From positions 1-59,948 of the forward strand of contig JAFYBZ010000017.1 in the NCBI GenBank assembly GCA_017539905.1: a stretch of 59,948 nucleotides of DNA, in the 5' to 3' direction. Source of the DNA: Clostridia bacterium. Its GTDB lineage: Bacteria > Bacillota > Clostridia > TANB77 > UBA1234. A model generated the notes under the pieces. That model was given only the letters and a program-made list of their open reading frames with translations, did not search any database and was not told where the DNA came from. Of this stretch, positions 1 through 59,948 are shown piece after piece (positions within the stretch are counted from its first letter, which is position 1; every line of letters begins with the position of its first letter). A program made the position numbers and the translations under genes.

Positions 1-2
1 AA

Positions 3-107
3 ATAGGTAGTATGAGTCGAGACTCGGATAGGAACGAGAGAATGCGCAGGAGATTATCAGCACTATTTTCTAAATATTATGTAAAAGAGAGGAATTTTAC
101 ATCATGA
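3..107 (+). CDS. 3' end of an upstream gene (partial, uncertain)
   Basis: The frame is open from the window edge and stops at TGA 105-107. It overlaps the next ATG (104) as ATGA, the coupling pattern used throughout this phage. The visible C-terminus is basic and arginine-rich. Nothing identifies a function. It could be chance, because a short hairpin (GAGTC/GACTC) lies in the same bases and could belong to an RNA. Confidence 0.35.
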   Translation: MGSMSRDSDRNERMRRRLSALFSKYYVKERNFTS

Positions 108-433
108 AAATTATAAGTGAAAAAACTGGAAAAGAATATCCAAATGTTGAACTTTGCCTCGCCGCAGAAAAGGAATACGACGACAAAATCGCATAGGCAG
201 AAAAAGAAAAAGAAGCTCTTGCTGTGAAAAAGGAAGCAGAAATTGCAGCTCGTAAAGAAGCAGCAGCAGCAGTTGAAGAGAAACGTAAAGCTCTTCTTTC
301 AGCCGAAGAAGAGTTTCGTAAAGAACTTGCTAAGTTCTGTGAAAAGTATGGTGCTTATCATTATACCATTAAAAATGGAGATGAATCTTGGGCACAACTC
401 TTTGACAACTTCTGGAATCACTTCTGGTTTTAA
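104..433 (+). CDS. Small coiled-coil phage protein, unknown function
   Basis: 109 residues starting MKIISEKTGKEY. Residues 20-75 are a highly charged Lys/Glu/Ala segment predicted to be helical or coiled coil. The C-terminus is aromatic (NFWNHFWF). One in-frame TAG at 194-196 is read as Gln. AGAGAGGA lies about 10 bases before the ATG. The gene is followed by a GC-rich hairpin and the tRNA cluster. No function is recognised. Confidence 0.75.
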
Positions 434-442
434 ACTGGACTA

Positions 443-461
443 GGGGCTACACCCTAGCCCC
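443..461 (+). terminator. GC-rich hairpin after first gene
   Basis: A 7-bp perfect stem (GGGGCTA/TAGCCCC, loop CACCC) lies between the stop at 433 and tRNA-Trp at 469. It is followed by AATTTAT rather than a clean T run, so it may be a weak terminator or a processing boundary for the tRNA transcript. Confidence 0.5.
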
Positions 462-468
462 AATTTAT

Positions 469-543
469 AGGCCTCTGGTGCAACGGTAACATGCCGGCCT
501 CCAAAGCCGTGAGATGTGGGTTCGAATCCTACGGGGCCTGCCA
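469..543 (+). tRNA. tRNA-Trp (CCA)
   Basis: Full cloverleaf. Acceptor AGGCCTC pairs with GGGGCCT (one U-G), the anticodon loop CTCCAAA has anticodon CCA, the T arm contains GGTTCGAATCC, the discriminator is G and CCA is encoded. Confidence 0.93.
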
Positions 544-567
544 ACACAAATTAAAAATATATACTAC

Positions 568-596
568 TTGATTTTTTAAAAAAAATTTGATATAAT
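568..596 (+). promoter_or_regulatory. sigma70-type promoter
   Basis: TTGATT (568-573), 17-base A/T spacer, TATAAT (591-596). It reads into the RNA element at 615 and the tRNA-Val/Pro/Arg cluster. Confidence 0.8.
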
Positions 597-614
597 ATAT
601 ATAGAAAGTTAAGA

Positions 615-780
615 AAGACCTATACAGCAATTTTCTTTTAGATTAATAAAGAAGATACAAAAAGGGCTTACGGGTCCACCGAAGCGCGGGGAAGTTCTTC
701 GTGATCGTCAGTGTGAGTTTGAAAATAGAGGGTACTTTGTAGCATTGAGTAGATTAAATAAGGAAACTCTATTAGGTCTT
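615..780 (+). ncRNA. Unknown structured RNA with ACAGCAA-box frame
   Basis: The outer stem is 8 bp, AAGACCTA (615-622) pairing perfectly with TAGGTCTT (773-780). The box ACAGCAA (624-630) lies just inside its 5' strand, as in the two permuted tRNA genes nearby. The roughly 140-base interior contains a GCTTACGG/CCGAAGC hairpin (A bulge) and a possible AATAG(AG)/CTCTATT pairing. It has no T-arm consensus, so it is not evidently a tRNA. It starts about 20 bases after a strong promoter. The cargo RNA is unidentified. Confidence 0.6.
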
Positions 781-830
781 GTGTGTGATAATGGAAGAAT
801 GTGCATTAAAATATCACTCTTCCACTATAT

Positions 831-908
831 GCGGATATAGTTTAACTGGTTAAAACATATGCCTTACAAGCATGAGACGTCGCGGTTCAAGTCCGTGTAT
901 CCGCACCA
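831..908 (+). tRNA. tRNA-Val (TAC)
   Basis: The acceptor GCGGATA pairs with TATCCGC over 7 bp. The anticodon loop has TAC between ATGC and GCAT stem strands, the T arm contains GGTTCAAGTCC, and CCA is encoded. It sits 50 bases downstream of the unknown RNA element. A 6-bp ACGACG/CGTCGT hairpin follows it at about 910-935. Confidence 0.93.
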
Positions 909-957
909 TTACGACGGTTAGGTATTCGTCGTGGTTTATTTCCTTTCTAATTGTATA

Positions 958-1018
958 TAGACTCATACAGCAATTTAATTTGGGATAGACTGTTAATCTA
1001 TAATTCAAATCGAGTCTA
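958..1018 (+). ncRNA. Compact tRNA-like element, anticodon-like GUU
   Basis: A perfect 7-bp terminal stem (TAGACTC 958-964 / GAGTCTA 1012-1018) encloses an excellent anticodon-type stem-loop (ATAGA / CTGTTAA / TCTAT, 985-1001) with GTT at the anticodon position. A short CAA/TTG stem could stand for a D arm. Only about 10 bases replace the T arm and no CCA is encoded. The box ACAGCAA (967-973) after the first strand places it in the same family as the permuted tRNAs. It may be a minimal tRNA-Asn, a decoy, or an element whose cargo is only an anticodon arm. Confidence 0.5.
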
Positions 1019-1028
1019 GTTAATATAT

Positions 1029-1104
1029 TCGGGTGTACGCCAACTGGTAGACGGCTAGATTTGGGATCTAGAGGCTGGGAGTTCGAACCTCCCCACTCGA
1101 ACCA
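1029..1104 (+). tRNA. tRNA-Pro (TGG)
   Basis: The acceptor TCGGGTG pairs with CACTCGA (one G-U). The anticodon stem CTAGA/TCTAG carries TGG, the T arm is GAGTTCGAACCTC and CCA is encoded. Confidence 0.93.
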
Positions 1105-1107
1105 GTA

Positions 1108-1220
1108 AAGACACACACAGCAAATATTAAGTCTAATCTTAATACCATCGGTTCAAATCCGATCATGTGTACAGCACACGTAGCTTAGTAGGATAAAGCA
1201 TAAGAATTAAAGCGTGTCTT
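1108..1220 (+). tRNA. Circularly permuted tRNA-Arg (TCT), 3' half before 5' half
   Basis: The 3' half comes first: anticodon bases TCT (1132-1134), AA, anticodon stem strand TCTTA (1137-1141), variable ATACC, T arm ATCGG/TTCAAAT/CCGAT (1147-1163) and acceptor CATGTGT (1164-1170). After ACA comes the 5' half: acceptor GCACACG (1174-1180), TA, D arm GCTT...AAGC (1183-1199), A, stem TAAGA (1201-1205) and loop AT. Joined as 5' then 3' half, TAAGA pairs with TCTTA over 5 bp and the loop reads AT-TCT-AA. The acceptor pairs at 6 of 7 positions. The precursor is closed by AAGACAC (1108-1114) / GTGTCTT (1214-1220), with ACAGCAAAT at 1117-1125. CCA is not encoded, unlike in all the ordinary tRNAs here. 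A functional product would need cleavage and ligation. Confidence 0.8.
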
Positions 1221-1247
1221 GTTGTTTTTTAAAAGAAGGGGATTAAA

Positions 1248-1457
1248 ATAGAAAAGAAGGAAAGATTACATTTAGCCACACCAGGAGCAGTATATTTTTT
1301 AACTAATCGTAAATTAGTTTATGATCTTGTAAATACTGGAAATTTTAATTTAATTAAAACATATTTTTCTAATCAATATAAGAAATGGTGGGAATTTTGG
1401 AAATTAAAAAAACCAGTTGGTTATGAAATAATGTGTATTAGAGATTTAGAAGCATAA
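1248..1457 (+). CDS. Small hypothetical protein with unusual start
   Basis: The open frame runs from after TAA 1230 to TAA 1455-1457 and encodes about 70 residues, ending in KKPVGYEIMCIRDLEA. Sensible amino-acid composition (aromatic cluster YKKWWEFWKL) argues that it is coding. There is no ATG, GTG or TTG near the strong ribosome site GAAGGGG (1235-1241). The codon at the right distance is ATA (1248), with ATT (1242) also in frame. Function unknown. Confidence 0.55.
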   Translation: MEKKERLHLATPGAVYFLTNRKLVYDLVNTGNFNLIKTYFSNQYKKWWEFWKLKKPVGYEIMCIRDLEA

Positions 1458-1470
1458 AACAAAAATATAT

Positions 1471-1544
1471 AGCCCCGTAGTGTAATGGTAACACGCGAGA
1501 CTTTGAATCTTAAGTTCCTAGTTCAAATCTAGGCGGGGCTGCCA
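1471..1544 (+). tRNA. tRNA-Gln (TTG)
   Basis: The acceptor AGCCCCG/CGGGGCT is 7 bp. The anticodon loop CTTTGAA has TTG, the T arm is CTAGTTCAAATCTAG, the discriminator is G73 and CCA is encoded. It reads CAA and CAG and complements the separate CUA-anticodon tRNA that reads TAG. Confidence 0.92.
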
Positions 1545-1554
1545 CAGAAGCATT

Positions 1555-1778
1555 AGGAATGGAAACCCTATATAAGTCTTTGGTGTTTAAGCCAGGAGGT
1601 AGGATTAGAAGTGTCCACCCTTTAAAGAGTGATTTGAGGGGCGCAACAAGTCTTTGGTATGTAACACACTGGCTGGGTTTGCGGTGATCCTAAAAACCGG
1701 ATGGCCCCTAACTGCTAAAAAGCGATGCCACTGGGCGACGAATGGGAGGACCCAGGCTAATATAACCTCCCGTATAAT
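1555..1778 (+). ncRNA. Part of a large structured RNA (candidate), upstream segment
   Basis: No coding frame is evident, but many complementary blocks are: AGCCAG with CTGGCT, ATCC with GGAT, GGGGC with GCCCC, CTGGG with CCCAG and GGGAGG with CCTCCC. The 11-base block AAGTCTTTGGT occurs twice. GC content is above the surroundings. Large ornate RNAs (for example the GOLLD and ROOL classes) are known next to phage tRNAs. This may be such an RNA, but class membership cannot be shown here. Confidence 0.5.
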
Positions 1779-1902
1779 GGGGAACTAGGCGAAGTGGTAC
1801 AGCCGCGTATTGACATTGTCTAGTTATAGACAGAGACTGCAATTCTTTCTTGCTTGCTTTTGGAGCACGTGTTTTGAGGTTCGAATCCTCAGTTCCCCAC
1901 CA
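1779..1902 (+). tRNA. tRNA with about 50-base insertion in the anticodon arm
   Basis: The acceptor GGGGAAC/GTTCCCC is perfect. The D arm GGC...GCC, T arm TGAGGTTCGAATCCTCA, discriminator A and encoded CCA are all normal, but the gene is 124 bases long. The anticodon stem seems to join CGT (or CGCGT) to ACG (or ACGTG) across the extra segment. The insertion holds a TGTCT/AGACA hairpin (1817-1832) and then ACTGCAATT (1836 on), the same order as the flanks of the permuted tRNAs. Identity is uncertain: one consistent join gives a TTG (Gln) loop, others give Pro, Leu or Val anticodons. Confidence 0.75.
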
Positions 1903-1904
1903 AG

Positions 1905-2280
1905 TTTAACAGTTTAAACAAAGCAAGGATCATTACATTAACCTTGTGGATGAGGCTAAGTAACATTAGGCTATATAAACTGTTTACCGTAGAGAAAATT
2001 GAGTATTGGCGGTAGTTCTTATGCGGGCAGATACAAGTATAAGCGCGCACAGTAGCGAAAGTGCTGTTATATTGGATAGTGGTTACAATTTATTAATGAT
2101 TATAAATGAATGATGAAAATTATTATTGTTTGACTTACTCCAATTAAGTATCAGATAATGATTAGTAATCGAAAAGCCCTTTATTCTTCTTTGAGGTAGG
2201 TAGGTTGATTGAAGAGTATGTTATTTATATATAGGACATATGGCGTTCAATGTTAGCAAAGAAGGTAAAGGGTTTTTTTA
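1905..2280 (+). ncRNA. Large structured RNA (candidate) ending in terminator
   Basis: These 375 bases have no plausible gene. Pairings include AACAGTTTA with TAAACTGTT around a CAAGG/CCTTG hairpin (1907-1985). The 3' end is closed by CCCTTTATTCTTCTTTG (2177-2193) against CAAAGAAGGTAAAGGG (2257-2272), followed by a run of seven T, which is a plausible intrinsic terminator with a long internal loop. With 1555-1778 this may be one RNA interrupted by a tRNA, or an independent transcript. Confidence 0.5.
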
Positions 2281-2303
2281 TTATCTTTGCAAAGGATTAA
2301 CAT

Positions 2304-2657
2304 ATGAAAGAAATTATTTATAAAATTAGATATTTTATTGACGTTTATATTGTTTTTCCAATTAAACGATGGTGGAATTATCATGTAAAAGGATTATATG
2401 TTCCAAATAATATGCGTAGTTAGGCTTTATTAGAATATTGTGAAAAAGTAATTAAAGATAATAATTATCAACCGCAAGGCGCATATGAACATTCATTTGA
2501 ACAACGATTATATGAATCATATTTAAAAGTAATTGAAAATTTAAAAGCAATGTATCCAAAGGATGATTTTACTTGGTTAAAATATGAAGATGAACGCCAA
2601 TATTGTGCGGGTAGGATTTATGAATTATTAGTACAAATGCCTTGGGTAGATGAATAA
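2304..2657 (+). CDS. Hypothetical protein, 117 aa
   Basis: Starts MKEIIYKIRYFIDVYIVFP, so the N-terminus is hydrophobic and may associate with membrane. It is followed by a Tyr/Glu-rich helical body. One in-frame TAG (MRS-Gln-ALLEYC) is read as Gln. AAAGGA lies before the ATG, directly after the terminator of the structured RNA. No family is recognised. Confidence 0.75.
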
Positions 2658-2662
2658 ATGAG

Positions 2663-2691
2663 TTGAAATTTTATAAAAAAAATGATATAAT
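2663..2691 (+). promoter_or_regulatory. sigma70-type promoter
   Basis: TTGAAA (2663-2668), 17-base spacer, TATAAT (2686-2691), ahead of the 2733 operon. Confidence 0.8.
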
Positions 2692-2732
2692 ATATATGTA
2701 AAAAATAATTGATTTAAAAAGGAATTGATGTT

Positions 2733-3074
2733 ATGAAAAATTATCCGATTGATAAGTACCGTTTTTATGATGCTGGCAATAAGATTATTGCTGTGTCTAC
2801 TTATGCTGGCAAGCAGGTCCGTGGAGTTGCAATTTGCCATCCTGATGATGAGTTTGATATTGAAACTGGTAAGAAGATTGCCGCAGCTCGTTGTAATTAT
2901 CGTATTGCAAATAAGCGATATGAACGCGCTCAGGCAAAGTATGCAGAAGCACAGAAACAGCTTATTAGCGCTCAGCAGTATCTTGATAAGATGAAAGAAT
3001 ATATGACTGATTCTTTTCTTGCTGCGAATGAAGCAGCACAATTTTGTGATAATATTATAAAGGAGATTGCGTAA
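2733..3074 (+). CDS. Hypothetical protein, 113 aa
   Basis: The first 45 residues look globular (MKNYPIDKYRFYDAG). Residues 50-100 are an Ala/Lys/Gln-rich helix, probably coiled coil. It overlaps the next ATG by one base (TAATG), so the two are co-translated. No TAG codons. Function unknown. Confidence 0.85.
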   Translation: MKNYPIDKYRFYDAGNKIIAVSTYAGKQVRGVAICHPDDEFDIETGKKIAAARCNYRIANKRYERAQAKYAEAQKQLISAQQYLDKMKEYMTDSFLAANEAAQFCDNIIKEIA

Positions 3075-3265
3075 TGGACGAAAAAACTATTGATGTAAAT
3101 ATTAGTTTTTATGAAAATCCTGGAGATCGTAGTACTAATATTCAGTTCCATGCTAAGGATGAAGAGCTTAGTATTGAAGAATTTGTTGGATACATGAAAC
3201 GCGCTTGCCTTGCCTATGGTTTTTCTGAAAGTGATGTTTCACGTATTACAATTGGAGCAAATTAA
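3074..3265 (+). CDS. Hypothetical protein, 63 aa
   Basis: A short acidic protein beginning MDEKTIDVNISFYENPGD, with a predicted alpha/beta composition. It is coupled to the upstream gene and ends right before the amber-suppressor tRNA region. Function unknown. Confidence 0.8.
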   Translation: MDEKTIDVNISFYENPGDRSTNIQFHAKDEELSIEEFVGYMKRACLAYGFSESDVSRITIGAN

Positions 3266-3431
3266 ATGTGCGGTTGGCTGACCTTAAAGCCAATATATTG
3301 GGGTGTGGTGTAAAGGTAAGTCACTACGGTCTCTAAAACCGTAGGTCTGAGTTCGAGTCTCAGCGCCCCTGCCAAAACACTCGATAGCAAATAAGAGTAT
3401 AAACGGATGTGCGGCCGGCGGACCTAAGCGC
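3266..3431 (+). repeat. Direct repeat pair flanking the amber tRNA
   Basis: Two copies of ATGTGCGGyyGGCkGACCT(T)AAGC lie at 3266-3291 and 3407-3431, on either side of the tRNA at 3299-3374, with most positions identical. They could mark acquisition of the tRNA by a recombination or insertion event, or be two copies of a leader or processing site. Confidence 0.55.
3299..3374 (+). tRNA. Amber suppressor tRNA (CTA), probably charged with Gln
   Basis: 76 bases. The anticodon stem ACGGT/ACCGT encloses CTCTAAA, with CTA at 3333-3335, complementary to UAG. The T arm is CTGAGTTCGAGTCTCAG and CCA is encoded. The acceptor has a U1-U72 mismatch followed by GGGG/CCCC pairs, and the discriminator is G73. 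A weak 1-72 pair and G73 are known features favouring glutaminyl-tRNA synthetase, which matches Gln at recoded TAG positions. This is the decoding basis for the recoded genes across the window. Confidence 0.93.
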
Positions 3432-3464
3432 TATCCCCTTCCTTTTAAAGGAGTTGATATAATA

Positions 3465-3782
3465 ATGAAACGAGGCCGTGCTTGGCGTAGATATAAAAAT
3501 TATACTAAAGCCAAAAGGAAGAAAGAATTAGATAAAGATATTCATTTACGCAGCTGGTATGGTAATATGTATGGGTAGCCTTGGTATGATAATTTACATC
3601 AATATAGTAAAAATACTATTTTTTGTAGTTGTCATATGTGTAGTGCAAAAACTCGTAATAAAGGTAAACGTAGGCATTTATAGGGAAATTATGCACCATC
3701 TATAAATTATAGTTATGCAGATATACGCAAAATGATGCGCATGGCGGCAAATGAAAAAGAATATTATAATGAAAATAATTAA
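3465..3782 (+). CDS. Basic hypothetical protein with CxCxxC motif
   Basis: 105 residues starting MKRGRAWRRYKNYTKAKR. The N-terminus is strongly basic and the middle carries CSCHMCSAKTRNKGKRR, suggesting a small metal- and nucleic-acid-binding protein. Two in-frame TAG codons are read as Gln. AAAGGAG precedes the ATG. No certain family. Confidence 0.8.
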
Positions 3783-3792
3783 AATTTCTTAC

Positions 3793-3821
3793 TTGAAATT
3801 TTAAAAAAAAAATGATATAAT
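3793..3821 (+). promoter_or_regulatory. sigma70-type promoter
   Basis: TTGAAA (3793-3798), 17-base spacer, TATAAT (3816-3821). It lies about 20 bases before the permuted tRNA-Phe and would transcribe Phe, Leu and Lys together. Confidence 0.8.
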
Positions 3822-3839
3822 ATATATATAAGATAAATA

Positions 3840-3963
3840 AAGACATATACAGCAAATTCTCTTTTAAGAGGTTACAGGTTCAAATCCTGTAGTTGGGGTG
3901 TCCCAATTTGGCGGAATGGTTTACGCGATAGTCTGAAAAACTATTATCTTAATTTTGTGTCTT
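3840..3963 (+). tRNA. Circularly permuted tRNA-Phe (GAA), T arm before D and anticodon arms
   Basis: The order on the DNA is variable loop AGGTT, T arm ACAGG/TTCAAAT/CCTGT (3874-3890), acceptor AGTTGGG (3891-3897), G, TGT, then acceptor CCCAATT (3902-3908), TG, D arm GCG...CGC (3911-3926), G, and anticodon arm ATAGT/CTGAAAA/ACTAT (3928-3944) with GAA at 3935-3937. The acceptor strands pair at 7 of 7 positions (one U-G). The break falls in the variable loop, whereas tRNA-Arg is broken in the anticodon loop. Outer strands AAGACAT (3840-3846) and GTGTCTT (3957-3963) pair, and ACAGCAAAT follows the first. No CCA is encoded. Confidence 0.85.
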
Positions 3964-3971
3964 GTTAATAT

Positions 3972-4058
3972 GCGGGCGTGGCGGAATAGGTAGACGCAGC
4001 GGACTTAAAATCCGCTGGTCGTGAGGCCGTGGGGGTTCGAGTCCCCCCGCCCGCACCA
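3972..4058 (+). tRNA. tRNA-Leu (TAA)
   Basis: The acceptor GCGGGCG/CGCCCGC is perfect. The anticodon arm GCGGA/CTTAAAA/TCCGC carries TAA, there is a long class II variable arm, and CCA is encoded. It starts 9 bases after the permuted tRNA-Phe precursor. Confidence 0.95.
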
Positions 4059-4090
4059 TTGAGCAAGATTTGATTCTTGCTTATTTTTAT

Positions 4091-4167
4091 GCGCCATTAG
4101 CTCAGTAGGCTAGAGCACCGCACTTTTAATGCGGGTGTCCGCGGTTCGAATCCGCGATGGCGCACCA
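4091..4167 (+). tRNA. tRNA-Lys (TTT)
   Basis: The acceptor GCGCCAT/ATGGCGC is 7 bp. The anticodon loop CTTTTAA carries TTT, the T arm is GCGGTTCGAATCCGC, and CCA is encoded. Confidence 0.95.
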
Positions 4168-4214
4168 AAAATTTTTTTTAAATAAAAATCGTACTTAAGT
4201 TTTGCAAACTAGAG

Positions 4215-4242
4215 TTGCATTAAAAAATTTTTTTGTTATAAT
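4215..4242 (+). promoter_or_regulatory. sigma70-type promoter, variant
   Basis: TTGCAT (4215-4220), 16-base spacer, TATAAT (4237-4242), before the GIY-YIG gene. The -35 and spacer differ from the phage consensus. Confidence 0.65.
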
Positions 4243-4266
4243 TATTATAGAAAGAGATTATTGATA

Positions 4267-4680
4267 ATGAATTCAAAAATGAGTAAAGCATTTTCAAAAT
4301 TATCAACAGATATTAAATTAAATATTTCAGATTTTGATGCTTTAATGAACTTAGGAATGTATCAAGACCCTTCTAAAGGCGGTATCTATATATGCATATA
4401 TTTAAAAGATCCACGGTATGTCTATATTGGACGTACAGTTGATTTTAATACTCGCTGGTATAAACAACATGAAAGACAACTTCAGTATAATACTCATTGT
4501 GGATATTTTCAAAAATTTTTTAATGATAATAATTGTTCTGTAGATGATTTTGAATGGCAAATTTTAGAACCACTTCCAATTAATGACATTAAATTAATGG
4601 AAGCACATGAAAAAGCTTGGATTAGAAAATATGATAATGATGATAATTATATTTTATTAAATTCACAGAAATATAGATAA
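4267..4680 (+). CDS. GIY-YIG domain protein
   Basis: 137 residues. Residues about 40-60 carry GGIYICIY...YVYIGRT, the GIY-YIG nuclease core, followed by RW..H. It lacks the DNA-binding modules of the four other GIY-YIG genes here, so it may be a solo nuclease or a degenerate homing enzyme. ATG 4267 was preferred over TTG 4261 because AAAGAG is correctly spaced for it. It sits just before the methylase genes, so a restriction-related role is conceivable but unproven. Confidence 0.75.
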   Translation: MNSKMSKAFSKLSTDIKLNISDFDALMNLGMYQDPSKGGIYICIYLKDPRYVYIGRTVDFNTRWYKQHERQLQYNTHCGYFQKFFNDNNCSVDDFEWQILEPLPINDIKLMEAHEKAWIRKYDNDDNYILLNSQKYR

Positions 4681-4692
4681 AGAGGAGATAAA

Positions 4693-6012
4693 ATGGAATT
4701 AGAATATATTAAAATTATTAAAACTACAGCTCAAATTATTCATAATTTTATATATAATAATATTAAATTATCAGATCAAGAGCATGCGACTTTTATTGCT
4801 GGATCGTTGATTGCTTTACAAGATGCTACTTTTAGAGCAACATATAAAACAGATTATCAAAATGATCCTGACTATTTTGTTGAGAGTATGATGAGTGCTA
4901 TTAAGCATAGCATTAAATCTTTAAAAGGATTCGACATTCCTGAAAAACAAGATATTATTATTGCTGAATTTGATTTTATCGGTAGAAATGAACAATTAAA
5001 AAATATTGTTATTGATGAAGGAAAAGAAAAACCTGCAATTCAAGCATTGCTAGAAAAACTTGAAAATATCTTTACTTTAGCTAAAACATATCCTGAATAT
5101 GATATTCTTGGAGTATTTTATGATCAATTTAAAAAATACTCTGCAAGTGATCAACAAAGTTTAGGTATTGTATTAACTCCATATCATGTTTCAGATTTTA
5201 TGGCTACTTTACTCAATATTACTCCTGATGATGTTGTATTAGATACCTGTTGTGGTTCATCTTCTTTGCTTTTAACTGCAGGTAGTAAAGCAAAATATTC
5301 TTTAGGCGTTGAATTGAATTCAAGAATGACATCAATTTCTATTGCTAATATGGTAATTAAAAATTTGCCTACTCATTTATGGTTAGGTAATAGTTTTGAT
5401 TTTGATATTAAAAATGAAATTAGGAAATATCATCCAACAAAATTAATTATCAATCCTCCATATGCACAACAAGAAAAAGAATTAAGTTTTGTAGAAAATG
5501 GACTTGATCTTCTTGAACCTAATGGTCTTGGAGTTGTAATTATGCCTGTTAGTTGTGCTAATAAGCAAGATATTGAAACTAAAGCATTAAGAAAAAGTAT
5601 TCTTTCTAAACATACTTTACTTGCATCTTTTGTTATGCCAGAACAACTCTTTGCTCCTGCTGTTGGTGTTAATACAATTATTTGTTTATTTAAAGCTCAT
5701 GTTCCTAATGAGAATTATAGTACATTCCTTGGATATATTAAGGATGATGGATTTGAATTAAGTAAATCTGAAGGACGTATTGATAAAAATAATAAATGGC
5801 CTGATATTAAAAAAGAATTCTTAGATTTATATAATAATAAACAGGATATGAATAAAAAATCTGTAAATGCTATTATTAAACCAGAAGCTGAATGGTCTAT
5901 TATTTCATATCTAAATATTCATGAAAGCGTATATGAAGATTCATTCTTTATTCCATATTTACAGCAATATCTAATGTATCAAATTCAAAGTGGAGGAAAA
6001 GTAAATGTTTAA
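4693..6012 (+). CDS. Type I-like N6-adenine DNA methyltransferase (HsdM-like)
   Basis: 439 residues. The SAM-binding motif is LDTCCGSSSL (about residues 180-190). The catalytic motif NPPY is at 254-257, followed by the HsdM-typical GLGVVIMPVSC and MPEQLF segments. The reaction is adenine N6 methylation of DNA, directed by the specificity subunit encoded directly downstream (8-base overlap). No HsdR-like nuclease is visible, so the likely role is self-protection against host restriction. No TAG codons. AGAGGAG precedes the ATG. Confidence 0.9.
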   Translation: MELEYIKIIKTTAQIIHNFIYNNIKLSDQEHATFIAGSLIALQDATFRATYKTDYQNDPDYFVESMMSAIKHSIKSLKGFDIPEKQDIIIAEFDFIGRNEQLKNIVIDEGKEKPAIQALLEKLENIFTLAKTYPEYDILGVFYDQFKKYSASDQQSLGIVLTPYHVSDFMATLLNITPDDVVLDTCCGSSSLLLTAGSKAKYSLGVELNSRMTSISIANMVIKNLPTHLWLGNSFDFDIKNEIRKYHPTKLIINPPYAQQEKELSFVENGLDLLEPNGLGVVIMPVSCANKQDIETKALRKSILSKHTLLASFVMPEQLFAPAVGVNTIICLFKAHVPNENYSTFLGYIKDDGFELSKSEGRIDKNNKWPDIKKEFLDLYNNKQDMNKKSVNAIIKPEAEWSIISYLNIHESVYEDSFFIPYLQQYLMYQIQSGGKVNV

Positions 6013-6556
6013 GATTATTGAAGAGATAAAATCTCCAAAAAATATAGAAAAGGTAGAATTACCAGAAGTTAAAGACTGGAAAGATTTTACATATGGAGAA
6101 TTATTTCAAATTAGTCGTGGCAATCCTCCACTCACAGCTGCAGAATCTAAAAAACCAGAAAATCAAGGCTCAACTCCTTTTGCTGGTGCTGCAAAAGATG
6201 GGAATGGAATAACTGCTTTTATTAATAAACCTGCTACATATAAAGAAAATGCTATTACTGTTGGTAATTCTGGTAATGGCGGTGCAGGTTTAGCATTTTA
6301 TCAACCATTGCCATTTTGCGCAGGCAATACAGTAAATATTCTTTATGGTAAAGATTTTGTAATTAATTCAAGTATTGGATTATTTCTTTGTGCTATTATT
6401 TCACAAGAACATTATAAATATAATCATGGACAAGGATGGGGAATAACCCGTATGAAAGAATCTAAAATTAAACTTCCTGCAACATATGAAGGTAAACCCA
6501 ATTGGAAGTTGATTGAAGATTATATTAATTCTTTACCATATTCAAAATACATTTAA
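6005..6556 (+). CDS. HsdS-like half specificity subunit
   Basis: 183 residues. Residues about 25-180 match the pattern of one type I target-recognition domain (WKDFTYGELFQISRGNPP, then GNSGNGGAG, and a closing MKESKIKLPAT). Normal HsdS has two such domains, so this half-subunit would dimerise or specify a short or palindromic site. It overlaps the methylase stop, consistent with coupled translation. Function as methylase partner is inferred from fold motifs and position. Confidence 0.8.
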   Translation: MFKIIEEIKSPKNIEKVELPEVKDWKDFTYGELFQISRGNPPLTAAESKKPENQGSTPFAGAAKDGNGITAFINKPATYKENAITVGNSGNGGAGLAFYQPLPFCAGNTVNILYGKDFVINSSIGLFLCAIISQEHYKYNHGQGWGITRMKESKIKLPATYEGKPNWKLIEDYINSLPYSKYI

Positions 6557-6563
6557 AAAATAC

Positions 6564-6592
6564 TTGATTTTTTAAAAAAATTTTGATATAAT
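6564..6592 (+). promoter_or_regulatory. sigma70-type promoter
   Basis: TTGATT (6564-6569), 17-base spacer, TATAAT (6587-6592). The leader contains a GGCTCT-GATA-AGAGCC hairpin at 6621-6636, just before the ribosome site of the Ro-like gene, which may modulate its expression. Confidence 0.8.
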
Positions 6593-6661
6593 ATATATAG
6601 AAATTAAGAAATAAACCTACGGCTCTGATAAGAGCCAAGAGAAAAAGGAGATAAATAAAAT

Positions 6662-8188
6662 ATGAACACTTTGCTTAATGGTATGAAGAACGCAACCAAT
6701 TATACCTACACTGAAAATGGTGCGCTGACTCATAAGAGCACTATGTCTGGTCTGCTTGACCTTTTTGGCATGGGTGCGGCTTATCGTACTCGTAGTAATG
6801 AAGACTGCATTGTTCTTTTTGAAGATGCTTTCAAGGAAGATAAAGCATATGCTCTAAAGTGCCTTTTCTATCTGCGTGATATCCGTGGCGGCCAGGGCGA
6901 GCGTCGTTTCTTTCGTGTTGTAACTAAGTATCTTGCAAACAAGCACACTGATGCTATGTCTCGCAACCTTCGCTATGTGCCTGAGTTTGGACGCTGGGAT
7001 GACCTTTATGTCTTTGTCGGCACTAAGCTGGAGAAGCAGGCTTTTGATCTTATGAAGGCTCAGCTTATGCTGGATGTTGAGTGCAAGACTCCTTCTCTTC
7101 TTGCTAAGTGGCTGAAGAGTGAGAATACTTCAAGCACTGAGTCCCGTGCCCTCGCAAATAAGACCCGTGCTGCTTTTGGTATGAATCATCGTCAGTACCG
7201 TAAGACCCTTTCTGTGCTTCGTGAGCGTATCAATGTTCTTGAACGTCTTATGAGCGCCGGTAAGTGGGATGAAATCGAGTTCGATAAGATTCCTTCTAAG
7301 GCTGGTTTCCAGTATCGTAATGCTTTTGCGCGTCATGATATTGAGCGCATGAAGAGTGAGAAGCAGGTTCGTACTTACGAAGACTTTATGAAGGATGATA
7401 GTACCAAGGTTAATGCCAAGGATCTTTATCCTTATGAAGTTGTTGCTAAGGCTTATAATCTTACTCATAGCGGGTATTCTTATTGGAATAGTCGTCAGGA
7501 CTATGACTTTGAAGATAGTACCGAGCGTCGTGCGATTAATAAGTACTGGGATAATCTTACTGATTATTTCAATGGGTGTACCCTTGATGCTCTCTGCATG
7601 ATTGATACCTCTGGTTCCATGTGGGGAAGTGAAGCTAGCGCACCTATTAATGTCGCTATTTCAATCGGTCTTTATGCGGCAGAGCGTGCTCGTGGTCCTT
7701 TTGCTGGTCATTACATTTCCTTCTCTAGTCAGCCTCAGCTGATTGAGACTAAGGGTGTTGATTTCTGCGATAAGGTACAGCGCATTTACAAGACCAACCT
7801 TTGCGAGAATACTAATATTGAAGCTGCCTTTGATATGATTCTCGATACTGCGCTTCGTACTCGTTGTAAGCAGAGTGATCTACCTGGCACCATTATCGTG
7901 GTAAGCGATATGGAATTCGATTCCCAGCGTGGGTACTATGGTCGTAGCACTAATACTTTGATGGAAAACATTGAAGCTAAGTGGCGCCAGTATGGATATA
8001 AGATGCCTAATCTCGTCTACTGGAATGTTCAGGCTCGCCAGAACAATATTCCTATGACTATAAAGGATGGAGTAACTTATGTTTCTGGTTTCAGCCCTGT
8101 TCTGTTTGAGCAGATCATGAAGGGCAAGACCGCCTGGGATCTTGTCAAGGATAAGCTTGATAGTGAGCGTTATGCTTGTATCAAGTAA
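6662..8188 (+). CDS. DUF2828/TROVE-like vWA protein (Ro60-related)
   Basis: 508 residues, no TAG. The N-terminal two thirds are helical repeats with the signature FYLRDIRGGQGERRFFR. The C-terminal part is a von Willebrand A domain with MIDAS motif DTSGSM (315-320) and the later SDMEF. This matches the DUF2828 family, a relative of the Ro60/TROVE RNA-binding proteins, which bind Y RNAs and misfolded small RNAs. Codon use is more GC-rich than neighbouring genes. Proximity to the tRNA and structured-RNA cluster makes an RNA-handling role attractive, but this is inference. It has its own promoter and terminator. Confidence 0.85.
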   Translation: MNTLLNGMKNATNYTYTENGALTHKSTMSGLLDLFGMGAAYRTRSNEDCIVLFEDAFKEDKAYALKCLFYLRDIRGGQGERRFFRVVTKYLANKHTDAMSRNLRYVPEFGRWDDLYVFVGTKLEKQAFDLMKAQLMLDVECKTPSLLAKWLKSENTSSTESRALANKTRAAFGMNHRQYRKTLSVLRERINVLERLMSAGKWDEIEFDKIPSKAGFQYRNAFARHDIERMKSEKQVRTYEDFMKDDSTKVNAKDLYPYEVVAKAYNLTHSGYSYWNSRQDYDFEDSTERRAINKYWDNLTDYFNGCTLDALCMIDTSGSMWGSEASAPINVAISIGLYAAERARGPFAGHYISFSSQPQLIETKGVDFCDKVQRIYKTNLCENTNIEAAFDMILDTALRTRCKQSDLPGTIIVVSDMEFDSQRGYYGRSTNTLMENIEAKWRQYGYKMPNLVYWNVQARQNNIPMTIKDGVTYVSGFSPVLFEQIMKGKTAWDLVKDKLDSERYACIK

Positions 8189-8205
8189 ATAAAAAAAATA
8201 AAAAA

Positions 8206-8237
8206 GGGATTAGGTATTTTACCTAATCCCTTTTTTT
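8206..8237 (+). terminator. Bidirectional intrinsic terminator
   Basis: An 11-bp perfect stem GGGATTAGGTA/TACCTAATCCC with loop TTT and T7. A-rich bases on the other side let it also serve the minus-strand fibre gene ending at 8324. Confidence 0.92.
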
Positions 8238-8323
8238 GTTTGAAAGTACGAACATATAGGCAGCTCCGGCCGGCAACAGTTGCTTCTCCGCATCTCAAAA
8301 ATAAAAATGCTTTTAGAAAATTT

Positions 8324-11300
8324 TCATGCAGTTCGTTGCCACATATATACCGCAAGATATGGAGGCATATTATTATGTGCAGTTCCAGAACCAGTAGCTC
8401 CACTATCAAAAGCCGTTGAATTTCCAGTATTAGTTGTAGATGGTCCACCGCTATTAAATGCTGTTGAATTTCCAGTATTGGCGACAGAGGGACCACCAGT
8501 TGCTCCTGTACCAGCAGCTCCAGTCGCCCCTGTACCAGCAGCTCCAGTTGCTCCAGTACCACCAGCTCCAGATGTATTATTAGAAGGACCACCAGAATTA
8601 ACTGCATTAGTAGATACTGAGTGGCTATGATTACCAGGATTACTAGTAAAACTCCCTGGATTGTTATCATAAAGAGGAGTCCAGTTATCACCAATTGATG
8701 GGCCCCATCGTGTAGCCCAGCCTCCTGTATCATATACAATCCATGTCCCATTAGTGGAATGAGTATGACCGCCAGCGCCGCTAGTACTACCATTCTATGG
8801 ACCAACCCAGTGATAATGACTACTTAAACTGTGCGTATGATTTGGGCCACTGTGGGTATGCGAAGGCCCAGTATGCGTGTGACTTGGACCAGCGTGTGTA
8901 TGTGCATTTAAACTATGAGCATGTGCTCCTACAGAGTGTGTATGTGAATTTAAACTATGAGCGTGTGCCCCCACAGAATGTGTATGACTTGGTAAATTAG
9001 CAGTCCCTAATGTTACAGTTGCACTACCACCAGTAGTTCCAGCTTCATAAGTTTCATCAGCAGATAATAAAAATTTACCACCAATCTGTGTCCATGTACC
9101 ACCAAATAATGTGGCTGGAGAAGTAGCAGTTGCTGAAATATATATTGCACCTATAGGATATACTAAATCTAATAATTCTGATTTTTTTGTATATGTTGTA
9201 TCAATCTAATTTCCGTCTTTATCATTGGTAGCATTTATTGCTTTAGTAGCAGTAGCAGCATTGCCACTAATTGAAATTCCCCAAGTACCAGAAGCATTAC
9301 TTCCATCGGTAGCACATAATGTTTTACTATCAGTTGGTAATGTGTATGTTTTACCAGAAGTAGCATCTAAACCAAACCACCAAACAGGATTACTACCATT
9401 ACCACCAGCAATTTTAACATTAGGTGCGCCATATGCTACAGTTAATGCCCCATAGGTATCTGCGCCTTTCCAAGCAATACCAGAAGCATAATTATTTCTT
9501 AAAGAATCAGGTGCGCTTGCCGCTGTTCGTAATACAGCTAATTTTCCATTTGTATTATCTGTTACTCCAAACATATCAACAATGCCACTAGTAGCAAAAC
9601 TTGTAGCATTAGTAATTGGTGAATATTTAATTTTTACACTATTAAAATAACCACTAACATTTAAATCTCCAGTTAAAGCATTACTCCATGTATTATCACC
9701 ACGAAGAAAAACAGTAGTATTATTAGGAGTTGATGCTAATTTAGTAGCTGTATCAGCATTGCCAGTTAAACTCGCTTTAATTGTACTTGGTAATTTAAGA
9801 GTTACTGCTGCACTACCATTAACACTTACTGCTGTTCCAGTATTTATACCATCATTATCAGAAATACTAATATTGCGCGCTGTACCCCAATTAGCTGTTG
9901 TTATATTAGCAGAACCATCAAATGAAGTACCATTAATAGTTCTTGCTGTTGCTAATTTAGTTGAAGTAGAAGCATTTCCATCTAAAGCTCCAACAATATG
10001 TCCATTTTCTAAAAATTTAATTTGTGCTGTTGTTCTATTATTATATGTGGCGCTAGCATGGTCTGTATCAGTACAATATGAAAATAATAAATCATCAGTA
10101 TAAGAATTATTATTATATGCTCCTATATCCCAACTACCATTGGTAGTTTTTATAGATGCTAAAGCCCCATATCCGTTTATACTTGTAGTAGCAATAACTG
10201 CACTATCTCTTCCATCTACCCAATTAACACTTCGGCCAACGCGACGAATACCGATATTAGCATTAGAAAAATTTAAATTTCCTGTTAACTCATTGGACCA
10301 AGTATTATCTCCTCTTAAAAAGGTAGTAGTATTATTTGGGGTATTAGATAGCTTAGTAGCAGTTGCTGCATTACCCGTACAAGAAGCAGATGAACCTGTA
10401 ATATTAATATCCCAAGAACCAGATGCGCCACCACCAGTTTTTGTTGGAACATAATCATTATAATTACTTGAAGTAAGTAATTTTGCATATCCAGTCCACG
10501 CAGAAGCATTAGTTTTACATCTTAACCATGCATTAGTGCTATTACTCTAAAATACTAACTACCAAGTACTTCCACTGTCATTAACATTTCCACCACTATG
10601 ATCATCAACAATATTCCATGTTGCTCCCCACATACTAGAAACAGGAGTATTTGTTGTAGTATTAGAAATTTTATACATTCCTAAACGAGTTGCAGTATTT
10701 AAATTACCGGGGTCAACAACTCTCAATATATTCCATGCAGCATCCTATGCACTATTAGCCCCGGTCCCTCCATTAGCTATTCCTAATGTGCCTGTAATTG
10801 GAATAGCATCTTGTGCAGCACTTCCATCAAAAGTAACTGCTGTTGTAGAATCTAATTTAGTCTTTAAACTACGAGCTGTTGCTAATTTTGTAGCAGTAGC
10901 AGCATTCCCATTTAAGACTCCAGTAAATGTTGTAGCATATACATTATTCCATTTATTTGCACTAGTTCCTAATGTCCCACTATTATTTGTAATAGGATAG
11001 AATGTACGGCTATTTGAATTAATAGCAGCAAAATCTCCATTAGTTTGAGTAGTACGAAAAATTACTTTTTCATCTCCATCATCACTACTCTATATAATTA
11101 AATTACCATTATTCCCACTATCAATTCTATAAAATAATTTTGCTCCATCAGAAGACCCAGCCCATGTTATACCTTTTGAAGAAATTGGATAAGTTTCTCC
11201 TTCAGCAACTGGCCAAGATCCAATAGTTTGGAAACTTAAATCTCCACTAAGTGTTCCACCAGAAAGTGGTAATTTACTAGTATCTCTTAAATCATACTAT

Positions 11301-11341
11301 GTAGATGAACCAAATGGTTGAATTTTACTTATTTCAGCCAA
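8324..11341 (-). CDS. Tail fibre protein with collar-like C-terminus
   Basis: About 1005 residues once in-frame TAG codons are read as Gln. The N-terminus is shared with two other fibre genes (MAEISKIQPFGSSTQYDL). The middle has repeated GNAATATKLA blocks, common in phage fibres. Near residue 730 comes LVYPIGAIYIS...LFGGTW, a tail-collar/short-fibre signature, then His-rich SHTHS repeats, Gly/Thr-rich loops and the ending MPPYLAVYMWQRTA. Predicted receptor-binding fibre. The start is TTG (11339-11341), overlapped by a short leader frame. The segment DGN-TAG-IDTTYTKKSE aligns with DGNQINTTYTKKSE of the 29961 gene, direct evidence that TAG means Gln. Confidence 0.88.
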
Positions 11342-11375
11342 TACAGTTCACCACCTATATATAAAAAAGAAACAT
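11334..11375 (-). CDS. Leader peptide overlapping the fibre start
   Basis: A 13-residue frame starting MFLFYI, with one TAG read as Gln. GAAAGGAG lies just upstream, and the stop TGA lies inside the second codon region of the fibre gene. The same arrangement occurs before two other fibre genes, suggesting translational coupling or a vestigial N-terminus. Confidence 0.5.
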
Positions 11376-11431
11376 TGATCTTCAACGCTCCTTTCAATAA
11401 TTTTATTTTTAAACTTAATCAAATAGATGAA

Positions 11432-11484
11432 ATGCGGTTTACCAAAAATTTACCGTAAAATATGCCATTTTTTTGGGCGCGCAT
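11432..11484. promoter_or_regulatory. ATGCGG...GCGCAT upstream element
   Basis: A palindrome-edged block (ATGCGG at 11432, GCGCAT at 11479-11484) containing ACCAAAAATTTACC, just upstream of the -35 box at 11494. Related blocks lie at 32389-32457 and 39670-39736. Probably a regulator site or a hairpin between divergent operons. Confidence 0.5.
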
Positions 11485-11493
11485 CTCCCCAAC

Positions 11494-11522
11494 TTGATTA
11501 AATCTAAAAAATATGTTATAAT
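11494..11522 (+). promoter_or_regulatory. sigma70-type promoter
   Basis: TTGATT (11494-11499), 17-base spacer, TATAAT (11517-11522), for the glycosyltransferase gene, in the divergent gap 11376-11556. Confidence 0.75.
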
Positions 11523-11556
11523 TAAACTAATATAAAATTTATAAAGGAGTTATTAA

Positions 11557-13500
11557 ATGAATAAATATTCTTATATAACCCTATTAACTAATGATAGTTA
11601 TGCTTATGGAGTAGCTTTACTTGTTGAATCAATGTCAAAAGTAAATACTTATTACCCTCTTCATGTGCTTATTACTGAAGGAGTTCATGAAGCTACTCGT
11701 GAGTTTCTTAATTAGTTAGGTGTTACTTATTAGGAAGTTCCAATAATTGAAACTCCACCAGATATATATCAACATAATATGCATTATGAACCAAATACAG
11801 CATCAACTTGGCGCAACTGCTGGACTAAATTACATATTTTTAATCAAACTCAATTTGATAAAATAGTTTTTCTTGATGCTGATATAATGGTACTTAAAAA
11901 TCTTGACCATTTATTTAATTGCCCTCATATGACTTCTTGTCTTGATGGCGAATATTTTAACATATGGCCTGGTTGGGATCATTTTAATAGTGGATGTATA
12001 GTAATAGAACCATCTAATGAATTATATAATAAAATTCTTGATTTTGCTAATAGTCTTACTGAAGATAATATTCCAGAATATATTATAGCTGACCAAGAAA
12101 TTCTTAATTTATATTTTAAAGATTGGCCAACTCAAACTTAGTTGCATCTTAATAAATATTATGATATTTTTCCACCATATATCCAAGACCATCAAATATC
12201 TGATGTAGAAGAAAATTGTTATTTCCTTCATTATGTAGGCCGCAAACCATGGACATTTTGGATACGAACCAAACAAGACCAATATGCAGAATATTTTTAT
12301 ACTAAAGGCCGTGAAATGGTTGAAGCTCGTTTAAATCAACTTGATTGGCCAAAAATTCAATCAAAATTAATTCTTACTGTATATGCTATATGTAAAAATG
12401 AAGTAGAAAATGTATCTAAATGGCTTAATTCTTTTGGGGAAGCTGACCATGTTTGCGTTTTAGATACTGGTTCTACCGATGGAACTTGGGAATTGCTTCA
12501 AGAAAAATAGAAAGAGTTTCCAAATTTAATTATCTCCCAAGAATCTATAGTTCCATGGAGATTTGATAAAGCTAGAAATATAAGTATGACACTTATCCCA
12601 AAAGATACAACTATATTTTTCATGGCAGATTTAGATGAAGTTATTAAAGAATCAGGTTGGTGCGATATAGTTAAATCTACTTGGACTCCATTATTTGATA
12701 GAGGTCAATATACTTATAATCGTGATGTGGCCCCAAATGATGATATTATTCGAGCTATACCAGAATACCGCATTCATAGCGATGATTGGTATAAATGGGT
12801 AAATATTGTTCATGAAGCTATTATTAATCATGCGGGCCGCAAACAATTTTATGTAGAAACTTGTACGAATATTCCAATTACAGTTTGGCATTATCCAAAA
12901 GCTGAAAAAGAAAGAGATTATGCAGCACTTTGTGAAGATACTCTTGAAGAAGAACCAGTTGATTATGTAATGTAGCTTCAATTAGCTATTGAATATGAAA
13001 TACGAGATGAAAAAGAAAAAGCATTAAAAGTTTATCAAAAACTTCTTAAAGAGCCTGGTAATCTTCAAAATTTTGAGCTAGCTAGATGTTTTTGTAGTGT
13101 AGGTAAACTTATATATGCCATTGATAAAGATCTTGCTAAAGCATTTGCTTATTTTAGAGAAGGTAGATTAATTGCTCCTGAAGTAATTGATAATTATCTT
13201 GCTGCAGCTGAAATATATTATAATGTAAAAATGTATCAACAAGCATTAATATTAGCAAAAAGTGGATTACATCAAGCTAAAACAGCTAGATGGTGTACCA
13301 CATATGATCCACATTCTTATTACCCATATTGGCTTATTGGAATGAGCTATTATTTCCTTGGTGATAAAATACGAGGTCTTGGTTTTATGGAAGTTGCAGA
13401 ATCAAAATATAAAATTGAAAGTATTTCAAGTCTATGTAGCGCTATGATTAAAGAAATAGCCGCAGACCCTCAATCCGCATTAAAAGAGAGGAGCTATTAA
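11557..13500 (+). CDS. Double glycosyltransferase (GT8-like + GT2-like) with TPR-like tail
   Basis: 647 residues after reading five TAG codons as Gln. The N-terminal domain (1-250) resembles glycogenin/GT8 enzymes, with FLDAD (D107, D109) as metal-binding DxD. The central domain (about 265-440) is GT2-like: YAICKNEVENVSKWL, LDTGSTDGTW (D303) and ADLDEV (D358, D360). The C-terminal 200 residues are helical repeats resembling TPRs. It probably adds sugars to a phage structural protein or modifies the host surface, because it lies between two fibre genes. Substrate unknown. AAAGGAG precedes the ATG. Confidence 0.85.
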
Positions 13501-13518
13501 TAGTTCCTCTCTTTTTTA
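13485..13518 (+). terminator. Intrinsic terminator overlapping the gene end
   Basis: AGAGAGGA..CTATT pairs with AATAG..TCCTCTCT and is followed by T6. The stop codon of the glycosyltransferase lies inside the loop region. It also separates the converging fibre gene. Confidence 0.85.
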
Positions 13519-13521
13519 TTA

Positions 13522-16506
13522 TTAAGCAATATTAGATACATAACTAGCAGTAGTAAATGTAATACTTGCACTACTACCTGCATTTGTAACATTTGGAATT
13601 GCTGTTACAGTATTTGTCATACTTGGTAAAGTTCCTGCACTCCAACCCGAAGCTGACCCAATGGTTTGATATGTATTTGTCAAACTTGGAACAGTTCCAG
13701 CATAAAAAATTAAAACTCCATTATTTACTGTAGCGGAAGGCAATGTCCCCGCATTCCAACCTGTAATATAAGATGATGTCACATTAGTTACTGTTAATGA
13801 AGGCACAGTACCAGCATTCCAATTAGTAATATATGATGAAGTAACTGCATTTCCTAAAGTAGGAGCTACACCACCAACTAAAGTTACTTTTGTTACTACT
13901 GTCCCTTTAGATACTGAAGCAGCTTTAATTACTTTTCCTGTAGTCCCATTGAATACTGCAATCTATCCATCTGTAACACTTGCAGGACCAGTCACAGCTC
14001 CATTTATGTTATTCTAAATAACAGTCCAATCTGCATTTGCAGCAACCGTTCCATTATTAACACATATAATAAAATCTCCGGCTTCACATACAATTCCAGC
14101 ATATGTTCCTGCTGTAATAACCTTATATGTATCACCTTTACTATGAGAATTAGGTAAAGCAGTAATTGTACCACCTGTACCTAATGTTCCTTTATATTGC
14201 ATAGCATTAGTGCCATCAAGTGTAGATTCAAAATTACTATTTTTAACATAAGTACTAGAAATTGTATTACCATCAGCATCTTTTGCTGCTTTATCTGCAT
14301 AAGTTGCAGAAGCTGCATAAATCGCAGTCCCCGCATGAACAGCATTCTATGCAGTTGTTACATATGTTGCACTATAAGCATAAAGTGCACGATTTGCAGT
14401 AATAGCCCAAGTAGCAGTACCAGAAGTGCTTGATGAACCTGCTGTACTAGCATAACCAGCACTTGCCGCATATGTTGATGTGGAGGCATGGACTGCTTCA
14501 GTTGCATTATCGGCTGAACCTGCGCTTGCCGCATAATTGGCAGAATTTGCTTTTATAGCAGAACCAGCATTAGTAGCATAATTCGCTGAACCAGCTTTCC
14601 CTTCATAAGAAGTAATAGTCTAAGGACGACCATTACTGTCAATATAAATTGGAAGAGAAGTTGTCCCTTTACTACCAATTTGTGTTATACCTTTTCCAGT
14701 TGTGCCAGAAAAAATAGCAAAAGACCCACTTGCAGAGTTAGAAGGCCCAATTACTACACCATCAAGATTACCTTGCGCAACAGTCCAATCTGCTGCAATA
14801 ATACTAGTTCCTGTTGGAGGACCATCATTAATAGCAATTAACAAATCGCCTTCTTCACAAGTTTTTCCGGCATATTGTCCAGCAGTAATAATTTTATATG
14901 TATAACCTATTTGATAACTATTTGTAGGAACACTTGTAAAATCTCCATTTGTACCAAGAGTTCCTTTAAAAATCATTGCATCATTAGTGGCAAGAAGAGA
15001 ATTTAATTCATTTTTTGTAGCATAAGTAGTTGTAATAACATTACCACTTGCATCTTGTGTTGCTTTAGCAGCATTAACAGCATTTCCAGCTGTTACAGCA
15101 TACCCTGCTGTAGCTGCATAATTAGCACAATTTGCATGACGACCATCTAAAGCCCAAGTTGCAGTACCAGCTAATACAGCATGCTAAGCAGTTGTAGCAT
15201 ATCCAGCACTAGCCGCATGAATAGCTTCAGTAGCAGTAGTTGCTATAGCTGCATAATTTGCACTTCCAGCATGCTAAGCTTCTGTAGCATTATTAACATT
15301 AATAGTCTCCCAAGTACCAGCCTAAGTAAGAAACTTATCTGTACTAGAACCGTCAAATGCTATGGCTGCTTTTACTAATTTATTATCATCTGAAGCATCT
15401 GCAATTAATAAACTATCTCCATCTGCTATAGCAGTAGCAGTAGAACTAACATTACCAAGACTAGTAATATTACCATGAGCATGACTTGCTAATGCAAAAG
15501 TTCCAGCATTTTCAAAAGCAGCACTTCCAAGACCTTTTACTGATACATCTCTGGTACTACCACCAGTATTAACACTAACAGTACCATTAGTGGTGCCTTG
15601 CGCGATGGCGCGTACACCATTATTAATAATTGAATTATTTTCAATTTTAATAGAAGCTCCAGCAGTATATTTTGTATTAGGAATTGCAAAAGATGCAGTA
15701 GTTCCATCACCCATCGTATAAATAATAGTAGAACCATTATTTGTCATAGATTTGACATTTCCTGTCATACTGCCATGAAGCATACCATCAGTTCTTAGCT
15801 AATAAGCAGAACCATCATAATAAACTATATAACTTCCTGCTGGAATAGCATAATTACTTGGTCCAGTAACAGAACCATTTAAGTAAACAGATTTTGCTCC
15901 AGTTCCATTAATATTTAATGTTATTGCCCCAGTTGAACTATTTCCATTAGCTAAAATTAAATGAATATAAGAATTATCTGCTAATACAAATCCAGAGCAG
16001 TCTGCTAATTTAGCAGCAGTACTAGATACAGTAGCACAATAAGCACTTGAGACAGTATTTGCATCAGTATCCATCTGGCCAACCCATAGCCAGTTACTAC
16101 CATCATAAACAAAATTACAAACTAAACCTTCGGCAAGAGCGCCAGTGCTAGGAAGATTAGAAGTACCTAATCTTTTAATAGGATATGCTCCAGTATTATT
16201 TACTTCTAGAGTTAATAATGCTACTGAAGCAGCATTCGTCTTTGTAAATTTAACATAAATACTTGCACCTGTATATAATACAAAACCAGGACAATTAGTT
16301 ACTACTTTTGCAGCTTCATTAGCATCTGTAGTACATGTCCCAAAGAAAGTGCCTCCTAGCTGTAACATACCCGCAGCATCATTACTTGTATCAATCCAAA
16401 ATTTTCCTGTTGTTTTATCAAAATAACAATAACCAGTTGTATGTGAAGCAAGTTGATTTACGGATTTCCCACTAGTAAAATTATTTAAAATTTTAAAGAG
16501 AGCCAA
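13522..16506 (-). CDS. Large tail fibre or appendage protein
   Basis: 994 residues with TAG read as Gln (for example at the junction SAY-Gln-LRTDGML). The start is TTG (16504-16506), giving MALFKILNNFTSGK, with GAAAGGAG upstream. The N-terminal 230 residues carry repeated ANxxxxxCPGFVLxxGxxIYxKF units. The middle contains Ala/Tyr-rich helical repeats (AAYAATAEA type), and the last 100 residues are SASITFTT-type beta repeats. Composition and context are those of an elongated trimeric fibre; there is no recognised enzymatic domain. It is convergent with the glycosyltransferase, a plausible modification target. Confidence 0.82.
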
Positions 16507-16655
16507 TCTTCAGCACTCCTTTCAATTAATTTTCATTTATATAAAATATCAAAAAACTATTAAAATTATTAAATATAATTACCCAAAAGGACAAAAGGTA
16601 AAAATATTTAAACTAAAAGGTTCATATATATTATAGATAGGAGGTCTGTAATTAT

Positions 16656-17327
16656 ATGAAACGAATTGCAAGAGTCTCTCTTTGCATTACCGTCATTATG
16701 ATTATAAGTATTCTATTCTGCCTTAATGTTTTTGCGGCCAGTCCAACCGCAACTGATATGACGGTCACTGTATGTAAATCAGAAGAGTCAGAGAGATTTA
16801 TATGGGACACTTTAATGGAATTAACTGATAATAATACTACATTAGTATGTGGTATTATGGGCTACTTTTGGCGAGAGAGTGGCCTACAATCAAATGGCAT
16901 ACCACGCTGGTTTGATTAGGATGCTATCTTTGGTGGAGATAGTTGTGCGGAATATACCGCTATGATAGATGCTGGTCTTGAAGATGGATCAACAAAAGAA
17001 TTATTTTTAAATAAAGATAATAAACGAGATGGTGGATATGGTTTGGGACAATGGTTCCAACAACACTATCTCGAAGAATTATATAATTATGCATAGGAAC
17101 AAGGTGTTTCAATAGGTGATGCACGTATGCAATGTGAATTTATGGTTTGGAGTTTAGAACATCAAACTCCAAAACTATGGGCAGATTTACAAGCGCATCC
17201 AGAATACACTGCGTTTCAAATTGGCAGAAGAATTGGCTATTTTTATGATGGCGCTGGCGAAGTCGGTGTTGCTGTAATTGAAAGTTAGGCCAATGAATAC
17301 TATAAGAAATATGGAACTGAAAAGTAA
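16656..17327 (+). CDS. Secreted tail-lysozyme-like protein
   Basis: 223 residues with three TAG codons as Gln. The N-terminal signal peptide (hydrophobic residues 8-28, cleavage near FAAS) is followed by the phage tail lysozyme pattern VCGIMGYFWRESGLQSNG, then GGYGLGQWFQQ. The same domain type begins the endolysin at 42252. Predicted to cleave peptidoglycan after export. A signal peptide is unusual for a virion lysin, so it could act in lysis or superinfection exclusion. AGGAGG precedes the ATG. Confidence 0.8.
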
Positions 17328-17349
17328 TTCAGTTCCATATTTTTTTTTT
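17309..17349 (+). terminator. Intrinsic terminator
   Basis: A 13-bp stem ATATGGAACTGAA/TTCAGTTCCATAT, loop AAGTAA, followed by nine T. The left arm lies in the end of the lysozyme gene. Confidence 0.92.
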
Positions 17350-17350
17350 G

Positions 17351-17379
17351 TTGATTTTTTTGAAAAAATTTGATATAAT
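17351..17379 (+). promoter_or_regulatory. sigma70-type promoter
   Basis: TTGATT (17351-17356), 17-base spacer, TATAAT (17374-17379), directly after the terminator T run. It starts the long operon through the nucleotidyltransferase gene. Confidence 0.8.
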
Positions 17380-17412
17380 ATATATAGAATATAAAAGGTG
17401 GTTATATAAATA

Positions 17413-18303
17413 ATGCAATTTATTTAGAAGCCTTTTGAGATACCTTACAATTTTGATATAAATTTAATTAATTTTCTTAAAATATACAAGCCTTTCGATT
17501 TACATTGTATTTATTTGCCTCCTTTTGGAGATGATTATCCTTATAGTGCAAAATATAATACATTACGAAAAGCAAAAAGTTTTATGCAAATTAATTTTCC
17601 AGATGATCGTCAAGATTATGAACAGCATGTGAAATATATTAGAGAATCATTCCCTCAATATTTAATGCTTCTATTACAATCAAATGAAAAAATCATGCCA
17701 ATAGAAACATTAAAATATTATTTAGATTTAGGATTTACAAAATTTTGTGTAGGTACAATTGAACAGGCTCAACTTATTAAAGAATTAGCTCCAACAGCTG
17801 AAATTATAGGCTCTATTACTATGAAAATAGAACCCGATATTTTATATCAAGATTTACAAACATATAAGAAATATTTTGATTGTTTTGTTTTATGGTTTCC
17901 ATTTAATAGAGATTTAGATCGTATTAACAATTTACCAAAATGTTTTAAATATAGTCTTTTAATAAATTGTGGCTGTACCATTAAATGTGATGGTACTCAT
18001 CATTGGTTTATTCAAGAGAGTGAAGAAAATGCTCAATTCTATTGCCCTAAAAAATATAACCCACAAGAATTAAATAAATATAAAAACATTGTATTATTAA
18101 GACCAGATCACTTATATCTATTTGATAAATATATTACATATTTTAAATTACAAGGGCGCGAATATCCTACTGAAAAAATTATTCAAGATATTGTAATGTT
18201 TACGACTAATTTTACTCGATATGATTTATTTGAACCATATGATGTAAAAGACATATTTAAATTTCCACAATCAAAATATTATCCACAAACTATTTGTCAT
18301 TAA
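17413..18303 (+). CDS. Possible U32-peptidase-like TIM-barrel protein
   Basis: 296 residues with TAG at codon 5 (MQFI-Gln-KPFE). Beta-alpha repeats resemble a TIM barrel. LLINCGCTIKC...FYCP resembles the cysteine cluster of U32/TrhP/RlhA proteins, which in bacteria are Fe-S enzymes hydroxylating tRNA or rRNA. If correct, this could be a tRNA-modification gene next to Thg1. Assignment rests on a short motif only. Confidence 0.45.
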
Positions 18304-18318
18304 AGGAGAGAACCTCTT

Positions 18319-19071
18319 ATGCCAGTACATGATGATTTAGGCAACCGTATGAAAAAGTATGAAGCAGTATCAAAAACTTGTCTTATGACTCGTACTCCTG
18401 TTGCAATTCGTGTTGACGGGAAAGCATTTCATACTTTTACTAAACAACTTAATAAACCTTTTGATAGTGTTTTTGTAAATGCTATGATTCAAACAATGGA
18501 AACTATGTGCGAAAAAATTCAAAATTGTATTTTTGGATATGTACAGAGTGATGAAATTACTTTTATTTTAAAAGATTATGAACAGTTAAATACTTCTGCT
18601 TGGTTTGACAATGAAGTTCAAAAACTCTGTTCAGTTTCAGCAAGTATGGCAACATATTACTTTAATGTCTATTTCCGTGAAAAAGCAGAACATATCATTG
18701 CTACTAGCCCTAATAGTGAATATAGTGATATTCTTCGTAGAACTATAATTTCACCTGCTATGTTTGATGCTCGTTGTTTTAACATTCCAAGAGAGGAAGT
18801 AATTAACCTTATCTATTGGCGGCAACTTGATGCCGTGCGCAATTCTATCCAAGCGGCCGGCCAAGCAAAATTTTCACATAAGCAGCTTATGGGTAAATCA
18901 TGTAAAATGATTAAAGAAATGCTTGAAGAAAATGGAACTCCTTGGGAAAATTTTCCTACTTATTTACAGCGTGGTACATGCGCTATTAGAGAAGGAAAAG
19001 AATGGATTACTGATTATAGCATGCCAATGCTAGTAAAAGAAGGTAGGGAATATCTTGAAGCTCTCATATGA
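18319..19071 (+). CDS. thg1: Thg1-family tRNA 3'-5' nucleotidyltransferase
   Basis: 250 residues, no TAG. DLGNRMKKYE at 6-15, RVDGKAFHTFTK with metal ligand D33, and QSDEITF with D78/E79 are the Thg1 catalytic signature. The family adds G(-1) to tRNA-His or, in bacterial and phage relatives, repairs 5'-truncated tRNAs by templated 3'-5' addition. AAAGGAG precedes the ATG. In this phage it would complement the RNA ligase and kinase genes. Which activity it has cannot be told from sequence. Confidence 0.93.
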   Translation: MPVHDDLGNRMKKYEAVSKTCLMTRTPVAIRVDGKAFHTFTKQLNKPFDSVFVNAMIQTMETMCEKIQNCIFGYVQSDEITFILKDYEQLNTSAWFDNEVQKLCSVSASMATYYFNVYFREKAEHIIATSPNSEYSDILRRTIISPAMFDARCFNIPREEVINLIYWRQLDAVRNSIQAAGQAKFSHKQLMGKSCKMIKEMLEENGTPWENFPTYLQRGTCAIREGKEWITDYSMPMLVKEGREYLEALI

Positions 19072-19543
19072 TGAAAGATATTATAATAATGTAAAAAAAC
19101 AATATGGAATATATACTTTAGCCGAACGGGTTGGCCCGCAAGAAATTTGGTTTGAACTTGCTGAGAGTTGGTATAAAACTATGGGGCATTTTAATAATAG
19201 TGGTTGGTTTAACATTGCTCTTAGTATCTATAATAAAACAAAAGATATGTATGATAATATGGATAAGAAAATCTCCACAGGATTAGACCCAATCCGTAAT
19301 GTTATTATTGCTCGTAAAATGTTTGATGCCATAGAAGCATATGTTGTAAAAAAAGAAGCAGTAAATAAAAAAAGAGATATTTATATTTATTGTGGATGGG
19401 AAGATAATCGTCGCAGAGATGCTTATTATAGAGTGTTATCTAAAAAAGGATATTCATATGTGCGTGGCCCAGGTGGGCATAAAGTAATTGGCAAAAAATT
19501 TAAATGGAAAGATTATCAAGAAATGGTTGAAGAAAATGAATAA
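19055..19543 (+). CDS. Hypothetical protein, 162 aa
   Basis: Overlaps the end of the Thg1 gene by 17 bases, so probably co-translated. It begins MKLSYDERYYNNVKKQYG, then helical, and ends with a basic region (RGPGGHKVIGKKFKWKD). No recognised domain. The position suggests a partner or accessory of Thg1, but nothing in the sequence proves it. Confidence 0.75.
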   Translation: MKLSYDERYYNNVKKQYGIYTLAERVGPQEIWFELAESWYKTMGHFNNSGWFNIALSIYNKTKDMYDNMDKKISTGLDPIRNVIIARKMFDAIEAYVVKKEAVNKKRDIYIYCGWEDNRRRDAYYRVLSKKGYSYVRGPGGHKVIGKKFKWKDYQEMVEENE

Positions 19544-19904
19544 ACGATTAAACTTTGATATTAATAATTTTATTATTACAGATGTTACTTGGACATTAAA
19601 AAATTTTGCTATTAAAATTAAAGAGTGGGAGGCTATTCCTATTTGGGAACGCAATCCAGATCAAGACCCTTATAAACAAGCTGCCCATGCTATGTTAATT
19701 ATTGCTAAAATTGGTTATGGCGATTGTTATCCTATTGATACTTTTATTGAGCGCGTAATGGATGGTAGCTTTATAGATGATGATGGAAGTGGATATTTTG
19801 TAAATGCAGAAGGAAATAAAATTTCCTCAATTATATGTGATACAAAATGGTTACAAGACCATATTCCAGAAGATGCGAAATTCATAATGTGGTTTAATAA
19901 ATGA
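19536..19904 (+). CDS. Hypothetical protein, 122 aa
   Basis: Starts MNKRLNFDINNFIITDVTWT. ATG 19536 overlaps the preceding gene near its stop and was chosen over an upstream in-frame ATG (19488). Alpha/beta composition, no known motif. Ends in an ATGA overlap with the next gene. Confidence 0.75.
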   Translation: MNKRLNFDINNFIITDVTWTLKNFAIKIKEWEAIPIWERNPDQDPYKQAAHAMLIIAKIGYGDCYPIDTFIERVMDGSFIDDDGSGYFVNAEGNKISSIICDTKWLQDHIPEDAKFIMWFNK

Positions 19905-20134
19905 TTCTATGCAATAAAAGATGTATCCCTTGTTGTGATTTTTGTTTATATGCAATTCATGAAGAATGGGATGAATATATAGATTATATAAAGGCTCCTC
20001 AACATATTGTAGGAGGTCCAATTGGATGTACTTTACATAATGATACAAATCATCAAGAAATTGCAAAAAATTGTGGTGAATGTGAAGATTTTCATTGTCG
20101 TAATGCCAAAGAAGAAAGTTGGTATATTATATGA
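19901..20134 (+). CDS. Cysteine-rich microprotein, 77 aa
   Basis: Nine cysteines (CNKRCIPCCDFC...CGECEDFHC) suggest a zinc- or Fe-S-binding fold. It starts in an ATGA overlap and ends in another, within a run of tightly coupled small genes. Function unknown. Confidence 0.75.
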   Translation: MILCNKRCIPCCDFCLYAIHEEWDEYIDYIKAPQHIVGGPIGCTLHNDTNHQEIAKNCGECEDFHCRNAKEESWYII

Positions 20135-20346
20135 AAGAATTAGACGGATATATTAGTAAAATTTATGTTAATGGAAAAACTTATGGTCTAAAATGTGAAG
20201 TTGTAGAAGCACGTCCTATTACTTGTAAAAAATGCGGAGCATCTTTTCAATTAAAGTATGGCGAAGGGCAGTGTAAGCATTGTGGTACATATTATACTAC
20301 ACGATTTTATGTAGAGGAAAAAGAAAATGGATATTCCAAATCTTGA
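20131..20346 (+). CDS. Zinc-ribbon protein, 71 aa
   Basis: Two CxxC knuckles, CKKCG and CKHCG, 17 residues apart form a zinc ribbon. ATG 20131 overlaps the preceding TGA, better than the TTG upstream at 20119. Possibly a nucleic-acid-binding adaptor. Overlaps the next gene by 20 bases. Confidence 0.75.
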   Translation: MKELDGYISKIYVNGKTYGLKCEVVEARPITCKKCGASFQLKYGEGQCKHCGTYYTTRFYVEEKENGYSKS

Positions 20347-20548
20347 TAATTTGATTGCTGCTATTCAATGTAATGGCTGTTTAAAAAATAAATGTGAACA
20401 TTGCCCATATGGTTATCAATATTTGGATACTTCTGGTGATAGTCATTTTTGGTGGTGCGATGAAGATAAATTGTGGGAATATGCATTGTTTTATCTTAAA
20501 CTGTATCAATATCTAATTAAGGAGAAAAATGATGTACTCTCTGGATAA
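20327..20548 (+). CDS. Cysteine-rich hypothetical protein, 73 aa
   Basis: Contains CNGCLKNKCEHCPYGY near residue 15 and an aromatic-rich C-terminal half. Third consecutive Cys-rich small gene. Overlaps the nucleotidyltransferase by 20 bases. Function unknown. Confidence 0.75.
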   Translation: MDIPNLDNLIAAIQCNGCLKNKCEHCPYGYQYLDTSGDSHFWWCDEDKLWEYALFYLKLYQYLIKEKNDVLSG

Positions 20549-21323
20549 ATTTATTAATAAAACTGATTTAGATAATAAAATTCAAGCTAAACTTCACAAT
20601 ATTTTAATTGAAATAAATAAAACTATTCCTCTCCCACAGATAGCATATATTGGATTATATGGAAGCCAAAACTATCATCTTGATACACTAGAAAGTGATA
20701 TTGATTGTGAATGTTTTGTTTTTCCATCTAATGAAGATATTATTTTTGCTAAACCAATGCGGTCAAGTGTTCAAAAAACAGCGTATGGAGAATGTACAAT
20801 TAAAGATATTCGTATGATGTTTAATGAACTCCGTAAAGTTAGTCCTAATATTCTTGAAATTATTTCTACACCATATGCTATTGTAAATGAACAATATGCT
20901 AAAAGATTTGAAGCTCTTTATTCACAAAGTAATTTATTTGCTCATTTAAGTGAATATAAATTACTTAAAGGCTTTGAAGGACTTTATCATAGATATAGTA
21001 AAAAAGCAACTGAAAGTAGTAAATATTATGCAAATACTTTACGCATTATTGAAGTAATGGATAAAGTATTAAAAAATCCAAAATGGGATTATAATGATTT
21101 ACTTATTCCAGAAGATCCATCATATCTTTATTGGATAAAAACAGAACCAGATTTTCAAAAAGTATTTAGAGCAGAATATTTTAATGACCTTTGCTTTGAC
21201 ATAGAAGAAAGGTTACAAGAATATTATAAAAATCATGAATTAACTTTTAGTCCAGAAATTCGTGAGACTATTGATCTAAATCAAGAAACTATTATGCGGG
21301 CATACCTTTTTCTTAATTTTTAA
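20529..21323 (+). CDS. Nucleotidyltransferase (pol-beta superfamily)
   Basis: 264 residues. The catalytic signature is GLYGSQNYHLD with GS at 45-46 and metal ligands D57 and D59 (SDIDCE). The rest is helical, as in the predicted nucleotidyltransferase family found in many large phages. It probably transfers a nucleotide to an RNA, protein or small molecule. With Thg1 in the same operon, RNA-end modification is a possibility. TAAGGAG precedes the ATG pair. Confidence 0.85.
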   Translation: MMYSLDKFINKTDLDNKIQAKLHNILIEINKTIPLPQIAYIGLYGSQNYHLDTLESDIDCECFVFPSNEDIIFAKPMRSSVQKTAYGECTIKDIRMMFNELRKVSPNILEIISTPYAIVNEQYAKRFEALYSQSNLFAHLSEYKLLKGFEGLYHRYSKKATESSKYYANTLRIIEVMDKVLKNPKWDYNDLLIPEDPSYLYWIKTEPDFQKVFRAEYFNDLCFDIEERLQEYYKNHELTFSPEIRETIDLNQETIMRAYLFLNF

Positions 21324-21324
21324 A

Positions 21325-21365
21325 ATAGGAGGATTATTAAAAAATCCTCCTATTGATTTTTTTAA
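21325..21365 (+). terminator. Terminator fused to the next promoter
   Basis: The stem AATAGGAGGATT/AATCCTCCTATT runs straight into TTGATTTTTTT, so the T run is also the -35 region and spacer of the following promoter. Confidence 0.85.
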
Positions 21366-21381
21366 AAAAATATGATATAAT
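21353..21381 (+). promoter_or_regulatory. sigma70-type promoter
   Basis: TTGATT (21353-21358), 17-base spacer, TATAAT (21376-21381). Confidence 0.8.
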
Positions 21382-21401
21382 TTATATAGGAAGTGATAAA
21401 A

Positions 21402-21776
21402 ATGAAATATATAATTGCGGGTGGCCGTGATTTCAATAATCGTTCAGTTATGTTCCCAATTTTATCAAAACATATTAGTAATATGTGTGATACAATCATT
21501 AGTGGTGATGCACGAGGTGCTGATACGCTTGGTGTAGAATGGGCTATCCATTTTCAAATTCCAATACAACATTTTCCTGCACAATGGGATAAATATGGTA
21601 AAAATGCAGGTTTTATTCGTAATGCAGAAATGGGCGAGGAAGCAGATGCTCTTATTGCTTTTTGGGATGGTAAAAGCAAAGGCACAGCTCATATGATTAA
21701 AACAATGAAAATACAAAAAAAACCATATTGGGTATATGATTATGAAGGAAATGAAATAGAATATAACTTCAAATAA
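21402..21776 (+). CDS. SLOG-type DUF2493 nucleotide-binding protein
   Basis: 124 residues: MKYIIAGGRDFNN, SGDARGADTLGVEWA, and DALIAFWDGKSKGTAHMI are the Rossmann-like SLOG/DUF2493 (YspA) signature. Such proteins are thought to bind nucleotide-derived ligands and often appear in phages or defence loci. ATG 21402 was chosen over GTG 21393 because AGGAAG is properly spaced. Confidence 0.88.
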   Translation: MKYIIAGGRDFNNRSVMFPILSKHISNMCDTIISGDARGADTLGVEWAIHFQIPIQHFPAQWDKYGKNAGFIRNAEMGEEADALIAFWDGKSKGTAHMIKTMKIQKKPYWVYDYEGNEIEYNFK

Positions 21777-21915
21777 TTCACAAGAAGAAATTTGGTTACG
21801 CATTCCTGGTAGTATGATACAAGATATTCAATTAGGAGATGGTACTGATTTTATTGAAAAATATGGTAGTTATGATAAATATGAATTTGAAATTTTATTA
21901 GAAAATAAAAAATAA
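21751..21915 (+). CDS. Small protein visible only with TAG as Gln
   Basis: 54 residues, MK-Gln-NITSNNSQEEIWLRIPG. It overlaps the end of the DUF2493 gene by 26 bases in another frame. AAGGA lies very close to the ATG, so the start is not certain. Acidic, function unknown. Confidence 0.6.
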
Positions 21916-21938
21916 TGAGTATATGAGAGGATAATTTA

Positions 21939-22220
21939 ATGGATTTTTTAACAGCACAAGAAGCGCGAGAATTATAGCAATCAGTTAGAAATAATGATGA
22001 ATATATCTTTTTAGAAACACATAAAGATTTTTTAAATGAATTTGCTGAAAAAGTCAGATTAGCGGCATTACAAGGACATAATTGTTGTCATATAGATGCT
22101 ACGGATAAAATTACAGAAAATGAATTTTATACTTTAACTAAAATAATAGAAAATTTAGGATATAATAAAATTAAATTTTATGATGATTATATAGGAATTA
22201 TAATTTATCTTTATTGGTAA
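21939..22220 (+). CDS. Hypothetical protein, 93 aa, tandem paralogue 1
   Basis: MDFLTAQEAREL followed by a TAG (Gln). Size, N-terminal pattern and C-terminal LGYNKIKFYDDYIGIIIYL resemble the following gene, suggesting tandem duplication. GAGAGGA precedes the ATG. Function unknown. Confidence 0.75.
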
Positions 22221-22236
22221 AGGAGGGGATTTAAAA

Positions 22237-22512
22237 ATGGCTTTAATAGCAGCAGAAGAAGCAAAAGATAAAGTTACACAATATAAAACATCTAAAAAGA
22301 ATACTTTTAAAAATGAAAATGCAAGTTTAATTAATGCACTAAGTGCAAAAATTATAGCAGCAGCTGATGAAGGAAAAACTTCTTGCAAATATGTTGTAGA
22401 TGAAAGTATAGAATATGGTACTTTTAAAGAAATTTTAGAAGATGCTGGATACTCTATAAAAGCTGGTAATGATAATGGAGTAACAACTATAAACGTTAGT
22501 TGGAGCAATTAA
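22237..22512 (+). CDS. Hypothetical protein, 91 aa, tandem paralogue 2
   Basis: MALIAAEEAKDKV at the start and ILEDAGYSIKAGNDN near the end align with the preceding gene. Helical N-terminus, beta C-terminus; this small fold occurs in phages near structural genes. AAAGGAGGGG ribosome site. Function unknown. Confidence 0.78.
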   Translation: MALIAAEEAKDKVTQYKTSKKNTFKNENASLINALSAKIIAAADEGKTSCKYVVDESIEYGTFKEILEDAGYSIKAGNDNGVTTINVSWSN

Positions 22513-22534
22513 TTAAAAGAAGGGGATTGATACT

Positions 22535-23374
22535 ATGATTAAAAATTGGCTCGTGCGCGGAGATTGCCATGGCAATTTCCTTTGGATGAATGATTTAAAT
22601 CCAAATAAGTATATACCAGAAGAAACAGGAATTATTATTCTTGGCGATGCTGGGATAAACTTTTATCTTAATAAAACCGATTATAAAAAGAAAAAAGACA
22701 TTCAGAATCGGGGATACCATATCTATGCGGTCCGTGGCAATCATGAAGCACGCCCTCAGGATGTTGAAGGAATGGAGACCGCATTTGATACATATGTTCA
22801 TGGTATTGTATATTATGAGCCAGAATTTCCAAACATTCGGTATTTTTTGGATTATGGTATTTATGATATTGGTGGATATAATTGTCTCATAATTGGTGGC
22901 GCATATAGCGTTGATAAGGCATGGCGTCTTCAAAGAGCTTGCTTAACTGAGGATACTAACATTCCTAAAAGATCTGGATGGTGGGACAATGAACAACTTA
23001 GTCCAGAAGAAATGAAAGATTGTATGCGGCATATTCGGGCTTTCGCTGCGACTGGCAAATATATTGATTTTATTATGACACACACTTGTCCTTATAGCAT
23101 TGAGCCTCGTGATATGTTTCTTGGGTTCATTGACCAATCTACTGTTGATGACAGTATGGAACACTGGCTTGATGAGGTAAGAGAATCTATCGCTTGGAGA
23201 TATTGGCTATTTGGTCATTTTCATGCTGACCGCATTGAACGTCCATATGTTGAACAGTATTTTAATGATATTGAAGAACTGGATGAAATCGTAAAGCGCT
23301 GGAAGAAGTATGATGAAACCGGCGAATTAGAATGGTATATCGCAAAAAGTCCTAATTTTGATATGGAGGTATAA
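22535..23374 (+). CDS. Calcineurin-like metallophosphoesterase
   Basis: 279 residues, no TAG. Motifs in order are RGDCHGN (8-14), LGDAGIN, RGNHEARP (68-75), TH near 190 and FGHFHADR. These are the two-metal phosphoesterase ligands. Substrate unknown (protein, nucleotide or RNA 2',3'-cyclic phosphate are all possible in phages). One of three such genes in the window. Confidence 0.9.
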   Translation: MIKNWLVRGDCHGNFLWMNDLNPNKYIPEETGIIILGDAGINFYLNKTDYKKKKDIQNRGYHIYAVRGNHEARPQDVEGMETAFDTYVHGIVYYEPEFPNIRYFLDYGIYDIGGYNCLIIGGAYSVDKAWRLQRACLTEDTNIPKRSGWWDNEQLSPEEMKDCMRHIRAFAATGKYIDFIMTHTCPYSIEPRDMFLGFIDQSTVDDSMEHWLDEVRESIAWRYWLFGHFHADRIERPYVEQYFNDIEELDEIVKRWKKYDETGELEWYIAKSPNFDMEV

Positions 23375-23375
23375 T

Positions 23376-23525
23376 ATGGCTCTTTATCTTATTGTAATTT
23401 TTTGTCAGGTTCTTATCGGAGGTTTTTTGATTGTTCAAGCAAGTCTCCGCAATAAGACTCCACTTGCTATTGGTATTACACTCACTACTCTCGCAGTAGT
23501 GTTTATGACTTCACATTTGCTATGA
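23376..23525 (+). CDS. Small membrane protein, 49 aa
   Basis: Two hydrophobic helices (about 3-21 and 29-48) separated by SLRNKTP. ATGGAGG ribosome site. The stop overlaps the ATG of the NADAR gene. Function unknown. Confidence 0.75.
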   Translation: MALYLIVIFCQVLIGGFLIVQASLRNKTPLAIGITLTTLAVVFMTSHLL

Positions 23526-23998
23526 ATAAAATAGATAGTTTTGAAGGGAAATATGCTTTTTTAAGCAATTTCTATGATTCCCCTATTCACCAAGAGATTA
23601 AAGGTGAAGTAATTGAATATCCTACTGTTGAACATGCTTTTCAAGCGTGTAAAACTATGGACATTGAAGAACGCAAGAGAATTGCGGCATGCCCGACTCC
23701 TAGTAAAGCAAAATATGCGGGACGGCATGTATTGTTGCGAAATGATTGGAATAAAATTAAAACAGATGTAATGCTTTCTCTTGTTCGTGGAAAATTTCAA
23801 TGGCCTGATCTTCAAAAGAAATTACTTGCGACTGGTGATGCTTATCTTGAAGAAGGCAATACCTGGCACGATAATACATGGGGTAATTGTAAATGTAGTA
23901 GATGTGCTCGTTATCAAGGAGAAAATAGACTTGGTAAAATCTTAATGCAAGTAAGAGATGAAGCCCGCAGAGGAGAATTACCTGTTTATACTGAGTGA
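23522..23998 (+). CDS. NADAR domain protein (YbiA-like)
   Basis: 158 residues. FEGKYAFLSNFYDSP, EYPTVEHAFQACK, KAKYAGRHV and GENRLGKILMQVRDE are the NADAR signature. Family members are N-glycosidases acting on riboflavin intermediates, and some remove ADP-ribose from guanine bases, reversing DarT-type toxins. A counter-defence role is plausible for the phage but is inference. Confidence 0.9.
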   Translation: MNKIDSFEGKYAFLSNFYDSPIHQEIKGEVIEYPTVEHAFQACKTMDIEERKRIAACPTPSKAKYAGRHVLLRNDWNKIKTDVMLSLVRGKFQWPDLQKKLLATGDAYLEEGNTWHDNTWGNCKCSRCARYQGENRLGKILMQVRDEARRGELPVYTE

Positions 23999-24001
23999 AG
24001 G

Positions 24002-24055
24002 AATGCGCTACCAATTTTTTTAAGTGTGTTATTACAGAAAATTTGGTAGCGCATT
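24002..24055 (+). terminator. Long GCGC-edged hairpin
   Basis: AATGCGCTACCAA...pairs with TTGGTAGCGCATT around a 25-base loop, then a T-rich tail. It belongs to the ATGCG.../...CGCAT element family. It acts as a terminator or RNA-processing site before the promoter at 24069. Confidence 0.7.
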
Positions 24056-24068
24056 TTCTATAACTCTA

Positions 24069-24097
24069 TTGATTTTTTTAAAAAAATTTGGTATAAT
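24069..24097 (+). promoter_or_regulatory. sigma70-type promoter
   Basis: TTGATT (24069-24074), 17-base spacer, TATAAT (24092-24097). Confidence 0.8.
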
Positions 24098-24129
24098 ATA
24101 TATAGAAATTAAGAAAAGAGTTAATAAAA

Positions 24130-24321
24130 ATGTATATCTGTCCTACTTGTCAAAAACAATTTGATAATCCCGAAGATGTTGCTAAGCATTCTTTGAAATG
24201 TTGGAGAGATCATAATCCAAATCATAAATCTAAATCTGCTCCTCACAGTGAAGATATAATGACGCGCAACATTGACTTATTTAAATTTTTTGAAGGATTT
24301 CCAGCAGTATGCAGGAAGTAA
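24130..24321 (+). CDS. C2H2-type zinc-finger protein, 63 aa
   Basis: CPTCQKQFDNPEDVAKHSLKC forms a C-x2-C...H-x4-C/H finger. Basic middle region. Overlaps the next gene by 13 bases. Possibly a DNA-binding regulator or nuclease accessory. Confidence 0.75.
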   Translation: MYICPTCQKQFDNPEDVAKHSLKCWRDHNPNHKSKSAPHSEDIMTRNIDLFKFFEGFPAVCRK

Positions 24322-24659
24322 TGCTAAAAGCGCACCTTATCGTTACTGATGTTCATGAAGAATATCATATTGACTGGTGCGGCAAAATCGCAGAGACGAA
24401 ACCACTTTTTAAAAACAATATGCCTATTTTTATTATTATTAGTTCCAATTCTCGTGTAGAACTTAATACTATTGATTTTAGTCAAATTGAGAAAGTGGCA
24501 AAGACTATAACAAATCCGCGAGGCAGACAGGCTATTACGACGGATATAGCACGCATCTATATTAAAGAAATAGATGGTAAAGAAACTTTTCTTGGACGAG
24601 TAATCCATAATCATGTAAAACAATACCAGCAAATGTATGATAAATTTGAAAAAAGGTGA
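24309..24659 (+). CDS. Hypothetical protein, 116 aa
   Basis: MQEVMLKAHLIVTDVHEEYH, mainly beta strands with a helical end. An internal ATG (24321) could be the start. No motif recognised. Directly followed by another small gene. Confidence 0.75.
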   Translation: MQEVMLKAHLIVTDVHEEYHIDWCGKIAETKPLFKNNMPIFIIISSNSRVELNTIDFSQIEKVAKTITNPRGRQAITTDIARIYIKEIDGKETFLGRVIHNHVKQYQQMYDKFEKR

Positions 24660-24664
24660 TAAAT

Positions 24665-24871
24665 ATGACTGTATATCAAAAAATTGATCGTGTTCTTACT
24701 CAGCATGAAAATGGAAAATATTGCGAACGCAGTCTTGATAGTATTACTAATTACATTGACTGGGCGTGGAAGTGGCGCAAGATCACCGAAGCAGAAAAAG
24801 ATGAAGTATGCGACCGTGTATGCGCACTCTATGATAAAGAACTTATCATTATGAAAACGAGGAAAGTATAA
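24665..24871 (+). CDS. Hypothetical protein, 68 aa
   Basis: MTVYQKIDRVLTQHENG, helical, with Trp/Cys-rich middle (YIDWAWKWRKIT). ATG 24665 was chosen over GTG 24656, as AAAAGGTGA fits its spacing. Function unknown. Confidence 0.75.
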   Translation: MTVYQKIDRVLTQHENGKYCERSLDSITNYIDWAWKWRKITEAEKDEVCDRVCALYDKELIIMKTRKV

Positions 24872-24872
24872 T

Positions 24873-25394
24873 ATGATGTTTCCGCAACTGCATATTGAAT
24901 TTGAAAGATGGAGATATTGTAAACAGTATGATATTTATATTTCATCTTTTGGTCGTCTAAAAGATAAAGATAAGCATATCATTACTCCTGGTGTGAAGAA
25001 TGGTTATCTTTATTACAAAGGAAAAGCAGTTCATCGCATGGTTATTGAAACTTTCAACCCAGTTCCTGGATACGCTTTGCTTTCAGTAGATCATGTTGAT
25101 AAGAATACTCGTAATGCCCGACTTTCAAATCTTGTATGGATGACAAGCGAAGAAAATCGTGAAAAAGCAAACCAAGAGAATAAAGAAAATAATCCTGCGA
25201 ATGAAGCGCCTAAATCAATCGGATATGTGATGCTTAATGACGCAAAAGTAGAAATTTCTACGGCCCGCAAAATTATGTATAATGATAAGGCTATTGGCGG
25301 CGCCCGTTCACAGATTGATAAACTTTTCAATCAAATTGAGAATGGTGCGGCAGAAGGACGATATGGTAATTATACATTAAAGAAGGTAGCATAA
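24873..25394 (+). CDS. NUMOD4/HNH homing-type endonuclease
   Basis: 173 residues. KQYDIYISSFGRLKD is a NUMOD4-like module. VHRMVIETFN, LLSVDHVDKNTRNARLSNL and MTSEENREKA are the HNH signature (H-x-N-H spacing). The C-terminal helix is for DNA binding. A mobile free-standing nuclease. Either ATG 24873 or 24876 may be used. Confidence 0.88.
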   Translation: MMFPQLHIEFERWRYCKQYDIYISSFGRLKDKDKHIITPGVKNGYLYYKGKAVHRMVIETFNPVPGYALLSVDHVDKNTRNARLSNLVWMTSEENREKANQENKENNPANEAPKSIGYVMLNDAKVEISTARKIMYNDKAIGGARSQIDKLFNQIENGAAEGRYGNYTLKKVA

Positions 25395-25577
25395 ATGAAA
25401 AATCCAACAGAAGAAGGAAGATATACTACTATTTTTGCCGATGGTAGTATCGTATATGAAAATCCTTGGCTTATATTTTCAGACGGGCATGGTAAATGGT
25501 ATTGGAATGAAGAGTGCCGTGGAGGAGTCGTAGCATGGAATGAAATCCCAGAAGGTGGATATAAATTTCACAGATGA
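25395..25577 (+). CDS. Small hypothetical protein, 60 aa
   Basis: MKNPTEEGRYTTIFADGS, many Trp and Gly residues, and the ending VAWNEIPEGGYKFHR resembles small DUF551-like phage proteins. Immediately follows the HNH gene with no gap. Function unknown. Confidence 0.7.
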   Translation: MKNPTEEGRYTTIFADGSIVYENPWLIFSDGHGKWYWNEECRGGVVAWNEIPEGGYKFHR

Positions 25578-25583
25578 TATAAG

Positions 25584-25778
25584 TTGCCCGAAGATGAATT
25601 TACAGAACTGCTTGAAGCATGGCATCTTGTTAATGCGCTTGATAAAGATGATGCATATAATTATGAAATATATAATAAAGCAGTGCGCGATTATCTTGAT
25701 AGCATTGATTGTGAAACATTTCAAGCCGCTATTAAAAATGATTTAGCTACTTATTATGCTGGATATGAGTGTAAATGA
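25584..25778 (+). CDS. Small acidic hypothetical protein, 64 aa
   Basis: The frame is closed upstream by TGA 25575, so TTG 25584 (MPEDEFTELLEAW) is the only reasonable start. Ends in an ATGA overlap with the next gene. Helical, function unknown. Confidence 0.65.
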   Translation: MPEDEFTELLEAWHLVNALDKDDAYNYEIYNKAVRDYLDSIDCETFQAAIKNDLATYYAGYECK

Positions 25779-25975
25779 AAACAACAATTAATAATAATGC
25801 TTATCTTTTAAGCTGCGAATGTCCAACATGTGGGCATATACTTTCTCGTGAATGTAAAGCAGAAGAATTCTATTGTCAATATTGTGGAGAAAAGTTATAT
25901 GCAGAAGCATTTACAGACAAAGAAATTAAAGATGCTTTTTTTAGAAGCGAAATAGATACATATGAAGAAAATTAA
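25775..25975 (+). CDS. Zinc-ribbon protein, 66 aa
   Basis: CPTCGH and CQYCGE knuckles 18 residues apart. Acidic C-terminus. Last gene before the promoter of the homing endonuclease/RNA ligase unit. Confidence 0.75.
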   Translation: MKTTINNNAYLLSCECPTCGHILSRECKAEEFYCQYCGEKLYAEAFTDKEIKDAFFRSEIDTYEEN

Positions 25976-26004
25976 TTGAAAATTTAAAAAAAATATGATA
26001 TAAT
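25976..26004 (+). promoter_or_regulatory. sigma70-type promoter
   Basis: TTGAAA (25976-25981), 17-base spacer, TATAAT (25999-26004). Probably the original RNA ligase promoter, now separated from it by the inserted homing endonuclease. A second AT-rich -10-like TATAAT lies near 26079-26085. Confidence 0.75.
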
Positions 26005-26107
26005 ATATATAGAAAATAAAAAATAATAAAATTTTTTTTGGACAAATTACACTAACTCAGAGTTTGTGAATTTTATATAATATAGAACATAATAAAGGAG
26101 ATATAAT

Positions 26108-26884
26108 ATGGGTTATATTTATAAAATTACTAATAAAATTAATGGTAAAGTGTATATAGGTCAAACTGCAAAAACTATTGAAGAACGATTTTAGGCACAT
26201 TTAGCCAAAGCCAGATAGCATACTAACCGTTATCTATATGATGCTATGAATAAATATGGATATGATAATTTTATTATTACAGAAATTGAACAATGTAATA
26301 ATAATAAATTAGATGAAAGAGAAATTTATTGGATAGCATATTATAAATCTAATAATAAAAAATATGGGTATAATATGACTGCTGGTGGTGGTGGAGGAGA
26401 TACTTGGACTAATAATCCTAATAAAAAAGAAATTTCTAAAAAACTTAGTCAAGCACAAAAAGGTAAAAAACATCAAATGTCAACTGAATGGAAACAAAAA
26501 ATTACTCAAATGAATAAAGAGGAAAAAACCATTTCAGTTAATAAAGATGATTTAAAAAAAGATATAAAAAATTTTATGTCTATTGAAGATATATGTAAAA
26601 AATATAATCTTAGTCGTAAAACTTTTTATAATAAATGTAAAGATTTTTTTAATGCTACTCCAACAGAAATTCGTGGAGATAAATTAACTCATACTAATAC
26701 TATGAAAATAGAATTAGATATAAAAAAAATAGAACAGTATATAAAAGAAGAAAAAACATTAAAAGAAATGGCTAAATTATTAAATGTTAGTCCAGAAACT
26801 GTTCGTAGAACTATTATAAAATATTATGGAAAAACTTTAAAGGAGGTAAGAAAAGATGTTAAATCCAAAAACTCAACAGCGTGA
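26108..26884 (+). CDS. GIY-YIG homing endonuclease
   Basis: 258 residues with TAG read as Gln twice. MGYIYKITNKINGKVYIGQT is the GIY-YIG core. ERE and GYNMTAGG follow, then a linker and two helix-turn-helix repeats (IEDICKKYNLSRKTFYNK and LKEMAKLLNVSPETVRR) for DNA recognition. It lies between a promoter and the RNA ligase and overlaps the ligase start by 29 bases, so it has captured the upstream side of that gene. Confidence 0.9.
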
Positions 26885-28100
26885 ATTAGCATATGTAGTG
26901 CTTATTGATGGTATTGAACCAATTGTTGGTTCAGATAATTGTGAATGTGCTGTTGTTGGTGGTTGGCATATTATGGTAAGAAAAGGCCAATTTGATGTAG
27001 GAGATCCCGGCATCTATTTTGAAATTGATAGTAAGGTTCCTAATACTAATCCTGCTTTTGCTTTCCTTGAAAAGCGCAATTATAAGATTAAGACCCAAAA
27101 ATATACTTTTGGTGGAAAAGGAAATTTTATTTCACAAGGTCTTCTTATGCATGCCGAAGATTTTGGTTGGAAAAATGGCCTTGATGCGGACGGGCATACT
27201 CTTATTTATGACCCCAAGGATAACTCTCGTTTCTGGTACGCCGATGGCGAAGATCGTTTCCTTACCAAAGAACTTGGTGTAACTTATGCGGACGCAGAGG
27301 ATAACCAGCGCAAGGCTCCTTCTGTGGACAAGTATAAGAAGATGGCACAGCGTCATCCTGAGATTTTCCGCAAGCCTTTCGTGCGTTGGCTTATGAAGCG
27401 TCAGTGGGGTAAAGACATTATGTTCTTCCTCTTCGGTAAGAAGAAGGATAAGAAGAACGGTTGGCCTGAGTGGGTGTCAAAAACTGATGAAGAAAGAATT
27501 GAATGCATCCCTTGGACTTTAAAAAATAAAGACCCTTGGGTTATTACTGAAAAAGTTGATGGAAGTAGCACAACTTTCACTATGAAACGTGGTAAACGCG
27601 GCAAAGTAGATTTTTATGTTTGCTCTCGTAATGTTTGTTTTGATAGTATTGATAAACCTTGCTATTATGAAACTAATGTTTACTGGGAAATGGCACAAAA
27701 ATATGGAATGTTTGATGTTCTTAAACATCTTCTTGATATTATGCCAGAAGCAGAATGGGTAACTATTCAAGGTGAAACTTATGGCCCATCTGTACAGAAA
27801 AATACCTATGATCTTACTGACCGCGAATTTCGTGCATTTAATCTTATTGTTTCTAATCGTGGCCGTTTAGGTAGTAAAGAAATGGCTGATATTCTTTGGG
27901 ATTGTGGAGTGCCTTGTGTCCCTATTCTTGATGATGCATTTATTCTTCCTGATACTGTTGAAGAATTACGCGACTATGTAAATAGCGAGCCTTCTGTTAT
28001 TAATGGTAAAATTAAAGAAGGCATTGTATGTCGTTCTCAAGATGGCGTACAGTCCTTTAAATGTGTATCTCCTGAGTACTTACTCAAATTCCATAGCTAA
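26856..28100 (+). CDS. ATP-dependent RNA ligase (DRB0094/Rnl5-like)
   Basis: 414 residues, no TAG. Residues 1-100 resemble the OB-type N-terminal domain of Deinococcus-type RNA ligase (RELAYVVLIDGIEPIVGSD). The nucleotidyltransferase domain has motif I TEKVDGSS with adenylated Lys233, GETYG (E307) and EGIVCR (388 on), and motif V with Lys402 (SFKCVS). It seals 3'-OH/5'-phosphate RNA ends. A segment near 27250-27480 has a more GC-rich codon style than the flanks. AAGGAGG lies inside the end of the preceding endonuclease gene. It is the natural sealing enzyme for the permuted or interrupted tRNAs, or for nicked tRNAs. Confidence 0.92.
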   Translation: MLNPKTQQRELAYVVLIDGIEPIVGSDNCECAVVGGWHIMVRKGQFDVGDPGIYFEIDSKVPNTNPAFAFLEKRNYKIKTQKYTFGGKGNFISQGLLMHAEDFGWKNGLDADGHTLIYDPKDNSRFWYADGEDRFLTKELGVTYADAEDNQRKAPSVDKYKKMAQRHPEIFRKPFVRWLMKRQWGKDIMFFLFGKKKDKKNGWPEWVSKTDEERIECIPWTLKNKDPWVITEKVDGSSTTFTMKRGKRGKVDFYVCSRNVCFDSIDKPCYYETNVYWEMAQKYGMFDVLKHLLDIMPEAEWVTIQGETYGPSVQKNTYDLTDREFRAFNLIVSNRGRLGSKEMADILWDCGVPCVPILDDAFILPDTVEELRDYVNSEPSVINGKIKEGIVCRSQDGVQSFKCVSPEYLLKFHS

Positions 28101-28124
28101 AAAATTTTTGGGTAAAGCTCTATA

Positions 28125-28170
28125 TTCGCTCTTCATCAAAAATTATAATAAATAGAAGATGAAGAGCGAA
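28125..28170 (+). promoter_or_regulatory. Promoter inside a 13-bp inverted repeat
   Basis: TTCGCTCTTCATC (28125-28137) and its exact complement (28158-28170) flank TATAAT (28144-28149). The right arm ends at the ribosome site of the endonuclease gene at 28183. The transcript start would lie in or near the spacer, so the repeat looks like an operator for autoregulation. Confidence 0.6.
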
Positions 28171-28182
28171 GGGAGAATATAA

Positions 28183-28911
28183 ATGGGCGCTTTTATTGAT
28201 TTAACAGGAAAAAAATTTGAAAGATTAACTGCAATTAAACGAACAAGAAAAAAAGGTAATGAATGGTATTGGGAATGTTAGTGTGATTGTGGTAATATAT
28301 GTGAAGTCCGTGGAGTTTCATTACGAGAAGGTAAAACAAAATCTTGTGGTTGTTTAAAACAAGAAAGTGATAAAAAACCAAAAGGTAATGTAAAAAATGA
28401 AATTGGTAATAAATATGGACATTTAACAGTAATAGCGCGTGCTGGTTCTACACCACGAGGTGTTGCTCAATGGGAATGTAAATGTGATTGCGGCAACCCT
28501 AATCATATAATTGTAACTGGTGATAATCTTCGTAGAGGGCATACGATTTCTTGTGGTTGTGAACGACGCTCACACGGTGAATTAGTAGTAGAACAATTAT
28601 TAAAAGATAATAATATTCCATTTGTTCAAGAATATAAAGCATTTAAATTTTCATCAGGCGCATATGCTGCTTTTGATTTTTATGTAAATAATCAATATAT
28701 AATTGAATACGATGGAGAAACACATTATCAAGCAAACCTTCATGGTTGGCATACAGAAGAACAACTAAAAACATAGCAAGAAAGAGATATTATTAAAAAT
28801 CAATGGTGTAAAGATAATAATATACCACTTATTCGCATTCCTTATACACATTTAAATGATTTAAAAATAGAAGATTTACTTTTAGAAACTAGTGAATATA
28901 TTGTAAAATAA
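28183..28911 (+). CDS. VSR/PD-(D/E)XK-like homing endonuclease
   Basis: 242 residues with two TAG codons as Gln. Two N-terminal treble-clef-like repeats (WYWECQCDCGN...KSCGCLK and WECKCDCGN...SCGCERR) are typical DNA-recognition modules. The C-terminus has FDFYVNNQYIIEYDGETHY, a VSR-like nuclease core. A free-standing mobile element between the RNA ligase and SPFH genes. Confidence 0.85.
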
Positions 28912-28919
28912 TAAAAAAA

Positions 28920-28969
28920 TGCGCTTACTAAAAAAATAGTAAATAAATACTAAAAAATTGGTAAGCGCA
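28920..28969 (+). terminator. GCGC-edged hairpin
   Basis: TGCGCTTAC (28920-28928) pairs with GTAAGCGCA (28961-28969) around an A/T-rich loop. Same family as 24002-24055. It has no strong T run after it, so processing or regulation is as likely as termination. Confidence 0.55.
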
Positions 28970-28994
28970 AAATATAATAAGGAGAAAAATAAAT

Positions 28995-29924
28995 ATGAGT
29001 TTTTTTGTCAAGCCAGCCAAGAATGAATATGATCATTCGCATCTTCGTATCGGACGAATTGTTAGTATTGTATTTATTGTAATTTTCGCAATCATTCTAA
29101 TCTCGTCATGTTTCACTTCCGTTCCCGCAGGTTTCACTGGTGTGCCAGTTACCTTTGGTAAGGTTGCTGATTATACCATGGATAGTGGCTTCCATTTTAA
29201 AGCTCCTTGGACTAATGTAATCAAAATGGATAACCGCATCCAGAAGCACACTATTAGCATGAGCGCATTTTCAAAGGATATTCAGGAAACTGCGGTCACT
29301 TATACAATTAACTATCAGATTAGTAAGAATGATGCTATGACAATTTATCGTACTATTGGCAAAGAATATTTTGATACTGTCATTGCGCCAAATATCAGCG
29401 AAGCAGTAAAAACCGCAACAGCGCATTATACCGCAGAAGGTCTTATTAATAACCGCGATAAATTAGCAACTGAAATTGAAGAAATTCTTAAAACTCTTCT
29501 CGAACAGTATAATATTTTTGTTGTTGGTACTGCGATTGAAGATCTTGACTTTACCGATGCTTTCACTAATGCTGTTGAAGCAAAGCAGGTAGCCGCGCAG
29601 AATAAATTGAAAGCTACTACTGAGCAGGAGCAGGCAACCATGGAAGAAGAGGCTAAGGCAAAACGCGCTATTATTACAGCTAATGCCGAAGCAGAACAAG
29701 CAATTATTGCAGCTAATGCTGACCTTGAAGTAGTTAAAATCCAGGCCGAAGCATCACTGTATGCTGGTCAGCGTGAAGCTGAAATGAACCAGCGTATCGC
29801 AGAAGCACTTAGTCCAGAACTTATTAATTATTACTGGATTAAACAGTGGAATGGTGAACTTCCTAGCACTATGCTTGGTGAAAATCCCAGCGTTATGCTG
29901 ACTCTTGATGATGAAGAAAAATAA
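28995..29924 (+). CDS. SPFH/prohibitin-like membrane protein
   Basis: 309 residues, no TAG. One transmembrane helix at about 20-43. The SPFH domain follows (VPAGFTGVPVTFGKV, then HFKAPW, KMDNRIQKHTI). The Ala/Glu-rich coiled coil runs at about 185-260. Prohibitin-type proteins form ring scaffolds in membranes, and phage copies are recurrent in large phages with unknown role. AAGGAG precedes the ATG. Confidence 0.9.
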   Translation: MSFFVKPAKNEYDHSHLRIGRIVSIVFIVIFAIILISSCFTSVPAGFTGVPVTFGKVADYTMDSGFHFKAPWTNVIKMDNRIQKHTISMSAFSKDIQETAVTYTINYQISKNDAMTIYRTIGKEYFDTVIAPNISEAVKTATAHYTAEGLINNRDKLATEIEEILKTLLEQYNIFVVGTAIEDLDFTDAFTNAVEAKQVAAQNKLKATTEQEQATMEEEAKAKRAIITANAEAEQAIIAANADLEVVKIQAEASLYAGQREAEMNQRIAEALSPELINYYWIKQWNGELPSTMLGENPSVMLTLDDEEK

Positions 29925-29957
29925 AAAAAAGGAAACTCTTAATTGAGTTTCCTTTTT
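29925..29957. terminator. Bidirectional terminator
   Basis: AAAAAAGGAAACTC pairs with GAGTTTCCTTTTTT, A-rich on one side and T-rich on the other, between convergent genes. Confidence 0.92.
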
Positions 29958-29960
29958 TTA

Positions 29961-32252
29961 TTAAGCTGTGCGTTTCCACATATATACTGTTAAATATGGA
30001 GGCATATTATTATGTGCGCCACCAGAACCAGTTGAACTAGTTGCACCAGTACCAGATGCACCAGTTGCGCCTGTTCCAGATGCTCCAGATGTATTATTGC
30101 TTGGACCGCCAGAGTTTACTGCATTAGTAGATACAGAGTGTGTATGATTACCAACTGAATTACTACCAATAGTCTATGTACCGCGTACCCAGCCTATAGT
30201 AATATACCAACTTGTAGAACCAGCATTGTCATATTGAACTGGAATACTATGGCTATGACCTCCAGCTCCATTTGCAGTACCATTCTATGGACCAACCCAG
30301 TGATAGTGACTGCTTAAATTATGTGTATGTGAAGGCCCAGTATGTGTATGACTTGGACCATTATGCGTATGCGCAGGCATTTCAGCTGTAGTGAGCGTGA
30401 CTGTTTCACTACCACCTGTTGTACCAGCAGCATGGTTAGTACCAGCAGATAAAAGAAAAGTATCTTCAATCTATTCCCAAGTACCACCAAATAAAGTGGC
30501 TGGCGATGTATTTACTACTGAAATATATATTGCGCCAATAGGATATACTAAATCTAATAATTCAGATTTTTTAGTATAAGTAGTATTAATTTGATTACCA
30601 TCACTATCTTGTGTTGCTTTAGTCGCTGTATCAGCATTACCAGTTAAACTTGCTTTAATAGTTGCTGGTAAATTAAGAGTTACTGCTGCACTACCATTAA
30701 CACTTACTGCTGTTCCAGTATTTGTACTATCACTATCAGAAATACTAATATTACGAGCAGTTCCCCAATTAGCTGTTGTTATATTAGCAGAACCATCAAA
30801 TGAAGTACCATTAATAGTTCTTGCTATTGCTAATTTTGTTGCTGTTGCAGCATTCCCTGTTATACTTACTCCAAGAGTAGTAGAACAAGTTGTAGGTTTA
30901 CCATTAGTAAAATAAACTGGTACAGTGGCCGAACCAGCATCAGACGATAACGCGGCTGCTGTAGTAGCAGTATCGGCATTACCAGTTAAATTACCCACAA
31001 AACCATAAGGGGCTCTTACCTTACCATCATCCGCTGTTACTTTTAACATTGAATTTAATGAGCTATCCCATACATGCCAATAGGTGCCAGTATATCCATT
31101 ACGAGTAATATCAAAAGACCATTCTTGATTATTGGCTGTTGCTCCTAAAGCTATATTAGCTCCTGGGTTCCATGTCCCACCATCTTTTCGCCATAAGTCA
31201 GATGAATGATATCCATCTACTTTATCTGCATTAGTTGCCGTAGCAGCATTACCAGTAATATTACTATCTGTCCAAGCAACTTTTTTCCAATTATATGCAG
31301 TTCCATTGGCAACTCTTCGCCAATATAAATTATCCCCATGAAAATGAGATGCTAATTCTACATAATATCCATTGGAATTTCCATGATTCATTCGAATAAA
31401 ATGATACCAATCACTTGTTGGATAACATACTGCATTTGCTACAACATCTCCAGTAGTTCCATTAGAATTCCAATATTCTAATCTATTAACTCCATATGTA
31501 GGGGCATAATTTCCAGTATGTAAATATTTTGTAGTAGTAGAAGTAGCGGCATTGCCGCTAATTGAAGTTTCAACTGTACTAGTTATAATAAATTTAGTAC
31601 CATCCCAAGTAATTTTACCACCAGATGTTTTATTGGATTGATTATAAGTAGTAAATCTTATTGCAGTATTACCATTTAACCCCTATAATCCTAATGTTCC
31701 TGCTTCATTAATATCACCAATTTGACTGTCATCACCAATTTTATTCCAAGTTCCATTGGCAGTATTTAATGCACCAGTTAAAGTATCCCCAGTTTTCTTT
31801 ACATATGTTGATGTGATAACATTACCATTACCATCTTGAGATGCTTTAGTTGCTGAAGCGGCAGAACCAGTAATTGAAATTCCCCAAGTTCCAGAAGCAC
31901 CACTACCAGTTTTAGTAACTGTATAGTCACTATAATTACTACTATCTAAAACTTTTTTCCATCCACCTGATAATGCAGTTGCAGTTCGCCAATATAAACC
32001 AGATGCAGCATTAGAAGAAGTAAGTAACTAACCATACCAACCACTGGCAGTTTTATAAGTAAAACATCCAAATGCATCTACATTTTCTGGTTTATCGGTA
32101 ACAGTATTATTACCGCCTGCAGATGTTATTATTAAACCATTAGCATCAATAAAAGATGATAAACTAGTTATTGAAGTATATTTAACTTTCTATGCGGTTA
32201 AATCATATTGAGTAGATGTACCCATTGGCTATATTTTATCTATATTAGCCAT
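29961..32252 (-). CDS. Tail fibre protein, paralogue of the 8324 gene
   Basis: 763 residues with TAG as Gln. It starts MANIDKI-Gln-PMGTSTQYDL, has GNAATATK repeats in the middle, then LVYPIGAIYISV...LFGGTWE, a His-rich collar-like segment, and ends MPPYLTVYMWKRTA. The C-terminal third is nearly colinear with the 8324 gene, so the two may be alternative receptor-binding fibres or partners. It carries CAA at the DGNQI position where the paralogue has TAG. Confidence 0.88.
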
Positions 32253-32283
32253 TAGTCATCACCTATATATTAAAAAGAAACAT
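32245..32283 (-). CDS. Leader peptide overlapping the fibre start
   Basis: A 12-residue frame, MFLFNI then TAG (Gln). GAAAGGAG precedes it and TAA overlaps the fibre ATG region. A minus-strand TATAAT lies at 32320-32325, upstream of the shared leader. Confidence 0.5.
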
Positions 32284-32388
32284 CGATCTTCAACGCTCCT
32301 TTCTTTTTTTAATCTATTTATTATATAATTAATGAAAGTTAAGTATTTTACATTAATCTATTATAACCAATTATACAATCTTTGTCAA

Positions 32389-32457
32389 ATGCGGTCAGCG
32401 CTGGCAAAAATTTCCATTTCCTACTTAATCTTTTATACCAAAAATTTGGTAGCGCAT
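32389..32457. promoter_or_regulatory. ATGCGG...GCGCAT upstream element
   Basis: A 69-base block with TATACCAAAAATTTGGTA palindrome near its right edge, 10 bases upstream of the -35 box. About the same sequence and spacing occur at 39670-39736. Confidence 0.55.
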
Positions 32458-32467
32458 CCCCTCCATC

Positions 32468-32496
32468 TTGAAAAAATATAAAAAATATATTATAAT
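32468..32496 (+). promoter_or_regulatory. sigma70-type promoter
   Basis: TTGAAA (32468-32473), 17-base spacer, TATAAT (32491-32496), for the lipoprotein gene. Confidence 0.8.
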
Positions 32497-32529
32497 ATAT
32501 ATGTAAAAAATAAATATTAAGGAGATATT

Positions 32530-33786
32530 ATGAAAAAGTTTCTTTCTTTTATTCTCGTATTGGTTATGGTTTTTGCCCTGTGTGCTTGTGGTGGCGGCTC
32601 CGCCTCCCCCACTAATGGCGGTTCTACTACACCAGCAGATACTCCAGCTCCCATAGATGTTCCTGCTCCTGAGCCTTCTGGTGATGGTGGCCCTCTGAAA
32701 GTTGGTTTTATCTACTTGCACAATGAACAGTCAACATATGACCTCAACTTTCTTAATGCTGCGAAGGCAGCTTGTGATAAGATGGGTGTTGAATGTATTA
32801 ATAAGACCAATATCCCCGAAGGTGGCGAGTGCTATGATGCCGCAGCAGAACTTGTTGATGCTGGATGCGCGATTGTTTTCGCAGATTCCTTTGGTCATGA
32901 GAGTTATATGCTCCAAGCCGCAAAGGATTTTCCAAATGTTCAGTTCTGTCATGCGACTGGAACAATGGCTCATACTGCTAATGTTCCTAACTTCCACAAC
33001 GCATTTGCTTCAATCTATCAGGGTCGTTATCTGGCCGGTGTAGCCGCAGGTATGAAACTCAATGAGATGATTGAGTCTGGCAAGATTAAAGAAGATGAAG
33101 CATTTATTGGTTATATCGGTGCTTATCCATATGCCGAAGTTATTTCTGGATATACTTCATTCTTCCTTGGCGCTCGTTCTATTTGTCCTAACGCAACAAT
33201 GATGGTTCAATATACTAATTCTTGGTATGATGAAACCCTTGAAAAGGAAGCCGCAAATAACCTCATTAGTAAAGGTTGCGTTCTTATTTCCCAGCACGCT
33301 GATTCTATGGGTGCTCCTTCTGCTTGTGAAATTGCTGGTGTTCCTGATGTGTCTTACAATGGTAGCACTATTGATGCTTGCCCCAATACCTTTATTGTTT
33401 CCTCACGTATTGATTGGGAGCCATATTTTGAATACATTATTCAGTGTGTACTCGATGGCAAGCCAATTGACACCGATTGGACTGGCACTATGGATACTAA
33501 GTCCGTTGTTATCACCGATGTTAATACCGCAGTTGCCGCAGAAGGCACCGTTGAAAAACTCGCAGAAGTTGCTGATAAACTTACAAAAGGTGAAATTCAG
33601 GTATTTGATACTTCTACCTTTACAGTTGAAGGACAGCATCTTACTGAATATCTTGCGGATGTTGATACCGACGAAGAATTTATGCCCGATACTAATGTAA
33701 TTAAAGATGGCGTATTTATGGAAAGCACTTATCGCTCTGCTCCATATTTTGATATTATTATTGATGATATCGCAATCATTGGTTAA
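32530..33786 (+). CDS. BMP/PnrA-like substrate-binding lipoprotein
   Basis: 418 residues, no TAG. The signal peptide ends in lipobox LCAC (a Cys at 18 or 20 becomes lipidated) and is followed by a Gly/Ser/Pro linker. The mature part has KVGFIYLHNEQSTYD, ADSFGHESYMLQAA, YQGRYLAGVAAGM and SYNGSTID, the basic-membrane-protein family of nucleoside-binding ABC receptors. No permease genes accompany it. It probably derives from the host and may feed nucleosides to a host transporter or act at the cell surface. Codon use is richer in G+C than most neighbours, consistent with recent transfer. Confidence 0.9.
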   Translation: MKKFLSFILVLVMVFALCACGGGSASPTNGGSTTPADTPAPIDVPAPEPSGDGGPLKVGFIYLHNEQSTYDLNFLNAAKAACDKMGVECINKTNIPEGGECYDAAAELVDAGCAIVFADSFGHESYMLQAAKDFPNVQFCHATGTMAHTANVPNFHNAFASIYQGRYLAGVAAGMKLNEMIESGKIKEDEAFIGYIGAYPYAEVISGYTSFFLGARSICPNATMMVQYTNSWYDETLEKEAANNLISKGCVLISQHADSMGAPSACEIAGVPDVSYNGSTIDACPNTFIVSSRIDWEPYFEYIIQCVLDGKPIDTDWTGTMDTKSVVITDVNTAVAAEGTVEKLAEVADKLTKGEIQVFDTSTFTVEGQHLTEYLADVDTDEEFMPDTNVIKDGVFMESTYRSAPYFDIIIDDIAIIG

Positions 33787-33818
33787 TTAAAAGAGAGGTT
33801 TTATACCTCTCTTTTAAT
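33786..33818 (+). terminator. Intrinsic terminator
   Basis: ATTAAAAGAGAGGT pairs with ACCTCTCTTTTAAT and is followed by a T-rich run reaching the next promoter. Confidence 0.9.
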
Positions 33819-33827
33819 TTTTTTATA

Positions 33828-33856
33828 TTGATTTTTTTTAAAAAATTTGATATAAT
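33828..33856 (+). promoter_or_regulatory. sigma70-type promoter
   Basis: TTGATT (33828-33833), 17-base spacer, TATAAT (33851-33856). It drives a run of ATGA-coupled microprotein genes. Confidence 0.8.
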
Positions 33857-33908
33857 ATATATAGAAAATAAGTAAGATTCCAGCAAACCAACCAAAGGAG
33901 GAATAAGT

Positions 33909-34145
33909 ATGGTTTGGTTACAAATAGTCGCTACTGCAATTGTTTGCGGCGCAATCATAGTAGATGTCGCAAAGAATAATCATCAAGATAATAACTACAA
34001 AACAGATTGTAATTTTTGCGCTCTTCTGGAACGGAAAAATCACGGTGGTTTAAGTGAATTCAAGTACATTTGTAAGGAGCATGGCGGCTTTGATAAACCG
34101 CCCATATTCTGTGCTGATTATAAAAAAAGAAACGAGGAGAAATAA
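33909..34145 (+). CDS. Membrane-anchored Cys-rich protein, 78 aa
   Basis: One N-terminal hydrophobic helix (about 3-20), then a soluble part with CNFC, C and C spaced like a metal site. AAAGGAGG ribosome site. Function unknown. Confidence 0.75.
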   Translation: MVWLQIVATAIVCGAIIVDVAKNNHQDNNYKTDCNFCALLERKNHGGLSEFKYICKEHGGFDKPPIFCADYKKRNEEK

Positions 34146-34147
34146 GT

Positions 34148-34288
34148 ATGACTTATCTGCTTTTCATTGGACTTGGCTATTTTCTTCAAGCATTGAGTAC
34201 AAAATATGGAATTCCGATAGATGATACAACATGGTTATGTTTCGCCATTTTGACGGCTGGCGAAGTTATTTCGTGGAGAAAAAAATGA
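34148..34288 (+). CDS. Small membrane protein, 46 aa
   Basis: MTYLLFIGLGYFLQALSTK and a second hydrophobic stretch ending in WRKK. Overlaps the next ATG as ATGA. Function unknown. Confidence 0.7.
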   Translation: MTYLLFIGLGYFLQALSTKYGIPIDDTTWLCFAILTAGEVISWRKK

Positions 34289-34584
34289 GTATTTACATTA
34301 AAGGCATGAAAATGCCAAAAAGTAAACCAATATGTATTGTTATTGATGCGGCTGGGCAAGCTCGGCGTTATGATTTGAACAATGACAGGTACGCAGATGA
34401 TAAATTATTTGAAGCCATCTCTGTCCCATCGCATGGGCGGCTGAAAGACTATGACCGCGTTATGGATCAGTATTCCAAATGGTTTCACAACACAGAAAAC
34501 AGAGAATATGAAAATATGTTCTACATGTTACAGAATGAGTTGCGCAGTGCCCCAATCATTCTCCCGGCAGAGGAGGGCGAATGA
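34285..34584 (+). CDS. Hypothetical protein, 99 aa
   Basis: MSIYIKGMKMPKSKPICIVI followed by Asp/Tyr-rich alpha/beta sequence. The start couples to the preceding stop. MKMPKSK starts are common among small phage-encoded DUF proteins. Function unknown. Confidence 0.75.
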   Translation: MSIYIKGMKMPKSKPICIVIDAAGQARRYDLNNDRYADDKLFEAISVPSHGRLKDYDRVMDQYSKWFHNTENREYENMFYMLQNELRSAPIILPAEEGE

Positions 34585-34751
34585 TGAAAAGAACAATCGG
34601 ATTCATACTTTTGACTCTTATCTTTGCTCTTTTGATCGGGGTTACTTGTTATGTATTTGGTTGGAAGATGGGAATTATTATATGGGGAATAGGTTTTGCT
34701 GTTGCGTTGATAACTGTAATTGCCATATATCTAATTGAGGATGGCGAGTGA
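34581..34751 (+). CDS. Small membrane protein, 56 aa
   Basis: Two hydrophobic helices (about 5-22 and 29-50). GGAGGG ribosome site. The ATG overlaps the previous stop; ATG 34584 is an alternative. Confidence 0.75.
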   Translation: MMKRTIGFILLTLIFALLIGVTCYVFGWKMGIIIWGIGFAVALITVIAIYLIEDGE

Positions 34752-34882
34752 TGAATTGCACAGGTAAAAATTGCATTATGCAATATGATAAAGTAGATCC
34801 TGCAACTTGCCCATGTGTTTCATATTGCCCGCAAGCTACACCACCCAAAACCAACGCCAAAGAAAAGAGGATTGAAGTATGA
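34751..34882 (+). CDS. Cysteine-rich microprotein, 43 aa
   Basis: Six cysteines in MNCTGKNCIMQYDKV...CPCVSYC. Coupled at both ends by overlap. Function unknown. Confidence 0.65.
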   Translation: MNCTGKNCIMQYDKVDPATCPCVSYCPQATPPKTNAKEKRIEV

Positions 34883-35055
34883 AAAAATATACAATAGTGA
34901 CTATCAGCGGGGGCACAATCGACATAATCGCAGAAAATTTTGAACGTGACCCGCAACTTGGCCGTCTCGCTTTTCGTATCGGAGACTCTAATGTTGCTAT
35001 GTTTGAATTATCAAATATTGTTGGTTTTTATATCGTAGCTCAGGAAGGCAAGTAA
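34879..35055 (+). CDS. Hypothetical protein, 58 aa
   Basis: MKKYTIVTISGGTIDIIAEN, all-beta composition. ATGA overlap with the preceding gene and TAATG with the next. Function unknown. Confidence 0.7.
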   Translation: MKKYTIVTISGGTIDIIAENFERDPQLGRLAFRIGDSNVAMFELSNIVGFYIVAQEGK

Positions 35056-35213
35056 TGAGAAATTCTTGTAAAAAATGTATCTATTGCATAACAGAAAACA
35101 ATACTTGCCAGTCCAAAAAATGCGCTACGGCTCATGAAGGCTATATTACATTCTTTGATAGGCTGTTTTGTGAACCGCTGATGGCGAATGATAAAAAGAA
35201 CAATAAAAAATAA
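35055..35213 (+). CDS. Cysteine-rich microprotein, 52 aa
   Basis: CKKCIYC...CQSKKC suggests metal binding. The Lys/Asn-rich tail looks low-complexity. Function unknown. Confidence 0.65.
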   Translation: MRNSCKKCIYCITENNTCQSKKCATAHEGYITFFDRLFCEPLMANDKKNNKK

Positions 35214-35249
35214 ACATTTACATCATAAATATATAAAAGGAGAATAAAT

Positions 35250-35495
35250 ATGGAACACAAAGTAGTAGATTATACTCGTCCAAGAGAATCATTTGATACT
35301 AATATATCACATTATGGTTTTTATTGCCCTTTCCGCAGATATGATACAAATAGAGAATTTAGACCATGCCTTGAACGAGGATGTATGGCTTTTCGTGCCG
35401 ATGATAAAACATTCTGGTGCGCAATGATTGAAGCATATGGCCGCACTCCTATTAATTCAAAGCATCCTATTGAAATGCTTCATGGTATAGATTGA
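35250..35495 (+). CDS. Hypothetical protein with CPF...CLERGC motif, 81 aa
   Basis: MEHKVVDYTRPRESFDTN, then CPFRRYD and CLERGCMAF, and WCAMIEAYG, so four spaced cysteines. AAAGGAG ribosome site. Resembles small zinc or Fe-S binding phage proteins, function unknown. Confidence 0.75.
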   Translation: MEHKVVDYTRPRESFDTNISHYGFYCPFRRYDTNREFRPCLERGCMAFRADDKTFWCAMIEAYGRTPINSKHPIEMLHGID

Positions 35496-35646
35496 AGTAT
35501 GTTTTGTTCAAAACGCCGGGCAAGCAAATGAAATTTTACGAGATTATCAGCGTTCTTATCCACATCGTAAAATTATAGGGGTTTCTATGGTCCCTGCGGA
35601 CTTTCCCGGCGGGTGGTTTATGACAATTTCTTATGAGGTAAAATAA
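35482..35646 (+). CDS. Small protein revealed by TAG read-through, 54 aa
   Basis: MV-Gln-IEVCFVQNAGQANEIL: the third codon is TAG, so the gene is invisible in the standard code. It overlaps the preceding gene by 14 bases, and TAATG couples it to the next. No strong ribosome site; translation probably relies on coupling. Confidence 0.65.
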
Positions 35647-35843
35647 TGAAATACTTTCAAACTGTTGGATATGTTAAAATGAAAGGAAAAGATACATGGG
35701 ATAAATTTAAGGATAACGCAGTATTCGCTTGTCCTGATAATGAGAATCCCTATACATTTTTTCCAAAAGATTATAAAAACATTTTTGACTATTGGCTTGT
35801 AGAATATAAAGAAGTAGTCCCACCAAAAAAAGGAGTTGATTAA
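35646..35843 (+). CDS. Hypothetical protein, 65 aa
   Basis: MKYFQTVGYVKMKGKDTWDK, aromatic and charged, with a short beta-rich fold likely. Ends just before the ribosome site of the phosphoesterase. Function unknown. Confidence 0.75.
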   Translation: MKYFQTVGYVKMKGKDTWDKFKDNAVFACPDNENPYTFFPKDYKNIFDYWLVEYKEVVPPKKGVD

Positions 35844-35845
35844 AT

Positions 35846-36643
35846 ATGAGCGTTCTAGCGTGGTCTGATTTGCATGGTAGATTAGATATTTTTGAAAAAG
35901 GATTAGAATTTCTTACACCAGAAGATACAGTATATTTCTTAGGGGATGCCGCAGACCGTGGCCCTGATGGATGGACTATTATTAAAAGAATTTTAAATGA
36001 TTCTCGTTTTCTTTATCTTAAAGGGAATCACGAAGATTTACTAATTAAAGCAATTGGTAATGCTAAATTCGAAGAATCAAATAAAGATGTTTTTTACTGG
36101 GATAGAGATATGGATCTCTGGTTCTACAATGGCGGTGAATCAACTTACAATGCTATTATGACTGATGAAACTCTTACCCCAGGACAGAAAGTATATATTA
36201 TTCATCAATTAAAAGAATTACCATTTGCTACAGGATATATGAATGAGAAAGGACAACTGGTTCAGTTATCTCATTCTGGATACGATGATTTCTATCATGG
36301 AAATGAAGAGCAATTCATCTGGGACCGTAATCATCTTATGTTCTATGATAGCTGGGATGGTGAAAAAAATGAAATTATCGTTCATGGGCATACCCCCATT
36401 GAGTTGATGATTAACGAGCAACATCATAATGCTGAATGGATAATTAAAAAGCATATGCGTGATGGTGTTCTTGGAGACCATTTTGTAGAACCGCAACCAT
36501 GGGATGGGCATAGCGCGTATTGGTATGCGAAGAATCATAAGGTTAATATTGATACGGGCGCAGTATGGAATGATGTAAGCGTTTTGCTTAATCTTGACAC
36601 CTGGGAAGAAATTCATATTGAGGCTCCCTCAATAAAATCCTAA
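35846..36643 (+). CDS. Metallophosphoesterase, PPP/ApaH-like
   Basis: 265 residues. SDLHGRLDIF (7-16), LGDAADRGPDG, KGNHEDLL, HSG and VHGHTPIE give the complete two-metal site of lambda-phosphatase-type enzymes. The family dephosphorylates Ser/Thr proteins or hydrolyses Ap4A and RNA caps. AAAGGAG precedes the ATG. No TAG. Confidence 0.9.
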   Translation: MSVLAWSDLHGRLDIFEKGLEFLTPEDTVYFLGDAADRGPDGWTIIKRILNDSRFLYLKGNHEDLLIKAIGNAKFEESNKDVFYWDRDMDLWFYNGGESTYNAIMTDETLTPGQKVYIIHQLKELPFATGYMNEKGQLVQLSHSGYDDFYHGNEEQFIWDRNHLMFYDSWDGEKNEIIVHGHTPIELMINEQHHNAEWIIKKHMRDGVLGDHFVEPQPWDGHSAYWYAKNHKVNIDTGAVWNDVSVLLNLDTWEEIHIEAPSIKS

Positions 36644-36644
36644 A

Positions 36645-36673
36645 TTGATTTTTTTAAAAAAAAATGGTATAAT
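36645..36673 (+). promoter_or_regulatory. sigma70-type promoter
   Basis: TTGATT (36645-36650), 17-base spacer, TATAAT (36668-36673). Confidence 0.8.
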
Positions 36674-36705
36674 ATATATATAAAATAAAATAAGGAGTGA
36701 GTTCG

Positions 36706-36918
36706 ATGGATAAATACGATATTCTGTACGCAATTATCGTATTCTTCGTAGCATTAGCTTTCGGCCTACTCCTGGTCTTTCCTATTATGTGGCTGTGGAA
36801 TTACCTAATGCCTATGGTATTCGGTCTTCCTAAGTTAACATATTGGCAGACATATGGATTGTATGTGCTGATAAATATGTTTGTGCCAAGTCGTTCATCT
36901 ACCTCCTCTCATTCTTGA
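36706..36918 (+). CDS. Small membrane protein, 70 aa
   Basis: Two hydrophobic segments (about 6-31 and 43-58), and a Ser-rich end. ATG 36706 is 8 bases from AAGGAG, better than GTG 36697. Function unknown. Confidence 0.75.
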   Translation: MDKYDILYAIIVFFVALAFGLLLVFPIMWLWNYLMPMVFGLPKLTYWQTYGLYVLINMFVPSRSSTSSHS

Positions 36919-36934
36919 ATGAGGGGGCGTAGAT

Positions 36935-37201
36935 ATGAGTGGCTATGACAGACATGATTTCTACTGTATTAAATGTGGAAATAAAGGTATCCCAGTCCAA
37001 AGAAGAATTAATCACAAACATGGCAAGCATCACCGCAAAAAATTATGGTGCCCTTATTGTAAGGAAGAAATAAATCATGTAGAGTGTCGAAATGATGAAG
37101 AAGTCCAAGAGTTCCTTGAAAATTTTGCGGCAGGTGTTTATAAAGAGGAAGTCGAAGCATCTCTTTCCTACATTAAAAAAGAAAATGCTATTTGGAGTTG
37201 A
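36935..37201 (+). CDS. Zinc-binding hypothetical protein, 88 aa
   Basis: CIKCGNKG and CPYCKEE knuckles surround a His/Lys-rich basic stretch (RINHKHGKHHRKK), a likely nucleic-acid-binding zinc ribbon. Directly upstream of the polynucleotide kinase, so an accessory role in RNA repair is possible. Confidence 0.78.
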   Translation: MSGYDRHDFYCIKCGNKGIPVQRRINHKHGKHHRKKLWCPYCKEEINHVECRNDEEVQEFLENFAAGVYKEEVEASLSYIKKENAIWS

Positions 37202-37206
37202 TGAAA

Positions 37207-37698
37207 ATGAATGAAAAAATGTTATGGGTAATGTGCGGCATACCTGGCTCTGGAAAGAGTTGGGTCGCCAAGCACATCCTGATGCGTGGCTTAGGCTGGC
37301 GTTATATTTCTCGTGATGAAGTACGCTTTGAAATCGTAAAAGATGATGAAGAGTATTTTTCACATGAAACTAAGGTCTATAATGAATTTATTCGTCGTAT
37401 CAAGACTGCGCTTAATGAAGAGGGAGTATTCAATGTAATCGTTGATGCTACTCACATTAACTGGGCTAGTCGCCGCAAGCTGTTGAAGGCTCTTGGTCTT
37501 GATGGCGATGGGGTCATTTGCGTGGTAGTTCAGAATGAAATGGACGAAATAATTGAGAACAACGAAAGCCGCAGCGGTCGCGCTGTTGTTCCTCGTGCTG
37601 TTGTGCGTCGTATGAGCAATCAAATGACTGATCCGCTTACTGACCCAATTAAGTATCAGGGAATTATGTATATCAATAATTCCAAAAAGGGTGAGTAA
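37207..37698 (+). CDS. Polynucleotide 5'-kinase (T4 Pnkp kinase-like)
   Basis: 163 residues. P-loop GIPGSGKS (11-18), SRDEVR (D37, R40 matching the phosphoacceptor-binding residues of T4 Pnkp) and DATHINWASRRK (lid and structural helix). It phosphorylates 5'-OH RNA or DNA ends. The T4-type phosphatase domain is absent, so 3' healing would need another enzyme, perhaps one of the phosphoesterases. ATG 37207 is best spaced from GGAG. Together with the RNA ligase it forms a repair pair. Confidence 0.88.
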   Translation: MNEKMLWVMCGIPGSGKSWVAKHILMRGLGWRYISRDEVRFEIVKDDEEYFSHETKVYNEFIRRIKTALNEEGVFNVIVDATHINWASRRKLLKALGLDGDGVICVVVQNEMDEIIENNESRSGRAVVPRAVVRRMSNQMTDPLTDPIKYQGIMYINNSKKGE

Positions 37699-37714
37699 AA
37701 CTTTTGGACTAATC

Positions 37715-37749
37715 ATGATACCTGTATCATAATATTTTTCATATATAAT
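37715..37749 (+). promoter_or_regulatory. Promoter with ATGATAC palindrome operator
   Basis: ATGATAC-CT-GTATCAT (37715-37730) overlaps where the -35 box would be for TATAAT at 37744-37749. It precedes a homing endonuclease gene and suggests repression. Confidence 0.55.
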
Positions 37750-37772
37750 AGAATAAATAAAGGAGAAATATT

Positions 37773-38438
37773 ATGGGTTATATTTATAAAATTACAAATA
37801 AAATAAATGGTAAAATATATATAGGTTAGACAAAACAATCTATTAATGATAGATGGAAAGCTCATATTAGTAGCACTATTACTCATAGTAAAGATTATAA
37901 TTGTCCTTTACATTTAGCTATTGATAAATATGGACCTGAAAATTTTTTAGTTGAATAGATTGAAGAGTGTCCTAATGATTAGTTAGATACGGCAGAAATA
38001 TATTGGATAAATAAATTTGATAGTTATAATAATGGATATAATGCTTCTCTTGGCGGTTTAGGAAATGGTAAATATAATTATGATGATATCGTAAATTATT
38101 ATTTACAACATGATTGTTCAATAAAAAAAGTATGTCAATATTTTAATATATATGATTAGGTTGTATACACTGCTCTAAGAAGTAAAAATATTGATTATAA
38201 AAGTTTAAGTAAAAGATCAGGCTATGCTTCTAAAAATAGACCAACGAAAGTATTATTAATAGAAAAAAATATTCTTTTTAATAGAATGAAAGATATTGAT
38301 GAATATTTTAATAAAGTAACGCATCCTAATATTCGTCGTTGTTTAAATGGAATGACAGAAAAAGCATATGGATATCATTGGAGAGAAGTAGCCCCTGATG
38401 AAGAAATTGAAGGAGTAATAATTTACAATGGCGAATGA
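37773..38438 (+). CDS. GIY-YIG homing endonuclease
   Basis: 221 residues with several TAG codons as Gln. MGYIYKITNKINGKIYIG is followed by TAG at the Gln of YIGQT, where the 26108 and 45711 paralogues have CAA. Then AEIYWINKFDSYNNGYNASLGG, a helix-turn-helix (IKKVCQYFNIYDQVVYTALR) and a C-terminal NUMOD-like repeat. It inserts between the kinase and a phosphoesterase and overlaps the latter by 11 bases. Confidence 0.9.
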
Positions 38439-39090
38439 AATATTTTTGGTATCAGATTGGCATTTTTGCCATAATAAATCGTTTTTATATGAACCACGTG
38501 GTTTTACTAATATTGAAGATATGAATGAGGCAATTGTTCGCAATCATAATGAAATTGTAGATTAGGAAGATATTGTTTATGTCCTTGGAGATTGCTGCTT
38601 AACTGATACAGAACATGGTATTGAATTTATTAAACGTCTTAATGGACAAAAATATCTTGCTTTTGGCAATCATTGTACAGATTCAAGATTAAAAAGATTT
38701 AAAGAAGAACAAATCTTTTGTGACATTCAATTTGGATATCGTATTAAGCAAGGTAAGTATTCCTTCTGGATGTGCCATCATCCAATGAAAATGGGGAATT
38801 TTAAAGAAAAGCATCCAGTATGGAACTTATCAGGACATACCCATCAAAAAGACCGTTTTGAAAATGGTGAAGATTGTGTATATAATGTAGCACTTGATGC
38901 TCATGATAATTATCCTGTGAGTATTGATGAAATTGTAAAAGATATTAAAAAGTATCATTATGATAATCAAATTATCCAGCCTCGTTGTGAAAAGTGCGTA
39001 TATGAAATGATTACTTGTCATAGTAGCGATACTGATGGTAAATGTGAAAAATATAAGCGTGATCCACCAGATGGTGGGTATTATGGGTAA
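38428..39090 (+). CDS. Metallophosphoesterase
   Basis: 220 residues with one TAG as Gln. VSDWHFCHNKS, VLGDCCL, AFGNHC, MCHHPMKMG and SGHTHQKD are the metal ligands. The C-terminal CEKCVYEMITCHSS...CEKY adds a possible zinc site. The family includes phage calcineurin-like proteins beside Pnkp. A role in removing 3' or cyclic phosphates is conceivable, not shown. Confidence 0.87.
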
Positions 39091-39147
39091 ATTAAATTAA
39101 AAGAACCTTCTATATATAATGAGAAAAGAAAATAGGAGGGGATTGTA

Positions 39148-39357
39148 ATGTTGACATTAAATACTTTATGGTATACTTTACTTTGGGTTGCAATGATGAT
39201 AATTGGCGGCCTAATGTATGAACAGCCCCACTTTGTCCGTAAAAGAAAAGAAAAATATAAAACTATGGAACTTTGTGGATGGATTATTATTATCATGGCT
39301 ATGATCGGTTTAGTCCATTATGGTATTCTTGGCGCATTACATTGGATAGTTACTTAA
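39148..39357 (+). CDS. Small membrane protein, 69 aa
   Basis: Two hydrophobic helices (about 6-22 and 42-64) separated by basic RKRKEKYK. AGGAGGGG ribosome site. Function unknown. Confidence 0.78.
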   Translation: MLTLNTLWYTLLWVAMMIIGGLMYEQPHFVRKRKEKYKTMELCGWIIIIMAMIGLVHYGILGALHWIVT

Positions 39358-39425
39358 AATGGATACTTGTATGATTTAGTTAATTCAAATTTATGTAAGA
39401 CTTCAAAATAAGAGGTAAAAAGAAA

Positions 39426-39512
39426 ATGGATACTGCTGTTGTAGGTGTATGTATGTTTATGGCGTTCGTTGCTTTTGTTTGGCTTGCTAACAACGGCAGA
39501 CCACGCCACTAA
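39426..39512 (+). CDS. Tiny membrane peptide, 28 aa
   Basis: MDTAVVGVCMFMAFVAFVW forms one transmembrane helix, then LANNGRPRH. AAGAGG lies upstream and a strong terminator starts at its stop codon, which supports expression. Confidence 0.6.
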   Translation: MDTAVVGVCMFMAFVAFVWLANNGRPRH

Positions 39513-39541
39513 GAGGGACGCATAATTGCGTCCCTCTTTTT
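39512..39541 (+). terminator. Intrinsic terminator
   Basis: AGAGGGACGCA/TGCGTCCCTCT, loop TAAT, then T5. The 290-base gap to 39806 otherwise holds only the repeat element and promoter described next. Confidence 0.93.
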
Positions 39542-39669
39542 GCGTTATGCGAAGCCCGTTGCGGTCAAAAGTCGTCGTTTGCGGCCGGTGTTGGCCCAGA
39601 AATCGCATTAGGAAATTTTTTTGGGAAAGGGTTAGGTAAAAGGTAAAAAATATTTTACTGTTGGAGGGA

Positions 39670-39736
39670 ATGCGGCCGGCTGGGAAAAATTTCCATTGCG
39701 CCCATAAAGTTTTATACCAAATTTTTGGTAGCGCAT
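39670..39736. promoter_or_regulatory. ATGCGG...GCGCAT upstream element
   Basis: ATGCGGCCGGCTGGGAAAAA at its left and TATACCAAATTTTTGGTAGC at its right, ending 10 bases before the -35 box. A second copy of the 32389 element. Confidence 0.55.
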
Positions 39737-39745
39737 CCTTCACAC

Positions 39746-39774
39746 TTGAAATTCTTCAAAAAATATGGTATAAT
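39746..39774 (+). promoter_or_regulatory. sigma70-type promoter
   Basis: TTGAAA (39746-39751), 17-base spacer, TATAAT (39769-39774). Confidence 0.8.
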
Positions 39775-39805
39775 ATTTATATAAAAACTAAAAGGAGAAT
39801 AAAAA

Positions 39806-40315
39806 TTGAGTAAGCAACCCGAATTTACATGGGACGAAGTCAGCGGAATCTGTGGCTGTTCTATCGTCCTTGACAACTACCTTCACGGTTTTGGTATCGC
39901 ACAATGTGCTGATATTGACCGTGATATGTTAAGTGAACGCACAGGCGCACATATCGCTGAGAGCCGTGCTCAAATTAACCTTCTACAAAACTATAAAAAC
40001 AATGTCCTGCGGCCAGGCCTTCAAGCCCTGAAACATCTCCGCAGTACGATGACACAGAGCAAAAAGCATAATTCAGAATCTTATGAACGCAAGCGTCTCA
40101 ATATCGAAATTCGCAATTATGAAAAAGATATTGCGGATATCCAGCAAGCAATTGAATTACAAAAACAAACATTATATGCTTACATATCCAATAAAGATCA
40201 CCTTTATCAGCGTATTCGCGCAAATGATCATGAAGGATATAAAGAATCTGATACTGAGACCCTCCAAAAGGATATTGACCTCTATAATGAAACAATTAAG
40301 GCCGAGGCAAATTAA
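39806..40315 (+). CDS. Coiled-coil hypothetical protein, 169 aa
   Basis: TTG start after AAAAGGAG. The N-terminal 35 residues include CGCS. Residues 50-160 are charged and heptad-like (ESRAQINLLQNYKNN; IRNYEKDIADIQQAIEL). Possible scaffold or DNA-associated protein; no known family. Confidence 0.8.
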   Translation: MSKQPEFTWDEVSGICGCSIVLDNYLHGFGIAQCADIDRDMLSERTGAHIAESRAQINLLQNYKNNVLRPGLQALKHLRSTMTQSKKHNSESYERKRLNIEIRNYEKDIADIQQAIELQKQTLYAYISNKDHLYQRIRANDHEGYKESDTETLQKDIDLYNETIKAEAN

Positions 40316-40343
40316 CTTAAAATAAAGGAAAATTATAAACTAT

Positions 40344-40703
40344 ATGGAAGTAAGACCTGATATTAAGTTTTATTCCTACGCAGCACTTTCACATCCAGAA
40401 ATTTTTCAGAAAGTCAAAGAGGGAGATGAAAAAGTTATTATTTCGCAACTCACTTTTAATACTCTCCCAAATATAGGGCATTTACGAAAAGTAGTCGAAC
40501 CTTATTCCACTCAACATATCGACGAAATTTTTAATGAGTATTTTCCTATTACAGAAGACTTAACTAAAAATTGGGATGTATATATCGCTGCGGAATATGA
40601 TAAATATGTTCGCCCAGATGAAGTAATTTTTGTAGGTGAAAAATGGGAAACAGATTTAGCAAGTAAATATTTTGGTGATGGAATGTTAGAGACTGTTGAA
40701 TAA
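40344..40703 (+). CDS. Hypothetical protein, 119 aa
   Basis: MEVRPDIKFYSYAALSHPEIF, alpha/beta, acidic. AAAGGA ribosome site. The terminator hairpin starts within its last codons. Function unknown. Confidence 0.78.
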   Translation: MEVRPDIKFYSYAALSHPEIFQKVKEGDEKVIISQLTFNTLPNIGHLRKVVEPYSTQHIDEIFNEYFPITEDLTKNWDVYIAAEYDKYVRPDEVIFVGEKWETDLASKYFGDGMLETVE

Positions 40704-40718
40704 ACAGTCTCTCTTTTT
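40688..40718 (+). terminator. Intrinsic terminator overlapping the gene end
   Basis: AGAGACTGTT/AACAGTCTCT with T5 after it. The left arm encodes the last residues of the preceding gene. Confidence 0.88.
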
Positions 40719-40745
40719 ATTACCAAAAAGAAGGAGGGATTCACT

Positions 40746-41006
40746 ATTCTCTTAATATATATGCTATTAGGAATTGTGATCTATATTTTAATTCTTCCTG
40801 TTTTAGAGGAACTCGCTACCGTAGTCGTCCAATCATTAGAAATTGTTAAAGGCAAAGCAATGTTAAAATCTTAGGAGATACAAAATAAACTCTTAGAACT
40901 TGCGGCCGAAGCCCCAACCGAAGAAACCCCTACTAATACCTCAGTAATTGGGTTTTAGGTTCCAGAAGAAATAGAATATGAGGAGGACTGGGACGAGGAT
41001 GAGTAA
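40746..41006 (+). CDS. Small membrane protein, start at ATT or ATG
   Basis: Two TAG codons are read as Gln. One hydrophobic helix (YMLLGIVIYILILPVL) is followed by a Glu-rich acidic tail ending EYEEDWDEDE. The strong ribosome site AGGAGGG is 8 bases before ATT 40746; ATG 40761 has none. A rare ATT start (as in infC) is therefore plausible. Overlaps the next gene by 8 bases. Confidence 0.65.
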
Positions 41007-42237
41007 AAAATTTTATGATACTTGCTCATTATTATTAAAAAGTAATAACATTTTTGATGATGATGAAGTCTTTGTAATATCATCAATTACCTTAAAAGAA
41101 TTAGAATATATTAAAACTTCATAGAGTAAAGACGCAGAGACGAAGTATGCGGCACGCCGTCTACTTCAATCGCTATTAGACAATGATGATAAATACATCA
41201 CTCATATCTATCATGAGCATATGCTTCAACCAATTCGTGAAGCAGACCTTGAAATTAATGAAGATATGAAAATACTTGCGACCGCAATTGACTACGCAAA
41301 ACAAGAAGATGTAAAATTTGTAACTAATGATGGATGTTTATGGAAAATAGCAAGACTTTTCTTTGATAATTTAGAACGAGTGGATGAAGATAAAGATGAT
41401 TATGTAGGATATTATGACTACACATTCAAATCAGAGGAAGATATAGCAAATTTCTATTCAAATTATCAAATAAATCCAGTATTTCCACATATGTTAATCA
41501 ATCAATACTTAATCCTCCGTGATACAGAAGGACAAATTATTGACCGCTTATGTTGGACTGGTAATGGATATAGACCAATTAGTTTTGAATCATTTGACTC
41601 AAAACAATTTGGTAAAATTAAACCACTTGATGTATAGCAACAATTTGTTGCTGATAGTCTTATTCATAATAAAATAACAATGATACAAGGCCCTGCTGGC
41701 TCTGGTAAAACATTGCTATCTCTTGGCTTTTTATTTAATCAATTAGAAAAGGGTCGTATAAATAAAATAATTGTTTTCTGTAACACTGTCGCCGCAAAAG
41801 ACGCCGCAAAACTCGGTTTCTTACCAGGCGACCGTGAAGAAAAACTTATAGATAGTCAAATTGGCAACCTTTTAATCAGTAAATTAGGTAGTCAAATTGA
41901 ATTAGAAAAATTAATGGAAAATGAAACAGTAGTATTACTTCCAATGTCTGATATTCGTGGCTATGATACAACTGGTATGCGCGCTGGCATTTATATTTCA
42001 GAAGCACAAAACCTTAGTATTCCACTTATGAAACTCGCATTACAGCGTATTGGTAATGATAGTATTTGTATCATAGATGGTGATGCGAAAACACAAGTTG
42101 ATGATATTAGTTTCGCAGGCTCAAACAATGGTATGCGCCGTGCTTCTAAAATCTTCAAAGGCCATGATTGTTATGGTGAAGTAAGACTTAAAGAGATTCA
42201 TCGTTCAGCGATTGCTAGAATCGCAGAAAATATGTAA
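40999..42237 (+). CDS. PIN-PhoH fusion ATPase
   Basis: 412 residues with two TAG codons as Gln. The N-terminal PIN nuclease domain (MSKKFYDTCSLLL; acidic residues at about D7 and E32; ATAIDYAKQ...FVTNDG) is fused to a PhoH ATPase with Walker A GPAGSGKT (231-238). The PIN-PhoH combination is known from bacterial PhoH2-type toxin-like RNA helicase/nucleases. Predicted to unwind and cut RNA. The start follows GAGGA and overlaps the upstream stop. Confidence 0.87.
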
Positions 42238-42251
42238 GAAAGGAGTATATA

Positions 42252-44684
42252 ATGTCAACAGAACAAACCATATGGAGTTTTCTAAAATCCAAAGGTTTTA
42301 CAGATTATGCCGCAGCAGGTATTATAGGAAATCTTGCCGCAGAAAGTTCTTTACGCTCAAATAATCTTGAAGATACTCGTCAAAAGACACTTGGTAGTGA
42401 TGAAGTATATACCCGCAATGTTGATAGTGGTCGATATACTCGTTTCAGTTTTATAAATGATGGTGCTGGATATGGTATCGCACAATGGACAACTACTGAC
42501 CGCAAATCAGGACTTTACGATGCCTGTAAAATGAATGGTAAGTCAATTAGCGATCTTGATTGTCAATTAAATTATTTATTTACTGAACTTACAAATATGA
42601 AATTAGTAAGTAAATTAAATGCCGCACCAAATATAGAAACAGCATCAAATATAATGCTTAAAGATTTTGAAAGACCACTTGACCAAAGCACATCTGTACA
42701 AGATTACAGAACAAAACTTAGTAAACAATACTATAATCAATTAAAATCTACAACACAAACAGGAGGAAGTAATAAAAACGTTATGATGAAATATAGTTCT
42801 TCAAAACCTCCATTAGTGTGTATGCAGACTAATTCTACTTGTTATAAAAACACAAGTAAAATGTCTGTAAAAGGCGTATTATGGCACTCTACTGGGGCAA
42901 ATAACCCAAATCTTAAAAGATATATATAGCCAAGTGAAAATGACCCTAATTATGGTAAATTAATGTCATTATTAGGTTCAAATTCTTTACATAACGATTG
43001 GAATCATATTTCGATTGAAGCTGGCCTAAACGCTTGGGTCGGCAAATTAGCAGATGGAAGTGTAACCAGTGTTCAAACAATGCCTTGGGATTATAAACCA
43101 TGGGGCTGCGGCTCTGGTAGCCGAGGTAGTTGTAATAATGGCTGGATACAATTTGAAATTTGCGAAGACACGCTTGTTGATGGCTCTTATTTCACAAAAG
43201 TCTACCAAGAGGCTTGTGAATTAACAGCCTATTTATGTAAATTATATAATATAAATCCAAAAGGAACAGTTAACTTCAACGGAATGACGGTTCCCACTAT
43301 CCTATGTCATGCGGATAGTGCTGCTCTTGGATTAGGATCAAACCATGCTGATGTAATGCATTGGTTTACAAAATATGGAAAAACAATGGATAATGTTCGT
43401 GATGATGTAGCGAAATTATTAAGCGGTGGAGCATCTACTCCTTCATTATCACAATCAGGAGGAAATATGTCAAAACCACAATTATCTCGTATTCTTAGAA
43501 GAGGTTGCGAGGGTGAGGATGTAAAACTTTTACAAGAATATCTTATTAAAGTTGGTTGTGACCTTGGAAAATGGGGTGCCGACGGCGATTTCGGTGGGGC
43601 GACCGAAGACGCTGTTATTTCTTTCCAACAACTTCATAAACTTGAAGATGATGGTGAAGTAGGCCCAATCACTTGGGATGTTTTACTTAGATGCGTTGAT
43701 GAAGCATCTGTCCCATAGGTTTATCGTGTAAGAAAATCTTGGGATCAACCCGCAACTCAAATTGGCGCATATACTAATTTAGCAAATGCTAAAAAAGCAG
43801 TTGATAATCTTAATGCTGGTTATCATGTATATGATGGAAAGGGCCAAGAAATTTATCCAGTAAATTCTGCTGGTGATAATTCACAAATAACTCCTATTGA
43901 CAATACTCCTGTTACACCAGCAAAAACATATAGTGATGTTATGCTTGGATATGCCGCAAAGGATGAACGCGGAGGATACTCTGGCGGTTCGGCGGGCGAC
44001 CAGACAGGAAAAGAAGTTTATGTAAATGGTTGGTATCAGCAAGGATGGAATGTTGTTCTCCGTCCAAAATCTGATGTTCTCGCAGAGAAAATGGCTCGTC
44101 AATGCGAAGCAGGATGCGCTAATAATAACATTGGATATAGCCAATCTACTAGAAATACCATTTATGTTGAAGCACAAAAAGTAGGATTAGATTTAGCAAA
44201 AATTAACACTCCTTGTAATTGCGATTGTTCTTCATTCATTGGAACAATTTGTGTATGCGCTGGTCTTCCAGCAAGTGCTTTTTATTCTGGTAATATGCCA
44301 GTAACCTCTACTATGAGAGGCTGCTGCACTAGTACAGGATAGTTTGATGTATTGACTGGTAATAAATATACTAGCCAAAAGGACTATCTTAAACGTGGTG
44401 ATATTCTCCTTAACGAATCGGCTCACGTTGTTATGGTTCTTGCTGATGGTAAAAAAGTTGAAAAATCAAGTCAACCAGTAGAATCAACCAAGGAAGGTTT
44501 TCCATATAAAGTAAAAATCACTGCTAAGAGTCTCAATGTAAGAAAGAGTCCAACAGAAGCAAGTGATATTACAGCATAGGTTCGTCAAGGATATGTATTT
44601 ACTATCGTTGATGAGAAGGAGGGGTTCGGTAAATTGAAGTCAGGTGTGGGCTGGATTAATCTTCAATATACCGAGCGAGTATAA
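42252..44684 (+). CDS. Multidomain endolysin, 810 aa
   Basis: Four TAG codons are read as Gln. Domain order: tail-lysozyme-like (1-165; GIIGNLAAESS, GYGIAQWT); N-acetylmuramoyl-L-alanine amidase (about 200-390; VLWHSTGANNP with zinc ligand His, later HAD); peptidoglycan-binding repeat (about 415-475; RRGCEGEDVKLLQEYL); SPOR-like linker (about 490-530); CHAP/NlpC-like cysteine peptidase (about 560-750; NCDCSSF with candidate catalytic Cys659); C-terminal SH3 domain. It combines up to three cell-wall activities and is roughly twice the usual endolysin length. AGAAAGGAG precedes the ATG. Confidence 0.9.
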
Positions 44685-44686
44685 CA

Positions 44687-45016
44687 ATGAATTTTTTCAA
44701 TATATTTGTAAGAAAGCCAAAGAATGCTGAGGCTGCGGAAGTTTAGAATGAGGAAAAATTATCATTTTCAAAAACACTTTTAGTCCAAGAGTCATTGTTA
44801 ATATGGATTCATACTATCTCAATGATCGTTTTGGCCTATATTTGCGTTTTTAAGGGATATTATGCGGAGCTTCCTTGGCTTACAGCTATGGTTGCGCTTC
44901 CTTGGACCGCATATGCCGTTAGTTAGCATGCCTACTATCGAAAAGCGCAGGCTGAAAACACCGAAGGCGGCATTGTCTTTGAACAGGCAAAATGGGACAT
45001 TGAAGCTGTCGGCTAA
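44687..45016 (+). CDS. Holin-like membrane protein
   Basis: 109 residues with two TAG codons as Gln. Two transmembrane segments (about 37-57 and 62-81) with a charged N-terminus and C-terminus. It starts 2 bases after the endolysin stop and ends at a terminator. Position and topology suggest a holin that releases the endolysin. No sequence family is recognised. Confidence 0.65.
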
Positions 45017-45023
45017 ACTCAAT

Positions 45024-45058
45024 AAACCCTATATACTAATATAGTATATAGGGTTTTT
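45024..45058 (+). terminator. Intrinsic terminator
   Basis: AAACCCTATATACT pairs with AGTATATAGGGTTT, followed by T-rich sequence. Ends the lysis operon. Confidence 0.92.
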
Positions 45059-45068
45059 TCTTATTATA

Positions 45069-45097
45069 TTGACTTTTATATATTTTTATATTATAAT
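45069..45097 (+). promoter_or_regulatory. sigma70-type promoter
   Basis: TTGACT (45069-45074), 17-base spacer, TATAAT (45092-45097). Gives an unusually long AT-rich leader of about 80 bases before RNase HI. Confidence 0.75.
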
Positions 45098-45182
45098 ATT
45101 TATATAATATATATATTAACTTTTTACTATATATATTCTATAATAATTTTTTTGTTTTGTCAACAGAACGGAGTAGTAGTAA

Positions 45183-45626
45183 ATGAAATATACTTATTAT
45201 ACTGATGGAGCATGTAGTGGCAATGGTACATTTAATTCTTCTGGCGGCTGGGGCGTGGTCGAAATAGATGAAAATAATAATATTATCTGGCAAAGTCAAG
45301 GGACAAAATCACCTACTACAAATAATGAAATGGAATTAACTGCTATTTTAAATGCTCTTAATCATATTAAAGAAGAAAATAATTTTATTCAACCTATTCT
45401 TTATACAGACAGCGCATATTGTTGTAATTTAATTAATACTTGGATGTATAGTTGGGAACGCAATGGATGGATGCGCCCAAAAAATCAAGAAGTTAAAAAT
45501 CTTGAAATAATTAAAGAAATTTTTCAATTAGCAAAGCTTGCTGATATTAAGAAAATTCCTGGCCATAGCGGTGTAGAATGGAATGAATATGTAGATAAAT
45601 TAGCAAAAAATGAAATAACAATTTGA
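45183..45626 (+). CDS. rnhA: Ribonuclease HI
   Basis: 147 residues. YTDGACSGNG (acidic D8), NNEMELTAIL (E51), YTDSAYCCNLI (D77) and PGHSGVEWNEYVDKLA (H, D) give the full DEDD active site. It degrades the RNA strand of RNA-DNA hybrids, such as Okazaki primers. GGAG precedes the ATG. Confidence 0.94.
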   Translation: MKYTYYTDGACSGNGTFNSSGGWGVVEIDENNNIIWQSQGTKSPTTNNEMELTAILNALNHIKEENNFIQPILYTDSAYCCNLINTWMYSWERNGWMRPKNQEVKNLEIIKEIFQLAKLADIKKIPGHSGVEWNEYVDKLAKNEITI

Positions 45627-45710
45627 ATATATTGATATTCTGGCCAATTATGGACAATAATTTTATTATATATTTCTTTATTAATAGAAAGTATAAAGGA
45701 GAATTAAATA

Positions 45711-46436
45711 ATGAATTTAATTTATAAAGTTACAAATTTAATAAATAATAAAATATATATTGGTCAAACAACAACAAGTTTAGAACAACGTAAAAAAGAA
45801 CATGAATATCGAGCATTAGCTAATAAGAGAAATACCTATTTTTATTCTGCTATAAAATCATATGGCATAGAAAATTTTAAATGGGAAATTTTAGAAAATA
45901 ATTTATCTTTTGATCAATTAAATTCAAGAGAAGAATATTGGATTTCATATTATCATAGTAATGAAAAAGAATATGGATATAATATGACAAAAGGTGGAGA
46001 TAACGCTGATAATTTAAATAAATGGCGTCAAAATAATCCAGAATTAATGTCATTAGAAGCACGAAAAGGTTGGGAAAAAATGCAACAAATTTTAAAAGAC
46101 CATCCTGAAAAAGAAAAAGAAAGAAAAATAAAAGCTAAACTTGGACAACAAAAATATATAAATGAACATTATGATGAAATTAAAGAACGTAGTTATAATA
46201 TTTATTTATAGCATAAAGAATAGCAAGAAAATACTTTATAGCAATGTAGAGAAAAACGTATGAAAAAAGTACGTTGTATTGAAACAAATATTATATATGC
46301 TTCATTAAATGAAGCTGGAAGACAAACTGGCAACAGTCCATCAAATATAAAACAATGCTGTGATGGAATAAGAAAATCTGCTGGTAAAGATAAAAATAAT
46401 AATAAATTACATTGGGAATATGTTCTTGATGAATAA
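45711..46436 (+). CDS. GIY-YIG homing endonuclease
   Basis: 241 residues with three TAG codons as Gln (in QHKEQQENTLQQ). MNLIYKVTNLINNKIYIGQT is the GIY-YIG core with CAA at the Gln. EEYWISYYHSN and GYNMTKGG follow, then a charged linker and a NUMOD/HTH end (SLNEAGRQTGNSPSNIKQC). Inserted between RNase HI and topoisomerase genes. Confidence 0.9.
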
Positions 46437-46451
46437 AAATATAAGACTAAT

Positions 46452-46484
46452 AACCTCGTAGTAAACTACGGGGTTGATTTTTTT
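46452..46484 (+). terminator. Terminator fused to the next promoter
   Basis: AACCTCGTAG/CTACGGGGTT hairpin, loop TAAA. The following GATTTTTTTT is shared with the -35 region at 46474. Confidence 0.82.
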
Positions 46485-46502
46485 AAAAAAATGTGTTATA
46501 AT
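46474..46502 (+). promoter_or_regulatory. sigma70-type promoter
   Basis: TTGATT (46474-46479), 17-base spacer, TATAAT (46497-46502). Drives the topoisomerase operon. Confidence 0.8.
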
Positions 46503-46534
46503 ATACATAGAAATGTAAAAAAAGGAGATTTTAT

Positions 46535-49500
46535 ATGGTAACAGATAAAACTCTCTATAATGAGGAAAGTATTGAGTCACTTTCGCCATTGGAATTTACA
46601 CGTCTCCGTCCGGGAGTGTATGCTGGCGATACGACTTATGCGACTCAGTTAGCAGTAGAGATTTTCTCCAATGCTGTTGATGAATTTCGTCTAGGGCATG
46701 GAGATAAAATTGAAGTAGGAATAAAAGGTCCAGTAGTTCGTATTCGAGACTATGGGCAAGGCTTTATTCCTAATAGTTTTCGTGATGATGGTAAAACTAT
46801 TCTTGAAGCAGCTTTTAGTGTTTTAAATACTTCTGGTAAATATCGTGAAGATGGTACATATGAAGGCACTTCATTAGGTTCTTTTGGTATTGGTTCAAAA
46901 ATTACTACATATCTTTCACATTGGTTAGTCGTTTCTACTTATCGAGATATGAAACGAGAAGAAATTCATTTTGAAGAAGGCAAATTTAAAGTAAGATATA
47001 GTGGAGATCCAAAAACCCCAGAAGCTATTGAAAATGTACGTAAAGGTGGCACTGAGGTAGAATGGCAACCAAGTGAAGAATTTTTTACACATCCAGAAGT
47101 AGATATAAAAGAATTAAAGAAACTTTTTGAGACTATTGCGGCACTCTGCCCAGGGCTTACTATTGAATTAGATGATAATGGTAGTAAATCTACTTATTAT
47201 TCAAAAAATGGTATTAATGACCTTGTTGATGCAGCAGTTAATGGAAAAGAATTAATTAAAAATCGTTTTGTAATGAATTATCAAAATGATAAGAATAAGA
47301 TTGATATGGTAATGACATATACATCAAATTATTCTTCTACTCTTATCCCATACGTTAATACTGGTTTAACAGCAAATGGTCCACATATCTCTCAAATTAA
47401 ATCATTACTTACAAGAGAATTTAATAAATTCTTCCGTGATAAGAAATGGTTAAAAGATAAAGAAGAAAATCTTTCTGGTGATGATATTCAGGAAGGTCTT
47501 TATATTGTATTTAATATAACTGCGCCAAATGTCGCATATGATGCTCAGGTGAAGACAAGAGTTACTAAACTTGAAATGTCTCCATTCACAACTGCGATAG
47601 CAGAAAATCTGCGCGTTTGGTTCATAGCAAATGAGAAAGAAATTAAGATGATTGCCGATAAGGCATTGTCTGCAAGAAAAGCTCGTCTTGCCGCACAGAA
47701 AGCCAGAGATACTGTTAGAGAAGGCCAAAAGAAGAAAGAAAAAGCTCTTAAATTTGATAGTAAATTGGCAGATTGTTATAGTAAAGACCGTAAAAAGTGT
47801 GAAATTATTATCACAGAGGGTGATAGTGCTAGCGGCAACCTTAAACAGGCACGAGACAATGAGTTTCAAGCTGTTATGCCCGTGCGTGGCAAAATTTTGA
47901 ATACACATAAAGCATCTCTTGATAAGATACAGAAAAATGCTGAGATCATGTCTATGATTCAGGCTTTTGGTCTTGATATAGATGTAAAAACAATGAAAGT
48001 AACTTATAATAAAGACCGTATTCGTTATGGTAAGATTATTATTATGAGCGATGCTGATGTTGATGGTCAACTGTGGGCCAGTGAAAGACTTTACGCCTAA
48101 TCAGGCGGGTAATGTTCTTGGACGAATGAGATTTATGGTTCACACATAAATTTCATAATAATTGAAAGAGAATATTGCTAACGGGGAAACCTAAACTTTA
48201 TTAAAGCATGGCAATCCCGTGGGAAATAAATGTTAATCTATTCTCTTTTAAAGGAGAATAAGAATGATAGGTATTTATAAAATAACTGAAATAGAACATC
48301 CTGAAAATTTTTATATTGGCAAAAGTAATAATATAGAAAGAAGATTTAATGAACATAAAACTAAAACTTATGAATAGAGTAGAATACCTTTTGATGGTTA
48401 TATAAAAGAAAAAGGTAAAGATGCTTTTACTTATGAAATTTTAGAATTATGTGAATTAAATGAATTAAGTGAAAAAGAAGCATATTGGACTAAAATTTTA
48501 AATACTACATAGTCTGGTAATAAATTTGAAGGTGGATTAAGAGATGTTGTTGGAACATCAAATCCAAATGCTAAATTAACAGAGAATGATATTATCAAAA
48601 TTAGACAAGCATATGCTAATCACTTAAAACAAAAGGATGTTTATAAAGAATTTAAAAATATTATAAGTTTTTAGTATTTTCAAAATTTATGGCAAGGTAG
48701 AGCTTGGTCTCATATTATGCCAGAAGTTTTTACAGAAGAAAATAAAAATTATTATATAAAAGAAAATAGCCGTGGTGAAGCCGGGGCGGGCGCACAATTT
48801 ACTGATGATGAAGTAATTGAAATGCGTAAAAGATATGTAAAAGAAAGTGCTAAAAATATATATAATGATTATAAAGATAGAATTTCTTTTCAATCACTTC
48901 AATAGATTTTATGGGGTCGTTATTACGATAATCTTCCAATATATAAAAAGAAAGAAAAGAAATGGATTAACATTTAAACCTGTATCGACTATCCCTAATG
49001 TCTTCTGGACAAGGGAGTAGGGGTGCTATTGATACGCACTTCGAAATGGTCTCCTGCACTTACCAAATTTTTACTAATTCTTTTCACTTTGTAGAAAAAG
49101 TTTTATACCAAAAATTTGGTCGCGCAGTAAAAGATAGTCAGTACTAATGGAAACATTAGAAAAATACGGCGCATATTAAGAATCTATTTTATACTTTTAT
49201 TTGGAATTTCTGTCCTCAATTAATTGACGATGGATATATTTATGCTGGTGTACCTCCCCTTTATCGTGTTACAATGGCAAAAAAGTATATTTATCTTAAA
49301 GATGATACTGCTCTTGAAGAATTTAGAGTAAAAAATAAAGGTAAGACTTATACAGTCAACAGATTCAAGGGATTAGGAGAAATGTCGCCTGAGGAGACCG
49401 AAGAGACATTACTTGCCCCTGAGAATCGCATACTCAATCAAGTAACTATTAGTGATGTAGAAAAAGCTAATAAATTATTTGATGATTTAATGGGTGGGTC

Positions 49501-49564
49501 GGTCACTCCTCGTAAAGCGTATATTAAAGAACATAGTAAGGAAGCAAAATATAATGCAGAATAA
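46535..49564 (+). CDS. Type II topoisomerase large/ATPase subunit (GyrB/ParE-like), split by an intron
   Basis: The coding sequence joins 46535-48067 and 49172-49564 (641 residues). Exon 1 has the GHKL ATPase (FSNAVDEF, DYGQGF, GSFGIGSK) and transducer domains, then the Toprim motifs ITEGDSASG and IIIMSDADVDG. Exon 2 continues HIKNLFYTFIWNFC, then RFKGLGEMSPEETEETLL. Without splicing the protein would end after a few foreign residues at the intron. It works with the 49736 gene to remove supercoils or decatenate phage DNA. Confidence 0.92.
48068..49171 (+). mobile_element. Group I intron carrying a homing endonuclease
   Basis: The exon join GGT|CAT restores the conserved DADVDGxH topoisomerase motif. 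Exon 1 ends in U and the intron ends in G, the group I rule. The exon end TGGT can pair with GCCA near 48077-48082 as P1, with U-G at the cut. Core-like segments are CTAACGGGGAAACC, GCAATCCCGTGGGAAA (P/Q-like) and GTATCGACTATCCC with a later AGTAGGGG (R/S-like). The insertion is exactly at the Toprim active-site codons, a favoured conserved target. The endonuclease lies in a peripheral loop. Confidence 0.82.
48264..48977 (+). CDS. Intron-encoded GIY-YIG homing endonuclease
   Basis: 237 residues with four TAG codons as Gln. MIGIYKITEIEHPENFYIGKS is the GIY-YIG core (GK instead of GQ). A helical linker follows, then two DNA-binding repeats (KLTENDIIKIRQAYANHL and QFTDDEVIEMRKRYVKES). It promotes intron spread by cutting intronless topoisomerase genes. 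AAAGGAG precedes the ATG, within the intron. Confidence 0.9.
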
Positions 49565-49736
49565 TTTACAACCTTATGACTATGAAAATGTACGAACAGT
49601 TATTCATAATATTTTGTATAGTTTTTTTGATCGTGAATTTGAGTGCGGTAAAGATGGAGAATTTGATTTTGAATTTATGGAATCAAAAACAGATGAAATT
49701 TTAAGATTAATTAAACGTCAGGGAGGACAGGTATAA
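49554..49736 (+). CDS. Small acidic protein between the topoisomerase genes, 60 aa
   Basis: MQNNLQPYDYENVRTVIHNI, helical and acidic. Overlaps the large subunit end by 11 bases and the small subunit start by one. Could be an accessory of the topoisomerase; no family recognised. Confidence 0.75.
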   Translation: MQNNLQPYDYENVRTVIHNILYSFFDREFECGKDGEFDFEFMESKTDEILRLIKRQGGQV

Positions 49737-52075
49737 TGGTTAATGATATTGTAAAAGAATTAGGTACTAATTTTATAGAATATGCAGTTGCCGTTAACAC
49801 TGACCGTGCCATTCCTGATGCAAAATCTGGTCTTAAACCAGTAGCAAAAAGAATTTTATATGATGCTTATGCGAGTGGATTTAGTAGTGCAAAGCCTTAT
49901 GTAAAATGCGCTCTTATCGTCGGTGATACAATGGGTCGTTTCCATCCACATGGTGATAGTTCAATTTATGGTGCGCTTGCTCGTTTGTCGCAAGATTGGG
50001 TAATGCGTTATCCTCTTATTGATTTCCATGGTAGCGTTGGTAATAGAGATGGTGATGGTCCTGCGTCAATGCGTTATACAGAAGCACGACTTGCTAAAAT
50101 CACCGAAGATGGAATGTTAGTAGGAATGAAAAAAGGAGTAGTAGATACAATTCCTAACTACTCTGAAACAGAAAGTGAACCAGTTACACTTCCTTCTGTT
50201 TTCCCAAATTTGCTTTGTAATCCTAATACTGGTATCGGTGTTGCGATGGCCTGTAACTGGGCTCCACATAATCTAAATGAAGTGGCGCAAGCTATTAATG
50301 ATTATATTGATGGCAATGAGCCAAGTCTTCCAGGCCCTGATTTCCCGACCGGCGGCATCATTATAAATGCAAAAGATATTCCTATGATTATGCGAACTGG
50401 TCATGGTAGTGTGAAGATTCGTGGCAAATATCATATGGAAGGGAATACGATTGTCTTTACAGAAATTCCATATGGAGTAGCCACTGAATCACTTCTGGAA
50501 GCAATCGGTTCAGTATGTGATGCTGGTGATATTCAAGGTGTCGTTGATATTAGAAATGAAAGTAATAGAAAGAAAGGTTTTAGATTAGTAATTGAATGTG
50601 CGAAAGATGCTAATATCAGTCGTATTATTTCATTACTTTTCCAGAAAACCGATCTTCAATCTTCATTTTCATATAATCAAGTTGCTTTAATTGATAAAAC
50701 TCCTACTGAATTAAATCTTAAAGATTGTTGTAAAATTTATGTTGATCATAACTGTGAATGTATTCGCAGAGAAACTGAATTTGATATTCAAAAAGCAAAA
50801 GATCGTCTCAATATCGTAGACGGATTGCTTAAAGCACTCGCAAATATTGATGATGTAATTGCAATTATTAAAGCGTCTGAAAGTAGTGCTAAGGCTCGTG
50901 AAGCATTAATGAAAAAATATGGATTTAATGAAGAACAAGCAAAAGCAATTACTGATATGCGACTTGGTAAGTTAGCAGGATTAGAGCGTTTAGAAATTGA
51001 AAATGAAAAAGCAGAATTACTTAATACAATTGATGCTCTTAATGCTATTTTAAATGATTTAGTAAGTGAATTAAAGAAAAGACTTGGTGCTATTGTGAAA
51101 AAATATGGTGATGCTCGTAGGACAGAACTTACTAATGTTGAAGAAACCAAGAGTAAAGAAGAAAAAGAGATCGAACTTATCCCACCTGAAAAATGCGTTG
51201 TTGTGATGACCGAAGGCGGTTCATTAAAAAGAATTCCATCAACATCATTTAGAGCGCAGCGTAAGGGCGGTAAGGGTGTGAAAACGCAGGAAGATATTAC
51301 TAATGCGGTTATTCGCACTAATACCGTGGATAGTTTAATGATTTTTACAAACAAAGGGAAAATGTATCGTTTGGTTGTAAATAATATACCAGAGGGTACA
51401 AATACCTCCAAAGGAACGCCTGTGCGGGCTTTGATTGAAATGGAGGCTGACGAAAATGTGGCGACTATATATTCTATATATAGAGATACTGATGCAAAAT
51501 ATGTATTATTTATTACTAAAAAAGGTTTGGTTAAGAAAACGGCTCTTTCTGAATATGTTGGAACAAAGAAGTCCAAAGGTATTGGAGCTATTAACATCAA
51601 AGAAGGAGATGCGTTATCAGCAGTTGCACTTGTAAAAGATGAACCACTTATTATTCTTACAAAAAATGGATATGCCATTAAGTTTAAGATTGATGAAGTA
51701 AGTGCGACCGGCCGTTTAACCGCAGGTGTTAAAGGTATCAACCTTGGTGAAGATGATGAAGTTGTTGCGGCCTTACCAGTTCGTCATGAAGAAGATGATG
51801 TTGCTGTATTCAGTGAAAAAGGATTTGGTAAAAGAGTTCCGCAGAAAGAACTCACTCTTCAAAAACGTGGCGGTAAAGGTGTAATTGTTTATAAACCAGC
51901 GCTATATGGTAAAGTATCAGCAGGACAATTAGTAAATGATGATGATATTGTCCTATTGATTGGATCAAAGAACTCAATATGCGTTAAGGGTAGTGAAATT
52001 CCGCAGATGGGTCGTGTAGCCGGCGGTAATGTGATGCTCAAAGGAAATAGCATATTGAGTGTAAGCAAAGTATAA
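49736..52075 (+). CDS. Type II topoisomerase DNA-cleavage subunit (GyrA/ParC-like)
   Basis: 779 residues, no TAG. RAIPDAKSGLKPVAKRILY, FHPHGDSSIYGAL, and catalytic Tyr114 in ASMRYTEARL. The coiled-coil exit gate lies at about 340-480. The C-terminal domain (510-779) has repeated beta-pinwheel blades (RIPSTSFRAQRKGGKG, KRVPQKELTLQKRGGKG). A pinwheel domain with gyrase-box-like repeats leaves open gyrase versus topoisomerase IV activity. AGGACAGG ribosome site. Confidence 0.95.
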   Translation: MVNDIVKELGTNFIEYAVAVNTDRAIPDAKSGLKPVAKRILYDAYASGFSSAKPYVKCALIVGDTMGRFHPHGDSSIYGALARLSQDWVMRYPLIDFHGSVGNRDGDGPASMRYTEARLAKITEDGMLVGMKKGVVDTIPNYSETESEPVTLPSVFPNLLCNPNTGIGVAMACNWAPHNLNEVAQAINDYIDGNEPSLPGPDFPTGGIIINAKDIPMIMRTGHGSVKIRGKYHMEGNTIVFTEIPYGVATESLLEAIGSVCDAGDIQGVVDIRNESNRKKGFRLVIECAKDANISRIISLLFQKTDLQSSFSYNQVALIDKTPTELNLKDCCKIYVDHNCECIRRETEFDIQKAKDRLNIVDGLLKALANIDDVIAIIKASESSAKAREALMKKYGFNEEQAKAITDMRLGKLAGLERLEIENEKAELLNTIDALNAILNDLVSELKKRLGAIVKKYGDARRTELTNVEETKSKEEKEIELIPPEKCVVVMTEGGSLKRIPSTSFRAQRKGGKGVKTQEDITNAVIRTNTVDSLMIFTNKGKMYRLVVNNIPEGTNTSKGTPVRALIEMEADENVATIYSIYRDTDAKYVLFITKKGLVKKTALSEYVGTKKSKGIGAINIKEGDALSAVALVKDEPLIILTKNGYAIKFKIDEVSATGRLTAGVKGINLGEDDEVVAALPVRHEEDDVAVFSEKGFGKRVPQKELTLQKRGGKGVIVYKPALYGKVSAGQLVNDDDIVLLIGSKNSICVKGSEIPQMGRVAGGNVMLKGNSILSVSKV

Positions 52076-52085
52076 GGAGGCCGCT

Positions 52086-52409
52086 ATGCTTAATGAATTA
52101 ATTATAGGCCGTAGATAGTGTCCAGTATGTGGCCGTTATGTATTTGGAGATTTAAAATATTGGTGGTGTCCATATTGTGGTAGTGACAACACTGAAGAAA
52201 ATATCATAATTAGTAATCCTACTGACCGTATTACAACTCGTGATGAAGATGGAGTTGCTGTATATACTGGTATTCATTCCTCAAATAGTTATACATATGC
52301 GCCATATATGGGGATTAACGCAATTACAGAAGTTCTCGAAAGACTTTGTGAAAAGGAGGAAGAGGATGAAAACTTACACAGCGAAGACGAATCGAGTAAT
52401 TTAGGATGA
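52086..52409 (+). CDS. Zinc-ribbon hypothetical protein, 107 aa
   Basis: MLNELIIGRR-Gln-CPVCGRYV, with TAG directly before the first knuckle; the second is CPYCGSDN. Acidic C-terminus. AAGGAGG ribosome site overlaps the end of the topois­omerase gene region. Its end overlaps the next gene by 44 bases in another frame. Confidence 0.75.
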
Positions 52410-52566
52410 AGATGCTAGCACTGCTAAGGCTCTTGGTATTGAACCAATTCCAAAGGGCGCAACAGTAGAAATAATTGGTACATATAATAATACTCGTGGT
52501 CATTATATTAAGATTAAATATCATGGATATGTTTACTATACAAAGGAAGCATATTTAGATAAATAA
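52366..52566 (+). CDS. SH3-like small protein, 66 aa
   Basis: MKTYTAKTNRVI-Gln-DEDAS with TAG as Gln, then KGATVEIIGTYNNTRGHYIK and YHGYVYYTKEAYL, an SH3-type beta fold often found in wall-binding or DNA-binding proteins. AAGGAGGAAGAGG ribosome site lies within the preceding gene. Confidence 0.72.
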
Positions 52567-52603
52567 AAAATAGGGAAACTGAATTAATCAGTTTCCCTAT
52601 TTT
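52567..52603. terminator. Bidirectional terminator
   Basis: AAAATAGGGAAACTGA pairs with TCAGTTTCCCTATTTT, between the convergent operons. Confidence 0.93.
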
Positions 52604-52606
52604 TTA

Positions 52607-53221
52607 TTAATGTGATAAATAAAAATTATACATACGCATTTCTCCAGCCGTTCCAGTAACATTAGTACCATTAACTTCTATCCAAGATTTTAATTTTACT
52701 GTTAAATAATATGTTCCAGAAGTAATTCCTGAAACATCTAATATCATAGTTTTTCTTCCTGTCCAAGAAGATCTTCGACTCATTACTTTATAAGAAATAA
52801 CAAAAGGTTCTATTATACTATTTGCATTATCTCTTGAAGGATTAGCCATTAATCCATAATAAGAATTATCTCCACTCTAATTACTATCAAGAATTAAATA
52901 TTTCCATTGTCCATAAAATGTAATTGCTGGAGTCCACCAACATAAAATATAAGCATTTGAGCCACCCTAATATGTTGATAAATAAATATGACTTCCATTC
53001 GCATCATTCTTATGAGCAAATGAATATGGATTATGTTTAGAACTATGCCCCATAATCCAATTTCCATCCTAAACTGCATACTAATTTCCAATTGGATATA
53101 TAAGACTTCCAGTGCTTACAGATGACCCATATCTCATATTAATATCTGCTGCAGTGATAAGCTGTCCGCTATTAGCTCCATGATCGCTTGCTAGAATCTA
53201 TGAACCTGTTCCAACTGCCAT
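52607..53221 (-). CDS. Virion appendage protein (putative), 204 aa
   Basis: Reads through several TAG codons as Gln, e.g. MAVGTGS-Gln-ILASDHGAN. Beta-rich and aromatic, with no enzymatic motif. It starts 6 bases after the stop of the upstream fibre gene, in the same operon. Likely a tail-tip, receptor-binding or decoration partner of that fibre; this is inference from context. Confidence 0.7.
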
Positions 53222-53227
53222 ACTTTA

Positions 53228-55279
53228 TTACCTCACATAAATCCATATTCTTCCATCAACTAAGACATTATCTTCTCCCCATCGCTCATAATCAGGTACA
53301 GCACTAATAATTCCTAAGCAACAATATCCTTTATCTCTATATTCCTCATCTGTCATAATACTTATTGTTCCATTGGGACCACTACATACTGGCCGACCAA
53401 TATTTTTACGATATATTTCACGAGATTCATAAGGATATGCCAATACGCGCCCAGAAACTGCAACAGGAATTTTTGCATCTTTTGTTTCACCAATATTAAA
53501 ACCGAAAGTGTCTGAAATAATACGGCACCCTAATTGCATACGTTCAGTTGTAAGTTCCATAGTATCATCTCCAACTTCATGTACACATCGTCCGGCCATA
53601 GGTATTTCTCTTTTAGGTTTTTCATAATTTTCTAATGGTTTTTTATCTGGCATATTTTTTTGTACTTCTGGAATATTGCGCATTTCAGCATAGTCATTAT
53701 AAACAGCACCCCATACGGCGCCAGCCTATATAGTTGATAATCCATAATTACTACTATGCCATCTAAAACGAAAAACTCCATCCGCTTCTGGACCAATATT
53801 CTAACCTACTCTACCAGACCAATGGAAAGCTATGCGAGGAGCATAAGATGGATGATCTTGACTTGTTCCACATTCACCAACTTCTCTAATACATAAAGCA
53901 GGGCCGCCCTAATCGAGACCTTCTCCAGCTACTCTAGATATCATTGTTGTTCCATTTTGCCAAAAGCCACATAGCCAACCAGATGTTGTAGAAACTAAAA
54001 TATCATTCGTTGCATCAAATCCAATATGCATACGGCCACCGCAGGCTCTTAAAAATGTATCACCATTCTAGTAAGACCCAAGGGCATCATACCAACCATT
54101 ATTCCATAAACGATAAATTGAACTACGTCCGCCGGCATAAAAACCGCCATTAGAATAACACTCATAATCACATCCAATATTACCATTTGTTGAAATAGTA
54201 TGGCCTGTTGCTGTCCCAACTCCTGGATTAGGGCCACCATTTACACTTAAACCACCATTCCAAGTTAATAATCCATTAGCTCGTCCCTCTAGTACTTTTT
54301 GACCGTCCCAAGTGTCAGCTGTAGGTCTAGCACTAATATAAAAACAACCTGGACCTTGATCACTATTAGTATCACAACTATGTAATGCAATTGATGCTCC
54401 ACTTAAATATCCAGTTCCACCTGATAAACATAACCCACCATATCCAGTTGAATAGTTATCGCTATAAATAACTCCTCTATCACTCATTTGAATAACATGA
54501 GGATATAAATATAAATCATTACTTGGAGTAATAGCTAATACATTTTGATAAGTCCCACTAGCATTGCAACTATATATACCACGATTACTGTTGGTTGTAC
54601 CAGAAGAATACATATATATTTTTCCAGCATTGCCTTGGACTCCAATTTGGTGTTCATTTCCATCGTTCCAATTCTAATCTGCCCATAAACCATAGCTATT
54701 TATATATCCTGTTACAGCATTACTCCAATTATTATCTCCACGAAGAAAATAATCGGTTCGATTTGGAGTATTAGATAATTTAGTAGCAGTAGCTGCATTG
54801 CCTGTTATATTAATCCCCCATGTCCCTGATGCTCCTCCACCAGTTTTTGTAGGAGTATAATCATTATAATTTTTTTCCGTTAAAATATTATACCAGATAT
54901 CAGTAGTTCTATCTTTATTAACCGAAGGCAATTTATATCCCTCAAAATGGTCTCCTATATTTGTATTTAATGTTGAAGATGGGCTCATCAGACGAAATTC
55001 TAATGTAGAATCTGTAATATTTCCACTTTCATCTGTTCCTCCCCATATCACCATACAAGTAGTAGTAGAAGATGTAATAGGTTTATATTCTAAGTAAGGC
55101 CATCTTCCATTATTCCTAATAGTAACACTACTAGTAAAAGCTTTACCGCCGCTTATTGTTTGACTAGTATCTAATGTTACATATTTATTTACAATAACAT
55201 TTCCATCACTATCTGTACGAGCGCGTAATGTATATTGAGTTGAATCACCCATTGGTTGTATTTTTTCAATATCAGCCAT
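53228..55279 (-). CDS. Tail fibre with C-terminal chaperone-like domain
   Basis: 683 residues with TAG as Gln. The N-terminus MADIEKIQPMGDSTQYTL is shared with the other fibres. GNAATATKLSNTPNRT is in the middle. After NDYAEM comes a compact C-terminal domain (about 530-683; GRCVHEVGDDTMELTTERM, VAVSGRVLAYPYESR, GIISAVPDYERWG) resembling intramolecular-chaperone/peptidase G2-like modules that cut themselves off fibres after folding. Self-cleavage is not proven here. Confidence 0.83.
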
Positions 55280-55310
55280 AGAGTATCACCACTATATTAA
55301 AAAGAAACAT
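55272..55310 (-). CDS. Leader peptide overlapping the fibre start
   Basis: A 12-residue frame, MFLFNIVVILYG, after GAAAGGAG. TGA overlaps the fibre's second and third codons. It has no TAG, so it reads the same in both codes. A minus-strand TATAAT lies at 55344-55349. Confidence 0.5.
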   Translation of the reverse strand: MFLFNIVVILYG

Positions 55311-55395
55311 CGATCTTCAACGCTCCTTTCAGTTATTCTATTCATTATATAATTAATGAATTTTAAGTATTTTAAATTAATCTATTACAACCAAC

Positions 55396-55424
55396 TTGAC
55401 TTTTCGAAAAAAATATGTTATAAT
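55396..55424 (+). promoter_or_regulatory. sigma70-type promoter
   Basis: TTGACT (55396-55401), 17-base spacer, TATAAT (55419-55424), for the replication operon. Confidence 0.8.
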
Positions 55425-55459
55425 ATATATATAGAATAATTAAAAGGATTTGAAACAAT

Positions 55460-56152
55460 ATGGCAACAGTAAAATGTAAGTATTGTGGAAAACAATTTGA
55501 TAGAGAGAAAGAGCCATATGTGTAGATACCATATGGCACTAAGTCGTTTCGCTATGGTCATAGTTCATGTTATATTGATGCGGTAAATCAAAAGAAAGAA
55601 CGCAATCAATATGAGATATGGGACCCAAAAGTATCATCTAACTGTTTTTGGTGTCATAAAGCACTTTTTCCAAATCAACCTGATGTGGTCCCTATGCCAC
55701 AACTTAAAGGTAGATATGTTCATAAGACCTGTGCGGATACTCATCCAGCAAACGACCAAGAGGAATTAACAGTTTATCTTATCAAATTGTTTAAATTAAA
55801 AGATGACTTTATACTTCCTCGTTATATGAAGCAATTGAGCCAATATGAGAGGGAGCATAATTTTACCTATTCGGGGATGCTTAAAGCTCTTAAATACTGG
55901 TATGAAGTAAAACATAACCCTGTTGATACAGATAGAGGAGTCGGCATTATTCCATATATCTACGCACAAGCAAGGGAGTATTATTATGCGCTTTACCTGG
56001 CCGATCAACAGAACCAACAAATTAAAGATTATAAAGCATTTATCCCACAAGATGTAAAAGTGGTCATTAACTCGCCAGAGCGCGATATACAAAAAAGGAA
56101 GTTATTTACTTTTCTTGATGAACAGGAGGAATTGAATGGCGAAGTATGTTGA
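55460..56152 (+). CDS. Zinc-finger protein upstream of the helicase, 230 aa
   Basis: Has CKYCGKQFD at residue 6 and CFWCHKA near 60, each with later Cys/His, suggesting two zinc modules. The helical C-terminus (YMKQLSQYEREHNFTYSGML) contains one conserved-looking motif. One TAG as Gln in PYVQIPYG. It overlaps the helicase by 17 bases, so it may be a helicase loader or primosome component; inference from position. Confidence 0.72.
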
Positions 56153-57659
56153 TGTGCCAAGCATCGTTCAAGTAATAGGATGCGTTTATAAATCTCCACA
56201 ACTACTTGATTATACAGATAAATATACAATTACAGATGATGATTTTCCTGATGAATTTCATAAAATAGTATTTGGGACAATTTATAAACTTCATGAATTA
56301 GGTGCAGAGCGCATAACACTTAATAGTATCGCAGATTATCTTAGCACTCGTCCTAAATATGAAGCGTTATTTATCAAACAAAAAGGTGAAGAATGGCTAA
56401 CCAAAGCTAGTGAGAACGCAGAAACATCACAATTTGATTATTATTATAACCGAATGAAAAAAATGACGCTTCTGCGGGCGTTTGATGAACATGGTATTAA
56501 TGTCACCGATATATATGACCCTGATAATATTATTGATTTAAAATTGCGCCAGAAGCAAGAAGATTATATTGATAATACTTCATTAGATGGATTAGCGCAG
56601 ATAATTCAAGATAAAATTGATAGTATTAAAGCAGATTATGTTGATGGGTCCTGGGGTGAAGCATACCAGGCAGCAGATGGAATTGATGAAATGCTGGCTG
56701 AACTTGAAAAAAATCCCGAAGTTGGCGTGCCGCTATATGGCCCATTAATTAATTCAGTAACTCGTGGCGCAAGATTGAAAAAGTTTTATTTGCGCTCAGC
56801 CGCAACTGGTATTGGTAAGTCTCGTAGTATGATAGCAGATGCGTGTAATATCGCTTGTAATACTATATATGATGATACTTTTGGTTGGATACGCAATGGC
56901 ACGAATGAACCAACTCTCTTCATCACGACAGAGCAAGAGTTGGGTGAAGTTCAAACAATGATGCTTGCTTTTCTATCTGATGTAAATGAGGAACATATAC
57001 TTAATAATAAGTATGAAGGCGATGAAAAAGAACGAGTTCAGCGTGCGGCAACCATTTTAAAAGATTCACCAATTTATGTAGAAGTAGTTCCTGACTTTTC
57101 ACTTCAAGATATTGAAAATAAAATTAAAAAGAATATCAGAGATCATGATATTAAATACTGTTTCTTTGACTATATTCATACCTCATTAAAAATTCTTGAA
57201 GAAATTACACGCAGAGCTGGTGGCGTTAAACTTCGTGAAGATACAATTCTATTTATGTTATCTATTCGACTAAAAGACCTTTGTAATAAATATGGCATTT
57301 TTATTATGTCAGCAACACAGTTGAATGGAACATATGTAGATAGTGAAACCCCTGACTAGAACCTGCTTCGTGGTGCGAAAGCTATCGCTGATAAAATTGA
57401 CTTTGGTGCGATTCTTTTAACAGCAACACAAGATGATATTGAAAATCTTGATAGGATATTAGTAAATACAGGATTTAAAAAACCTGTTTTAAAAATTTCA
57501 GTTTATAAAAATCGTCGCGGGCGATATAAAGGTATTTATTTATGGTGCGACGCAGACTTAGGAACTTGTCGAATTCGTCCTATGTTTGCGACTATGTGGA
57601 ACTATGAATTAATACAAATAAATAATCTAAAAATTGAAGTAAAGGATACATTTGAATAA
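56136..57659 (+). CDS. dnaB: Replicative DNA helicase (DnaB-like)
   Basis: 507 residues with one TAG (57357-57359) as Gln in ETPD-Gln-NLLRGAKAIADK. An N-terminal helical domain is followed by a RecA-like core: Walker A ATGIGKSR (K228), TTEQELGEVQTMML, Walker B CFFDYIHT, ATQLNGTY and a late arginine finger (KNRRGRYKGIY). A hexameric 5'-3' helicase that works with the primase downstream. Confidence 0.92.
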
Positions 57660-57871
57660 TGAATAATCAAGAACCTGAAAATAAGTCCGTATGGACCAAA
57701 CCTTTTTATAGACCTATTGAATATGAAATGCCAAAAGCAATGGCAAAAATGCTGCTGGCCGAGCGTAAAGGCACCGATCGTAATCTTCATCCACAGGTAT
57801 ATCTTCGTAAAGTTGTAAATGAAGATTTTGGAATTAAAGGAAACTGTATAAAGGTGACTCTCGTTGATTAA
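57659..57871 (+). CDS. Hypothetical protein, 70 aa
   Basis: MNNQEPENKSVWTKPFYRPI, then a helical KAMAKMLLAERKGTD. TAATG coupling with the helicase. Function unknown. Confidence 0.72.
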   Translation: MNNQEPENKSVWTKPFYRPIEYEMPKAMAKMLLAERKGTDRNLHPQVYLRKVVNEDFGIKGNCIKVTLVD

Positions 57872-58046
57872 ACCTTTTATGGGGAATCCGTGCGGTTATG
57901 GGCATTGTCAAAGTATTGATTGTATCCATTGCCACCATTATACTCCCACAATGTTTGATAAAAAAGTTCCTAAATGGTTAGGAAATATAGGCTTTGGTGT
58001 TGAAGCATGGTTACTTACAATAAACACGAGGTTAGAGAAAAACTAA
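57864..58046 (+). CDS. Cys/His-rich protein, 60 aa
   Basis: CGYGHCQSIDCIHCHHYTP is a compact candidate zinc cluster. TTG 57864 fits AAAGGTGA spacing; ATG 57879 is the alternative. It overlaps the primase start by 40 bases. Function unknown. Confidence 0.65.
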   Translation: MIKPFMGNPCGYGHCQSIDCIHCHHYTPTMFDKKVPKWLGNIGFGVEAWLLTINTRLEKN

Positions 58047-59104
58047 CTATTAATGATATATATGAATTATTAACCGAATGGGGAGGAGAACCAGAATGGA
58101 CTTCCTTTGGTATCCTCTCCACAACTATCTGTCATAATATGCCGGGACAAGGTAGTAGAAAATTGTATTATTATAATAATACTGACTTGTTCCAGTGCTA
58201 TACAGGGTGTGGATATTTTGATGTTTTCGATTTGTTAGTTAAAGTAGCACGCATCCAATGGCAAAAAGAATATGATCTTAATGATGCGGTGCGGTATATC
58301 GCTATTAAATTCGGTTTAGCAGGATATGCCGAATTGGGCGACCAAGATAGTCTTATTGATTGGAAAACATTTGACGCATATGACCGCATCGGTGGATTAG
58401 AAATAAAAGATTATCATGTTGAATTAAAAGAATATGATATGAATATATTAAAGAATTTAAATTATAAGGTGCGCATCAAGCCATGGCTGGATGAAGATAT
58501 TTCACAAGAAGTATTGGAACACGCAGTTATAGGATATTTCCCACCGACCGGTCAAATCACAATCCCGCATTTTGACCCAAATAACAGATTTGTAGGATTG
58601 CGCGGCCGCACATTAGTGAAAGAAGAAGCAGAACGATTTGGTAAATATCGCCCTTTGATAGTCGGCTGGCGGCAATATAATCATCCTCTTGGTATGAATC
58701 TTTATAATTTAAATAATTCAAAAGATAATATTAAACAATTTGGAATGGCAATTTGTTTTGAAGCAGAAAAAAGTTGTTTGAAATATCAAAGTTATTTTGG
58801 TATAGATAATGATATATCAGTTGCTTGTTGCGGCAGTAATATATCCGCATATCAAATTCAACAACTCTTGGATTATGATTGTAAAGAAATAGTTATTGCT
58901 TTTGATAGACAATGGCAAGAAAAAAATGATGATGAATATAAGCATTGGATAAAGAATTTAGAAAAATTAAATGATAGATATAAAAATGATATAAATGTAT
59001 CTATTATTTATGACAGAAATATGTTAACTGGATATAAAGATTCACCTATTGACTGCTCAAAGGAGATATTTTTACAATTATTTAAAGAAAGAGTAAGATT
59101 ATGA
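58007..59104 (+). CDS. dnaG: DnaG-type DNA primase
   Basis: 365 residues, no TAG. The N-terminal CHC2-like zinc module is TICHNMPG...FQCYTGCGYFDVFDL (about 40-78). The middle has the RNA-polymerase-type domain. The Toprim domain has CFEAEKSCL with the catalytic Glu, then CCGSN and IVIAFDRQ. It makes RNA primers with the helicase encoded upstream. Shorter than bacterial DnaG, lacking a clear helicase-binding domain. Confidence 0.9.
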   Translation: MVTYNKHEVREKLTINDIYELLTEWGGEPEWTSFGILSTTICHNMPGQGSRKLYYYNNTDLFQCYTGCGYFDVFDLLVKVARIQWQKEYDLNDAVRYIAIKFGLAGYAELGDQDSLIDWKTFDAYDRIGGLEIKDYHVELKEYDMNILKNLNYKVRIKPWLDEDISQEVLEHAVIGYFPPTGQITIPHFDPNNRFVGLRGRTLVKEEAERFGKYRPLIVGWRQYNHPLGMNLYNLNNSKDNIKQFGMAICFEAEKSCLKYQSYFGIDNDISVACCGSNISAYQIQQLLDYDCKEIVIAFDRQWQEKNDDEYKHWIKNLEKLNDRYKNDINVSIIYDRNMLTGYKDSPIDCSKEIFLQLFKERVRL

Positions 59105-59352
59105 GCAAAATAGAAAAGTATTGCCCTTGTTGTAAAAAACCAATGTATTTATGTTTAGATGAGTGGGGCCATACAATGTGGCATTGGCATTGTAATGATT
59201 GTAATATTAATATTGGTACAGAACATACTTATGATATTGATAAAATAATTCAAACTTATCCTTGTTGTAAAAATATGTATTTAGAATTTTATAATAATAA
59301 AATTCAAGCATTAATTATAGATGGAAAAGAGATTATTTGTCTTTGGGAATAA
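59101..59352 (+). CDS. Zinc-ribbon protein, 83 aa
   Basis: CPCCKKPMYLC, HWHCNDCNI and YPCCKNM give three Cys pairs. ATGA overlap with the primase. Function unknown; perhaps a nucleic-acid-binding accessory. Confidence 0.75.
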   Translation: MSKIEKYCPCCKKPMYLCLDEWGHTMWHWHCNDCNINIGTEHTYDIDKIIQTYPCCKNMYLEFYNNKIQALIIDGKEIICLWE

Positions 59353-59405
59353 AAAAATTTATTGTTAGAAACAAGTCAATTTGTAATTTAAGAAAGAGTA
59401 AAATT

Positions 59406-59717
59406 ATGAAGGGTATTATTTGGACTACTGATTCTACATATCAAGATGGAATTAAACAATTAGATAGAATTCTTGAAGGATATAAAAAATTAAATTTAAA
59501 TTATTGTATTAAACAAAGAAAAAATTATATTTTTAGTCAGATAGATAATGGTGATTCTTGGGAGCTTTGTATTTCTAATGACAATGCTAGAGGAAGAAGA
59601 TGCAATATTGCTTATATTCATCGAAGTATTTCTAATGAATTAAAAGAAAGAATAATTATACCAAGTATATTAGGAAGTCCTTATTGCGGCATTTGGTATT
59701 TTGGAGAAGAATTATGA
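59406..59717 (+). CDS. Hypothetical protein, 103 aa, tandem paralogue A
   Basis: MKGIIWTTDSTYQDGIKQLD aligns with the start of the next gene (MRGIIWYHT). ATG 59406 with AAGAAAGAG was chosen over an upstream in-frame start. Alpha/beta; function unknown. Confidence 0.75.
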   Translation: MKGIIWTTDSTYQDGIKQLDRILEGYKKLNLNYCIKQRKNYIFSQIDNGDSWELCISNDNARGRRCNIAYIHRSISNELKERIIIPSILGSPYCGIWYFGEEL

Positions 59718-59948
59718 GAGGAATTATTTGGTATCATACAGAAGAAAAAGGTAGAGAATTTTTTGATATTATAAAACAACAATATGATAATATGGGATAT
59801 GAACATTATGTAATGGCTTATGGGGGACGAGGTCACTTACCAACTGTATTTTTTAAAAAAGAAAATTGGTATGATGAAGATAGTTGGACTCTTTTATCTG
59901 ATACACATATCTTAAATAAAGATAACCCTTGGGAACAATGGAATTATG
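59714..59948 (+). CDS. Hypothetical protein, tandem paralogue B (partial)
   Basis: MRGIIWYHTEEKGREFF, then KQQYDNMGYEHYV, clearly homologous to the preceding gene. ATGA overlap. Runs off the end of the window, so the C-terminus is missing. Confidence 0.72.
   Translation, partial: MRGIIWYHTEEKGREFFDIIKQQYDNMGYEHYVMAYGGRGHLPTVFFKKENWYDEDSWTLLSDTHILNKDNPWEQWNY

Follow-up and report, generated by a model that had tools for sequence, protein, structure and literature searches.

The element at positions 1108–1220 of the window, by which we mean the whole 59,948-nt stretch of DNA analysed here, is very probably (about 0.85) a phage Y RNA, that is, a tRNA mimic with its parts in the order of YrlA, docked on a predicted Ro60-like protein through an end stem and the motif ACAGCAA. 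The basis of this reading is observed: the parts of the element and their order, their pairing and conservation, their co-occurrence with the gene for the protein and the Ro60 fold predicted for that protein. In the mechanism we propose, the element would be transcribed as one unspliced RNA, the 7-bp end stem and ACAGCAA would dock the Ro60-like protein, and the T-arm, acceptor and D-arm between the end strands would form a tRNA mimic in YrlA order, which might recruit or block an enzyme acting on tRNAs, by analogy with the published YrlA–Rsr–PNPase complex.

A tRNA body on a shared handle

The window corresponds to a single contig (C41) in a 42-contig bacterial metagenome-assembled genome and is phage DNA, being read as such because of its PHROG matches (endolysin, DnaB-like helicase, primase, topoisomerase II and RNA ligase), its long frames with in-frame TAG under translation table 15, and a tRNA with a CTA anticodon (3299–3374, called Pyl by ARAGORN). 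This tRNA coexists with in-frame TAG in many frames, as expected for a phage reading TAG as an amino acid, probably Gln.

Four copies of AGACNNAYACAGCAA are found in the contig, at 616, 959, 1109 and 3841, and in every copy the 7-mer that precedes the motif is complementary to a downstream 7-mer with GT after it (AAGACCT/AGGTCTT, TAGACTC/GAGTCTA, AAGACAC/GTGTCTT and AAGACAT/GTGTCTT, respectively). These arms differ in their letters, so it is the pairing, not the letters, that is kept; an exact copy of the motif on contig C35 of the same assembly has no partner arm. As the end stem and motif are common to elements near Ro60-like genes, each of the four is likely a Y RNA rather than a tRNA for translation, and the phage carries at least three kinds of them: one with a tRNA body alone (1108), one that adds an anticodon arm to the body (3840) and one reduced to the anticodon arm (958). 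The insert of the fourth gives an Rfam match to DUF3800-XI of 25.0 bits, under the cut-off of 37.8. A near-identical extended −10 promoter-like sequence occurs in 11 copies in the window, all on the forward strand; the pattern was derived from the three sites (567, 3792 and 6563) that it matches exactly, and the other 8 copies are looser (one of them at 2662–2697). This common sequence hints at co-expression of the elements with the Ro60-like gene.

Table 1. Features of the 1108–1220 element, its companion elements and the Ro60-like gene, in window coordinates.
Feature	Position	Strand	Remarks
Element under study: predicted Y RNA with tRNA body, no anticodon arm, YrlA order	1108..1220	+	
End stem P1, 5′ strand AAGACAC	1108..1114	+	pairs with 1214–1220; paired changes in relatives
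Conserved motif ACAGCAA	1117..1123	+	predicted portion of Ro60 docking site
TCTTA, strand of anticodon-stem-like helix	1137..1141	+	alternative partner upstream
T-arm ATCGG-TTCAAAT-CCGAT	1147..1163	+	read from the sequence
Acceptor stem, 3′ strand CATGTGT	1164..1170	+	
Linker ACA	1171..1173	+	no CCA
Acceptor stem, 5′ strand GCACACG	1174..1180	+	6/7 pairs with 3′ strand
D-arm GCTT-AGTAGGATA-AAGC	1183..1199	+	
TAAGA, second strand of anticodon-stem-like helix	1201..1205	+	AAAGA/TCTTT in L082
End stem P1, 3′ strand GTGTCTT	1214..1220	+	followed by GTT
Second element: handle and bare anticodon stem-loop ATAGA-CTGTTAA-TCTAT (985–1001)	958..1018	+	
Third element ('tRNA-Phe'): handle, permuted tRNA body and whole anticodon arm (3928–3944)	3840..3963	+	
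Fourth element: same handle, 166 nt	615..780	+	insert with a DUF3800-XI match below cut-off
Promoter-like site	567..602	+	ahead of elements 615, 958 and 1108
Promoter-like site	3792..3827	+	ahead of element 3840
Promoter-like site, same type	6563..6598	+	ahead of Ro60-like gene
Predicted Ro60-like protein, 508 aa, Pfam DUF2828 and DUF7788	6662..8188	+	5.4 kb downstream of 1108 element, same strand

On the forward strand, the element opens with AAGACAC-ACACAGCAA, followed by TCTTA, the T-arm, the 3′ acceptor strand, the linker, the 5′ acceptor strand, the D-arm, TAAGA and GTGTCTT-GTT. A preliminary description of this DNA had presented it as two tRNA halves with a 5-bp stem and the downstream half first; all of these parts are present where it placed them, and the T-arm and acceptor 3′ strand do precede the acceptor 5′ strand and D-arm. 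Its observation that the tRNA is broken at a different place from that of the Phe-type element, within the same flanks, is likewise borne out. In YrlA, whose consensus has a closing stem around a T-arm, a capped acceptor and a D-arm, in that order, this 'permutation' is the normal order. The 1108 element has a stem of its 5′ and 3′ ends (P1, 7 bp) and its arms in the order T, acceptor, D, and, as in YrlA, these arms, the acceptor being capped, lie inside the end stem and amount to a tRNA with its parts permuted. According to PMC8394870, which cites the Salmonella YrlA structure 6CU1, the stem formed by the ends of YrlA holds the Ro60 homolog Rsr, and a domain resembling the D, T and acceptor arms holds PNPase; by analogy, the 1108 element most likely works like YrlA.

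The Rfam model of YrlA (RF02553) spans 1117–1228 end to end (35.3 bits, E 1.2e-6). This score lies under the curated cut-off of 69 bits, and we therefore do not file the element as RF02553; counting against the Y RNA reading, the model also puts its outer stem over ACAGCA/TTGTTGT, not over P1. RF02553 is a poor detector here, because it gave a single weak match (28.5 bits, E 0.049) in the three records L109, L110 and L090 and none on the Phe-type element at E up to 1. A YrlA match in the tRNA-Leu/Lys region at 4008–4141 (E 4.1) looks like chance. The phage elements differ from YrlA in an end stem with ACAGCAA instead of the YrlA consensus, and in that some add an anticodon arm, open elsewhere, keep the normal order or hold an anticodon loop only.

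In their minimum-energy folds, the 1108 and Phe-type elements are each a single RNA closed at the base by P1. In that of 1108–1220 TCTTA pairs just upstream, not with TAAGA, so that the 5-bp stem may represent only one of two alternative states. Of the anticodon arm in the preliminary description, the stem TAAGA/TCTTA is upheld and covaries, and the loop AT-TCT-AA would be present only if the RNA were cut and rejoined. ARAGORN makes no tRNA call for 1108–1220.

Conserved stems and a changing triplet

We collected IMG/VR loci by the Ro60-like protein and analysed the best 80 of 319. AYACAGCAA sites in these 80, taken with no stem required, number 95 on the strand of the gene and 2 on the opposite strand; a partner pairing perfectly over 7 bp lies no more than 280 nt away for 59 of the 95, compared with 10.6 for register-shifted 7-mers and 5.6 for upstream 7-mers. 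In a nine-sequence alignment of the Phe-type element, where the 3′ end of P1 is misaligned in one row (L034), 97.4% of the cells for P1, the T-stem and the anticodon stem are paired and 24 changes affect both sides of a pair, values that were each reached by 0 of 500 shuffles; the count of further pair types was not above shuffles (175/500). The closest relative found of the Phe-type element, L032, is nearly identical to it, with P1 compensated from AAGACAT/GTGTCTT to AAGGCAT/GTGCCTT and the triplet changed from GAA to AGA. Other relatives read GAT, GTT, GTA and TAA in an anticodon-type stem that covaries, and U33 is lost in one of them (L015). For the 1108 element, the closest relative found (L082) has the closing stem TCGACAC/GTGTCGA and the inner stem AAAGA/TCTTT, a paired change of the kind that the preliminary description had set beforehand as its test. 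The same join in L082 would give AGT, not TCT, and we do not retain the earlier identification as a tRNA-Arg(UCU) gene with joined halves.

These changes bear on an unlikely alternative, a true circularly permuted tRNA gene, in which the flanking stem would hold the ends close, an endonuclease and a ligase would connect the halves at the anticodon loop or the variable loop, and trimming of the linker would yield a decoding tRNA-Arg(UCU) or tRNA-Phe. Circularly permuted tRNA genes occur in algae and archaea, and the phage elements are like them in carrying the 3′ half ahead of the 5′ half with a short linker, the tRNA-like parts being complete except for their order. Unlike in those genes, the anticodon predicted for the phage elements is not conserved: the triplet changes among near relatives while the stems are kept, and a conserved anticodon after joining was not found. 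The linkers of the two permuted elements of the window are ACA (1108) and GTGT (Phe-type), as against CCA at the end of all seven ordinary tRNAs of the window (522 of 743 across loci), and the same flanks also hold normal-order tRNAs, lone anticodon loops or no tRNA part. Joining is favoured by the RNA ligase of the phage (phrog_968, at 27531–28064 within the stretch 26856–28100), whose family is matched in 16 of 21 records (12 over the cut-off), and by a tRNA-His guanylyltransferase-like protein (phrog_4717, gene at 18319–19071), and disfavoured by the occurrence of RtcB in 0 of the 21 records and of T4-type Rnl1 in two; as a phage RNA ligase is present, enzyme grounds are not decisive against joining.

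Highly improbable is a small or permuted intron, of group I or another type, with its parts flanking the exons: the common flanks and the G before both presumed 3′ halves, as read from the sequence, would suit it, but the flanks total fewer than 50 nt, and no intron family was found in the window at gathering score, or over 1–4300 at E up to 5. We also rejected a new small tRNA intron with a tRNA-like gene at 1787–1903 as its normal-order form, a scan for which gave four records, three of them without DUF7788. The ACTGCAA of that gene belongs to the anticodon loop of a Cys-type arm.

A Ro60-like gene near the elements

Under the Y RNA reading, the partner of the element would be the protein encoded downstream, a Ro60 homolog by its predicted structure, in which the ring of helical repeats and the vWA domain of Ro60 are present. 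The vWA metal-site motif DxSxS (D315, S317 and S319) is invariant in 43 sequences. A first structure model was poor (pLDDT 69), yet its best Foldseek rows were Ro60, and structural alignments with known Ro60 structures give ~9–18% identity. By sequence, the protein is unmatched by Pfam TROVE (PF05731) at E 0.001, as are all 23 records compared, a sequence-only comparison with solved structures returned no Ro60, and an NCBIfam search matched nothing. The phage protein thus differs from Ro60 and Rsr (PDB 1yvp and 2nvo) and from the Ro60 of Thermus phage phiLo (9l5y) in belonging to DUF2828/DUF7788, not TROVE. Ro60-like proteins are encoded in 682 of 50,697 phage records.

The link between gene and element was seen from both sides. 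An IMG/VR scan for the motif and GTCTTGTT at tRNA-like spacing picked 19 records, several of which again show swapped tRNA halves, and 17 of them encode DUF7788, the two misses being fragments of 7.6 and 5.9 kb. In the gene-picked set (best 80 of 319 loci), exact motifs gave 33 elements in 21 loci and none in the control, and one mismatch or fewer gave 80 on the strand of the gene and 0 on the opposite strand, in 49 of the 80 loci, with one in reversed sequence. Two mismatches gave 154 elements in 64 of the 80 loci against 27 in 23 for the reversed control, so that this level is noisy, and a wider definition found elements in 61 of the 80, with 196 on the strand of the gene and 20 opposite; depending on the definition used, elements are absent from 15 to 31 of these 80 gene-bearing loci. 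These absences count against the Y RNA reading, as do the scant YrlA matches, the missing TROVE match, the count of further pair types and the fold of 958–1018.

Among defined phages with the gene, 11 of 12 have an element nearby (33 on the strand of the gene, 1 opposite and 2 in reversed sequence), and those with elements infect Bacillus, Mycobacterium, Listeria, Escherichia, Fusobacterium, Enterococcus, Staphylococcus, Cronobacter, Pseudomonas, Vibrio and Campylobacter, although the Fusobacterium and Vibrio cases are one weak match each and the former falls to 0 under a stricter listing. Escherichia phage dune (Felixounavirus, record MN850636) carries a permuted element at L112:10355-10480. 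Prevotella phage Lak-B7 has the gene and no element near it, and elements were found in none of four control regions, three with tRNA arrays or pairs and one with a single tRNA.

Chen et al., cited in PMC12282133, reportedly described phage Y RNAs of mycobacteriophages in 2014. Our candidates are like the known phage Y RNAs, those of mycobacteriophages and the one suggested for Listeria phage CKA15, in lying near a phage Ro-like gene, as do the elements of Mycobacterium phage Wilder and Listeria phage A511. Phage Ro60-like proteins and phage Y RNAs are already known (PMC7824862, PMC7765460 and PMC12282133). In the open-access literature we found no tested account of the job of either, and no description of variable opening points or of anticodon-loop Y RNAs, which does not prove that none exists.

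Cargo of the handle and a possible decoy role

Across phages, 270 distinct elements with the same flanks comprise 57 with a permuted tRNA body, 21 with a normal-order body and 192 with no body by the test used, and shuffled elements yield a body in 2 of 1350 cases; the handle elements thus contain a tRNA body more often than by chance. The elements of L020–L027 are excluded from this set, and a reversed control gave 24 matches, so that about one in 11 of the 270 may be chance. A second set from new scans, of 160 long elements among the matches listed, holds 55 permuted, 29 normal-order and 76 without a body, with a control of 5/480. The records are partly non-independent, as L006 and L018, and L012 and L017, share elements, and several anticodon-loop elements are near copies. 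Of the 57 permuted bodies, 35 are opened within the anticodon stem or loop, nine in the variable loop following a complete anticodon arm and eight ahead of an anticodon arm, with five ambiguous. The permutation tracks the flanking element rather than a single tRNA lineage, as the preliminary description had proposed.

The linker is N-CCA in 16 of the 57 permuted elements and in 20 of the 55 of the second set (among the matches listed), against a random expectation of ~1 in 64, with CCA placed at the 3′ end of the tRNA or directly beside it in, for example, L044:326, L085:9823 and L126:8154. This excess is a point in favour of a permuted tRNA gene; many bodies probably have ordinary tRNA genes as ancestors, or else undergo cleavage at the linker. 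That they are decaying relics of tRNA genes, recombined in a tRNA array and without function, appears very unlikely to us. Some bodies have mismatches or have lost U33 or the anticodon arm, and tandem tRNA genes could yield swapped halves by chance, but the stems covary, phages of many hosts share the same flanks and strand, and swapped bodies are far above shuffles in both sets. ARAGORN reports 14 elements as tRNAs, 13 of which we classed as normal order, and the annotated tRNA-Asn of Mycobacterium phage Wilder sits within an element (L110:7534-7604); some phage tRNA annotations may therefore be wrong.

Other elements carry only an anticodon-type stem-loop. The predicted fold of 958–1018 does not surpass shuffles (z −1.3); the loop frame is preserved in relatives of this element, with the stem in paired change (ATCAA-CTTTTAA-TTGAT in L007 and ATCGA-CTGGTAA-TCGAT in L050). 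Anticodon-type hairpins occur in 25 of 139 body-less elements (20 shuffles: mean 3.75, highest 6) and in 63 of 267 short elements among the matches listed in the new scans (20 shuffles: mean 4.45, highest 9). Those 63, some of them near copies, have 44 different stems among the matches listed, with CTTTTAA 21 times and CTGTTAA nine times. When CTNNNAA was sought with no stem required in 358 short elements (both sets, matches listed), 69 of 158 occurrences were flanked by 5/5 pairs, compared with 4.4 when flanks were exchanged among elements and with 5/65, 3/59 and 1/70 for three control heptamers. DUF7788 is encoded in 15 of 18 tested records bearing anticodon-loop elements.

Our preferred guess, held with lower confidence and not a result, is that the mimics serve as decoys or bait for host tRNA nucleases during infection; we prefer it on account of the loops of nuclease-target tRNAs, a published suggestion for YrlA and the presence of tRNA-repair-type genes. 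More specifically and only tentatively, the Ro60-like protein could be a carrier of interchangeable tRNA parts (a tRNA opened at one of several junctions, an entire tRNA or an anticodon stem-loop alone) grafted on the stem and ACAGCAA handle, the anticodon-loop forms of which would bait PrrC or the PARIS nuclease AriB as an anti-defence sponge. The most frequent loops, C-U-U-U-U-A-A and C-U-G-U-U-A-A, are those of tRNA-Lys(UUU) and tRNA-Asn(GUU). The AriB targets given in PMC12409363 (2025) are tRNA-Lys(UUU), Thr(UGU) and Asn(GUU), cut at the site U36AAUC|A41, and PMC10264068 names tRNA-Lys(UUU) as the target of PrrC; PMC7790460 raises the possibility that an anticodon nuclease is competed for by YrlA. 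The exact AriB site is present in seven hairpins of the CTNNNAA count (after TAA, TCAAT in 4 and TCAAA in 3), and the commonest sequence, TCTAT (11), is without it. AriB is also reported (PMC12409363) to contact the D-loop, so a bare anticodon loop may not suffice as bait, and a decoy role leaves the element at 615–780 unexplained. The RNA ligase and guanylyltransferase-like protein are possible tRNA-repair genes, and this gene set might fit a phage fighting tRNA damage. With the phage tRNAs that evade tRNA-cutting defences (PMC12409363 and PMC10264068), the elements have in common anticodon arms of the tRNA-Lys(UUU) and Asn(GUU) type; unlike those, which decode, they are stem-loops carried by a stem of Ro60 type, and any effect of theirs on a nuclease is putative.

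If this reading is true, the short handle would make such RNAs findable across unrelated phages, and some phage calls of tRNA finders, among them the 14 elements here, would not be decoding tRNAs. The anticodon-loop forms would make the job of phage Y RNAs directly testable against tRNA-cutting defences, and the variously opened tRNA domains on one handle would form a natural series for the tRNA recognition of the partner enzyme.

An N-6 DNA methylase and a type I specificity-like protein are encoded at 4693–6556, between the elements and the Ro60-like gene. The tRNA-like gene at 1787–1903 has a CCA end, acceptor, D- and T-arms and the Cys-type anticodon arm AGAGA-CTGCAAT-TCTTT, with ~27 additional nt on each side of that arm, and scores 20.8 bits with the Rfam tRNA family, under the family cut-off. 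The stretches 1545–1780 and 1980–2290 look non-coding and adjoin elements; an Rfam search there to E 1 returned nothing besides the tRNA-like gene. Two element-bearing phage records also contain ROOL RNA genes (L002:4082-4706 and L015:8713-9309).
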